A stretch of DNA of 45,083 bases from an uncultured Verrucomicrobiota bacterium (lineage in GTDB: Bacteria; Verrucomicrobiota; Verrucomicrobiia; Opitutales; Opitutaceae): assembly GCA_913058185.1 (NCBI GenBank), contig CAJXQX010000025.1, positions 1 to 45,083 on the forward strand, in the 5' to 3' direction. Both the position numbers and the translations under genes were made by a program. Below, piece by piece: positions 1 through 45,083 of this stretch; position 1 is the first letter of the stretch, and every line of letters starts with the position of its first letter. The notes beneath the pieces are model-generated. The model did not search any database. It was given only the letters and a program-made list of their open reading frames with translations, and was not told the origin of the DNA.

Positions 1-640
1 CATTTTCAGCCGCCGCAGCAATCGTTGGTAGCGGTCACTGGCGTAGGTGCTGCCTCGGTCACTGTGGTGCACGATACCTTCTCGCACTTCGCCGCGAGTC
101 AGGGCTGCGTTTTCCAAGGCGGTGCATATCAGCTTGGAGTCATTACGATCCGATACACTCCAACCGACGATGCGCCGGGTGCACAGATCCATGATCGTCG
201 CCAGGTAATACCAACCTGAGTCACTGAGTAGATACGTCGTGTCGGCCACCCATACTTGGTCGCGGTAATCGGGCTTACCCAACTTGCGCAGCAGATTGGA
301 GTGGTAGCCAAACAGATGATTACTGTCGGTGCCTATGGGCTTAAACCGGGACTGGGGATGACCGACCAAGCCCAGTTACCGCATCAGGCGCAGCGTGCGA
401 TCACGACCGCACGCCACGCCTTCTTCAGTCAAATGGGCGTGCCCCGGCCGGTAACCATACGGCCCCGGGCACTGACGCCATATCTGGCTGATCTGTGGCT
501 TGATCTGTTCGTCCTGCTCGCGCCGCACCGATGGCCTGGCTTCTCGCCAGCGGTAGTATCCGGCGCGGGACACTCCGAGCGCTTCACTCATGGCTGCTAC
601 GCCGTGACTCCTTTGATGTCGTTTCATATACTCGAAGCGG
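1..640 (-). pseudogene. IS3-family transposase OrfB (rve integrase), disrupted and cut by the window edge
   Basis: The reading frame starting near 627 gives the usual OrfB N-terminal part (LGVSRAGYYRWREARPS), then stops at 376-378 with TAA in RLM-R-stop-LGLVG, where the family normally has a sense codon such as GAA. Past the stop the same frame continues to base 1 with the integrase core: first catalytic Asp in WVADTTYL, second in HHSDRGSTYAS. The catalytic Glu would lie beyond the edge. The -1 frame coming from OrfA also needs another indel near 640 to join this frame. One nonsense change and one frameshift point to a dead copy, unless there are sequencing errors. Confidence 0.8.
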
Positions 641-664
641 CTCAGGTTTCCTTGGCGAAGTAGC

Positions 665-934
665 TCACCGTTTTTTTAGGATATCGTTAATCCGCTCCGC
701 CTTCGCCAAGCGTTTACGCAGCTGATCTATTTCGGCTGCCATCTGCGTGGGGCTCGCACCCACTCCTGGTGCGCTGGACCCATCCAACTCGGCCAGGTGC
801 TCGCGTTTCCATTTGTAGAGCGTCCCGGTTTTCACGCCCAACTTCTCGGACACATCCGGCGCACTCTCACCGTCCATTATCATCAGCCGGGCGGCTTCGC
901 GTTTAAATTCTGGGGTATATCTTTGTCTCTTCAC
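665..934 (-). CDS. IS3-family transposase OrfA (helix-turn-helix protein)
   Basis: This 89-residue protein has the OrfA layout. An N-terminal helix-turn-helix (about residues 8-45, with YTPEFKREAARL and LGVKTGTLYKWKREHL) should bind the IS ends, and a leucine-zipper-like helix (about 65-89, ending DILKKR) should dimerise it. The gene ends in a run of seven A residues on the coding strand, the usual -1 slippage site for making the OrfAB fusion. After a -1 shift the frame reads TVSYFAKE, a normal fusion junction, but meets a stop after nine codons. OrfA looks intact; the fusion does not. Confidence 0.85.
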   Translation of the reverse strand: MKRQRYTPEFKREAARLMIMDGESAPDVSEKLGVKTGTLYKWKREHLAELDGSSAPGVGASPTQMAAEIDQLRKRLAKAERINDILKKR

Positions 935-1068
935 TTTGGGTTTCTCTTTCTAAGAGACTCCCGTGTCCATTTTTCTCAGGCCCGATCATTTGAAAATGTC
1001 TCCTCGCTGCGCTCCTCGAGTGTCCGCCTTCGGCGTCGGTAAATCTTCGATTCGTTTTTGAATGAAAC

Positions 1069-2337
1069 TTAGCGGATCATACCAGCCGCTACAGTTTCAT
1101 TCGAAAACTCATCCACCAGGATCACAGATCCTGTGATGCGGTTTTTGCGGTAGGAGTCGTAGAACAACGGCGCTGAGGTTCTCAGCGTTACTCTAGCTAT
1201 ATCGTTGAGGCCGATTTCTTGGATGTCTTCGATTTTGTGGAGGCTGTTGACGTCCACTTTATATTTGATCTCACGCACCACTGCTCGGCACTCCTTCGAG
1301 GTATGCTTCAGGAGATACTTACTACGGGTCTGGAGTGATTTCTTTTCGGAGAACCAACACAACATGAGGTCGATGTCCTGTCCGACCGTGGGTTGATTGC
1401 TAGGCTTAACCAACATGTCTCCGCGGCTCATGTCTATTTCACGATCTAACGTGATCGCGACGGAGTGCGGACTAAACGCTTCCGCCATTTCGCCATCATG
1501 GGAATGGATCGCCTTCACTTTGGCGTTAAAGCCGCTGGGTAATACCGTGACGTCATCGCCCGGTTTAAACACCCCACTTGCGACTCGTCCGGCAAAACCG
1601 CGAAAATCATGCCACTCATCGGAATGGGGCCGGATCACATACTGAACCGGGAAACGGGGATCCACGTGATTCACATCGGTGCCGATGTAGACGGTTTCCA
1701 AGTGGTAGAGCAGCGGAGCGCCTAGATACCACGGCATGTTGTCAGACTTATTGACAACATTGTCGCCATGAAGCGCGGAAATAGGGATGAAGGTGATTTC
1801 CGGAATAGACAGTCGGCTGGCGAAGGCTTTATAGGACGCGACAATCTCGTCGAATTTCTCCTGCGACCAATCCACCAGATCCATCTTATTCACTGCCACG
1901 GTGAGGTGTTTAATGCCGAGTAAATGAGCGATGAATGAATGACGGCAGGTCTGTTCGATCACGCCTTTGCGGGCATCGATCAAAATGATGGCAAGATTCG
2001 CGGTGGACGCCCCTGTCACCATATTCCGCGTGTATTGAATATGCCCCGGGGTATCCGCGATAATGAACTTACGTCGAGGGGTCGCGAAATAACGGTAGGC
2101 TACGTCGATCGTGATCCCCTGCTCTCGCTCGGCCCGGAGTCCGTCGGTGAGCAGTGCCAAGTCAAGATTCACATCCCCTCGTTGTTTAGAAGTCTTTTCG
2201 ATGGCCTCGAGCTGATCCTCAAAGATCGTCTTGGTATCATACATGAGCCGCCCGATGAGCGTGCTCTTGCCGTCGTCAACGGAACCGGCAGTGGTGAAGC
2301 GTAAAAGCTCCATGTCTTCGTAATTTGGGTTACTCAT
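1069..2337 (-). CDS. cysN: Sulfate adenylyltransferase subunit 1 (GTPase)
   Basis: CysN is the GTPase subunit that drives formation of adenosine 5'-phosphosulfate from ATP and sulfate by CysD. The N-terminal half is an EF-Tu-like G domain: G1 GSVDDGKST at about residues 18-26, the DTPGH motif near 95, and the NKMD motif near 150. Beta-barrel domains II and III follow (RVASGVFKPGDDV). At 422 residues it is a stand-alone CysN without a fused APS kinase, which agrees with a separate cysC nearby. It lies downstream of cysD but is separated from it by a four-helix-bundle gene. No Shine-Dalgarno sequence precedes the ATG; a short GTCTTAAAGTC repeat lies there instead. Confidence 0.95.
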   Translation of the reverse strand: MSNPNYEDMELLRFTTAGSVDDGKSTLIGRLMYDTKTIFEDQLEAIEKTSKQRGDVNLDLALLTDGLRAEREQGITIDVAYRYFATPRRKFIIADTPGHIQYTRNMVTGASTANLAIILIDARKGVIEQTCRHSFIAHLLGIKHLTVAVNKMDLVDWSQEKFDEIVASYKAFASRLSIPEITFIPISALHGDNVVNKSDNMPWYLGAPLLYHLETVYIGTDVNHVDPRFPVQYVIRPHSDEWHDFRGFAGRVASGVFKPGDDVTVLPSGFNAKVKAIHSHDGEMAEAFSPHSVAITLDREIDMSRGDMLVKPSNQPTVGQDIDLMLCWFSEKKSLQTRSKYLLKHTSKECRAVVREIKYKVDVNSLHKIEDIQEIGLNDIARVTLRTSAPLFYDSYRKNRITGSVILVDEFSNETVAAGMIR

Positions 2338-2340
2338 TTT

Positions 2341-2370
2341 GGTAGTATTAAAGTCTTAAAGTCGGGACGC
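2341..2370 (-). repeat. Short 7-bp-period repeat upstream of cysN
   Basis: The plus strand reads AAAGTCT-TAAAGTC-GGGACGC, about three degenerate heptamers starting within 10 bases of the cysN start. It belongs to the GTCTAAA-type family also seen before cysD, cysC, the four-helix-bundle gene and menI. Confidence 0.5.
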
Positions 2371-2416
2371 CTGCGACGGGTCTGAAGGGCGATGGTCGGA
2401 GTGAGTTTGGCGGCGC

Positions 2417-2782
2417 TTACTTGTTTGTATTTTTGCGTAGATAATTTGAAAACGAACCGAGTCCAGCACCAAGCTCCTCGGACAGTTTTCGCAGCTTTAG
2501 GGCGGAGTCCGGCTCAAGGTAATTCAAGTCCTCGGCAGCATAGCTCATACTTCGAACCTCACCGGCCGAGCCCTTGGAGATGGTTATAAAATGAGCGAAA
2601 TCAGCATCCGTTTTCCGCTCAAAACCCTCCGCTGTATTATTCATGGTGGATAGAGCCGCGCGACGCATTTGGTCCACGAACGGGTAGTCCTTCATGGGAG
2701 TGGTCACTCTATAAGCCATGAGGTTCAATTCGCGAGTTTGTTGCCAAACACGAAGTTCCTCGAATTTTTCGACGGTAGCCAC
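2417..2782 (-). CDS. Four-helix-bundle protein (S23 ribosomal/IVP-like family)
   Basis: This 121-residue protein matches the family once known from 23S rRNA intervening sequences and now found as free-standing genes. Typical features are the N-terminal FEELRVWQQTRELNLMAYRVT, the QMRRAALSTMNNTAEGFER helix, and the SKGSAGEVRSMSYAAEDL helix. Members form a pentameric helical bundle; their function is not known. It starts with GTG and sits between cysN and cysD, splitting a pair that is normally adjacent. It is either an insertion or a passenger transcribed with the operon. Confidence 0.85.
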   Translation of the reverse strand: MATVEKFEELRVWQQTRELNLMAYRVTTPMKDYPFVDQMRRAALSTMNNTAEGFERKTDADFAHFITISKGSAGEVRSMSYAAEDLNYLEPDSALKLRKLSEELGAGLGSFSNYLRKNTNK

Positions 2783-2784
2783 AA

Positions 2785-2832
2785 TTCAACGACATTTAGA
2801 TTCTTAGACATTCAGACCTTCGACTCAAAAAG
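2785..2832 (-). repeat. 7-8-bp-period repeat between cysD and the four-helix-bundle gene
   Basis: On the gene-sense (minus) strand the spacer reads GTCGAAG-GTCTGAAT-GTCTAAGA-ATCTAAAT-GTCG, ending a few bases before the GTG start. It fills almost the whole 55-bp gap. Confidence 0.6.
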
Positions 2833-2837
2833 GTCGG

Positions 2838-3743
2838 TTAAAAATAACCGGCTTTTTTGCGGTCTTCCATGGCGGTTTCGCTGCGTTTGTCATCGGCGCG
2901 GGTGCCGCGTTCGGTTTGGCGCGCGGCGGCCACTTCGGCGATGACATCATCAAGACTTTCAGCGGGACTTTCCACTGCACCGGTGCAGGTGGCATCACCC
3001 ACAGTGCGGAAGCGCACCTGGCGTTTTTCGATCGTTTCCCCGTCTTGCGGAGTGATGAAATCGGTTACAGCTAGTAAAGTCCCGTTGCGATTGATGATCT
3101 CGCGTTCATGGGTGAAGTAGAGGTTCGGCAGCTCGATTTTCTCTTCTTTGATGTATTGCCAGACGTCCATTTCCGTCCAATTGGAGAGAGGAAACACTCG
3201 AAAATGCTCCCCCTGCCCTTTGCGGCCGTTGAAGAGATTCCACAGCTCAGGGCGCTGGTTCTTCGGATCCCATTGGCCGAATTCGTCACGATGGGAAAAG
3301 AAACGTTCTTTGGCCCGTGCTTTCTCCTCGTCTCGACGAGCCCCCCCAATCGCGGCATCGAAACCATGCTCTTCAATCGCGTCTAAGAGAGTAACGGTTT
3401 GCAGACCGTTACGTGAAGCATTGGTGCCCGTCTCCTCCTGCACTCGCCCCTCGTCGATCGATTTTTGAACACTGGCGATTTCCAATCGAGCGCCAATCGC
3501 GGCCACAAATTCATCCCGATAGGCAATCGTTTCGGAGAAATTGTGACCGGTATCAATATGCATCAGGGGGAATGGCATCCGACCGGGCCAAAAGGCTTTT
3601 TTTGCCAAATGGGCCACCACGATGGAGTCCTTCCCTCCACTAAAAAGAAGCACAGGACGTTCAAATTGCGCGGCTGTTTCTCGGAGAATGTAGATCGCTT
3701 CACTCTCCAAGTGTTGCAGGTGGTTTACGGCGTAAGAGGACAT
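2838..3743 (-). CDS. cysD: Sulfate adenylyltransferase subunit 2 (catalytic)
   Basis: CysD adenylates sulfate to APS, using energy from the CysN GTPase. It is a PP-loop ATP pyrophosphatase: the loop LLFSGGKDSIVVAHLA lies near residues 27-42, followed by MHIDTGHNFSETI. The C-terminus has the usual RFRTVGDATCTGAV segment. The start at 3743 (MSSYAVNHLQHLE) gives 301 residues, the normal size. The frame is open for 32 more codons upstream, but that stretch is repeat-derived and unlike the family. A GTCTGAAAGTC repeat directly precedes the chosen ATG. Confidence 0.95.
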   Translation of the reverse strand: MSSYAVNHLQHLESEAIYILRETAAQFERPVLLFSGGKDSIVVAHLAKKAFWPGRMPFPLMHIDTGHNFSETIAYRDEFVAAIGARLEIASVQKSIDEGRVQEETGTNASRNGLQTVTLLDAIEEHGFDAAIGGARRDEEKARAKERFFSHRDEFGQWDPKNQRPELWNLFNGRKGQGEHFRVFPLSNWTEMDVWQYIKEEKIELPNLYFTHEREIINRNGTLLAVTDFITPQDGETIEKRQVRFRTVGDATCTGAVESPAESLDDVIAEVAAARQTERGTRADDKRSETAMEDRKKAGYF

Positions 3744-3775
3744 GGATTCTAGGTCTGAAAGTCTAAAGTTCGGAA
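3744..3775 (-). repeat. 7-8-bp-period repeat abutting the cysD start
   Basis: The plus strand reads GATTCT-AGGTCT-GAAAGTCT-AAAGTTCG-GAAGATCG directly next to the start codon. The stretch from 3776 to 3904 holds a GCGCAGAG-type patch (about 3805-3826) and AT-rich sequence without a gene. Confidence 0.6.
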
Positions 3776-3904
3776 GATCGCTGGGAGGCAGAATCGGTTT
3801 TGACGCAGGGGCGCTAGGGCGCAGAGACAAGAAAAACACGGGATCTTTGCTCCATAGGTCAAGTCTTATGTTTAGTTACTTGCCTTGTTTAGTAAAGATA
3901 TCTA

Positions 3905-3966
3905 AGTTCTAGTCTCTAGAAACTAGATGCTAGGTGCTAGATGCTAGATGCTAGGTGCTAGATGCT
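3905..3966 (-). repeat. CTAG-rich heptamer array (GRTGCTA units)
   Basis: Six near-perfect heptamers in a row, GATGCTA or GGTGCTA, follow a looser CTAG-rich lead-in. The array ends in GATGCT and passes directly into the hairpin at 3971. Related arrays lie at 5530-5570, 5745-5776 and 7988-8026. Confidence 0.85.
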
Positions 3967-3970
3967 TCCT

Positions 3971-3995
3971 CCGTCGCCAAGGCTTTGGCGGACGG
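3971..3995. repeat. Short hairpin repeat, copy 1
   Basis: The stem pairs CGCCAA with TTGGCG around a GGC loop, with outer CCGT/ACGG. A second copy at 5575-5606 has the same core with a compensating CCTCCT/AGGAGG outer stem. Both follow a CTAG heptamer array ending in GCTTCCTCC, so hairpin and array appear to form one composite element. Confidence 0.75.
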
Positions 3996-3997
3996 GG

Positions 3998-4026
3998 AAG
4001 GCGCAAAATACTCAAAAACTGAGAGG
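3998..4026. repeat. Direct repeat of a 29-30-bp unit, copy 1
   Basis: The segment running from AAGGCGCAAAATACTC to ACTGAGAGG recurs almost exactly at 5682-5711, differing by one A. Both copies lie in spacers of the cys cluster, downstream of the hairpin repeat. Confidence 0.8.
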
Positions 4027-4028
4027 CA

Positions 4029-4616
4029 CTAGAAGACTACCAACGCTTTGGCCAGCGCCACACTGCTGGCCAAGTCATGGACTTCCGTGTCAATGATGAC
4101 ATCAGATGCCTCGGCTACTGGTTCCTCGAATCCAGAATCCTTCCCGGTGAATTGCGGCACTTTACCCTCCGCCACCTTGGCATAGAGTCCCTTGGGGTCT
4201 CGCTGCTGGCAGGCTTCGAAGGAGGCCTTGGTGTAGACGAGCGTTAGATCATCAGAGCCGATTATCCTCATCGCTTGTTCACGTAGGGCAGCAGTCGGGG
4301 TGATAAAACTCGCCAAAACAATGACCCCGGCGTCGGCAAATAACTTGGCCACCTCAGCCACGCGACGAATGTTTTCGGCGCGATCTTCAGCGGAAAACCC
4401 TAAGTTAGCGTTCAAGCCACCGCGCACATTGTCGCCGTCCAATACCTTCGTAATGCGACCAGCGTCATGGAGCTCGCGATCCAGGGCTTGGGCGATAGTA
4501 GATTTGCCGGAGCCACTCAGCCCGTAGAACCAAATCACCTGTCCCCGCTGACCCAATCGGGTTTCTTTCTCCTCTCGGGAGACGAGTTTATCGTGGGTTG
4601 GGTAGAGGTTGGACAT
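4029..4616 (-). CDS. cysC: Adenylylsulfate kinase (APS kinase)
   Basis: CysC phosphorylates APS to PAPS, the universal sulfate donor. The 195-residue protein has the Walker A GLSGSGKSTIAQAL (about residues 33-46), the DGDNVRGGLN substrate motif near 60, the FSAEDRAENIRRV helix, the ASFITPTAALREQ segment, and the lid region DPKGLYAKVAEGK. It is a stand-alone kinase. It sits between cysD and cysQ on the same strand, so PAPS production and PAP removal are encoded side by side. Confidence 0.95.
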   Translation of the reverse strand: MSNLYPTHDKLVSREEKETRLGQRGQVIWFYGLSGSGKSTIAQALDRELHDAGRITKVLDGDNVRGGLNANLGFSAEDRAENIRRVAEVAKLFADAGVIVLASFITPTAALREQAMRIIGSDDLTLVYTKASFEACQQRDPKGLYAKVAEGKVPQFTGKDSGFEEPVAEASDVIIDTEVHDLASSVALAKALVVF

Positions 4617-4623
4617 GTAGGAT

Positions 4624-4672
4624 GTTCTAAGATTCTTAAGGTCTAAAAGTCGAAGGTCGAATACTAGGTGCT
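4624..4672 (-). repeat. 7-bp-period repeat abutting cysC
   Basis: The plus strand can be cut into AGATTCT-TAAGGTCT-AAAAGTC-GAAGGTC-GAATACT-AGGTGCT-AG. The GTCTAAA type changes into the CTAG type without losing the period. It starts about eight bases from the cysC ATG. A CATCTGTGTTCCTCTG segment follows at 4681-4700. Confidence 0.7.
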
Positions 4673-4758
4673 AGCGGTTTCCATCTGTGTTCCTCTGTAT
4701 TGGAACTTCGTGAATCTGCGAGCGGAATGCGACATTGAGACATTAGATTTTCCGACGT

Positions 4759-5529
4759 TTAGACTCCGAGTCTGCCCAGCAGACTCGGATCACCAATCGT
4801 GAGCAGCGAACCGTTGCGGTAGTCTGGTTTGGCGTAAGTTAAACTCTGATGTTCAGAATGGGTGAGCAACTGCCCGCCCGCAGCGTTAACGATCGCATGA
4901 GCCGCGGCGGTGTCCCACTCCATCGTGGGCACATCGCGCAGATAGACATCTGCGGCTCCTTCGGCTACGAGGCAAAATTTAAGGGAGCTGCCAATACTCA
5001 GGCATTCCGCATTCGGAAAACGTTCCAGTAACGCTTTCACTTCAGTTCCGGCATGATCACGACTCGCGACGATGCGTAGTTTCTCCGGCGCGGAAACCGT
5101 GGCTATCTCTACTCGTTCCTCACCGAGATCGATCCGCCATGCCCCACTATCGGGTGAGGCCCCATAGGTCCGCCCTGTGACCGGCACGTGCACGATGCCA
5201 CAGGTGGGCACCCCGTGCTCAATCAAACCAATGTTCACCGTAAACGAACCCGTCTCTTTGATGAACTCCTTCGTCCCATCGAGTGGATCGACCACAAACC
5301 AACGCGGGGCTCTCAAAATAGCCTCATCCCGCTCGGGGTCTTCTTCCGAGACCACCGGGATGTCAGGAAACGCCTGAGCCAAGGCGGCGACGATATGTCG
5401 ATGCGAAGCCAGATCACCCTGAGTCAAAGGAGAATCATCCGCCTTGGCGTCAACGGTGAGAGGTTTCTTATAAAAACGCAGGATCTCGCGGCCCGCGTCT
5501 TCGGCAATGGTTTGGAGTATGTTGATCAT
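4759..5529 (-). CDS. cysQ: 3'(2'),5'-bisphosphate nucleotidase
   Basis: CysQ hydrolyses PAP, the product left after sulfate transfer from PAPS, to AMP and phosphate. The 256-residue protein is of the lithium-sensitive inositol-monophosphatase type. Metal ligands are visible in VVSEEDPE (about residue 61), WFVVDPLDGTKEF (about 77-89) and MEWDTAAAHAIV near 205. Its position next to cysC fits PAP recycling. The ATG is preceded directly by a CTAG repeat array. Confidence 0.93.
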   Translation of the reverse strand: MINILQTIAEDAGREILRFYKKPLTVDAKADDSPLTQGDLASHRHIVAALAQAFPDIPVVSEEDPERDEAILRAPRWFVVDPLDGTKEFIKETGSFTVNIGLIEHGVPTCGIVHVPVTGRTYGASPDSGAWRIDLGEERVEIATVSAPEKLRIVASRDHAGTEVKALLERFPNAECLSIGSSLKFCLVAEGAADVYLRDVPTMEWDTAAAHAIVNAAGGQLLTHSEHQSLTYAKPDYRNGSLLTIGDPSLLGRLGV

Positions 5530-5634
5530 GGATGCTAGTGACTAGTGGGCTAGAGGCTAGGTGGCTAGGTGCTTCCTCCTTCGCCAAGGCTTCGGCGGAC
5601 AGGAGGTGCTAGTGACTAGGATACTAGAGACCAG
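5530..5634 (-). repeat. CTAG heptamer array with internal hairpin, abutting cysQ
   Basis: Starting at the base after the cysQ ATG, the plus strand reads GATGCTA-GTGACTA-GTGGGCTA-GAGGCTA-GGTGGCTA-GGTGCTT, then the second copy of the hairpin repeat at 5575-5606, then more CTAG units (GTGCTAGTGACTAGGATACTAG). On the coding strand the bases just before the ATG are CACTAGCATCC, with no Shine-Dalgarno sequence. Confidence 0.85.
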
Positions 5635-5681
5635 AATATAAATACAGAGGAGCTACGAGGAAGGATTGTATTGGCCGCAAA

Positions 5682-5710
5682 AAGGCGCAAAATACTCAAA
5701 AAACTGAGAG

Positions 5711-5711
<1 letters not shown>
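5682..5711. repeat. Direct repeat of a 29-30-bp unit, copy 2
   Basis: This is the second copy of the segment at 3998-4026 (AAGGCGCAAAATACTC to ACTGAGAGG). Here it is preceded by TTGGCCGCAAA, a partner of the TTGGCCACAAA patch at 8040. Confidence 0.8.
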
Positions 5712-5770
<59 letters not shown>

Positions 5771-5776
<6 letters not shown>

Positions 5777-6805
5777 TTCGATATCCTTCAGCCAACTCCG
5801 GTTGGCTAGATACCATTCGACGGTTCGTTTGAATCCTTCGGCGGGCGAGATTTTAGGCGCCCAGTTCAACAAATCGGCGGCTTTCGATACATCGGCCTGG
5901 GTCGACTTCATATCACCGGCATGAAACGGCTGTTCATCAATGAGTGCTTTCTTGCCGAGCTCCTTTTCGAAACCAGCAATCATGTCTCGGATGGCCAAAG
6001 GCTCGTTGCCTCCACCGAGGTTGATCACCTCATAGCCCAACGGCCGCAGGGCGGCGATGGTGCCCGCCACGATATCGTCGATATAAGTAAAATCCCGGGT
6101 CTGTGAACCATCACCATAAAGCGTGATTGGCGTGCCTTCATCGATCCATTTCAGAAAACGCAACGGACTCATATCGGGACGACTGGCCGGACCATAAACC
6201 GTAAAATACCGCAGCACTGAAACGTCGATTCCGTGCAAATGGTGAAATGCGGCCGCCATAGCTTCTGCCCCCAGCTTCGAAGCCGCATAAGGGGACAGCG
6301 GACGATTAACATCGAAGGATTCCCTAAATGGAGTCTCCGCCCCCGCATACAGAGAAGAAGAGGAAGCGAGGATGTATTTTTTCACCCCAGCCTTCTGCAT
6401 CGCCTGCAACAAATTCACGGCTCCCGACACATTAGTCGAGGCGTAGACTTCAGGATGCTCGACGGAATACCGCACCCCCGCCCGAGCCGCCAAATTGATC
6501 ACCGCATCAAAGGAGTATTTCCCGAACAGGTTGGTTATCGATTCCGCATCGATCACATCTATGGCGGCGAACGAAAACGTGCCATGACTCCAATCCCCAC
6601 TCTGAAAAAACGACTCGGAAGCCGAACGGCCGACTCGCCTGCCCTCGCCTCCCAGCAGTAAATCCAACCGATGATCTTTGAGTCGCACATCGTAGTAGTC
6701 GTTGAGGTTGTCTATGCCCACCACCCGATGTCCTTGATCCAACAACGCACGCGCCGTGTGGGAACCAATAAATCCGGCGACACCGGTAACGAGGTAGGTA
6801 GACAT
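5771..6805 (-). CDS. UDP-glucuronate 4-epimerase-like NAD-dependent epimerase
   Basis: This 344-residue extended short-chain dehydrogenase/reductase has the NAD-binding GVAGFIGSH at residues 8-16, NLAARAGVRYSVEHP near 106, the serine motif ILASSSSLYAG near 146, and the catalytic SPYAASK near 172. NDYYDVRLKDHRL after the first strand is typical of UDP-glucuronate epimerases, which make UDP-galacturonate. A UDP-glucose epimerase or dehydratase cannot be excluded. A UDP-glucose dehydrogenase at 29271-30629 could supply the substrate. It is co-directional with gmd and the cys genes. Confidence 0.85.
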
Positions 6806-6906
6806 AGACTAGTTTGCTAGAAGGTAGAGGTTGGTTTCAAGCCGACACATTCGTAGGAATAATTGAAATGCTAAACTAATTTCTTAAGGCCCTAGTAAAC
6901 CAGCAA
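6806..6906. repeat. CTAG-rich spacer between gmd and the epimerase
   Basis: CTAG words occur at both ends of the spacer (GACTAGTTTGCTAG next to the epimerase ATG, CCCTAGTAAACCAGCAACTAG next to the gmd stop). The middle is AT-rich. The spacing is looser than in the neighbouring arrays. Confidence 0.5.
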
Positions 6907-7935
6907 CTAGTCCCTTGCTACTAGCTCCGCTTTCACCATCAGGGCGGCAAGTTCAGTGGCGGAGGTTTTGGCCTCCCAACCGAACTGGGACTTGGCCTTG
7001 CTCGCGTCTCCCCGGAGGAGATCGGCGTCGACGGACCGATAGAACTTGGACGAAACAGTCAGCACCACTTCACCGTTGTCCTGACGAATCCCTTTCTCAT
7101 CCACGCCTTTCCCCGTAAACTCTATCGGCACTCCGGCTGCCGAAAACGCAGCTCGCGCGAAATCACGCACTGTCGTGGATACTCCAGTCGCCAATACAAA
7201 ATCATCGGGGATGTCTGCCTGTAGCATCTGCCACATGCCTTCGACATACTCCGCCGCATATCCCCAATCGCGACATCCATCCAGATTACCTAACGCGATT
7301 GGCTTCTTATCGCCTGCTGCGATACGCGCGACTCCCCCACTGATCTTACGAGTCACAAAATTCTCTCCTCGGCGCGGAGATTCATGATTATAGAGAATAC
7401 CAGTCGCAACGAACAGACCGTGAGACTCTCGATAGATTCGGCCTAGGTTGAACGAGAAGGCTTTGGCGGCTCCGTAAGGGTTACGGGGATTGATGGGAGT
7501 CTCTTCGGTTTGGGGTCCCTCCTTCGGGGCACCAAAAATTTCCGAACTGGCGGCCAGATATAATTTGGTTGTCGTACGCATTTCGCGGATTGCTTCCAGC
7601 AAGTGCAGCGTCGCCATGCCATTTTCCAGACACGTCACCTCTGGCAGCTCGAAGCTCAAACCCACGTGGCTCTGGCCGGCCAAGTGATAGACTTCGTCCG
7701 GCTCCACCTTGTGGAGGAGGCGATGAAAAGAAGTCAGATCATTGAGTTCACCGTAATGTAAGGTCAGACGACCTGATTCCAAATTATGGTCGGTGCGGAG
7801 ATGATCAATTCGGGTCCGGTTGAACGCACTCGCGCGACGTACCAACCCGTGCACCGAATATCCCTGCTCGAGGAGAAACTCCGCTAAGTAGGATCCGTCC
7901 TGCCCTGTGATACCGGTGATCAGTGCTTTTCGCAT
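6907..7935 (-). CDS. gmd: GDP-mannose 4,6-dehydratase
   Basis: Gmd converts GDP-D-mannose to GDP-4-keto-6-deoxymannose, the precursor of GDP-fucose, GDP-rhamnose and related sugars. The 342-residue protein has GITGQDGSYLAEFLL at residues 8-22, RRASAFNRTRIDHL near 34, catalytic NPYGAAKAF near 152, and YNHESPRRGENFVTRKI near 182. manC at 25290-26384 makes GDP-mannose. No GDP-fucose synthase or other downstream enzyme lies in the window, so the end product is unknown. Confidence 0.95.
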   Translation of the reverse strand: MRKALITGITGQDGSYLAEFLLEQGYSVHGLVRRASAFNRTRIDHLRTDHNLESGRLTLHYGELNDLTSFHRLLHKVEPDEVYHLAGQSHVGLSFELPEVTCLENGMATLHLLEAIREMRTTTKLYLAASSEIFGAPKEGPQTEETPINPRNPYGAAKAFSFNLGRIYRESHGLFVATGILYNHESPRRGENFVTRKISGGVARIAAGDKKPIALGNLDGCRDWGYAAEYVEGMWQMLQADIPDDFVLATGVSTTVRDFARAAFSAAGVPIEFTGKGVDEKGIRQDNGEVVLTVSSKFYRSVDADLLRGDASKAKSQFGWEAKTSATELAALMVKAELVARD

Positions 7936-8322
7936 GAAACGAAGCCTGATGTGAAAAGCATTGCGTCGGAAAGTCTTAATGTCACAGGTGAAATCTAGAC
8001 GCTAGTGGCTAGTTGGCTAGGTGCTAGGATGAAACAAGTTGGCCACAAAAGGCACAAAAGTGGTAGGTTTCGAATGATTCAGCCGCTCGGTTTTGGTTCT
8101 ACTCACTGCTCGCTAGCCGCTACTTAATAATCTTATTCGCTAGATACTGGATCGGAAATTAACGCAAAGGCGCGAAGATGCAGAGGCGCAGAGCCATTAA
8201 GATGAAACAAGTTGGCTACCAAGAGGCACGATAGCTAGTGACCGGATGGCTGAATTTTCATATCTCCCCGACTTTGCGCCTTTGCGTTAATAACACGCAG
8301 CTGACCGCACAATGACTCTAAG
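7936..8322. repeat. Gene-free 387-bp spacer with several short-repeat families
   Basis: From left to right the spacer has GTCTTAATGTC (about 7971), CTAG heptamers GACGCTA-GTGGCTA-GTTGGCTA-GGTGCTA (7996-8026), ATGAAACAAGTTGGCCACAA (8029-8048) with a second copy, GTTGGCTACCAAGAGGCAC, at 8211-8229, GCGCGAAGATGCAGAGGCGC (8170-8190), and CTTTGCGCCTTTGCGTTAA near 8274-8292. No coding region or RNA gene is visible. Confidence 0.7.
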
Positions 8323-10077
8323 TTATTTAATCCTGAAGTATTGTTTCACATCGGCGAGGGGACGCGTATCGAGCACGTGTTTGGCTTCCAGCCAGCCTTT
8401 GCGGGCGACGTTTACTCCTTCGGCCACATGTCCTAATCCAGCGGTGTCGTGGGCATCTGGATTGATGGCGCACATCAAACCCCGTTCCGCCGCTTTGCGC
8501 CACAATCGCCAGTCTAGATCCAACCGCCAAGGACTGGCGTTGAGTTCAATAATCGTTTCGTTCGCGATAGCCGCATCGATCACCTTCGCCAGATCCACTT
8601 TACTCGACTCTCGTCGCAATAGAATCCGTCCCGTCGGGTGCCCCAGCATAGTGACATGCGGATTCTCCACCGCCCGGATCAACCTCGCTGTCATAGTCGC
8701 TTCATCTTGACCCAAGGCATTGTGCACTGAAGCCACGGTGTAGTCCAACTGAGCCAATACCTCGTCGTCAAAATCAAGGCGACCGTCCGTCAAAATATCG
8801 ACTTCCGAACCGGCAAACACGTGCGTCCTAAACTTACCTGATTCGTTTTGAACCCGAATCGCCTCAACTTGCTTTAACAGTCGTTCCTCATTCAACCCGT
8901 TCGCCTGAAAACTACTCTTTGAATGGTCGGCAATGCCCAGATACTCCCACCCTAAGGCTTCCGCTGCTGCCGTCATTTCCGCTAGAGTGTTTTTGCCATC
9001 ACTCGCATCCGTGTGATTATGAAATGCACCCCGTAAGTCGCCGAGTTCGATCAGGCGGGGAAGCTCGCCCTGCTCCGCCGCTTCGATTTCTCCACGCCCC
9101 TCTCGCAACGCTGGGGGGATAAATTCCAGGTCGAGTTTGGCAAACAACGCGGCCTCATCTTTCACACCTTCGCCTTCACCGCGCTCGGCCTTCTCTTTCG
9201 CAGTCCCCTCACCTTCGACCGACACGAGTCCCCATTCCGACATGCTCAATCCTCGCTCCAGCGCCCGTTGACGCATCGCGACATTGTGATCCTTCGAACC
9301 CGTGAAGTGATGGAGTGCAAAGACAAACTGCTCATCGGGCACGATCCGTAGATCAGCCTGCAGTCCGCTTTCAAACCGCACACTTGATTTGGTCTCACCT
9401 CGCGCGGTGACTTCCTTCACTTCCGGTAGTTCGCAAAACCAAGTCATGACCAATTCCGGTTCAGCCGAAGCGACAATAAAATCCAGATCTCCCACCGTCT
9501 CCATGCCTCGACGTGAACTTCCCGCCGACTCAGCGCGGACCACTTGAGGCAACTTTCGTAAACCCTCCACGATCGGCCGACCCACTTCCTGAGCGAGCCA
9601 CCAAAGGTGGCGTTTGCCATAGGCTTCTCGATTTCGAATCCCTTCCGCGATCTTGTCCTGAGATTTTGCCCCAAATCCGGCAAGTTCAGCCACTTTTCCG
9701 TCCGCACAGGCCTTCGCCAGTCCTTCAATGGAATTCACTCCTAGCTTGCCGTGGATTGCCTTGATTTTCTTCGCCCCCAGGCCCGGCACTTCGAGCATTT
9801 CCACTAATCCCGGGGCAATCGATGCACGCAGCTTTATCAGGAACTCGAGTTTCCCAGTCGCGTGCAACTCGCCGATCTTCTGCGCCAAAGCCACTCCGAT
9901 TCCTTTAACTGAATCCAAGTCGTCGTCCTCCAGCAACCGATCGACATCCACTTGCTCCATCGACTCCAGAATCCGCGCACCACTTCCATAGGCCCGAATC
10001 TTGAACGGATTCTCGCCCTTCAATTCCAGTAACGTGGCTATCTCTTCCAAAACCTCCGCAATCTCATTCTTGGTCAT
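8323..10077 (-). CDS. polX: DNA polymerase/3'-5' exonuclease PolX (Pol X plus PHP domains)
   Basis: PolX is a repair polymerase that fills short gaps. The N-terminal 8-kDa region and helix-hairpin-helix motifs ([31 protein letters not shown]) lead into the palm, with [14 protein letters not shown] near residues 190-203 supplying the metal-binding Asp pair. The C-terminal PHP domain has [10 protein letters not shown] near 340, GIADHSK near 372, a GSEVDI near 410, and INPDAHDT near 550, which should give 3'-5' exonuclease activity. The start at 10077 ([14 protein letters not shown]) matches the family and gives 584 residues; an ATG six codons upstream is also open. Confidence 0.92.
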
Positions 10078-10078
10078 G

Positions 10079-10367
10079 AAGTAGGTATTAACCACTGATG
10101 GAAGCGGATGAACACTGATAAATTTTTAGGAATCCCGCTGAGAAACTACTGAATAATAGCCACAATCCTCGTCCGAAGCGGATGCCTCTCAGATCGGTTT
10201 TTAGCTTTTCCAGCGAAGCTCCCCTGAAGTGATAGCTACAGAATGCACAGAAATCACAAAAAAGAGAATAGCCCCCCCCAGCGCGTCACCCCTTTGCTTC
10301 TCAGCGTTAATATCAACATTCCTTTAGACCTTCGACATTAAGACTTTTAGACCTTCCCATCTTTCCC
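10079..10367. repeat. Gene-free divergent spacer with start-proximal repeats on both sides
   Basis: The polX side (10085-10125) reads, on the polX coding strand, CAGTGTTCATCCGCTTCC and then CATCAGTGGTTAATA, a member of the CATCTGTGTTC-type family also present at 4681. The menI side (10324-10357) carries TAGACCTTCGACATTAAGAC and TTTTAGACC, the GTCTAAA family in the opposite orientation, pointing towards menI. A CCTTTGCTTCTCAGCGTTAA segment lies near 10290. Each repeat is thus oriented towards its own gene. No gene is visible. Confidence 0.65.
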
Positions 10368-10778
10368 ATGCCGACGTTTCGCTACAATCGCACGATACAT
10401 TTTTCCGATACGGATGCTGCCGGGGTTGTTTTCTTTGCCCGCTATTTAAGCATCGCTCACGAAGCATATGAAGAGGCACTGGGCGCAAACGGTATCCTAC
10501 TGGCCGAGTTCTTCAGCGACAATGGAGTCGTGATCCCGATCACTCGAAGTGAGGCGTCTTATTTGCGGCCTCTCCACGCCGGCGAAAAAATCTGCGTTGA
10601 TGTGACTCCGGTCCAATCGGGCCCGCACAGTTACACCCTCGACACTACGATTTGGAAGATAGGCCCTCCGGAGAAAAAGGCGGCGGTGATTCAAACTGAA
10701 CATGTATGCATCACTTCGACGGACCGAAAGAAGATCGATCTTCCATCCGAACTAACCGGATGGATCGATGCAGATTAA
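10368..10778 (+). CDS. menI: Hotdog-fold acyl-CoA thioesterase, probably 1,4-dihydroxy-2-naphthoyl-CoA hydrolase
   Basis: This 136-residue hotdog protein has the 4-hydroxybenzoyl-CoA thioesterase-type motif FSDTDAAGVVFFARYLSIAHEAYEE at about residues 12-36, where the Asp is the usual catalytic residue. Such enzymes hydrolyse DHNA-CoA in menaquinone synthesis. The assignment rests on its position: menE and menC converge on it from the right, six bases away. On sequence alone a YbgC-type thioesterase is equally possible. Confidence 0.8.
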   Translation: MPTFRYNRTIHFSDTDAAGVVFFARYLSIAHEAYEEALGANGILLAEFFSDNGVVIPITRSEASYLRPLHAGEKICVDVTPVQSGPHSYTLDTTIWKIGPPEKKAAVIQTEHVCITSTDRKKIDLPSELTGWIDAD

Positions 10779-10784
10779 TCATCC

Positions 10785-12011
10785 TTAGTCCCCGGCCAAT
10801 CGCCGCAGACACCTTCGGTCTATTTTCCCGACCGAGTTAACCGGCCAGGAATCAAGCTTCACCACCCGTTTAGGCCATTTGAATTTGGCCAATTCACCGT
10901 CCAGCAGTTCTCCCAGCTCGGTCAGCTCGAGTGTCCGTTCAGCGCAGTAGACCAACATCGCCACTTGGCCCCAATGCGCGTCGGCAACCCCTAACACCGC
11001 AATTTGGTTCAGGCCGAAAGCCTGCTTAACCGCCGCCTCTACTTCGGCTGGATTGATTTTTTCCCCTCCCGAGACAATGAGGTCATTTTGTCGCCCTTTC
11101 ACCGTCAGTCGACCTGCGGAATCCCATTCACCCAAATCTCCTGTCGCCCAGGCTCCACGTTCACGGCGGTGATCCGGCCAGTATCCACGAAACAGTGACG
11201 CCGTCTTTAATTTAATCTCCCCTCCCTCGCCAATGATCAACTCGATGTGCGGCAACGGAGCACCGACGCCTTCCGCACCGGCGAGGAAATCCCGCGGCGA
11301 CATCGCACACCCCATCGCCATGGATTCGGTCAGACCATACGAGGGCGAAAGCGGAAGGTTATTCTCCCGGGCCCAATCGCACAAATCCGTTGTTAGCGCA
11401 GCTCCGCCAATAAACACCGATCCGAACTGTCGCAACCAGTCCACTCCTCCGGTGATTCCGCGGAGAGCCTGCAGTTGGGTTGGGACCAACGAAATCGCGA
11501 TTCCATTTAGATTCTCAACTGGGAAATTCCCCAACGAGATTTCGCGCCAATTCAGCTGGCAATATTGTCCTCCCGTAAGTGCGCAACGAAGCCACCCCAT
11601 CAGTCCACCAACATGATGCAGCGGCAGCATGCCCACGCCATCAACGCGATCAGCCCCGCAGAACTCCTGATAGCCGATCACGGCCGCCATGATGGTGTGT
11701 TGGTCATGACGAGCTAGCTTGATCGCCCCCGAGGAGCCTCCCGTCGGAATCATCAGCCAACCAAGCTCTGGATCCCAATCATCTGCCCTGCGGTCCACCA
11801 CGGCATCGAACTGCTCGCGCTCGCGTCCGCCCCAATCGGGATTGGCCAAAAATACGGGACCACGAGTTCCAGCGGCATCAGCAAATTGCTCTCGGAACCG
11901 TTTGGTATCTCGTTCGCAAATCACCACCGCGTCATTCGCGTCGGAAGCCGCGCCTCCCAGTGTTCTGGCAAACTCGTTACGCGACATTTGAAGATTCATA
12001 CGAGTGTTCAT
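10785..12011 (-). CDS. menE: o-Succinylbenzoate-CoA ligase (AMP-forming)
   Basis: MenE activates o-succinylbenzoate to its CoA thioester. The 408-residue protein is short for the acyl-adenylate superfamily but has the core motifs: P-loop IPTGGSSGAIKLARHD (about residues 86-101), SYGLTESMAMGCAMS near 220, ATGDLGEWDSAGRL near 290, and GRQNDLIVSGGEKINPAEVE near 308. The usual C-terminal catalytic Lys lies in NSVGKIDRR. It starts three bases after the menC stop, so the two are co-transcribed. ATG codons at residues 5 and 9 are alternative starts. Confidence 0.9.
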   Translation of the reverse strand: MNTRMNLQMSRNEFARTLGGAASDANDAVVICERDTKRFREQFADAAGTRGPVFLANPDWGGREREQFDAVVDRRADDWDPELGWLMIPTGGSSGAIKLARHDQHTIMAAVIGYQEFCGADRVDGVGMLPLHHVGGLMGWLRCALTGGQYCQLNWREISLGNFPVENLNGIAISLVPTQLQALRGITGGVDWLRQFGSVFIGGAALTTDLCDWARENNLPLSPSYGLTESMAMGCAMSPRDFLAGAEGVGAPLPHIELIIGEGGEIKLKTASLFRGYWPDHRRERGAWATGDLGEWDSAGRLTVKGRQNDLIVSGGEKINPAEVEAAVKQAFGLNQIAVLGVADAHWGQVAMLVYCAERTLELTELGELLDGELAKFKWPKRVVKLDSWPVNSVGKIDRRCLRRLAGD

Positions 12012-12014
12012 GGC

Positions 12015-13058
12015 CTAAAGGGCTTCCCACACTACGATCGGATTTAACCTTTCGATGTCCGTAGAGCGCACGAACGGCACGGCACTCGGACCATTCAGTT
12101 CCGTATTAGAAAACAGAGGCCAGACTCCGGTGCCCAAAGCCCGATCAAGTTTCGGCAACCCAAACGCGATCTCCAATACCTGCCGCGCGCCGATCCCCGT
12201 TTCCAGAGAGGAAGAGATCACCACATCAGCAGTGCTCCCATTGACGGCCGCCACCAACTCACCCGGATCGCCCCAAAGCGCTGGCTTCAGCACAAACACG
12301 CCCGGCCACCCCAACTCCATCCACTGTTCGAAGTCCTCCTTACCGATTACGGCCTCATCCAGAGCCAGCGTCGTCGGAAAATCACCCGCGAGCCCCAACA
12401 AAAGATCCTTATTCGCCGGGTCAGTCGGCTGTTCGACGAACTCGATCATGGGACGTTCGGCACAGACTTCCAACCACCGCTCGGCTACTCGACGATCCCA
12501 TCCTCCATTCGCGTCCAATCGCACGCGGGCTCCATCGGGCAAATTGCCCAATAAATCGTCAAGTAACACCTGCTCGTCCCTTGGGTCGCCCACCCCGACC
12601 TTCCATTTAAAGGTCCGAAAGCCCACCTCCAGTTTCTGTTCAACCGCCCGCAATACGTCACGTCCCGCCGGCAACAATCCCGCCACGGGTAAGTAGTCGT
12701 GCACCGACGGCAACCGACCACCCAACTGCCCCAGCGCGGCTCCGAGGGCGAACCCAAGGCATCCACCCGGTGCGGCGATCTCACTCAACTCAGCCCCCGT
12801 CGGACTCGCCCCCAGACGTTCTAGCACCGCCTTTGCTTCACTCAAATCACCTCCACCCCACCCCGAAATCGGCGCAATCTCTCCCCAACCCATTTGACCG
12901 TCCTTATCTTCCAATCGCACAATCACGCCTTCACGCTCCGACCACCAACCCTGGGCCGTCCGCAGCGGTTGGCGCATCGGCAGTCGGTAAGATTTAAACG
13001 AGAGCGAATATCCCATCTGGCCCACTCTACGCGTTCTTTCCTCCTGCGTAAAACGCAT
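12015..13058 (-). CDS. menC: o-Succinylbenzoate synthase (enolase superfamily)
   Basis: MenC dehydrates SHCHC to o-succinylbenzoate. The protein has the enolase-superfamily barrel residues: the paired lysines in TFKWKVGVGD, metal ligands in VRLDANGGWD, IEFVEQPTDP and TLALDEAVIG, and the second catalytic Lys in VFVLKPALWG. The frame is 347 residues from 13058. MGYSLSFKSYRLPMR at 13016 is a better match to family N-termini, so the first 14 residues may be untranslated. No other men genes are visible here. Confidence 0.9.
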   Translation of the reverse strand: MRFTQEERTRRVGQMGYSLSFKSYRLPMRQPLRTAQGWWSEREGVIVRLEDKDGQMGWGEIAPISGWGGGDLSEAKAVLERLGASPTGAELSEIAAPGGCLGFALGAALGQLGGRLPSVHDYLPVAGLLPAGRDVLRAVEQKLEVGFRTFKWKVGVGDPRDEQVLLDDLLGNLPDGARVRLDANGGWDRRVAERWLEVCAERPMIEFVEQPTDPANKDLLLGLAGDFPTTLALDEAVIGKEDFEQWMELGWPGVFVLKPALWGDPGELVAAVNGSTADVVISSSLETGIGARQVLEIAFGLPKLDRALGTGVWPLFSNTELNGPSAVPFVRSTDIERLNPIVVWEAL

Positions 13059-13161
13059 TTACCGTAATTTCTCACCGATGATCTTACTCTGAAAAAAAAC
13101 GAAACTTTCAGATTCCTTCTTGCGATCTCCGGACAGATCCTTACTACGTTCCCGGCAACTC

Positions 13162-14742
13162 ATGACAAAGGTTGCCACGAATTCCGCCGAAGCGTTTGAC
13201 GCTGATTTTTACCAATCAGCCGACGCCTTCTTTGCCGCCAATCGTCCCGTAGGACTCACGTTCGACGACGTTTCTCTTGCGACCCGGTTCTCCGATATCC
13301 TGCCCAAAGACGCTGACCCGACCACGGCCCTCTCCGAGCAAGTCGTGCTGCCGATTCCCGTGCTCTCGTCAGATATGGACACCGTTACCGAGTCTCGCAT
13401 GGCCATTGCCATGGCGCTCAACGGCGGCCTCGGCCTGATCCACTACAACATGCCTGCCCGCGAGCAGGTCAAGGAGGTCGCCCGCGTCAAACGCCACATC
13501 CACGGCCTTATCCAAGATCCGATCACGGTAAAACCCGACCAATATGTCGGTGACGTGCTGGATCTGATTGAATCTCGCAACTTCGACTTCCGCACCTTCC
13601 CCGTCGTCGACGACGCCGGAAAACTGGTCGGCCTCCTCTCTGGCAGCACAGTGCGGGAACGCTATCGGAGCAAAACCGTCGCGGAAGCGATGTCCCTTCG
13701 CGCCGACATCCACACCGTGCACTCCTCGAGTCTGAGTTCCGATCCCATCAAAGCCGCGGACGAATTCTTCACCCAACACGTCGGCATTCACAAAATGCTC
13801 GTCGTGGACGATTCCGACCATCTGCGAGGATTGGCCACCTTCTCGGACGTCGAACGGATTACCTCCGAAGCCAACGCCCGCCGCCGCGCTGCTCGTGATT
13901 CGGATTTCCGCCTCATCGTCGGCGCTGCCCTTTCGCCGATTCGCCACCCTGACGGATCGCTCGACCGCGATCGCATCATCGAACATGTCGGCCATCTCGT
14001 CGACGAGGCCATCGATTGCGTCGCTGTCTCCGTGGCTCACGGCCACTCCGCCGGTGTTGGCGATATGGTTAAACTCGTTCGAGGAGCTTTTCCGGACCTC
14101 ACCATTATTGCGGGTAACGTCACCAGTGCCGCCGGAGTAGAATACCTCGCCGACTGTGGCGCCAACGCGATCAAGGTAGGCCAAGGCCCCGGATCTATCT
14201 GCACCACCCGGATTGTCGCAGGAGTGGGCATCCCTCAGCTCACGGCCTTACACGTGGCCGCCAAAGGAGCCTCCAACCGCAACGTCAAGGTGATCGCCGA
14301 CGGCGGCATCACCAAAAGCGGTGATATCGTCAAAGCTCTCACCCTCGCTGATGGGGTCATCCTCGGTGGTCTCCTAGCCGGTTGCCGCGAGGCTCCAGGC
14401 GAGATCATGGAGATTAACGGCAAGGTCTATAAGCAATATCGGGGCATGGGGTCGCTCGCCGCGATGAAAGAGGGCTCTGCAGCCCGCTACGGTCACAGTA
14501 AGACCGATCGCACCCGCAAGGTCGCAGCCGAAGGTATTGAAGCCCTCAAGGAAGTCAGCGGCTCCCTCGACGACGTCCTTGGCACCCTCGTCGGAGGTCT
14601 GCAAAGCGGCATGGGCTATCTCGGCGCCAAGGATCTTCCTGCGCTGCGCGCCAACGCCCGCTACATTCGGGTGAGCCCGGCAGCCCAGAAAGAAGCAACT
14701 CCGCACGACGTCATTGAGATCAAGGCAGGGGTGAAGAACTGA
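13162..14742 (+). CDS. guaB: Inosine-5'-monophosphate dehydrogenase
   Basis: GuaB oxidises IMP to XMP, the committed step to GMP. The start at 13162 ([12 protein letters not shown]) gives 526 residues. The N-terminal barrel part has [14 protein letters not shown] and [17 protein letters not shown]; two CBS domains lie at about 120-245; the catalytic loop GPGSICTTR has its Cys near 347, and [10 protein letters not shown] and EGIEA follow. The segment usually read as DTAHGHS is SVAHGHS here, with Ser near 290 in place of the Asp that contacts NAD in studied enzymes. GQGPGS replaces GIGPGS and AGCREAPGE replaces AGTDEAPGE. It is followed by purA on the same strand. Confidence 0.93.
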
Positions 14743-14765
14743 GTGGCTCTGGCACTCAGTTCTTT
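14736..14765 (+). terminator. Probable intrinsic terminator overlapping the guaB stop codon
   Basis: A perfect 10-bp stem, GAACTGAGTG with CACTCAGTTC, encloses a 7-base loop and is followed by TTT. The left arm contains the TGA stop of guaB. The U-run is short, so termination may be weak. Confidence 0.6.
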
Positions 14766-14803
14766 GAAAAGCTGAAAAACTGAAAAGCTGACACGCTGAA
14801 ATA
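14765..14803 (+). repeat. 8-bp-period repeat after guaB
   Basis: The plus strand reads GAAAAGCT-GAAAAACT-GAAAAGCT-GACACGCT-GAAATAAG. It is the reverse complement of the array at 15039-15074 in front of purA, so the two could pair in single-stranded DNA or RNA. Confidence 0.8.
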
Positions 14804-14821
14804 AGACTCCGTCGGGCTTCA

Positions 14822-14881
14822 CGGGGTCGACGTCGTAGACGTATTGCGCCAGGAATTTAGTCACGACTCGACCCCTTCCCC
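14822..14881 (+). repeat. 60-bp palindrome-ended repeat, copy 1
   Basis: The unit begins GGGGTCGACGTCGTAGACG and ends AGTCACGACTCGACCCC, so its ends form an imperfect hairpin. Copy 2 lies inverted at 16780-16839, on the other side of purA. The two differ mainly in the central 12 bases. Confidence 0.85.
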
Positions 14882-15038
14882 ATCGATTCGCGAAGTTTCG
14901 AGCCTCAAGGCGGAGCTGAAGCACTGAAACCGTCAACAAGAGTTCCGGGCTCGACCCTCGGCGAAGATTTGTGCCAACATCTCTCCTTTGTGCGCCCACG
15001 GGGGCCAAACTAAGCTGGGTTGAACGAGTCCGTCCAAT

Positions 15039-15074
15039 TTCAGCTTTTCAGATTTTCAGTTTTTCAGCGTTTCT
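15039..15074 (+). repeat. 8-bp-period repeat abutting purA
   Basis: The sense strand reads CAGCTTTT-CAGATTTT-CAGTTTTT-CAGCGTTT and ends five bases before the purA ATG. No Shine-Dalgarno sequence is present. Confidence 0.8.
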
Positions 15075-15078
15075 AAAA

Positions 15079-16620
15079 ATGTCCCTGATTCCTTTCTCCA
15101 GCCAACTCATCGCAGACGTCGGAATTTCCCTCGGAGATGAGGGCAAAGGCCGCCTCGTTCCCGAAGTCTGCCACGAACTTTCCGGCACGCCCCGTGCTGT
15201 CTCCACGGTGCTCAAGGTCAATGGCGGCGCGAACTCCGGCCACACCGCCGCCGGCGTGAAGCTCAATCTCCTGCCGTCGGGTGTCGTCGAGAAGAACATC
15301 AAACACCTCGCCATCGGATGTGGGGTGGTCGCCGACCCGCGCAAGATCTGGTGGGAAGCAGCCCCGTTGGAGCACAAGGGCTACAACGTTATTTCGCGGC
15401 TCGCAATAGACGAACGCACGATGGTCTCAGACTTCATTCATCGTCTGCTCGACCTCGCTTGGGAACACTACCGCTCCAACATTCTCCATGAAGAGCCTCG
15501 GGGCTCAACGGGTCGCGGCATCACCCCCGCCTACCTCGACGAGGTTGGCCAATGGCAGATCTCGTATTCCGATTTCCTCGCCGGCTCCAACTACTACGCC
15601 CGCAAGGTCGCCCAACGCGCCGACCGCGCCATGCGCACCATCGAGCACGTGTGTCAGGTCGACGCCGAAACCTTCGCTGGTTTCTTCTCCAAACTCGCCG
15701 ATGCCGAGCAACGCGCTAATCAGGAAGCGATCGATCTCGGCATTCTCGAGGCTGCTGAATTCGATTTCACGGCTTTCCGAGGTGACGCCCCCTTTACTCT
15801 CAATCTCGAAAAACTCACTGAAGTCTACTGGGCTGCAGGCACCAGGTTGGCTCCTCGGATCACTGAAGTGCGTGAACTGATCCGCCGCGAAATGGCCGCC
15901 GGGCACACCATTCTGGGGGAATTTGGCCAAGCCTACTGGCTCGACAAACGCCACGGCTTCTCGCCCAACGTCACCGCCTCTCACACCTTCACGCCTGAAA
16001 TCTTTGAGAGCGCGGGTATCCCTGTTCAACCGGTGCACACGTTTGGGGTGGCCAAAGCCTACGACACCAAAGTCGGCACCCATACCTTCATCACGCAAAT
16101 GGATGAAGAGCACCCACTCACCCCATTACTGAAGAAACTCGAGTTTGGCTCGACCACGGGTCGGCAACGCATGGTGGGCTGGTTCGACGCGGTAGAAAAA
16201 GGCGATGCCCTACGCTACGGCGGATTTCAAGATTTGATGATCAACAAAACCGACGCCCTCACCCATCAGGGTGATTGGAACGGCGACCTGTTGATCTGCA
16301 CGGCCTACGAAGATACCGACGGCAATATCCACCACCATGTGCCGCGCAACGAAGCGGTGCGAAAAAACCTCAATCCGGTTTACTCCCGGCATCCAGGCTG
16401 GGCGGAAGACATTTGCGGCATGCGCAACTTTGCAGACTTACCGGCCAACGCCCAAGCCTACGTCGGAGCGATGGTCCGGACCACGCTTGAGGTGGCCTAC
16501 GAAGGCGCTATCTGGCCAGACGCTGAGAACCTTCCGAATCTCCGCTACCTAGGCGTCGGTCCCGAACCCTCCCAGCTGATTAAAGACATCCCGCCGACGG
16601 CGGAGCTGGTGAAAATTTAA
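15079..16620 (+). CDS. purA: Adenylosuccinate synthetase, divergent long form
   Basis: PurA joins IMP and aspartate with GTP to give adenylosuccinate on the way to AMP. Recognisable elements in order are [11 protein letters not shown] (catalytic Asp near residue 20), [11 protein letters not shown] (catalytic His near 55), [17 protein letters not shown] near 143, [15 protein letters not shown] and NVTASHT near 280-298, [15 protein letters not shown] near 357, NKTDAL near 388, and GVGPEPSQL. At 513 residues it is about 80 longer than a typical PurA, and several motifs are altered (the usual GPFPTE loop is GTHTFIT, GRPRR is GRQRM). The start at 15079 was chosen because upstream codons are repeat-derived. 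The active-site pair is kept, so synthetase activity is likely. Confidence 0.85.
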
Positions 16621-16871
16621 TGCGCGGAGATAAGCAAGCAGCAGCTCCGCCGAAGTAGCAGGTATCAAGTAACAAGTAACCCTCCGTCGTCCCGCAGATC
16701 GGGACTAGGGCGGGCAGGCAAGATCCCGTCAGCAGGCTAATATGGGCAGATTGAGTCGCCTGGTTTGTCGGACGCGTCTGGGGAAGGGGTCGAGTCGTGA
16801 CTAATTTACTTCGTAAAGCGTCTACGACGTCGACCCCGGTGGGCACGGTATTAGGTCTGAAAAAGTAGACG
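16621..16871. repeat. Gene-free spacer with 60-bp repeat, copy 2
   Basis: Copy 2 of the palindrome-ended repeat occupies 16780-16839, inverted relative to copy 1. Near 16663-16679 there is a GTATCAAGTAACAAGTAAC stretch, again with a 7-bp period. Nothing coding is visible. Confidence 0.75.
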
Positions 16872-17251
16872 ATGTTGGGCATAAAGAGCCAGATGACAGG
16901 TGATGCGGAACAGTGGGCACCGTTGAGGCTGTCGGGCAGGCAAGAGCCTTTGTAGCTGAGATTGAGCTGCCTCGCCTTTTAGGTAGGGAGTGCTCGCCGA
17001 GCGCTCCCTTTCACCTCTCCCACCGCAACCGGCGGTTTCGGCGAAACCGCCCTACCTTAAACCGACGCACCGAAGACATCTTGCTGCGGAAAGTTCCCCG
17101 GGCTGCCGGAAGGCGATTCGGCCTGCGTAAACAGAGCGCTCGATGACAATTTCAAGCGACGAAAGTGTTCTGCATCATCTGTCATCTGGCCCATAAATCC
17201 CGACCCGCATTAAGACGCATCCTACTGGCTGGGTTGGACTTTAAGCCCGAC
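16872..17251 (+). mobile_element. MITE-like element, left copy
   Basis: This non-coding element of about 380 bp matches the reverse complement of 17796-18212 along its length. Its ends are related inverted repeats (GGGCATAAAGAGCCAGATG at one end, CATCTGGCCCATAAATCCC at the other), each with a TGATGCGGAAC or GTTCTGCATCA motif inside. Internal palindromes include GCGCTCGCCGAGCGC-type sequence near 16990-17010 and GGCGGTTTCGGCGAAACCGCC near 17030-17052. It contains no plausible protein and would need a transposase supplied in trans. Confidence 0.75.
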
Positions 17252-17358
17252 ATATTCAACTAAATTCTAGTCATCTTCCCGAGACATTGTGGTCGTCTTG
17301 CTGAAGTAAGTTGTCGAGTCAGGTTGCGTGGCGGAGGTTTATCTTTTGGTTCCTCTCT

Positions 17359-17784
17359 ATGTCTTCCGACCAATCTCCCATCAGCGCCTACACTGAAACG
17401 AAAGGCCTGCGTTATTTCCCCCGCATGCTGAGCAAGATTCGCCTACAGACCGCCGGCAATCTCCGGGAGGATTTTCTCGAGATGATCGGCAACGGTCTGG
17501 ATGCCCGTATGTGTAGTTTTCTTCATATCGACTACGCGGCGCTTCGAGAGAAAACGCTCACGACTTTCAACGACGATGAAATCTTCGACTGGGTAAACGG
17601 AAACGGACGGACGATTGGAGAAACCGATATCCTCGTTTGGAACCACTATGTGACAAAACTAGGATGGCGCGATCAGGTCACCGAATCGCTCGCAAACCGT
17701 AAGCAAAGCAGTGGGCTTTCCGACCGCAATGAAATCGAAACGATGATCGAATACTTCGAATATGATGAAGGTCGAAAATCGTAA
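17359..17784 (+). CDS. DUF5069 domain-containing protein
   Basis: The 141-residue protein resembles the DUF5069 family, which is common in Opitutaceae. Matching features are GLRYFPRMLSKIRLQTAGNL near residue 12, GNGLDARMCSFLHIDYAAL near 42, TFNDDEIFDWV near 69, ILVWNHYVTKLGWRD near 90, and an acidic C-terminus. No function is established for the family. The frame is open 16 codons further upstream, but MSSDQSPISAYTETK fits family starts. The gene sits alone between two inverted copies of a MITE-like repeat. Confidence 0.8.
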   Translation: MSSDQSPISAYTETKGLRYFPRMLSKIRLQTAGNLREDFLEMIGNGLDARMCSFLHIDYAALREKTLTTFNDDEIFDWVNGNGRTIGETDILVWNHYVTKLGWRDQVTESLANRKQSSGLSDRNEIETMIEYFEYDEGRKS

Positions 17785-17795
17785 GCGGTTCCGGA

Positions 17796-18212
17796 GCTGT
17801 CGGGCATAAAGCCCGACCCACAAAAATACGTCCTGTTGGGTGGGTCGGGCTTTACGGGCCAAGTGCCAAGTGCCAAGTGATGCAGAACACTTTTGGACTG
17901 ATTGAATGTCAGCGAGCGGTCTGTTACCTCAGGCCGATTCGCCTTCCGGCAGCACGGAAACTCACCGCGACAGGGTGCGTTCGGCGCATCGGTTAATGGT
18001 AGGGCGGTTTCGCCGAAACCGCCGGTTGCGGTGGGAGAAATGTAACGGCGCGCTCGGCGAGCGCGCCCTACCTCATAGGCCAGGCTAGCTCAATCTCATC
18101 TACAAGGCTCTCTGCGCATACTTCCCCAGCCTTAACGGCGCCCTCCGTTCTGCATCACCTATCACTCAGACTGTTCTGCATCACTTGGCATCTGGCCCTT
18201 TATGCCCGACAT
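17796..18212 (-). mobile_element. MITE-like element, right copy (inverted)
   Basis: This is the partner of 16872-17251 in the opposite orientation. It keeps GGCGGTTTCGGCGAAACCGCC as its inverse (18003-18025), GGCGCGCTCGGCGAGCGCGCC (18048-18068) and the terminal GATGCAGAAC motifs. At its inner end CCAAGTG is repeated three times (17859-17879). The innermost 60 bp (about 17798-17858) can fold between GTCGGGCATAAAGCCCGAC and GGGTCGGGCTTTACGGGCC and could also stop transcription from the DUF5069 gene. Confidence 0.75.
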
Positions 18213-18222
18213 CCGTTCACGA

Positions 18223-18990
18223 CTAGCGACGCTTCACTCGCAGCGCATACCACACGCCCGTTAGCGTGAGGAAGAGCATGGCGACCGAAGCCGCGTCGAC
18301 GACCCATACTCCTATCGATCCAAATAGGCGACCACTGTGAAGATCGAGTAGCACCCGATAAAGCGACACGCCTTGCCCCCGGTAGGACTGCAGTGCCGCT
18401 TCTCGCTCGGTCGCGGGAACTGGTTCAGCTTCAGACCAATGCACATCAGCCGCCAATTGGTATCGATCCCATTCCCCGACATCGGGGTCCGAGAGAAATT
18501 TCCCCTCCGTTGAAGTGAGCATCACGTTTCCGTTGAGATTGCCGATCTGTTTGACTGATCCCGGAGGTAAATCCACCGCGTCCATTCTTTCGATCAACTC
18601 GCCCGTAGGCGTAAGAAGGAACAGCGCGTCAGTCGTAGCGATCACGCGAATGTCGAGTAGAGCAACTGCACCTACGAGTTGTCCGGTCTCGGCTTCGACC
18701 GGTTGACCGTCCCAGTAGAGTTGTTCATCCCACTGTAGCGCCCAGCCATCTGCTTCGAACGCGATGGGCTCGCCCTCAGGATTCATGCCATACCAATCGA
18801 GCACCCATGCGTTGGTGATCCGCCGCTCGTCCAAACGCAGGCCGCCGGTGTGGTTAAGGGCAATGCCGGTTAAGACCACCGCGACGATAACAACTGAAAA
18901 CGTTATACCCAACCGTTGATGCCACGGCCACCATGCCGGACGACGGCGGCGGACTGGTGCACGATTCGATTCTTCAACAGGTGGACTCAT
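18223..18990 (-). CDS. PepSY-associated transmembrane protein
   Basis: The 255-residue protein has a transmembrane helix near residues 26-47 (LGITFSVVIVAVVLTGIAL), a periplasmic middle part, and a second helix near 225-250. Histidines that often ligate heme in PepSY ferric-reductase-like proteins occur in WWPWHQRLG and LLDLHSGRLFG. Together with the FMN-binding and porin genes directly upstream it probably forms an electron-transfer unit at the inner membrane. Its start overlaps the end of the FMN-binding gene by four bases. Heme binding and iron as the acceptor are inferred. Confidence 0.8.
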   Translation of the reverse strand: MSPPVEESNRAPVRRRRPAWWPWHQRLGITFSVVIVAVVLTGIALNHTGGLRLDERRITNAWVLDWYGMNPEGEPIAFEADGWALQWDEQLYWDGQPVEAETGQLVGAVALLDIRVIATTDALFLLTPTGELIERMDAVDLPPGSVKQIGNLNGNVMLTSTEGKFLSDPDVGEWDRYQLAADVHWSEAEPVPATEREAALQSYRGQGVSLYRVLLDLHSGRLFGSIGVWVVDAASVAMLFLTLTGVWYALRVKRR

Positions 18991-19532
18991 GAATCCGCCG
19001 AATCTTGCACTTGCTGATCTAAATACAACGCTAGGCGGCCGAGTTTTTTAAGTGCGTCCACGGACATTGTCGCACCCGCGATGCTATCAATCGTTTGATC
19101 CAAACGAAGTCCTTCGGTGAGCTGAGCATCTTGAAACTGATCGGTGAAGAAAGGATGTTTCACCTCCCAGCCGTGGCTCTCGCGATATACGAGGACCTGC
19201 AGGGCCGAGATCCTACCTGAATCGACTATAATTCCTGTCGTGATGGGTCTGACTTTCCCAATCTCTTCGAGTATCCAGGCAGTGCGTGATCCGCGCTGCC
19301 AGTAACGCAAACGCAACGCCGGATAGTCGCGCCCGAGGATCGACTTGATCGAGGGTTTGAGGGTCGTCGTCAGCCACAGCCGTTCCACATCGGGTGCGCC
19401 CCCCTCACCGAACGCATCCGCAATGAACCGCTCAGGCGCAAGAAACACTTCTTCATCCGACGCGAAAACGCCGCCAACCAAAAACAGGCTAGCGACGAGG
19501 CTGCGAAATGGGCGACGCAAAGAAACCTTCAT
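18987..19532 (-). CDS. FMN-binding domain protein (periplasmic, covalent flavin)
   Basis: This 181-residue protein has an N-terminal signal peptide (RRPFRSLVASLFLVGGVFAS) and a C-terminal FMN_bind domain. The motif DSIAGATMS near residue 155 fits the flavinylation consensus DxxSGATxS/T, with Thr as the expected FMN attachment site, though the usual Ser of SGAT is Ala. ApbE-type flavin transferase, needed for attachment, is not in the window. It starts directly after the porin stop codon (TAA then ATG) and overlaps the PepSY gene, which indicates one transcript. Confidence 0.85.
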   Translation of the reverse strand: MKVSLRRPFRSLVASLFLVGGVFASDEEVFLAPERFIADAFGEGGAPDVERLWLTTTLKPSIKSILGRDYPALRLRYWQRGSRTAWILEEIGKVRPITTGIIVDSGRISALQVLVYRESHGWEVKHPFFTDQFQDAQLTEGLRLDQTIDSIAGATMSVDALKKLGRLALYLDQQVQDSADS

Positions 19533-20819
19533 TTAGAACATGTAACCGAATCCGAGATTCACGGTCTCATCATCAGCACCATTGGCGGGTTGGGCAAACT
19601 GCACGTCGGCTTTAAAAACAATATTGGGATGCGGCCAATAATTGACGCCTAAGTCGAAGTATTCGTTAGAGGTATCAGCCACACTACCCGCGGAGTTGTC
19701 GTAGGTACTGAAGCGGCCAAAGAAGCCCCAATCGCCAATCTCGGACTCAAAACGATAGGAGGGCTCCAGGTAGTATCCGAATTGCTCGTCACGTCCGAGC
19801 AGGGCCGGAGTGGCTCCCTCAAGATCCCAACGAGCGTAGAGTGCGCGGAATCCCCAAGGACCCTTTATCCAATCCATGTGGGCGGTCAGTAGGACGGCGT
19901 CGATCGACTCAGCCAAGGTGCCTTGAGCGATGTCCTGTTGGAACTGGCCCGATGCGGCCAACTCCAAGCCGGGGATACCGGTGTATTTGGTGCGCACCGT
20001 GGCGGCTCCGCTCTTGAGCGCTGCCTGGGCTAGTTTTTGACGACCGCTACGAATATTGAAAGCATTGCTCCCAGTCGTGGGTGTATTGAGCCCTGAGTGA
20101 AGCGCGGCATCAAAGCCCCAACCATCATCGGTGGTGTGCGATAAAGCGGCCCCGCCTTCCCACCAAGTCGTGGGAATGATGTTCTTCTCTACCAGGTTTC
20201 GCTCCACCCCGTAGAACGTGTTAGGCTCGTGGGTTTCGTTCATCATACCAATAGGCAGCAAAAAGAGACCCGTTTTGGCGCGGGTATTTTCATCGAGGTC
20301 AAATTCAGCGTAAGCTTGCTCAAGCTCAACTTCGCCCGGCTTGCCGTTGCCAGAAAGTGAATGCTCCAGCTCGAATTCGGAGAACATACGCATGGAGTCA
20401 TTAAACTCATGGCCAAAGAACAATACCCAGCGGTGAAAATCGATTTGATCGGTATTACCAAAATTGAGGTGCATCTCGCCGTATCCCCCTAAAGACGTGC
20501 GATCATACCAAGCATTTCCGCCCGAGCCTGAACCGCCGCGATCGGCCAGCGTCTCGACGTAAGCTGAAGTCGCTTCGATCTTCGCATCCACTTGTTTCAC
20601 CTGAGAAACAGCGGCCACGATTTTTGTTTCCGTTTGGGCCCTCTGAGACTCAGCCGCGGCAACCCGCTTGGTCAGCGATTCAATCTGCACCTGTTGCTTT
20701 TGGATCATCGCCCACATTTGTTCAGGCGAAGGCATTTCGGCGGCGGAAACCATCGAGATTATTCCAAAACCCAAAATGGTTTTGAACAGATTACTCCGGG
20801 TTACGATCCGTTCGTTCAT
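19533..20819 (-). CDS. Outer-membrane porin-like beta-barrel protein
   Basis: The protein has a signal peptide (KTILGFGIISMVSAAEM), a coiled coil (about residues 25-70, MWAMIQKQQVQIESLTKRV), a Gly/Ser linker, and a barrel of alternating strands ending in phenylalanine (NLGFGYMF), as outer-membrane barrels do. The coiled-coil-plus-barrel layout resembles porins that anchor to the cell wall in bacteria without Braun lipoprotein. The start at 20819 (MNERIVTRSNLF) places the signal peptide correctly; the frame is open to 20933, but that stretch has a regulatory-looking palindrome. The substrate is unknown; an iron-related role is suggested by its operon partners. Confidence 0.82.
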   Translation of the reverse strand: MNERIVTRSNLFKTILGFGIISMVSAAEMPSPEQMWAMIQKQQVQIESLTKRVAAAESQRAQTETKIVAAVSQVKQVDAKIEATSAYVETLADRGGSGSGGNAWYDRTSLGGYGEMHLNFGNTDQIDFHRWVLFFGHEFNDSMRMFSEFELEHSLSGNGKPGEVELEQAYAEFDLDENTRAKTGLFLLPIGMMNETHEPNTFYGVERNLVEKNIIPTTWWEGGAALSHTTDDGWGFDAALHSGLNTPTTGSNAFNIRSGRQKLAQAALKSGAATVRTKYTGIPGLELAASGQFQQDIAQGTLAESIDAVLLTAHMDWIKGPWGFRALYARWDLEGATPALLGRDEQFGYYLEPSYRFESEIGDWGFFGRFSTYDNSAGSVADTSNEYFDLGVNYWPHPNIVFKADVQFAQPANGADDETVNLGFGYMF

Positions 20820-20920
20820 TCGTTTGATGAAATGCATAATGAAATTGATACTCAGTCTTAATAAGTGACTGACTAAACCTCTCATTTTAGCCTCATTCGT
20901 CAAATCCTTTTTGATTACCG

Positions 20921-20946
20921 GTCTCATTCTCAATTGAGTCTCATTA
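20921..20946 (-). promoter_or_regulatory. Candidate Fur-like operator upstream of the porin operon
   Basis: The plus strand GTCTCATTCTCAATTGAGTC followed by TCATTA contains a perfect CTCAATTGAG palindrome flanked by two TCTCATT words. AATGAGA/TCTCATT words are typical of Fur boxes, but the match to the 19-bp consensus is partial. It lies about 105-125 bp upstream of the chosen porin start. The rest of 20947-21097 is AT-rich with no gene. Confidence 0.35.
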
Positions 20947-21097
20947 CAATCAGCCTTCCACAGGATAGTTTAAACACTATCATACAACCATTTACAATCC
21001 TAAATGAAACTTTATGGGTGAAAATTATTTACTAGAATTCCTTGATTTCTACCTCTATCACTCAGATCCCTCCCCCTTCTCCTCGGAACGGTATTAT

Positions 21098-22399
21098 CTA
21101 AAAATCCTGGAGATGGCTCTCAACCCTGCCATTCAACGGATTCAAATAGGCCATGACTTCACCCGCCAAATAAATTGAACCGGTGACGACAATCAAATCC
21201 TGAGCAGCACTCCAATTCGCCATCCCATTCCCACCAAATAACTGCTCTACATCACTATCGTGCACTAGCCCGGCGAAACGTGCCGGAATCAAAGCGCGAA
21301 TATCCTCATGATGGCAGGCTCTCGCTTGAGCCGGAACTACGATATGTATTTCTGCCGCAAACTCCGCCACGGCATGAATTAGAGGTTTAGCCCGGGGTAA
21401 CCCCAGAGCTCCCACCACCACGATGGGCTTCTTCCCCGTTTGCTCGAACAACCGAGCCAGATTCAAAGATAACTCGGCAGCACCTTCCGGATTGTGGGAA
21501 GCGTCCATGATAACCGAACGGCCTTGCACGGTGAGTTGCTCCCACCGCGCCGGCCAATGGGCCTCCGCGAGACCCTGCTCGATCAATTCCAGGCCAATGT
21601 CCCAACCCAACGCTTCGATCACCAAACTAGCGGTGGCAGCGTTCCAGCGTTGGCAATCGCCCATCAAGGCCGTTTGCGGGTAGCCATCCAACGCTTCGCC
21701 GAATCGATCGCGCACACTCATGAGAGGAGCTCCGACCTCGGTTGCCCTTGCTCGAATGACCGCCTCGGCCTCAGCGGGCATTCGCCCCACCACCACCGGA
21801 ATGCCGGGTTTGATGATTCCCGCCTTGGCACTCGCAATTTCCGCATGAGTGCGTCCGAGGATCTCACAATGGTCAAATCCGATTGAGGTGATCGCGGTTA
21901 CGGCGGGTTGCACAATATTGGTCGCATCCAATTCACCGCCCAATCCCACTTCGGCGACAGCCACATCACAGCCCTTGCGGGCAAATTGCAGGAATGCCAT
22001 CGCCGTCATGAATTCGAAGAAACTGGGATGGTCGTCCGGACTCGACGCGCCCAAACGTTCCGCGACAGGCAGCAACTCACGGGTGTATTCAACGATCTCG
22101 GTTTCCGTTAGAATCTCACGTTCCACCTGCACGCGTTCGCCGAGTTTGACCAAATGGGGCGAAGTATAGAGTCCCACCTTCTTGCCCGCTCGACGCAGGA
22201 TCTGGTCAAGCATGGCCGCGGTAGATCCTTTACCGTTGGTTCCGGCGAGATGAATTACGGGAAGCTGCCGCTCAGGGTGACCGATCTCAGCCGCCAAGGA
22301 TCGCATTCGATCGATACCAAATTTGATCCCTTTGGCCTTGAGACCGAATAGGTAATCTTGGACCGACGAATAATCGGTCAACTCATCTGACGACCCCAT
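21098..22399 (-). CDS. folC: Dihydrofolate synthase/folylpolyglutamate synthase
   Basis: FolC adds glutamate to dihydropteroate and to reduced folates. The 433-residue Mur-ligase-like protein has the P-loop HLAGTNGKGSTAAML near residues 50-64, YTSPHL near 79, the AEVGLGGELDATN loop near 146, SIGFDHCEILG near 168, and the C-terminal domain with MDASHNPEGAAEL near 300. The length is normal. It follows accD with 32 bases between, an arrangement common in many bacteria. Confidence 0.94.
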   Translation of the reverse strand: MGSSDELTDYSSVQDYLFGLKAKGIKFGIDRMRSLAAEIGHPERQLPVIHLAGTNGKGSTAAMLDQILRRAGKKVGLYTSPHLVKLGERVQVEREILTETEIVEYTRELLPVAERLGASSPDDHPSFFEFMTAMAFLQFARKGCDVAVAEVGLGGELDATNIVQPAVTAITSIGFDHCEILGRTHAEIASAKAGIIKPGIPVVVGRMPAEAEAVIRARATEVGAPLMSVRDRFGEALDGYPQTALMGDCQRWNAATASLVIEALGWDIGLELIEQGLAEAHWPARWEQLTVQGRSVIMDASHNPEGAAELSLNLARLFEQTGKKPIVVVGALGLPRAKPLIHAVAEFAAEIHIVVPAQARACHHEDIRALIPARFAGLVHDSDVEQLFGGNGMANWSAAQDLIVVTGSIYLAGEVMAYLNPLNGRVESHLQDF

Positions 22400-22431
22400 A
22401 ATGAGACTAATTTAGTTTCGAGAGTGAAGGA

Positions 22432-23307
22432 TCAAGCCACCTCTTCAGGTGCGGTCGCAGGAGGTTTACCCACATACATGACACTGAGAAGGTCACGCAG
22501 CCGATTTCGCATCTCAAGGCGGTGGACGATTTGGTCGAGCAAGCCCTTTTGCAGCAAGAATTCGGCGGTTTGGAAACCAGGCGGCAAGGTTTGCTTGGTT
22601 GTCTCCTTGATGACCCGAGCTCCCGCAAATCCGATCAGTGCACCCGGTTCGGCGATATTGACATCGCCCAACACCGCATAGCTGGCCGAGACACCACCCA
22701 TAGTCGGGTGAGTCAGAATAGAAATGTAAGGAAGTTTGGCTTCGCTCAAGCGACCCAGCGCCGCGCTCGTTTTCGCCATCTGCATGAGTGAAAAAATGCC
22801 CTCCTGCATGCGAGCTCCACCCGACGCACTAAAAATCAAACACGGGCACTTATTTTCGACGGCCTTCTCAATCGCGCGGGTGATTTTCTCACCGGCGGCC
22901 GATCCCAGCGCACCACCGCAGAAGCGGAAATCCATCACGGCCAGAGCAACCGGAATATCCGCAATCTTACCGGTGCCACTGATTACCGCCTCGGGAAGAC
23001 CACTGTCTGCCGTGTATTTTTTGATCCGGTCCGGATAGGCCTTCGAATCAACAAATTCCAACGGATCAGCAGAGACCACTCCTGCATCCATTTCGACGAA
23101 ACTACCCTCATCAAGCAGGGATGCGATACGTTCCCTCGCTCCAATCGGGAAATGATAACCACTTTTCGGCACCACCATTTGATTGGCTTCCAACTCCTTA
23201 TTGAAAACGACTTCTCCAGAGATCGGACATTTGGTCCAGAGTCCCCTGGGGATATCCTTTTTCTTTACGACGACAGTCGAGTATTTCGGCTTGCTAAAAA
23301 GCGACAT
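22432..23307 (-). CDS. accD: Acetyl-CoA carboxylase carboxyltransferase subunit beta, zinc-ribbon ligands lost
   Basis: AccD and AccA transfer carboxyl from carboxybiotin to acetyl-CoA. The crotonase-like core is intact: [35 protein letters not shown] near 127, [12 protein letters not shown] near 158, and [12 protein letters not shown] near 199. The N-terminal zinc ribbon, usually CPxC and CPxC, is degenerate: Cys27 remains, but the other three positions read Ser30, Val46 and Ser49, within a well-kept frame ([23 protein letters not shown]). The fold outline seems kept but zinc binding should be gone. accA is not in the window. Confidence 0.93.
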
Positions 23308-23334
23308 AGGAGGCGCGGGTGATGGCGAATTAAA

Positions 23335-24084
23335 CTATCCGTGAGCGAAGGTGACGACGTCGATGTTCAACGCTCCCGCTTTGGCGAGAGCATGAGCGCA
23401 GGAATTAAGAGTGGAACCAGTGGTAAAGACATCATCGACCAAAACATAACGTTGATTTGCGGTTATGGCGGCCCCTTTACGGGCTGCAAAGGCATTTTTC
23501 ATACGCTGACGCCGGGTCCGTCGATCAAAAGTTGTCTGAGAATCGGTATCGACCATGCGTTGCAGGAGATTGGCGATAGCGGCGTCACCACCCAAGGCCT
23601 GCTGGAACGCTACAGCGAACAGATGCGATTGGTTGAAGGTGCGCTCTCTTTCTTTACGCGGGTGGAGCGGCACGGGGACCAATGTCGCGCCCTGCAAAAA
23701 CTCCACCACTTCAGCATTTTCCGCTATCAGCGTCCGCATATCCTCCAGCACAAAGAATCCCTGCCGATACTTGAGCTCCAACACGTATTCGCGCGCCGGA
23801 CCCTTGAATAATGTTACCGTCTTGGCCGCTCCGTAGTGCTGCCTAAACCCGTCACAATGGGGGCATATCCGTTCGCCTTCCAAGTGACCAAAAAACGGAT
23901 GACCACAGGTCGAGCAGTGCGGATTTTTTACCCGCACAATGAGAGGCGCACATCGTGCACATACATGAAGCAGCGAACACTCTTCACATAGACCACCACA
24001 CGATAAGCATGCGGGAGGAAAAACAAGATCTCGCAGGGTCCGAGCAAAGGGGCGGAGTGTTTCAGTGAAACTCGGAGCGCCCAT
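23335..24084 (-). CDS. comF: ComF-family phosphoribosyltransferase-like protein
   Basis: The 249-residue protein has an N-terminal cysteine-rich zinc region (PACLSCGGLCEECSLLHVCARC and STCGHPFFG, ICPHCDG, about residues 19-79) and a C-terminal PRTase domain with the PRPP loop YVLVDDVFTTGSTLNSC near 215. ComF proteins assist DNA uptake in competent bacteria, but many species carry one without known competence. It begins one base from the truA stop. Confidence 0.9.
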   Translation of the reverse strand: MGAPSFTETLRPFARTLRDLVFPPACLSCGGLCEECSLLHVCARCAPLIVRVKNPHCSTCGHPFFGHLEGERICPHCDGFRQHYGAAKTVTLFKGPAREYVLELKYRQGFFVLEDMRTLIAENAEVVEFLQGATLVPVPLHPRKERERTFNQSHLFAVAFQQALGGDAAIANLLQRMVDTDSQTTFDRRTRRQRMKNAFAARKGAAITANQRYVLVDDVFTTGSTLNSCAHALAKAGALNIDVVTFAHG

Positions 24085-24846
24085 CTAATAAAACACCCGT
24101 TCCAGAAACAGCCCCTGAGGGGCAGCAGTTTCGACAATTTCTGTTCGTTTCCCCGAATCTAGGATCGCTCGAATCGCAGCACCTTCGAGCCTGCCCTCAC
24201 CCACGGCAATCAACGCTCCGGTTAGGCTTCGCACCATTTTGTAGAGGAACCCGTTGGCCTCATAAATCAGCTTCACCGATCGCCCCGACGCATCGACATC
24301 CAGTCGCGAGAGGTCGCGCACCGCATCGCCTAACTCCCCGCCGTTGTCCGCCGCAAACGCCCGGAAATCGTGCCGCCCTTTTAGCCCTTCAGCAGCTGCT
24401 CGCATGGCGTCAATATCAAGCCGCTGCGGCCGCTCTCTACTCAACACAAACGCCTGCTTAAACGGATCGGCGAGCCCCTCATGAATTCGATAAGAATACC
24501 TTTTTTTCACCGCACTAAATCGCGCGTGAAATTCACCCGACACACCAACCAGTGACTTGATTTGGATGGTCGATGGGAGTCCCACTTGGAGAGCGGTCCG
24601 CAGTTTTGCGGCTGAATGTCTCCAGGCCGCATCGAAGTGAAATACCTGGCCCAGCGCATGCACCCCTGCATCGGTGCGACCGCTCCCGTGAATCCGTATC
24701 GCCCCTTTGAATATGCGAGCCAACCGCGCCTCAATCGCATCTTGGACGGCATCCCGGCTCGGCTGACTTTGCCATCCGGTAAAACCACTGCCGTCGTAAG
24801 CGCAGACACATCGCCAGCGTCGAACTTTTGCGGGGAAAATCACCAC
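24085..24846 (-). CDS. truA: tRNA pseudouridine(38-40) synthase
   Basis: TruA modifies uridines 38-40 in the tRNA anticodon arm. The 253-residue protein has the opening CVCAYDGSGFTGWQSQP, the catalytic GSGRTDAGVHALGQV with Asp near residue 58, KKRYSYRIH near 113, and FLYKMVRSLTGALIAVG near 207. It overlaps the end of ruvX by seven bases and touches comF, so the three genes are translated from one message. Confidence 0.95.
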   Translation of the reverse strand: MVIFPAKVRRWRCVCAYDGSGFTGWQSQPSRDAVQDAIEARLARIFKGAIRIHGSGRTDAGVHALGQVFHFDAAWRHSAAKLRTALQVGLPSTIQIKSLVGVSGEFHARFSAVKKRYSYRIHEGLADPFKQAFVLSRERPQRLDIDAMRAAAEGLKGRHDFRAFAADNGGELGDAVRDLSRLDVDASGRSVKLIYEANGFLYKMVRSLTGALIAVGEGRLEGAAIRAILDSGKRTEIVETAAPQGLFLERVFY

Positions 24847-25274
24847 GGTTCCTCCGGAAGTTCGGGCGGAAACCGCTGATCTAAATAGTCCTGTAAAATC
24901 AAAGTGGCTGCTCGGGAATCGATAATCCCACTCGCCCTCAACTCACGCAGTTTTTCTTTGGGCAGAGTGGCCTCAGCCGCCTGCGAGGTGAGTCGTTCGT
25001 CTACCAGATGCACGGGTAACTTGGTTTCACTTCGTAATCGTTCCGCGAGTTGTTCGGATTCTTTTGCCTTGGGACCGACCGAGTCATCCATGTTCAGCGG
25101 ATAACCCATCACGATTTCATCAATCCGTTGCTCACGCACGCATCTGAGCAACGCGGCCCAACGCTCAGTCACGTCAGCCTGCACCAGCGCCGGCAGCGGC
25201 GAAGCAAGCCCGAGCTCATCACCTCGGGCTAAGCCGAGCCGTTTGGTGCCTGGATCAATGCCGAGGAAGCGCAT
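24840..25274 (-). CDS. ruvX: RuvX/YqgF-type pre-16S rRNA nuclease
   Basis: This 144-residue RNase H-fold protein trims the 5' end of 16S rRNA in the studied YqgF enzymes. It has FLGIDPGTKRLGLARGD at residues 3-19, IVMGYPLNMDDSVGPKA near 54, HLVDERLTSQAAE near 94, and IDSRAATLILQDYL near 117, which supply the acidic active site. It is the first gene after manC in the run ruvX-truA-comF. Confidence 0.93.
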   Translation of the reverse strand: MRFLGIDPGTKRLGLARGDELGLASPLPALVQADVTERWAALLRCVREQRIDEIVMGYPLNMDDSVGPKAKESEQLAERLRSETKLPVHLVDERLTSQAAEATLPKEKLRELRASGIIDSRAATLILQDYLDQRFPPELPEEPW

Positions 25275-25289
25275 ACCGTTTAAAACCAG

Positions 25290-26384
25290 CTATAGGAATC
25301 TGTGGGCATCGGCCAGCGAGGCTACCCGCTTAACCGCCGCCTTAATCTCCTGCGCCTTATCGATCGGACAGACCAACGTCGCGTTTTCAGTATGAACCAC
25401 GATGAGATTGTCTGCGCCCACGACGGTCACGAGGTGATCACCTTCACTGAAGACAATATTACCGCTCCCCTGCTCCACTAACGTTGAACCCTTACTAACG
25501 TTACCAGCAGCATCCGGCTTGTAGTGGCGGGCCACCGCTGGCCACGCACCGACATCGTCCCAATCGAACGTCGAAGGAAGCACGACCACGTTATCCGATC
25601 TCTCTAATAACGCATAATCTACGGAGATTTTTTGCAGCGTCGGATAAACTTTTTTCATCACCGGCACCAGTTTGCGACCTTTCGCCAATGCGGTCCGGAT
25701 CAGGGCTAAACCAGCATCGAGTTCAGGAGCGAACTTCGCGATAGCGGCTTCAACGACAGGAACGCTCCACACAAACATGCCGGCGTTCCAAAAGTATGTG
25801 CCCGACTTCACATACTTTTTGGCTGTCTTGAGGTCCGGTTTCTCGACGAAGCGCTTCACCTCGTAGACGGGTTTACGACGAATGGTCTTCCACACCTTGC
25901 CCCGTTGGACGTAGCCAAATCCAGTCGCTGGCTCATCTGGAGTGATGCCAATCGTGACCATCACGGGTGCGGACTTCGCGGCGATAAAGGCCGCCTTCAA
26001 GTCCGACTGATATTTCTTTCCGCTGTGAATTACATGATCGGCCGGCAGCACCGCGAACACGCCATTCGGGTCGCGCGCGCCGATGATGGCAGCCGCCAAT
26101 CCCACCGCCGCGGCGGTATCACGTCCCTCGGGCTCGGCGATTATGTTCTCCTTGGGCAATCCAGCACACACGGCCCGCACCCCTTTCTCCTGTAAAGCAC
26201 TTGTGATCACAAAAATATGATCAGCCGGCACGATGGGACGCACGCGCTCAACGGTCTGGGTCAAAAGTGGGGAATCCCCCACAATCGGAAGTAACTGTTT
26301 AGGTCGTTCAACCCGGCTTTGAGGCCAAAAACGCTCTCCCTTACCTCCAGCGATAATTACGATATAAGGATCTGACATATGCAT
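25290..26384 (-). CDS. manC: Mannose-1-phosphate guanylyltransferase
   Basis: The enzyme makes GDP-mannose from mannose-1-phosphate and GTP. The nucleotidyltransferase signature IIAGGKGERFWPQSR near residues 9-23 is followed by RPKQLLPI, the VLPADHVI motif near 112, GFGYVQRG near 152, FVEKPD near 177, and FWNAGMFVW near 198. It lacks the C-terminal phosphomannose isomerase domain, so it is the single-function type of about 360 residues. A start at the second ATG (26378, MSDPYIVI) is equally likely. It could feed Gmd at 6907-7935. Confidence 0.93.
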   Translation of the reverse strand: MHMSDPYIVIIAGGKGERFWPQSRVERPKQLLPIVGDSPLLTQTVERVRPIVPADHIFVITSALQEKGVRAVCAGLPKENIIAEPEGRDTAAAVGLAAAIIGARDPNGVFAVLPADHVIHSGKKYQSDLKAAFIAAKSAPVMVTIGITPDEPATGFGYVQRGKVWKTIRRKPVYEVKRFVEKPDLKTAKKYVKSGTYFWNAGMFVWSVPVVEAAIAKFAPELDAGLALIRTALAKGRKLVPVMKKVYPTLQKISVDYALLERSDNVVVLPSTFDWDDVGAWPAVARHYKPDAAGNVSKGSTLVEQGSGNIVFSEGDHLVTVVGADNLIVVHTENATLVCPIDKAQEIKAAVKRVASLADAHRFL

Positions 26385-26409
26385 CGATTACATAGCTAGA
26401 GTCGTGCCT

Positions 26410-26429
26410 TCGCAAATAATCATTTGCGA
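26410..26429. promoter_or_regulatory. Palindrome in the manC/moeB divergent spacer
   Basis: TCGCAAAT-AATC-ATTTGCGA is a perfect 8-bp inverted repeat with a 4-base gap, placed between the divergent starts at 26384 and 26464. It could be an operator or a leader hairpin. No regulator is identified. Confidence 0.4.
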
Positions 26430-26463
26430 CTCTGCGAAATCGTTTCTCTTTCTTCTCTTAGAT

Positions 26464-27630
26464 ATGTCCGATCTACGTCCCGCCGAACTTGCCCGCTACA
26501 GCCGCCATGTGTTGTTACCGGAGATCGGCGAGTCCGGCCAAACCAAGCTGAAGCGCGCCAAAGTGCTGGTGATTGGAGCAGGCGGACTCGGAAGTCCAGC
26601 GGCGCTCTACCTCGCCGCCGCAGGTGTCGGTATCATTGGAATTGCCGATTTCGATCGCGTGGAAGAATCCAACCTCCATCGTCAATTGCTACACCGGGAC
26701 GCGAACGTCGGTGAGTTGAAAACGACATCGGCAAAACAATGCCTCGCGGAAACCAACCCGTTGATCGAGATACGCGAACACTCCGAAGGGATTACGGCCG
26801 AAAACGCCGAGGCCATTTTCCATGATTACGATGTGATCGTCGACGGAACCGACAACTTTGGGGCGCGCTACCTGAATAACGACGCCGCCGTTCGCGCCAA
26901 ACGAGCACTCGTCTTCGGCAGTGTCTACAAATTTGAAGGCCAAGTCAGCGTATTCGCCCCGCATCTGGGCGGGCCCTGCTACCGTTGCCTGTTCCCTAAC
27001 CCACCACCTGCGGGCAGCGTCCCAGGTTGCGGTGAAGTTGGCGTGCTAGGCGCGTTGTGCGGAGTCATCGGGAGCTGGCAGGCACTGGAAGCGATTAAAC
27101 TCATCACCGGCGCGGGTGAACCACTCATTGGACGGCTGCTGGTTTACGATGCGCTCAATGCCTCAACCTCAACCCTCCCTTTCCAGGCACAATCGGACTG
27201 CAGGGCGTGTTCTGACTCAGCCAGTGTTGAGCCACTACAGGCCGCTGAATACGAGGCGATCGTATGTCCCGCACCGCCCAAAACCAACTCTATGACTGAT
27301 TCTGAATACCCTCTCGAGATCAACGTAACCGAGGCCAAAGCCATTCTCGACGATCCTCATACCAAAGCTCGACTCATCGATGTTCGCGAACCCCACGAGT
27401 TCGCGATCTGTAGCATCGAAGGGGGACAACAAATTCCGATGCGTCAGATTCCCGAGCATGTGAGTGAACTTCCGCGAGATGAACACCTTTTGATTCATTG
27501 TCATCACGGCGGTCGCAGCCTGCGGGTGACGCAATATCTGCGAGAACAGGGGTTCACCGCCGTAACCAATGTGGACGGTGGTATCGACGCTTGGGCCCAA
27601 CTGATCGAGCCCGAACTGATGCGCTACTAG
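26464..27630 (+). CDS. moeB: ThiF/MoeB-type adenylyltransferase with C-terminal rhodanese domain
   Basis: The 388-residue protein resembles MOCS3/MoeZ. The N-terminal E1-like domain has RYSRHVLLPEIGESGQ at about residue 11, nucleotide-binding VIGAGGLGSPAALYLA near 35, and ADFDRVEESNLHRQ near 60. Zinc cysteines occur in CYRCLF and CRAC. The rhodanese domain (about 285-388) has LLIHCHHGGRSL with active-site Cys near 346. Such fusions adenylate and thiolate small sulfur carriers (ThiS, MoaD). No carrier gene is adjacent, so the target is not fixed. The start at 26464 is chosen by family fit; 20 more codons are open upstream. Confidence 0.9.
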   Translation: MSDLRPAELARYSRHVLLPEIGESGQTKLKRAKVLVIGAGGLGSPAALYLAAAGVGIIGIADFDRVEESNLHRQLLHRDANVGELKTTSAKQCLAETNPLIEIREHSEGITAENAEAIFHDYDVIVDGTDNFGARYLNNDAAVRAKRALVFGSVYKFEGQVSVFAPHLGGPCYRCLFPNPPPAGSVPGCGEVGVLGALCGVIGSWQALEAIKLITGAGEPLIGRLLVYDALNASTSTLPFQAQSDCRACSDSASVEPLQAAEYEAIVCPAPPKTNSMTDSEYPLEINVTEAKAILDDPHTKARLIDVREPHEFAICSIEGGQQIPMRQIPEHVSELPRDEHLLIHCHHGGRSLRVTQYLREQGFTAVTNVDGGIDAWAQLIEPELMRY

Positions 27631-28556
27631 ACCGTAAATTCCGGATGCGTATCGGCGTATTCGCGCGCCATCGAGGCGAATGCCTCTTTCAGCCGCCGAG
27701 TCACACTATTGGGCCCGGTGCAAAAAGAGGTTTCTTCAATCCTCCCCACGGGCTGCACATCCTTGGTCGTGGACAGCAGCATCGCCTCTTCATACTCGCC
27801 TAAGGCTTCGGGACGAATGGTTCGCTCCACTGCGATAAGCCCTGCCGCTTGCGCGACACGGGCCAATGTTTTAGCCCGAGTTATTCCGTGCAATATTCCG
27901 GCAGAGGTCGGAGGCGTGATCCATTGATTTCCCTGAATAAATGCAAGGTTACTCGTCGAGGCTTCGGTTAATTCACCCGCAAGGTTCATGAAAAGAATGT
28001 CGTCGAATCCTCGTGATTTCGCCTCCCTCAATCCGACTATGTTATTTAGATAATTTCCCGTCTTCCACGCCGGATTCAAACACTCGATTGGGTTTCGGCG
28101 CACCCCTGATGCAATGGCTACATCAAGACCCGTGGATAAGTGCGTGGTAGTGATAGTGGGAACTCGTTTCACCAAAATAATAAACCCCGGACGATCGGCG
28201 TGTTGGGTATCCAAACCCAGTTCGCCCTCCCCGCGATATATCTGAAGCCGAATATACAAGTCCTCCTTTTCTTCTGCGGTCGCAGAAAAGGCCTTAACGG
28301 TTGCCATAATTTCCCGCAATACATGGTCGGCTGACCAAGGAATGCTCATACCTATACTTTCGGCGGATTTTTCAAGACGTCGCCAATGATCCTCCCACGC
28401 AAACAATACGCAGTGGTAAGTTCGCCATACTTCATAAATCGCGTCACCATATAGAAACCCCCGATTCAAGGGACTCAAAGTAGCCGAGTTCGCATCGTGT
28501 AACTCGCCGTTAGTATTGGCCTGAATGAATCCGCTGCTCACAGGCACCACAGGCAT
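27627..28556 (-). CDS. Class IV PLP-dependent aminotransferase (branched-chain or D-amino acid type)
   Basis: The 309-residue fold-type IV protein has SPLNRGFLYGDAIYEVWRTY near residue 28, the PLP-binding Lys in NPAWKTGNYLNNIVGLREA near 166, DILFMNLAGELTEASTSNLAF near 187, and GITRAKTL near 225. These features fit branched-chain aminotransferase, D-alanine aminotransferase and aminodeoxychorismate lyase, and the sequence alone does not decide. It converges on moeB; the two share the bases CTAG (27627-27630), each using TAG as stop. Confidence 0.85.
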   Translation of the reverse strand: MPVVPVSSGFIQANTNGELHDANSATLSPLNRGFLYGDAIYEVWRTYHCVLFAWEDHWRRLEKSAESIGMSIPWSADHVLREIMATVKAFSATAEEKEDLYIRLQIYRGEGELGLDTQHADRPGFIILVKRVPTITTTHLSTGLDVAIASGVRRNPIECLNPAWKTGNYLNNIVGLREAKSRGFDDILFMNLAGELTEASTSNLAFIQGNQWITPPTSAGILHGITRAKTLARVAQAAGLIAVERTIRPEALGEYEEAMLLSTTKDVQPVGRIEETSFCTGPNSVTRRLKEAFASMAREYADTHPEFTV

Positions 28557-28586
28557 GGTTCAGCTCCGATCTAGCAAGTGGAAACT

Positions 28587-28615
28587 AAAAAAACCCCGAG
28601 GCATTCGCCTCGGGG
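28587..28615 (-). terminator. Intrinsic terminator of the HTH gene
   Basis: On the minus strand a CCCCGAGGC / GCCTCGGGG stem with a short loop is followed by seven T residues. It lies about 30 bases after the stop of the HTH gene. Confidence 0.9.
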
Positions 28616-28647
28616 TTGATCTTCTAAAGTTTAAAGCGGCTAACGAT

Positions 28648-29070
28648 TCAACCGTCGGCAGGGGCTGGAGCAGGCGCTGCTACCGGAGCGGGATCTGCGG
28701 CACGCGCTTTGACCAAACCGGCATCCTTTTTGATATTCTGCACACTGGGGAGCGAAATACCAAACTCACCAGCGATAGCTACACCGGTCTTACCCGCATT
28801 TACGGCGGCTATTACTTTTCCTTTAAGCTCTGGAGTGATCTTAGTCCGAGTGCGTTTGCCGGTCGACGCAGCCTTAGCCTTACGACCACGTTTGCCTTTA
28901 CCTTTAGCGCCAACGGCACGAACGGCTTTAATAAATGCTTCGACGGAATCGAATCCATACCGACCAGGCAGTGCAGCTAACTCTTGGGCACGCTCTGCTT
29001 CGATGGATTGTTGTAAACTAACAGCTTGAGCCTGTAGTTCCTGTAGTTTTTTGATTTTATCGGCTACCAT
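28648..29070 (-). CDS. H-NS-like coiled coil plus helix-turn-helix DNA-binding protein
   Basis: The 140-residue protein has a coiled coil (residues 1-40, IKKLQELQAQAVSLQQSIEA), a RYGFDSVEAFIKAVRA segment, a highly basic linker rich in Lys, Arg, Gly and Ala (about 54-77), a helix-turn-helix (about 80-115, TGVAIAGEFGISLPSVQNIKK), and an Ala/Pro tail. The design matches nucleoid-associated or transcriptional proteins that oligomerise through the N-terminus. No named family is certain. It has its own terminator and no operon partner. Confidence 0.75.
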   Translation of the reverse strand: MVADKIKKLQELQAQAVSLQQSIEAERAQELAALPGRYGFDSVEAFIKAVRAVGAKGKGKRGRKAKAASTGKRTRTKITPELKGKVIAAVNAGKTGVAIAGEFGISLPSVQNIKKDAGLVKARAADPAPVAAPAPAPADG

Positions 29071-29204
29071 AGAACCGCAAGTGGATACACCACGTTATTA
29101 TAATCAAGCTATATTTACTTATAGCCGCCTGAGAGCAGGCCCTTCCGAAGGAATACCACCCCCCCCCAAACCAGCAACAATCTACGCAAGTATATGATGA
29201 CCAA

Positions 29205-29230
29205 TAGAAAACCCACTCAATCTGAGTGGG
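29205..29230 (-). terminator. Intrinsic terminator after UDP-glucose dehydrogenase
   Basis: On the minus strand CCCACTC-AGATT-GAGTGGG is followed by TTTTCTATT, 40 bases past the stop codon at 29271. The remaining 29071-29204 is a gene-free leader of the HTH gene containing a C9 homopolymer at about 29158-29167. Confidence 0.85.
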
Positions 29231-29270
29231 CTTAATGAAAATGGTATTTAATTACTGTATCAGTATATTT

Positions 29271-30629
29271 TTATTTACCTATAGCCGACGCGGTGAAGCC
29301 TATCGTTCTAAGTTTTTCCAAATCTAGTAAATTTCGACCATCGAACAGGAACGCAGGTTTAGGCATATTCTCATACACCTCGGAGAAATCTATGGTCTTG
29401 AATTCATCCCACTCCGTGACAACCGCAATGGCGTGAGCGTCTTTCGCCGCAGATTCGGCAGAATCCACTATCACGAGTCGGTCATTCTTACTGTCAGGAC
29501 CTAACAGATCACGACGGATCTGATCAGCCGGAACTTTGGGATCATAAACAACGACCTCCGCCATTTCGGTCAAAAGATCACGGCAAATCGCTATAGCCGC
29601 GGATTCGCGCGTGTCATTGGTGTCTTTCTTGAAGGCAAACCCCCAAATCGCGATGCGTTTACCTGCGACTGTATTGAACAGGGATTTAACGATACGCGTG
29701 GCGAAACGACTCTTCTGCCAATCGTTTATACTCACGACACTCTGCCAATACGCCGCAACTTCGGGCAGTCCAAAGCTTTCGCACAAGTATACCAAATTCA
29801 GGATATCCTTCTGGAAACAAGAGCCGCCGAATCCCACCGAAGCTTTCAGGAACTTCGGCCCAATCCGACTATCGTGACCGATCGCATTAGCGACCTCATC
29901 CACATCGGCATCAGTCGCTTCACAAAGCGCGGAAATCGAGTTAATCGAAGAGATCCGCTGAGCCAAGAATGCGTTGGCCACCAGTTTGGATAGCTCCGAA
30001 GACCACAGGTTGGTTGTAAGTATCCGTTCCCGGGGCACCCAGTGAGCGTAGATATCAACTAGGGTCTGAACCGCTTTATCTCCAGCTGGGGTGCGTTCGC
30101 CACCAATCAAAACCCGATCAGGTAATTGAAGATCTTCGATTGCAGTGCCTTCGGCCAGAAATTCTGGATTCGACAAGACTTGAAACTCAAGGCCCCGTGA
30201 ATTGGCCGCCAAGATCTTCTGAATGGTTGAGGCTGTTTTCACTGGGATGGTGGACTTCTCCACGATGATCTTTCCCTCGGTGGCTACCTCAGCAATAGTT
30301 CTAGCTACTGACTCTATAAAGCGAAGATCTGCCGCCCGGCCTGACCCCACCCCATAGGTTTTAGTGGGGGTGTTTACGGCCACGAAAATTATATCAGCGG
30401 CATTAATCTCTTCCGCCACTGCCGTGGAAAAAAACAGGTTCCTCCCTCGTGCACTTTTTACCACGTCGTCGAGCCCTGGCTCATAAATCGGCAAGGTGTC
30501 CGAATTCCACGCATCAATGCGCGACTGATTTAAGTCAACGACCGTGACTCGTATATCAGGTGCTTTATGGGCAATCATGGCCATCGTCGGCCCACCTACG
30601 TAACCAGCTCCAATACAACAGATTTTCAT
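29271..30629 (-). CDS. ugd: UDP-glucose 6-dehydrogenase, eukaryote-like type
   Basis: The enzyme oxidises UDP-glucose to UDP-glucuronate with two NAD. The 452-residue protein has the NAD fold [19 protein letters not shown] at residue 2, [12 protein letters not shown] near 82, [12 protein letters not shown] near 153, [20 protein letters not shown] near 217, catalytic Cys in [18 protein letters not shown] near 267, and [14 protein letters not shown] near 328. These runs are nearly identical to those I know from animal UGDH and unlike the shorter Ugd of E. coli. It may supply the UDP-glucuronate epimerase at 5771-6805. Confidence 0.93.
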
Positions 30630-30698
30630 ATTAAATTTTGCAAAATGTTACGGCCACGTTTGGCAAACCCAAGACCATTTTATGTTCATTTGGCGGAA

Positions 30699-31970
30699 TC
30701 ACACGCTTGCGAAGTGTTTAGCAACCATGCCGAACCGTTTTGCAGCCTCTTGTAATTGCTCCTGATTGAGCACGCCAAAACTCAGTCGAATCGTGTCTAT
30801 CGGGGCGTCGTCTCCATAGCATAATTCGCCCGGGACATAAAGAACACCCGCTTCCACACAGGCCTGGCAAAACTCCGAATCCAATCCGGTATCCAAACCA
30901 ACCGGAGCTGTAAGCCAAAGATACAAGCCGCCCGCCGGTTGGTCCCACTTCCAACCAAGATCACTCAATCCTTCTTGGCGCAATGCCCCATCCAGAGCGC
31001 GCATCTTGGCTTCATAGGCCGGACGAATACGACGAAGTTGATCACGAAATCCACCGTCCGAGAGAACTTGCTCAAATAACGCCTGATTGAAATTGGCGGT
31101 GCCAAAATCGTGATGAGCCTTCACGTTCAACATCTTGGCTCTCCACTCAACGTCCGTGCAGGTCGCGAACCCCACTTTTAAACCCGTCGCGAATGGTTTC
31201 GTGAGAGTGGACGTATAAAGCTTGGGAAACTGCTCCCAACTCGGGATCGAAAGCACACTCGGCGCCGGCCAAGGCTCACTATAATAAAGGTCCCGATAAG
31301 CCGCATCTTCGATAACCGGAATAACGAGGTCGGCCGCAGTTAGACTTTCGGCAATACCGGACTTCTCGGCAGCGGTCAGACTGCGTCCAGAGGGGTTCGA
31401 AAAATAGCTGACGAAATACACCGCTTTAACCCGCTGGGCTCGGCCGGAGATCTTCAGATCGACCAACATATCGCTCATGGCTTCGCCATCTACCAATCCA
31501 TTTGCGTCGGTAGGTATCGAAACCGCCTCGACACCCAATCCCCGCAGCATTTCCAAGAACACAAAATAGCTCGGACGATCCACCAGGATGATATCTCCCG
31601 GGTCGCATAACACCTGGACGGCCAAATACAGCGCCTGCTGTGATCCGTTGGTGATAAAGGCTCCACGCTGGATCTCAGCTTGATCAAGCGCGGGCTCCTG
31701 CAGGGCGAGATGCTCCGCCAACATACGACGGAGTTCGGGCCGCCCCGGATTCGAACCGTATTGCAGATACTCCGGTTGCCCCGGCCGCGAGGCCAACTTC
31801 GCGACCGCCTGCTCCACCGCTTCCACTGGAAGGTTCGAAGTATCCGTAAACCCGGCCGCAATCGACAGTAATTCGGGATTCTCCAACGCCATGGTCATTA
31901 ACTTAGCAATGGTCGGCGGCTGAGCACGCTCACCGAGCGAAGAGAAATTCAAAGATGTTGAAGTGGGCAT
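30699..31970 (-). CDS. Fold-type I aminotransferase (2-aminoadipate/MocR-like family)
   Basis: This PLP enzyme has LLSIAAGFTDTSNLPVE near residue 35, YGSNPGRPELRRMLAEHL near 70, ITNGSQQALYLAVQVL near 103, VSYFSNPSGRSLT near 187, IEDAAYRDLYY near 217, the PLP Lys in STLTKPFATGLKVG near 255, and a C-terminal IRLSFGVLNQEQL. It belongs to the group containing LysN (2-aminoadipate), aromatic and multi-substrate aminotransferases; the substrate cannot be told. The start at 31970 gives 423 residues; ATG at 32009 adds 13 residues. Confidence 0.85.
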   Translation of the reverse strand: MPTSTSLNFSSLGERAQPPTIAKLMTMALENPELLSIAAGFTDTSNLPVEAVEQAVAKLASRPGQPEYLQYGSNPGRPELRRMLAEHLALQEPALDQAEIQRGAFITNGSQQALYLAVQVLCDPGDIILVDRPSYFVFLEMLRGLGVEAVSIPTDANGLVDGEAMSDMLVDLKISGRAQRVKAVYFVSYFSNPSGRSLTAAEKSGIAESLTAADLVIPVIEDAAYRDLYYSEPWPAPSVLSIPSWEQFPKLYTSTLTKPFATGLKVGFATCTDVEWRAKMLNVKAHHDFGTANFNQALFEQVLSDGGFRDQLRRIRPAYEAKMRALDGALRQEGLSDLGWKWDQPAGGLYLWLTAPVGLDTGLDSEFCQACVEAGVLYVPGELCYGDDAPIDTIRLSFGVLNQEQLQEAAKRFGMVAKHFASV

Positions 31971-32025
31971 GACTGGAGAGTGTTTGGCGGCGAAACTGGG
32001 TGGGGTCATTGCTTAACGCGAAGCC

Positions 32026-32057
32026 AAAAAAAAACGCCCCCGAGCGAACGAAGGCGT
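32026..32057 (-). terminator. Intrinsic terminator after ftsH
   Basis: On the minus strand ACGCC and GGCGT enclose a GC-rich loop and are followed by nine T residues, about 30 bases beyond the ftsH stop. Confidence 0.8.
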
Positions 32058-32085
32058 CTTAGATTAAAGTGGTCGGCCGCGCCGA

Positions 32086-34113
32086 TCAGGCGGGACTTGG
32101 AGCGGGGTTACCCGCACCACCAAGGTCGGATTCTGGTTTCTTATCGCCCTCTTCCTTCTCCGGCTTCGTCTCCTCTTCTTCGGGAATTTCGGGAATACTG
32201 GAGATCACCGTAGATTGGATCGAACCGTGTTCCATAACCTCACGCACGTGCTTTCCTTCAATCGTCTCAAACTCAAGCAACGCTTCCGCGATCGTATCGA
32301 GATTCGCCCGATGTTTGGTCATTATCTTCGTGGTGCGTTCGTATTGATCATCGATGATGCGCTTAACCTCTTGATCGATCAAATTAGCGGTGGCCTGAGA
32401 GATGCTTTCGTGGCGCGTGATGTCGCGACCGAGAAACACCGTATCTTGGTTTTCGCCATAGGCGATCGGACCGAGTGGGCTCATGCCCCAATCGCAAACC
32501 ATGTGGCGCGCGGTTTGAGTGACTTGTTTGATATCCCCAGACGCACCATTTGAAATATCATCGAAGACCAACTCCTCGGCGATACGACCAGCGAGGCCAA
32601 CGGCGATGCGGTTGAGTAATCTCTTCTTGTGGTAGCTGTGGAGATCTTTGCTTGGCACATACATCGCCATACCGAGCGCACCACCACGGGGAAGGATTGT
32701 GACCTTGTGGATAGGCAACCAGTCGTCGGTAAGAAGCGCGCCAACCATGGCGTGGCCGGCCTCATGCCAAGCCGTCATCTTCTTCTCATCTTCATCCATC
32801 ACATGACGGCGTTCGCGGCCGAAGAGCACCTTCTCGCGAGCGTCTTCGATATCGACCGGTTCGACTTTTTTCTTGTCCCGGCGAGCGGCTAAAAGGGCTC
32901 CTTCATTGAGCAAATTGGCCAAGTCAGCGCCCGACATTCCAGACGTGGCTCGAGCTATATCTGGTAAATTGACGTCTTCCGACAAAGTAATCTTACGAGC
33001 ATGGACCCGCAGGATTTGCTCCCGTCCTACTAGATCGGGAAGATCGACGCGGATCTGCCGATCGAAACGACCTGGCCGCAGCAACGCGCTATCAAGCACG
33101 TCAGGCCGGTTGGTCGCCGCAATAATGATCACACCGTCCGTGGTGTCGAAACCGTCCATCTCGACGAGTAACGAATTGAGCGTCTGTTCACGCTCGTCAT
33201 TACCACCACCGACTCCAGCACCACGCTGGCGACCGACGGCATCGATCTCATCGATAAAAATGATACAGGGCGCACTCTTACGTCCTTGTTCGAACATATC
33301 CCGAACGCGACTCGCGCCCACTCCGACAAACATCTCCACAAAATCGGAACCCGAAACACTGAAAAAGGGAACATCCGCTTCGCCGGCAACCGCTTTGGCG
33401 AGGAGAGTCTTACCGGTGCCAGGAGAGCCGACCAACAAGATACCCTTTGGAATCTGGCCACCCATCTTTTGAAATTTCTTAGGGTCTTTCAGGAACTCGA
33501 CGACCTCCGCGATTTCTTCTTTAGCTTCGTCACATCCGGCGACGCTCTTGAAATTCACTTTGTCGCGATTCTGCTGCATCATTTTGGCCTTACTCTTACC
33601 AAAACTCATCGCTCCTTTGCCGGCATTTCGGAGTTGCCGCACGAAAAGGAAATACAACAGACCGATAATGATGATGAACGGGATGATGTTACTCGCGAGC
33701 TGAGTCCAAACCGTGGTCGAGCGACGTTCGTCGAATACCCCACTGTCTTGGAGCTTCTCCTGATTGGTGTCCGTAAGACGCCCTTCACCTCGGAACATAT
33801 TCGTTTCCTCACCCTTCACATTGGTGAAAAGCATACTAGAAGCTTCACCATCGATCTTCGTCCAAAAAGGACCACCCGAAGAATCGGGACGGAGCGTGCC
33901 GGAAACCACCTGTTGTTCCTCGGTGAGCCGAACAATTTGGGAGATCTTAAGCTCAGCCGGCGGTGAACTGGTACCTGGATTAAACATCCAGAGGGCAACA
34001 ACCGCGCCTATGATGATGATCCAAATCAGGAACACCTTAGGCATTTGAAATCGGTCGGGAGTGGGAGAACGCAGTGGTTTGCGTGACTTGTCAGGATCGG
34101 AATCGGGCATCAA
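32086..34113 (-). CDS. ftsH: ATP-dependent zinc metalloprotease FtsH
   Basis: FtsH is a membrane-anchored hexameric AAA protease for misfolded and regulatory proteins. The 675-residue protein has a first membrane helix near residues 26-44 ([18 protein letters not shown]), a periplasmic domain, a second helix near 142-160, the AAA module (Walker [14 protein letters not shown] near 228; Walker [35 protein letters not shown]), and the zinc site [13 protein letters not shown] near 450. The C-terminus is charged ([16 protein letters not shown]). It lies downstream of tilS, a common bacterial order. Confidence 0.96.
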
Positions 34114-34208
34114 AAAATGGGACTAAAGAATCAACGTGGAGGTTCCCGGTTAAGAAGTCAATGGAGCCTCCTAAGTTGATTAATAACGGTGTATTTAGGT
34201 ATTACCCG

Positions 34209-35237
34209 CTATTCCAGCAAAGGTTGCTCAAAAAAGAGAAATCCTCGTCGAATTCGCACAAAACCTGATTTTCCGAGGCTAAATCGGGTCGTGCGGCCGT
34301 TTCGCGCCATTTTAAGTAATTCATCGAACCCCCGCCTAGAAAGGTCCCCCGGGTCCGTTTGGCGGAGCAACCATTGGTGAAGGATCCGACGCCAGATGGC
34401 CGTCGGTTTCGCCTTCAATCGTGCCAACACCAAGCGTCCATGCACATCAATCGGATTAATTTCGGCCAACCATGCTTCCAAGGCATCATCGTCCTCTGCC
34501 AACAACCGCCGGGAACGCCCTGCCCCGTTGATCGCATCCCGCTCGGCCGCCCGCACCCACGCCGGTATCACTTCGTGACGCACACGGTTGCGAAAGAACT
34601 GAGATCCTCGGTTCGAAGCATCCTCCCGCCATTCGCCGCCCGCTGCTTTCAGAGCCGCGGACAATTCCACTTGGGGTAGATCAAGCAAGGGACGCACCCG
34701 CGTTGCGCCGCCACCGACGTTGGACTGGACGGCTCGCGGTGCCGCTAAACCAGCGGTGCCACTTCCCCGCGCAATCCGCATCAACATCGTCTCAGCCACA
34801 TCATTCTGGTGGTGTCCGGTCCAAATCAGACCAGCCCGGTGACGACGACGCACGTTCTCGAGAAAGCTAAGTCGCACGGTTCGCGCCTGCGCCTCACTCG
34901 GTGACTCTGGCGGGGTCTCCCAAACTTCGAATTCGAATACTAAGCCCAACGAACGAGCGACCCGCTGGCAAAATTGCCGATCTTTGCTCGATTCGGACCC
35001 TCGCAGATGGTGGTCGAAATGAGCCAAAACCAAACGATCTCGATGCTGAGGCCAATGCGCCCAGACCAACAACAATAGTGCCACCGAATCAGCCCCGCCC
35101 GAAACCGCCACGACCCATTTTCGGCGACCGGATTGATCGGCAAGCTCTACGACGCTGGGTTCAAGGCGATCACGTCCGACCCGTTCAGCCAAAGACACCG
35201 CAACTCGCTGCCATTTCGTGAGTCGAACAGAGGCCAT
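34209..35237 (-). CDS. tilS: tRNA(Ile)-lysidine synthase
   Basis: TilS converts C34 of the CAU-anticodon tRNA-Ile to lysidine so that it reads AUA. The PP-loop VVAVSGGADSVALLLLVW lies near residue 42; LAHFDHHLRGSESSKDRQFC, WTGHHQNDVAETMLMRIARG and RNRVRHEVIPAW follow in the expected order. At 342 residues it has a short C-terminal part compared with E. coli TilS. The first 40 residues precede the usual start region, so a downstream start is possible. Confidence 0.92.
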   Translation of the reverse strand: MASVRLTKWQRVAVSLAERVGRDRLEPSVVELADQSGRRKWVVAVSGGADSVALLLLVWAHWPQHRDRLVLAHFDHHLRGSESSKDRQFCQRVARSLGLVFEFEVWETPPESPSEAQARTVRLSFLENVRRRHRAGLIWTGHHQNDVAETMLMRIARGSGTAGLAAPRAVQSNVGGGATRVRPLLDLPQVELSAALKAAGGEWREDASNRGSQFFRNRVRHEVIPAWVRAAERDAINGAGRSRRLLAEDDDALEAWLAEINPIDVHGRLVLARLKAKPTAIWRRILHQWLLRQTDPGDLSRRGFDELLKMARNGRTTRFSLGKSGFVRIRRGFLFFEQPLLE

Positions 35238-35261
35238 CAGTCAGGGAGCGAAAAACGCTCT

Positions 35262-36530
35262 TCAGCTAAACGAAACCGTGTCTCGTCCAAAATAGGGCAC
35301 GAGAGCCGCTGGCAGTTTAACCGAGCCATCCTCTTGCAGGTTGTTCTCGAGCAGTGCCGCCACCACCCGAGGAACCGCCAAGCCCGAGCCGTTGAGGGTA
35401 TGAACCAGCTGCGGTTTACCGTCGCTGTTGCGGAATCGGATCTTAGCCCGGCGCGCCTGATATCCTTCGAAATTCGAACAGCTCGAGACTTCCAACCAGC
35501 GTTCCTGTCCGGCCGACCAGACTTCGAGGTCGTATTTTTTCGCCTGGGCGAAGCCGAGATCACCGCCGCACATCAGCAGCACCCGATACGGGAGCCCCAG
35601 CTTCTGCAGCAATCGCTCCGCATCTCCGCGCAAATTTTCAAGTTCGGTGTAACTCTGCGAGGGATGCACCCATTTGAGCAGCTCGACCTTATCGAATTGA
35701 TGCAATCGGTTGAGCCCGCGCACATCCTTGCCGTAACTCCCGGCCTCCCGACGAAAACAGGGCGTGTAGGCGCAACGCTGCACCGGCAAATCGGCTTCAG
35801 GTAATATTTCGTCCCGGTAAAAATTGGTCAACGGCACCTCGGCGGTGGGCACTGCGTAGAGTTGATCGCCGACCGTCTCATACATTTGCCCTTCTTTATC
35901 CGGCAGCTGTCCCGTCGCGATCGCGCTGGCGGCGTTTACGAAGATCGGAGGACTCACCTCCGTGTAACCAGCCTGTCCCGCCTCATCCAAAAAGAAGTAA
36001 ATCAACGACCGCACGAGTTTGGCTCCGTCGCCAATGTAGTAAGGGAATCCTGCGCCGGTAACCTTGGAACCCCGGGCAAAATCGAAGAGCTTATCGAAGT
36101 TTTTAATTTCCCAATGCGGCGTGGCGTGGGGCGATACGTCTTTCACGTCGCCATGAGTTTCCGCTACGACGTTATCATCGCCGGTCTTACCTTCGGGCAC
36201 ACTCTCGTGAGGCAAATTCGGAAGCGACAACATGGCATCCTGCCACGCCGTCTCGATCTCCTTCAGTGCGCCCTCCTGCTCCTTCACCTCAACCTTCAAG
36301 GTCTTCATCTCAGCGACTTTGGCGAAAAACTCAGGTGTCCCCTTGGGCAATTGGGCCATGTCACCGTTTACCGCCTTCTGTCGTGCTCGCAGCGACTCTA
36401 CGTGAGTAAGCAGGCTCCGCCAGCGCTCATCGAGCTGTTGGACTGCGTCGAGATCGACGTTGATGTGTTTTTTGGCGATTGCCGCCCGGATCAGTTCGGG
36501 GGATTCGCGGAGGAGTTTCGGATCGAGCAT
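35262..36530 (-). CDS. serS: Seryl-tRNA synthetase
   Basis: SerS charges tRNA-Ser. The protein has the N-terminal coiled-coil arm (about residues 25-105), FPYYIGDGAKLVRSLIYFFLDE, the TxE serine loop in PTAEVPLTNFY, motif 2 CFRREAGSYGKDVRGLNRLHQF near 260, and motif 3 NGSGLAVPRVVAALLEN near 380. The ATG at 36530 (MLDPKLLRESPELI) matches family N-termini and gives 422 residues; a TTG eight codons upstream is in frame but unlikely. Confidence 0.95.
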   Translation of the reverse strand: MLDPKLLRESPELIRAAIAKKHINVDLDAVQQLDERWRSLLTHVESLRARQKAVNGDMAQLPKGTPEFFAKVAEMKTLKVEVKEQEGALKEIETAWQDAMLSLPNLPHESVPEGKTGDDNVVAETHGDVKDVSPHATPHWEIKNFDKLFDFARGSKVTGAGFPYYIGDGAKLVRSLIYFFLDEAGQAGYTEVSPPIFVNAASAIATGQLPDKEGQMYETVGDQLYAVPTAEVPLTNFYRDEILPEADLPVQRCAYTPCFRREAGSYGKDVRGLNRLHQFDKVELLKWVHPSQSYTELENLRGDAERLLQKLGLPYRVLLMCGGDLGFAQAKKYDLEVWSAGQERWLEVSSCSNFEGYQARRAKIRFRNSDGKPQLVHTLNGSGLAVPRVVAALLENNLQEDGSVKLPAALVPYFGRDTVSFS

Positions 36531-36764
36531 GTTAAAAGGAGAGTCGATCAGCAAAAAGCTACCCAGCCGTGGTTGCCAACCTGAAACCTCAACGATCCTT
36601 CCTCAAAAAAGAATCGTCACCCGACTCCGCTCATCTTTTGCCTTTCCCTCTCCCGCTTGCCCTTCATCTTCGCATTCTCTGATGGACCTCTCCTCCGATG
36701 ACTTCTGGCGGTTCGGTTATAATCGCGATTCTGGGCCAAGCCTCTAATCACTTCGTTCCAACTC

Positions 36765-37676
36765 GTGCCGAAACCTCGTATCAAACGTCCTGCCTCCCAC
36801 CCATTCTACTGGGCAACCTGGGCCGGCCTAGGCGTGTTTTATGTGCTGACCTTGCTGCCTTGGGCGATCAAACGCCCTCTCGCCGCGACTCTCGGTCAAA
36901 TCATCTACTACCTGATTCCGATCCGACGAGGCGTCACCCGCACCAATCTACGACTCGCCTTTCCTGAACTTTCCGATCCAGAACATCGCCGCCTCGCCCG
37001 AGCCCACTACCGCGCGCTCTCTCTCGGTCTGTTCGAAACCTGCGCCGCCTGGTGGAGCCCGTTAAACAAGCTACCGCCGCACGAAATTCGCGGTCGCGAG
37101 CACCTGGAAGCCGCGGCTGCTTCCGATCAAGGAGCCCTCGTGCTTACGGCCCATGTGACGCTGCTCGAAATGGGCGCCCGTATCATTAACGAGCAGTTCA
37201 CGTTCTGTGCTCTCTACCGCGACCCCAATAACCCCGCCGTCGCCCAAATCATGCGCGAGTCACGGCAACATCACCTGCGCCACGCTATCCCCTTCGATGA
37301 CTTGCGCGGTCTCCTGCGGGCGCTCAAACAGGGCAATCTCGTCTGGTATGCTCCCGATCAGGGTAAACGCACGAAGATGTCAGAAATCCTGCCCTTCTTC
37401 GACGTGCCCGCCGTCACCAATGTGGCCACAAGCCGTATTGCTAAAATGAGTGGCTGCCGCGTCGTCCCTTACTACGCCCATCGCGAACCCGACGGTTCTT
37501 ACGTTTTGGAAGCTCAACCTGCCTGGGAAAACTTCCCATCCGGGGACCATTCCGCCGATGCAATTCGCGTAAACGAGTTCATCGAGGAACAGGTTCGTCG
37601 TCACCCCGAACAATACTTCTGGGTCCACAAACGCTACAAACACCGAGGCGAAGACCTCCCCGACGTCTATGCCTGA
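36765..37676 (+). CDS. LpxL/HtrB-like lysophospholipid acyltransferase
   Basis: The 303-residue protein has a membrane helix near residues 18-36 and the HX4E acyltransferase motif as HVTLLE near 125. Later LpxL-type blocks are WYAPDQGKRTKMSEILPFFDVPAV near 196 and QYFWVHKRYKHR near 284. LpxL-type enzymes add secondary acyl chains to lipid A. The substrate is not proven, and some homologues acylate other lipids. It is followed, 110 bp on, by two ABC-transporter ATPase genes. The spacer 36555-36764 shows no gene. Confidence 0.85.
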   Translation: MPKPRIKRPASHPFYWATWAGLGVFYVLTLLPWAIKRPLAATLGQIIYYLIPIRRGVTRTNLRLAFPELSDPEHRRLARAHYRALSLGLFETCAAWWSPLNKLPPHEIRGREHLEAAAASDQGALVLTAHVTLLEMGARIINEQFTFCALYRDPNNPAVAQIMRESRQHHLRHAIPFDDLRGLLRALKQGNLVWYAPDQGKRTKMSEILPFFDVPAVTNVATSRIAKMSGCRVVPYYAHREPDGSYVLEAQPAWENFPSGDHSADAIRVNEFIEEQVRRHPEQYFWVHKRYKHRGEDLPDVYA

Positions 37677-37786
37677 TCCAACCGAGGCCTCCGACCCATT
37701 TTAACAACCCGCAATCTCCGCTTGCCCCCCAGCGAAAATTACCGGTAGCTCTCTCTAGCAACTGCTCCAACCGCACCCCTCTTTGA

Positions 37787-38764
37787 ATGTCGCTTCTCTC
37801 GGTTCAGGATCTCCGCACCTACTTTCACACCCGCAATGGGATTTACCGCGCCGTCGATGGTGTGAGTTTTGAACTCAACGCCGGCGAAACCCTCGGAATC
37901 GTGGGTGAATCAGGCTCCGGCAAATCAGTCACCTGCTATTCGCTGATGGGACTGATCCCCTCGCCTCCCGGCCGTATCGAAAGCGGTAAGGCGATGTTTG
38001 ACGGGGTCGATCTGCTGAATTGCACGCCGAAACAAGCTCGGTCGATTCGCGGCAAACGCATCAACATGATCTTCCAAGATCCGATGACCTCCCTGAATCC
38101 CTACATGCGGATCAGCGATCAGCTCATCGAGCCGCTGATGATTCACGAAGACATCACCAAGGCCGATGCCCTTAAGCAGGCGTTGGAAATGCTCGACGCC
38201 GTTGGCATCAACGATGCCTCCAGCCGCATCCATTACTACCCTCACGAATTTTCCGGCGGCATGCGTCAACGCGTCATGATCGCTATGGCATTGATCACGA
38301 AACCCGAGCTGCTCATCGCCGACGAGCCCACCACCGCCCTAGATGTAACGGTTCAGGCGCAGATCCTCGAATTGATCAAAAAAATGCAAAAAGAGATCGG
38401 AATGGGTGTGATTTTCATCACCCACGATCTCGGTGTCGTCTCCGGACTCTGTGATCGCGTCCAGGTCATGTATGGCGGGCGCATCGTCGAAACTGCCGAT
38501 ACCCGATCACTCTTCTACGAGCCCAAGCATCCCTACACCCGCGCGCTGCAGAAATCGATTCCCTCGATGCAACCCAAAGGCACGGAACTCTACACCATTG
38601 AAGGTCTCCCACCGGATCTTTCGAAGCCGTTGCCCGGATGTAGCTTTGCCCCGCGTTGTGAATTTGCCAACGAAGGTTGCACCTCTGATCGGAAACCCGA
38701 ATTGCAAGACGTCAACGAGACTCACCGCCAATCCTGCCTCCGCGTCCAATCCGGCGAACTCTAA
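37787..38764 (+). CDS. Oligopeptide/dipeptide ABC transporter ATP-binding protein (DppD/OppD type)
   Basis: The 325-residue ATPase has Walker A GIVGESGSGKSVTCYSL near residue 37, the Q-loop IFQDPMTSLNPYM, signature SGGMRQRVMIAMAL near 155, Walker B LLIADEPTTALDVT, and switch His in FITHDLGVV. The C-terminal oligopeptide extension has four cysteines (GCSFAPRCEFANEGC and SCL) that form a 4Fe-4S cluster in characterised DppD. It is paired with the next gene; no permease or binding protein is in the window. Confidence 0.93.
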   Translation: MSLLSVQDLRTYFHTRNGIYRAVDGVSFELNAGETLGIVGESGSGKSVTCYSLMGLIPSPPGRIESGKAMFDGVDLLNCTPKQARSIRGKRINMIFQDPMTSLNPYMRISDQLIEPLMIHEDITKADALKQALEMLDAVGINDASSRIHYYPHEFSGGMRQRVMIAMALITKPELLIADEPTTALDVTVQAQILELIKKMQKEIGMGVIFITHDLGVVSGLCDRVQVMYGGRIVETADTRSLFYEPKHPYTRALQKSIPSMQPKGTELYTIEGLPPDLSKPLPGCSFAPRCEFANEGCTSDRKPELQDVNETHRQSCLRVQSGEL

Positions 38765-38772
38765 TAGCAATC

Positions 38773-39753
38773 ATGCCCGAAACGATTCTCGAACTTCAGA
38801 ACTTAAAGACCCATTTCCCCATCTACAAAGGGGTCTTGCTCAGGCGTGAGATCGGCAAAGTTAAGGCCGTCGATGGAGTAAGCTTGAAGATCAAACAGGG
38901 CGAAGTCCTCGGCCTCGTCGGTGAGTCCGGTTGCGGCAAATCAACCCTTGCACGCACCGTCATGCAGCTGGTGCACACGACTGAGGGCACCGTAGAGCTC
39001 GAAGGACGTAATCTCACCACAAGTTCTCCATCGGAGATGCTGGAAATCCGTCGTGATTTGCAGATGATTTTTCAGGATCCCTACGCATCCCTCAACCCCC
39101 GTAGCACCGTCTTCGCCACGCTCGCTGAACCGCTGCTCGTGCATAAAGTCTGCACCAAAAAGGAAGTCCACGCCCGGGTCGGTGAACTCATGGAAACCGT
39201 CGGCCTCGCGCCACGCTTCATGCAGAAATACCCGCACGAGTTTTCCGGCGGGCAACGTCAACGTATCGCCATCGCTCGCGCTCTCGCACTTCGCCCTAAG
39301 GTGGTACTGGCCGATGAGCCGGTCTCCGCGTTGGACGTCTCCATTCAGGCGCAGATTTTAAATCTACTCGCTGAGTTGGTGAAAAAGATGGGGCTGAGCC
39401 TGATCTTCATCGCCCATGATCTTTCAGTCGTGAAGCACATCTCGGATCGAGTGGCAGTGATGTATCTCGGTAAGATCGTCGAACTCGGTACCGCCGAACA
39501 GGTTATCGAGAACCCGGTTCACCCCTATACCAAGGCACTCGTCAGCGCGATTCCGACGGCAAACCCCGACGAAGAGCGCGACCGCCAACGCATCGTGCTT
39601 CCCGGAGATCCTCCTTCCCCGATCAATCCTCCGTCTGGTTGCTCATTCCATCCGCGCTGCCCCCATGCCACCGATCAGTGCTCGATCACGGTTCCGGTAC
39701 TTGAAACCTTCGCTGAACGCGAGGTTTCGTGTATTCGCAAAGCTGAGATTTAG
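38773..39753 (+). CDS. Oligopeptide/dipeptide ABC transporter ATP-binding protein (DppF/OppF type)
   Basis: This is the second ATPase of the pair, 326 residues, eight bases after the first. It has GLVGESGCGKSTLARTV near residue 49, IFQDPYASLNPRS, SGGQRQRIAIARAL near 158, VVLADEPVSALDVS, and FIAHDLSVVKHIS, with the cysteine-bearing extension GCSFHPRCPHATDQC. KGVLLRREIGKVKAVDGV near the N-terminus is typical of OppF/DppF. Its last four bases overlap the end of convergent trmL. Confidence 0.93.
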   Translation: MPETILELQNLKTHFPIYKGVLLRREIGKVKAVDGVSLKIKQGEVLGLVGESGCGKSTLARTVMQLVHTTEGTVELEGRNLTTSSPSEMLEIRRDLQMIFQDPYASLNPRSTVFATLAEPLLVHKVCTKKEVHARVGELMETVGLAPRFMQKYPHEFSGGQRQRIAIARALALRPKVVLADEPVSALDVSIQAQILNLLAELVKKMGLSLIFIAHDLSVVKHISDRVAVMYLGKIVELGTAEQVIENPVHPYTKALVSAIPTANPDEERDRQRIVLPGDPPSPINPPSGCSFHPRCPHATDQCSITVPVLETFAEREVSCIRKAEI

Positions 39754-40226
39754 GCCTCTGGGCGTGAACCAAATCCGACTTGTCGGATCACCTCATAGGT
39801 CGCGATTCCCGCGGCCGTGCTGAGGTTCATCGAGCGGAGATCGGGATTTTGATGCGGAATGGTGATCCGTCGATCAGCCCCGATCTCCTCGTGCAACCAA
39901 TCCGGAACGCCGTGGCCCTCGTTGCCGAATACAAGTCCATCTCCATCTTCATAACTGACGTCCCAAAACGAATGCGTAGCGTGGGTCGTAAGCAGCCAAT
40001 AGCGCCTGGGGGCATGTTCACTCCGCTGTAAGGCCGCCCAGTCGTCGTGATGGTGCACATCAAGCGATTTCCAATAATCCATCCCCGCTCGCTTCAGGTG
40101 CTTATCCGTGATCTCGAAACCTAACGGATGCACCAGATGCAACCGACATCCGGAGAGTGCGCACATCCTCCCGATGCTTCCGGTATTCTGGGGAATTTCT
40201 GGCTGAAACAATACTATATGCAGCAT
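39750..40226 (-). CDS. trmL: tRNA (cytidine(34)-2'-O)-methyltransferase
   Basis: TrmL methylates the wobble base of tRNA-Leu isoacceptors. It is a minimal SPOUT (trefoil-knot) enzyme: HIVLFQPEIPQNTGSIGRMC at residue 2, HLVHPLGFEITDKHLKRAGMDYW near 34, FGNEGHGVPDWL near 104, and IPHQNPDLRSMNLSTAAGIATYE near 124. The start at 40226 (MLHIVLFQ) gives the usual 158 residues; the frame is open 13 codons further. Confidence 0.92.
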   Translation of the reverse strand: MLHIVLFQPEIPQNTGSIGRMCALSGCRLHLVHPLGFEITDKHLKRAGMDYWKSLDVHHHDDWAALQRSEHAPRRYWLLTTHATHSFWDVSYEDGDGLVFGNEGHGVPDWLHEEIGADRRITIPHQNPDLRSMNLSTAAGIATYEVIRQVGFGSRPEA

Positions 40227-40354
40227 TAGAAACGAAAAACGGTGGGTAAATTCACTAAGCGTCAAGGGAACTAATGGGGATATTTACTCTATCAAATTAG
40301 GTAATCTCTCCATCTTCCCGTTTCTCAATACATCCGTATAATTGATGGTGACTT

Positions 40355-40744
40355 ATGAGTCCCGCCTCAAAACTACACGCTGTAATCGTCGATGATGAGT
40401 CATCTTATCTCTACCTACTGGAGACGATCTTGGAAGAAATCTTAACGTGCCCGATCAAGGCCTACACCCATCCCGAGATGGCCTTGCAAGAACTGCCTGA
40501 TCTTGAGGTAGGCATCATCGTTACCGATTTCTACATGCCCAAAATGGATGGCGTAGAGTTTCTCCAGAAAGTTGAGCAGATCAAACCTGCCGTGCCGTGT
40601 ATAATCATCTCCGGGCACAAACAGCTTCTTGATACGGTGGATACCACCGACATCGCGCAGCTCAAAGCGGTGTTGGCGCAACCATTCAAAATCAACGCAT
40701 TGGTTGAAGAAATTACCCGATTATGGCCAGAGGCCATCGCTTAA
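40355..40744 (+). CDS. Stand-alone response-regulator receiver domain, atypical
   Basis: This 129-residue CheY-like domain has the acidic pair Asp13-Asp14 (VIVDDES), phosphoacceptor Asp58 (TDFYMPKMDG), and switch Ser86 (IIISGH). The conserved Lys that normally precedes Pro in KPF is Gln109 here (LAQPFKI). There is no output domain and no adjacent histidine kinase. Without the Lys, phosphorylation-linked switching may be weakened or different. It may regulate by protein contact. Confidence 0.88.
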   Translation: MSPASKLHAVIVDDESSYLYLLETILEEILTCPIKAYTHPEMALQELPDLEVGIIVTDFYMPKMDGVEFLQKVEQIKPAVPCIIISGHKQLLDTVDTTDIAQLKAVLAQPFKINALVEEITRLWPEAIA

Positions 40745-40764
40745 TCCGGTGAACCCGAGCGGCG

Positions 40765-41667
40765 TCAATCCGAGACGATTCGCATGCCATTGTTATCGGC
40801 GCTGAGAATCTGACCTGAAGACGCGGAGCCCTCCGCTGCAAAAGCAGCCCGCATCGCTGCATCGACGTTCGTCGCATTCGCCTCTTCGGCGACGCAAAGC
40901 ACGCTCGAACCACTGCCACTCAACCAACCCGTGAATCCACCGGCTTGGATTCCAGCCGCGATCGCCTCAGCCCCACCTGGGATTCCCGGCAACCGATACG
41001 GTTCGTGCATAAAGTCTGAAACCGCGCCCTGTAATTTCGAAAAATCACCCGTGGCCATTGCGGCACTGATAAATGCCGCACTGTTGATACTTCGGGTCGC
41101 GTCGACGTGACTGATACTCGCAGGCAAGACCCCGCGACTGCTCTTCGTCGAAATCTCCAGATCCGGCGATACCACCACAAACTTGAGCTCAGCAGGCACC
41201 TCGATTCGGATAATCTCTCGAAACTCAGCCGCCGTCTCGCCACAGAGCGTCACGCAAAAACCACCCCAGACGCCCGCAGTCGCATTATCCGGGTGCCCTT
41301 CGATTCGAGTGAGAACCTTTGCCATGTCTCGATCCGTGAGGGCGTTTCCCGCCCAATGATTGAGACCGCCTAATACGCCTGCCAAAACTGTGACACTTGA
41401 GCCCAATCCTCGACTCGACGGCACATCACCTTCGATCCGATAAGTAAATCCAGGTGTCTCCACTCCGGTCACCGCCAAAAATTCGCGCCCCACTTCGGCC
41501 ACCATCGCTGCCGCTCGGCCATCCGAATCGCTTTCTGGTTTTGCTTCCCGACCTTCCGCCGGGCTCAAAGTGACGGTATTGTAGAGCTGAACCGCCATAC
41601 CCAACGTATCAAATCCCGCCCCACAATTGGAGGTGCTGCCGGGAACACGGACGGATACAGGATTCAT
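40765..41667 (-). CDS. thrB: Homoserine kinase
   Basis: ThrB phosphorylates homoserine in threonine synthesis. The 300-residue GHMP kinase has the N-terminal VRVPGSTSNCGAGFDTLGMA, the ATP loop VPSSRGLGSSVTVLAGVLGG near residue 83, and the C-terminal FTGWLSGSGSSVLCVA near 258. The length is normal. No other threonine gene is nearby. Confidence 0.93.
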   Translation of the reverse strand: MNPVSVRVPGSTSNCGAGFDTLGMAVQLYNTVTLSPAEGREAKPESDSDGRAAAMVAEVGREFLAVTGVETPGFTYRIEGDVPSSRGLGSSVTVLAGVLGGLNHWAGNALTDRDMAKVLTRIEGHPDNATAGVWGGFCVTLCGETAAEFREIIRIEVPAELKFVVVSPDLEISTKSSRGVLPASISHVDATRSINSAAFISAAMATGDFSKLQGAVSDFMHEPYRLPGIPGGAEAIAAGIQAGGFTGWLSGSGSSVLCVAEEANATNVDAAMRAAFAAEGSASSGQILSADNNGMRIVSD

Positions 41668-41688
41668 AATAAAAATCAGGTCTGATGA

Positions 41689-42162
41689 TTACCGCCGGTT
41701 CTTAACCGCGCGGTCGAGCTCACGATCGACGATCTTCTTTTTCAAATCATCGCGCTTATCGTAGAGTTTCTTTCCGATGCAAAGCGCCACTTCCACTTTC
41801 ACCAGTGCCTCTTTGAGGTAAAGGCGCAGGACGATAAGAGACTTCCCTCCTTGGCTCAGGGCTTGGTCGATTTTGCGTAATTCGGATTTTTTCAACAGCA
41901 ACTTGCGGCTGCGTTTGGGCTGATGGTTAGCAAAATTACCGAAGCTGTATTCGTCGATGTGAGCATTCATCATCCACAGTTCACCATTTTTCATCCGCCC
42001 AAAAGCGTCATTGATCTGTGCGCGACCGTTGCGCACCGACTTCACCTCAGTGCCCTTCAGTGCGACGCCCGCCTCAAAACGAGTTTCCACGAAATAATCG
42101 CGCCTCGCCTTGGAGTTGCGGACTTCGGTGAATCGTTTGGCGTCTTTGGCGCGAGCAGCCAT
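41689..42162 (-). CDS. smpB: SsrA-binding protein SmpB
   Basis: SmpB binds tmRNA and brings it to stalled ribosomes. The 157-residue protein has RRDYFVETRFEAGVALKGTEVKSVR near residue 20, NAHIDEYSFGN near 68, RKLLLKKSEL near 86, and the basic C-terminal tail DDLKKKIVDRELDRAVKNRR that enters the decoding centre. The tmRNA gene itself is not recognised in this window. Confidence 0.95.
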   Translation of the reverse strand: MAARAKDAKRFTEVRNSKARRDYFVETRFEAGVALKGTEVKSVRNGRAQINDAFGRMKNGELWMMNAHIDEYSFGNFANHQPKRSRKLLLKKSELRKIDQALSQGGKSLIVLRLYLKEALVKVEVALCIGKKLYDKRDDLKKKIVDRELDRAVKNRR

Positions 42163-42180
42163 GGTTTAAGGTGTTTTGGC

Positions 42181-42213
42181 GAAAAAAAGGCGGCTCCGCA
42201 AAAACGGGCCGCC
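42181..42213 (-). terminator. Intrinsic terminator after rpoZ
   Basis: On the minus strand GGCGGC...GCCGCC forms a stem with further pairing (CCCG/CGGA partly) around a T-rich loop, followed by seven T residues. It separates rpoZ from smpB. Confidence 0.85.
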
Positions 42214-42241
42214 CAAAAGCTATGGGAAATCAGAGGGAGAC

Positions 42242-42442
42242 TCAGGCCTCAGCCATCTCAAAGACAATCTTGCCTTCAATAATTTCGCGAAGTGCGATGT
42301 CTTCGGGAGCCAGCTTTTCGAGCGACTCTACCAACGGCCGGCTGCCGTGCTTGAGCTGCTTGACGCGTCGGGAGACAACGTTGATGAGCAAATTTGGGTC
42401 GGGCACAGAGTTAAGTGCCTCTTTAATGTAATCGTCACGCAT
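42242..42442 (-). CDS. rpoZ: DNA-directed RNA polymerase subunit omega
   Basis: The 66-residue protein MRDDYIKEALNSVPDPN... has the omega hallmarks LINVVSRRVKQLKHGSRPLV (about residues 19-37) and the LAPEDIALREIIEGKI segment. Omega helps assemble and stabilise RNA polymerase. The short length is normal. Confidence 0.85.
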   Translation of the reverse strand: MRDDYIKEALNSVPDPNLLINVVSRRVKQLKHGSRPLVESLEKLAPEDIALREIIEGKIVFEMAEA

Positions 42443-42545
42443 GGAACGGGAAAGGTTTTAACCGGTAGAAACCGGGAAGAGCATGGTTCGGCCCTAACTC
42501 CGTCAAGGTCAATCTTGCCGCCCACCCTCGAGGTCGTTTATAAGT

Positions 42546-42875
42546 ATGATTATGTTGGTGATCGGATGGACAACTATAGGGACGGCTGCAGCAGCTAATG
42601 TTATGGCGCGCAGCCTAATAGAAAACCAACTAGCTATTTGCGTGCAAATCGATGGCCCTATCACTTCGTTGTATCGTTGGGATGACGAAATCCAATCTGA
42701 ATCGGAATTTCGCCTCATGGTGAAATTTCAATCCGACCAGGCGAAGCCCTTAGAAACCCACTTATTGACCGCCCATCCCTACGAAAATCCCGAGTGGATT
42801 ACCGCTGAAGCGACCCATGTGACGGAAAAATACTTGTCATGGGCAAAAGCGAACTCTAACCCCCTTTCCCTTTAG
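42546..42875 (+). CDS. cutA: Divalent-cation tolerance protein CutA1
   Basis: The 109-residue protein fits CutA1, a trimeric PII-like fold: VIGWTTIGTAAAANVMARSLIENQLAICVQI at the N-terminus, SLYRWDDEIQSESEFRLMVKF in the middle, and HPYENPEWITAEATHVTEKYLSWA at the end. Its role in copper tolerance in vivo is disputed. An ATG two codons in (42552) is an alternative start. Confidence 0.9.
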   Translation: MIMLVIGWTTIGTAAAANVMARSLIENQLAICVQIDGPITSLYRWDDEIQSESEFRLMVKFQSDQAKPLETHLLTAHPYENPEWITAEATHVTEKYLSWAKANSNPLSL

Positions 42876-42908
42876 CTCGTTCCAAGCACACAATTTATCT
42901 AAACCACC

Positions 42909-43064
42909 ATGTCCCAACATAAAAGTCTCCAAGGCCCTCGCGGTCTCGTCGTTAAACGCAACGTCCTCAAACGGTTCGAACGAGTTGAATTACTCAAGAA
43001 GCGCGGTCAATGGAATGAAGGGGACCGGGTAAGCGGTCTCAAAAAGACTGAGCCTGAAATTTAA
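42909..43064 (+). CDS. Verrucomicrobia/Chlamydiae-type small basic protein
   Basis: The 51-residue open frame begins MSQHKSLQGPRGLVVKRNVL and ends KKTEPEI. MSQHKSL, KRNVLKRFERVELLKKRGQW and the final GLKKT match the small basic protein family (TIGR04137, as I recall) restricted to Verrucomicrobia, Planctomycetes and Chlamydiae. It carries about fifteen Lys/Arg, which suggests an RNA- or ribosome-associated role, but none is established. A strong terminator follows, so it is probably well expressed. Confidence 0.88.
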   Translation: MSQHKSLQGPRGLVVKRNVLKRFERVELLKKRGQWNEGDRVSGLKKTEPEI

Positions 43065-43085
43065 TTTTCTCGCTCCAAACACTTT

Positions 43086-43121
43086 AAGGCAGGTTCGCTT
43101 TCTAGCGGCCTGCCTTTTTTT
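43086..43121 (+). terminator. Intrinsic terminator after the small basic protein
   Basis: AAGGCAGG pairs with CCTGCCTT around a 15-base loop that pairs further, followed by seven T residues. The position is 22 bases past the stop codon. Confidence 0.9.
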
Positions 43122-43160
43122 GGACCCAATTTCCGAACAGCCCAAACCTAGATCCCTACC

Positions 43161-44072
43161 ATGACACCCCTTCTCTCCCACCTTCGGATCGCATTTGTTG
43201 GCTTCCTGATGGGCTGCGCCGACGTGGTCCCAGGCGTATCAGGCGGCACGATTGCCTTCATTTGCGGCATCTACGAGCGACTGCTGAACGGTATTAAGTC
43301 TTTCGATATCACGAGTTTGAAGTTAGTTTTCCAGGGAGACTTCAAAGGCGTTTGGGCCCGCATCCCGTTTCCTTTCTTCATCGCGCTGGGGTTTGGCTTG
43401 CTCACCGCGGTTCTCACTCTCGCCAAGGTCCTCGAACATTTCATGACGAATTACCCGGCTCAGCTGTGGTCATTTTTCTTCGGATTGGTGCTGGGCTCGA
43501 TTGTCCTGCTCGGACGTAAAACGTGGGCATGGAAGCCTCTCGATTGGGTCACGTTCTTTGGCTTCGGCGGGGCGACCTTCGTTCTCGTTGGACTCCAAAC
43601 CCTGCAGACTCCCGATGGACTGCCATTTGTCTTCATCGCGGGCGCGATTGCGATCTGCGCGATGATACTGCCCGGGATCTCCGGCTCTTACCTTCTCGTG
43701 ATTATGGGTAAATATGACACCGTCATCGAGGCGGTGAACGACCGCGACGTGGTAACCGTGGCGGTATTCTGTGCAGGCATCGCCACCGGGGTTTTGTCGT
43801 TCGTGCGAGTCGTGAGTTGGCTCTTGAATCAGCACCGTCACGTAACGCTCATCGCATTGACGGGAGTGATGGCTGGGGCCCTTCGCACGCTATGGCCTTG
43901 GAAGGAAACGCTTACCACCCGCGTCAACAGCTCAGACGAGGTCGTTCCCCTCACCCAGGCCAACATCATGCCCGGTGCCGAGAGCAACCTCCTCCTGGCC
44001 GTCGGTTTGGCCGTAGTTGGCGGAATCGCCGTTCTTTTAATCGAGCGACTAGCCAAAGCGGAGGAGAGTTAA
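43161..44072 (+). CDS. DUF368 membrane protein, probable undecaprenyl-phosphate transporter
   Basis: The 303-residue polytopic membrane protein has the DUF368 signature FLMGCADVVPGVSGGTIAFICGIYERL at residues 15-41 and the internal repeat AMILPGISGSYLLVIMGKYD near 171, the inverted-repeat pair typical of the family. About eight hydrophobic segments are visible. DUF368 (PopT) proteins have been reported to recycle undecaprenyl phosphate across the membrane for cell-wall synthesis; that role is taken from the family. Confidence 0.88.
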   Translation: MTPLLSHLRIAFVGFLMGCADVVPGVSGGTIAFICGIYERLLNGIKSFDITSLKLVFQGDFKGVWARIPFPFFIALGFGLLTAVLTLAKVLEHFMTNYPAQLWSFFFGLVLGSIVLLGRKTWAWKPLDWVTFFGFGGATFVLVGLQTLQTPDGLPFVFIAGAIAICAMILPGISGSYLLVIMGKYDTVIEAVNDRDVVTVAVFCAGIATGVLSFVRVVSWLLNQHRHVTLIALTGVMAGALRTLWPWKETLTTRVNSSDEVVPLTQANIMPGAESNLLLAVGLAVVGGIAVLLIERLAKAEES

Positions 44073-44157
44073 ACGACTCGGATTCGTTCCGTGATCAAAA
44101 ACCGCTCGACAGCCTCCCAGCTACACGAACAACTTCTCCACTTCCGCAGCTGCGACT

Positions 44158-44232
44158 GCTCCTGTAGCACAATGGATAGTGTACCGGTCTCCGAAGCCGA
44201 TGATGTGAGTTCGATTCTCGCCGGGAGCACCA
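44158..44232 (+). tRNA. tRNA-Arg (anticodon CCG)
   Basis: The 75-base sequence folds as a cloverleaf. Acceptor GCTCCTG pairs with CGGGAGC, D-stem GCAC with GTGT, anticodon stem CCGGT with GCCGA (one C-A mismatch at the top), and T-stem GTGAG with CTCGC around TTCGATT. The anticodon loop CTCCGAA gives CCG, which reads the CGG arginine codon. The CCA end is encoded. A 1-bp mismatch at 27-43 is the only flaw. Confidence 0.87.
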
Positions 44233-44303
44233 GCCTCATAGGTAGGCTAAAAAAAGGGCACGGACAGGGGACAAATTACTCCCACGCTCTAACCCAAAAT
44301 GCT

Positions 44304-44862
44304 CTATGCCATCGTGGCGATGTCGTCCCACATTGGCTGAAGGTCTGGATCATCCAATGCGCTGGCTTTAAAGTCGGTATGCATTTTGCACGCCGTTGAA
44401 AGCCGACGTATGGCTTCCTCCATATCGCCTAGTTGGCACGCATAACACGCGAGATTGTAGTGAAGAACTGGTATCTCCGATGGTGGGTTCGGCCTTTAAG
44501 AGCACTTTCTGAGCCTCTGGCATGCCTTTATGTCTACGGGTAGCCCAAGCCCATGATATCCATCCTTGCTCCTCTTTTGGGCGTAGTCTCGCCAGTGCTT
44601 TCGCAACCGCTACCAACAGGTCCCAATGCTTTGCTTGATGGTAGAGGTCCATTCTTAGCCGCATGACGTCAGCGGAGAGAGCTTCATCCCCCTGAATCAT
44701 TTCCAATTCGTCCGAGGCATCATCGAGCAAACCGAGAGCCAGATAGCCCGTTGCGTATTCGAGGTGGCGTTTAATTGGAATCATGTAGAAGGTATCTCCC
44801 GATGGATCAGCTTTCGTGTCCCAGAACAAACCATCATTTCGGAGCGGGGAAATCAATTCCAC
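44304..44862 (-). pseudogene. TPR-repeat protein gene, frameshifted
   Basis: The first frame (44862 downwards) gives a TPR-like protein: HLEYATGYLALGLLDDASDELEMI near residue 33, then HQAKHWDLLVAVAKALARLRPKEEQGWISWAWATRR. After AEPTIGD the frame turns into unrelated sequence. The next frame continues the family: PPSEIPVLHYNLACYACQLG, DMEEAIRRLSTACK, ALDDPDLQPMW, stop at 44304-44306. The break lies near 44480-44500 and is one base. It is either a pseudogene or a sequencing indel. Confidence 0.8.
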
Positions 44863-44974
44863 CGAACATAAATTCGTTCAAACACCGAGTGCCACCCTCG
44901 CCTAGGTCAGCGGTTCACATCGTCTGTGTAATGGCTTTATGGGGCAACGCAGGGGAATGCCACTGATGGAGTGA

Positions 44975-45047
44975 CTTTCTCAACGGCTCAGTTCTCATAA
45001 CCCCGACCAGAGTGGTCGGGGTTACGAAAACTGAGCCATTGAGAGAG
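44975..45047. repeat. 73-bp near-perfect inverted repeat
   Basis: Two 35-base arms with four mismatches surround a GAG loop; the centre is CCCCGACCA-GAG-TGGTCGGGG, and the outer parts CAACGGCTCAGTT and AACTGAGCCATTG pair. The palindrome is followed by AGAAAGGACC and an ATG at 45079 that opens a frame running off the window. This resembles the left end or leader of a mobile element. Bases 44863-44974 show nothing else. Confidence 0.8.
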
Positions 45048-45083
45048 TTAGTCTGGGAACCTAGAAAGGACCCAGATTATGAA

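Follow-up and report, generated by a model that had tools for sequence, protein, structure and literature searches.

Insertion at the axis of a REP palindrome is known for ISRm22 and ISPsy8, and fixed points within REPs have been described for other insertion sequences (ISs) (PMC1525189). Tobes and Pareja (2006, PMC1525189) classed ISRm22 of S. meliloti as a type 1 IS-REP association with a 6-bp direct repeat, and ascribed its copies without matching repeats to recombination. REPINs and RAYTs are known from Bertels and Rainey (2011, PMC3116915) and Nunvar (2010, PMC2817692). REP dimers have been reported within palindromic tracts, namely GTAG-15 of A. variabilis and CGTC-1 of H. neapolitanus (PMC3733652), and for O. 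terrae, a member of the Verrucomicrobia, the same paper lists GTAG REPs, one family of which is mostly GTGG-headed. Here we examine a window of 45,083 nucleotides, the whole stretch of DNA analysed, from an uncultured member of the Opitutaceae. Our results suggest, with high probability, that the two inverted elements flanking a DUF5069 gene in this window arose by independent insertions of one MITE family, which would be moved by a transposase in trans and targeted to REP centres, with the gene as a bystander.

Like ISRm22, the 12 complete copies delimited here break a REP-like palindrome at its axis; most show a short direct repeat (6 bp in ISRm22, 7 bp here) and some are without matching repeats. 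The type 1 associations presented in that source are, however, ISs with transposases, whereas the present element is non-coding and encloses a REPIN from a different family. With the systems of PMC3116915 and PMC2817692 the present one shares a pair of inverted REPs with GTAG heads and a RAYT gene that adjoins these REPs, but the REPIN here, unlike those portrayed in these papers, is enclosed in a longer element that has ends and a target duplication of its own. The regular embedding of REP pairs in a palindromic frame recalls GTAG-15 and CGTC-1; in the account of those tracts (PMC3733652) the frame is called a target, whereas the frames seen here, which share their ends but differ in their interiors, appear to be mobile, with a 7-bp duplication. 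NEMIS and ERIC, the MITEs mentioned in PMC3733652 and PMC3116915, are likewise small, non-coding and dispersed, with terminal inverted repeats (TIRs), but as characterised there they differ from the present element in that the latter targets the centre of a REP. Among the papers listed in a literature search, no title or opening of an abstract describes a non-coding element that inserts into one REP family while bearing a REPIN from a different one. REP-centre insertion and REP dimers in palindromic tracts are known; what is new is a MITE that joins both, with its ends around different REPINs. REP-rich intergenic regions can grow by such nesting, with REPs as landing pads for REP-carrying MITEs.

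Anatomy of the two elements

The first-pass annotation described two inverted non-coding elements with internal palindromes, and this description holds: inverted-repeat pairs of 130 nt (82%), 51 nt (86%) and 44 nt (89%) join most of the length of the left and right stretches, the named palindromes are present, and no open reading frame of at least 80 aa overlaps either element. The sizes then given, about 380 and 417 bp, had to be reduced to 305 and 341 bp, the excess being halves of a GTGG-headed REP (Table 1). These limits were set from the repeated ends and the flanking 7-mers, that on the left of the right element by hand, where a scan for TIRs put the inner end 7 bp further in. The nesting has three levels, with a GTAG REPIN core inside an element with ends of about 26 bp, itself inside a GTGG-headed REP (GTCGGG-N7-CCCGAC). 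The 665 bp that separate the elements are made up of the DUF5069 gene, what is left of two GTGG REPINs and about 120 bp of intergenic sequence besides. The possibility that the elements are structured RNA was set aside after an Rfam scan of the window, in which the only match at the gathering threshold was a tRNA (44158-44229). Folded as single-stranded DNA, the right element gives a z score of -4.7, as expected because of its inverted ends; this value says nothing on function. The very large cruciform that the arms had been proposed to form is possible on paper.

Upstream of the left element, a 110-bp stretch (16742-16852) is found in inverted orientation, at 85% identity, at 6921-7030 of the sister locus L168 (JABIRI010000255.1, identical to contig C207 of sister genome G005, reversed). 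Positions 14823-14879 of the window also match part of this stretch (84%), which indicates a further repeat there.

Table 1. Positions in the window of the two elements, the REPs around and within them, and the gene between them
Feature	Positions	Strand	Remarks
Left GTGG-headed REP, outer half	16871..16886		stem GTTGGG and central 7-mer CATAAAG (16880-16886); counterpart unbroken in sister L168
Left MITE-like element (C25L), subfamily A	16887..17191	+	305 bp; absent from sister G005
Terminal inverted repeats of left element	16887-16912 and 17166-17191
GTAG REPIN in left element	16983..17055		two GTAG-headed palindromes, heads outward: 16983 (+), 17055 (-)
Second 7-mer CATAAAT (17192-17198) and remainder of left GTGG REPIN	17192..17253
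DUF5069 gene, 141 aa (likely coding sequence)	17359..17784	+	probable bystander; Pfam PF16798 and synteny
Right GTGG REPIN up to insertion point	17798..17856		one REP unbroken, 17799-17817
Other REP of right GTGG REPIN			broken after 7-mer CTTTACG (17850-17856)
Right MITE-like element (C25R), subfamily A	17857..18197	-	341 bp; absent from sister G005
GTAG REPIN in right element	17999..18071
Second 7-mer CTTTATG (18198-18204) and end of broken right GTGG REP	18198..18211

The element family and its insertion target

The host genome (G000) comprises 4.09 Mb in 159 contigs, of which C25 is the window. It contains at least 73 matches to the left element and at least 77 to the right one, more than chance would give (of the first-look candidates, 40 out of 89 and 40 out of 133, respectively, were scored); some are whole elements, while others are the palindromic core, ends or flanks alone. 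The search for further copies, which the first-pass annotation had proposed, delimited 12 complete copies of 263-499 bp, besides partial ones. All complete copies have TIRs of about 26 bp, with ends close to GGCCAGATGACAGGTGATGCAGAACA. The family is thus short, non-coding and dispersed in several copies, with TIRs and a target-site duplication, and its proposed MITE-like nature is borne out by the dispersed copies, the TIRs and a 7-bp duplication relative to an empty site. A 16-mer of the end matched 29 times in the host (reversed-pattern control, 1), but also 1-13 times in seven relatives (controls, 0-3), for which reason a 25-mer, with 16 matches in the host and a control of 0, was preferred. 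On host contigs C34, C58 and C75, the 16-mer matches could not be extended over the full 26 bp of the end with 7 mismatches allowed.

The interiors fall into two subfamilies and a single copy. Subfamily A comprises both window copies with C29, C13, C42 and C7b (76-90% identity), to which C6b was assigned from the alignment, outside the identity matrix; subfamily B comprises C7a, C17, C1a and C57 (72-91%); and C52 stands alone as a third kind with a different GTAG REP. Identity between these groups is 45-56%, a level that we take, without a control, as no real relation. The right window element is 87-90% identical to C29, C13, C42 and C7b but 76% identical to its partner; judged from these identities, the two window copies are not each other's closest relatives.

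Each of the 12 complete copies breaks a REP-like palindrome at its axis, with small departures. The seven duplicated bases are the centre of GTCGGG-N7-CCCGAC, so that the target is symmetric about the axis. An exact GTCGGG stem lies at 7 bp from 20 of the 24 ends; the other four show GTTGGG (two ends), TCCGAC in place of CCCGAC (one) or a shift of one base (one, in C57). A TIR scan placed 19 of the 24 ends, 15 of them exactly, while five (one each of C25R, C13, C7b, C6b and C1a) were positioned manually with knowledge of the flank and do not provide an independent flank. Among the eight ends of partial copies, six have a GTCGGG-like stem (at most one mismatch) at 7 bp. Unlike the type 1 IS-REP associations, as these are set out in PMC1525189, the other two partial-copy ends (C6 at 20958 and C14 at 23461) and the single copy in genome G004, whose 7-mers by eye are GCTGACG and GCTTACG, lie outside such a REP. 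The GTGG REP itself has 71 matches in the host; of the 8 genomes of the genus, 7 contain it, and the control gave 0.

Directly repeated 7-mers agree at all seven positions in C29, C42 and C17, at six in both window copies and C52, and at five in C13; the 7-mer repeated around C17, CGTTATG, differs from the usual centre. In four of the 12 complete copies (C6b, C7a, C7b and C1a) the 7-mers are inverted, and in C57 they agree at four of seven positions. We take the copies with inverted 7-mers to be probable recombinants, as published for ISRm22.

Empty sites and the DUF5069 gene

At the left site, sister locus L168 has an unbroken GTGG REPIN with a single CATAAAG; in the window, 305 bp lie between CATAAAG and CATAAAT, which adds up to a gap of 312 bp. 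Relative to this empty site, the target duplication is 7 bp with 6 of 7 bases identical. At the right site, the DUF5069 and PepSY genes are 6 bp apart in G005 vs 438 bp in the window. Two further copies are absent from sister genomes: C17 from G006 (167 bp between matched flanks vs 453) and C29 from G005 (28 bp vs 568) and, by spacing only, from G006 (125 vs 661 bp). The left site is the only one at which the 7-mer can be compared with an empty REP, since the REP, too, is missing from the sister at the other three sites (the right window site, C17 and C29). The first-pass annotation had proposed looking for an empty site and a target duplication at about 16870 and 18213; empty sites were found, with a separate pair of 7-mers around each element. 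Could the elements be ancestral, with the sister genomes having lost them? In principle this could have happened, and only two sister genomes were compared at the locus, but the sister REPIN is unbroken with a single 7-mer, so that loss would need precise excision of the element together with one 7-mer, and copies are absent wherever sister flanks were found (both window copies from G005, C17 from G006, C29 from both). We consider ancestry followed by loss very improbable.

The DUF5069 gene matches Pfam PF16798 (107.6 bits vs a cut-off of 27, scanned on a longer, 157-aa reading frame). Its start is likely the ATG at 17359, because the G005 match contains two TAGs, both of which precede this ATG (by eye, in L168). 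The closest relatives in named records are from Opitutaceae MAGs, and no paper on DUF5069 turned up in the literature searched. It had been suggested that the inverted elements are the ends of a composite transposon, with this gene as its cargo. Inverted copies do closely flank one gene, and by our own arithmetic 12 copies placed uniformly in 4.09 Mb should give about 0.03 pairs less than 1 kb apart, which makes so close a pair somewhat unlikely. Against this, the gene order purA, DUF5069, PepSY of the window is also that of G005, which has neither element, and in G006 the gene lies just after purA, again without the elements and with other sequence downstream. Moreover, separate 7-mer pairs flank the two elements; the two differ more from each other (76% identity) than the right one does from four other copies (87-90%); and the whole unit was not encountered elsewhere in the host, where other DUF5069 matches are only 27-43% identical. 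There is hardly any chance, in our estimation, that the gene was moved as cargo. A fixed gene position and the lack of other genomic copies had been named together as grounds for dismissing the composite unit; the gene has the same position in two sister genomes, and other copies of the element do exist. Pairs of inverted repeats around a gene invite a tempting misreading as a composite transposon, which is corrected here.

Since G005 is empty at both sites and each element has its own 7-mers, the gene probably stayed put while each element inserted separately. In the reading that we prefer, a transposase in trans, probably of the DDE type, would recognise the ends of about 26 bp and insert the element at the centre of a GTGG-headed REP, duplicating the seven central bases; the DDE type is suggested by the target duplication together with the inverted ends. 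The left element would have inserted into an older REPIN that lies upstream of DUF5069. At the right site, the space between the converging DUF5069 and PepSY genes may first have received a GTGG REPIN, into which the element then inserted, and DUF5069 would have remained unmoved throughout.

The REPIN core and candidate mobilisers

The core of both window elements consists of two inverted GTAG-headed REPs. With up to 3 mismatches allowed, the first of these in the left element matches 70 times in the host, against 0 for the reversed pattern. Of the 12 complete copies, 11 contain at least one strict GTAG palindrome and 6 pass this test for both REPs, whereas one is present in 2 of 286 control tiles taken from elsewhere in the window; the twelfth copy, C6b, shows REP remnants by eye. 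A RAYT gene on host contig C68 (NF047646, 94.8 bits vs a cut-off of 80) is flanked upstream and downstream by GTAG REPs like those of the elements, and we infer that this REP-associated tyrosine transposase may have spread the REPIN in the middle of the element. What looks like sequencing adapter, resembling the Tn5 mosaic end, was observed at two contig ends, L065 1900-1930 (where C68 ends) and the beginning of L273 (C65), an assembly artefact close to the RAYT gene and to one element end.

The presence of GTAG palindromes or their remnants in all complete copies raises the alternative that there is no separate MITE, and that long REPIN- or BIME-like repeats were spread by tyrosine transposases alone, the ends belonging to a TIR-associated tyrosine transposase system. 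PMC3733652 notes inverted repeats flanking some tyrosine transposases, as well as REP dimers inside palindromic tracts. The host has six Y1-type genes (PF01797 profile, the sole transposase family sought). Five of them, on contigs C3, C60, C15, C18 and C14 (L060-L064; that on C60 with an internal TGA), are in addition to the RAYT gene, and neither GTAG nor GTGG REPs were found near these five at the mismatch level used. However, the inner 16 bases of the ends were unmatched (at up to 3 mismatches) in all six Y1 loci (L060-L065; the full-end TIR scan was of loci other than L060-L064), and GTAG REPs (70 matches) outnumber the ends (29). Transposition of the IS200/IS605 type is not known to yield a target duplication, whereas a 7-bp duplication was seen here. 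Tyrosine transposases alone are therefore an improbable explanation.

A mobiliser for the ends was sought by TIR pattern searches with a 16-mer (2 mismatches) in 8 genomes of the genus and a 25-mer (3 mismatches) in 200 genomes sampled from the family. The full-length relative with a transposase that had been suggested was not seen in the loci read; the host assembly is in 159 contigs. The outer end occurs in 4 of the 200 family genomes, all of one genus (1 of 49 genera): besides the host, G001, G004 and G005 have one 25-mer end each, and around these single ends there was no second full end with a transposase between. The 16-mer matches of relatives were inspected at eight loci (L185, L186, L188, L189, L190, L192, L194 and L201); three in G002 were set aside, as they had no matching outer end. 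Outside the host, the matches listed for the right element all fall within the REPIN core (query positions 128-222 of 341). Because the ends are rare outside the host and the outside matches listed are confined to this core, the family seems to have been amplified in this lineage.

Single copies or remnants of the outer ends in the relatives adjoin other GTAG repeats (G004, L293 1501-1664; G005, L189 1390-1600; G001, L185 1491-1655). The strict detector found two palindromes beside the G001 end and none in the G004 and G005 singletons, where a GTAG repeat pair with shorter stems is visible by eye; this shorter-stem pair recurs in 4 of 323 loci (L189 and L294 being one place). The REP type of C52 was found in 5 of 323 loci, four of which are the C52 place itself.

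It is also possible, although we would put it forward only tentatively, that the ends are a modular carrier which has repeatedly captured different REPINs. This reading is prompted by the two dissimilar interiors around one REP family in the host, by C52 with another GTAG REP, and by the further GTAG repeats that adjoin ends in G001, G004 and G005. REPINs would then have two routes of travel, their own tyrosine transposase and a second transposase delivering them into the centres of another REP family. If the ends do recruit different REPINs, the spread of REPINs would not depend on RAYT alone.

A small palindrome around GTCCCGCAGAACGGGAC adds one more level to the nesting: in copies C7b (L071) and C23 (L073), as well as next to C29 (L066), it was observed within the hairpin of a GTAG REP.
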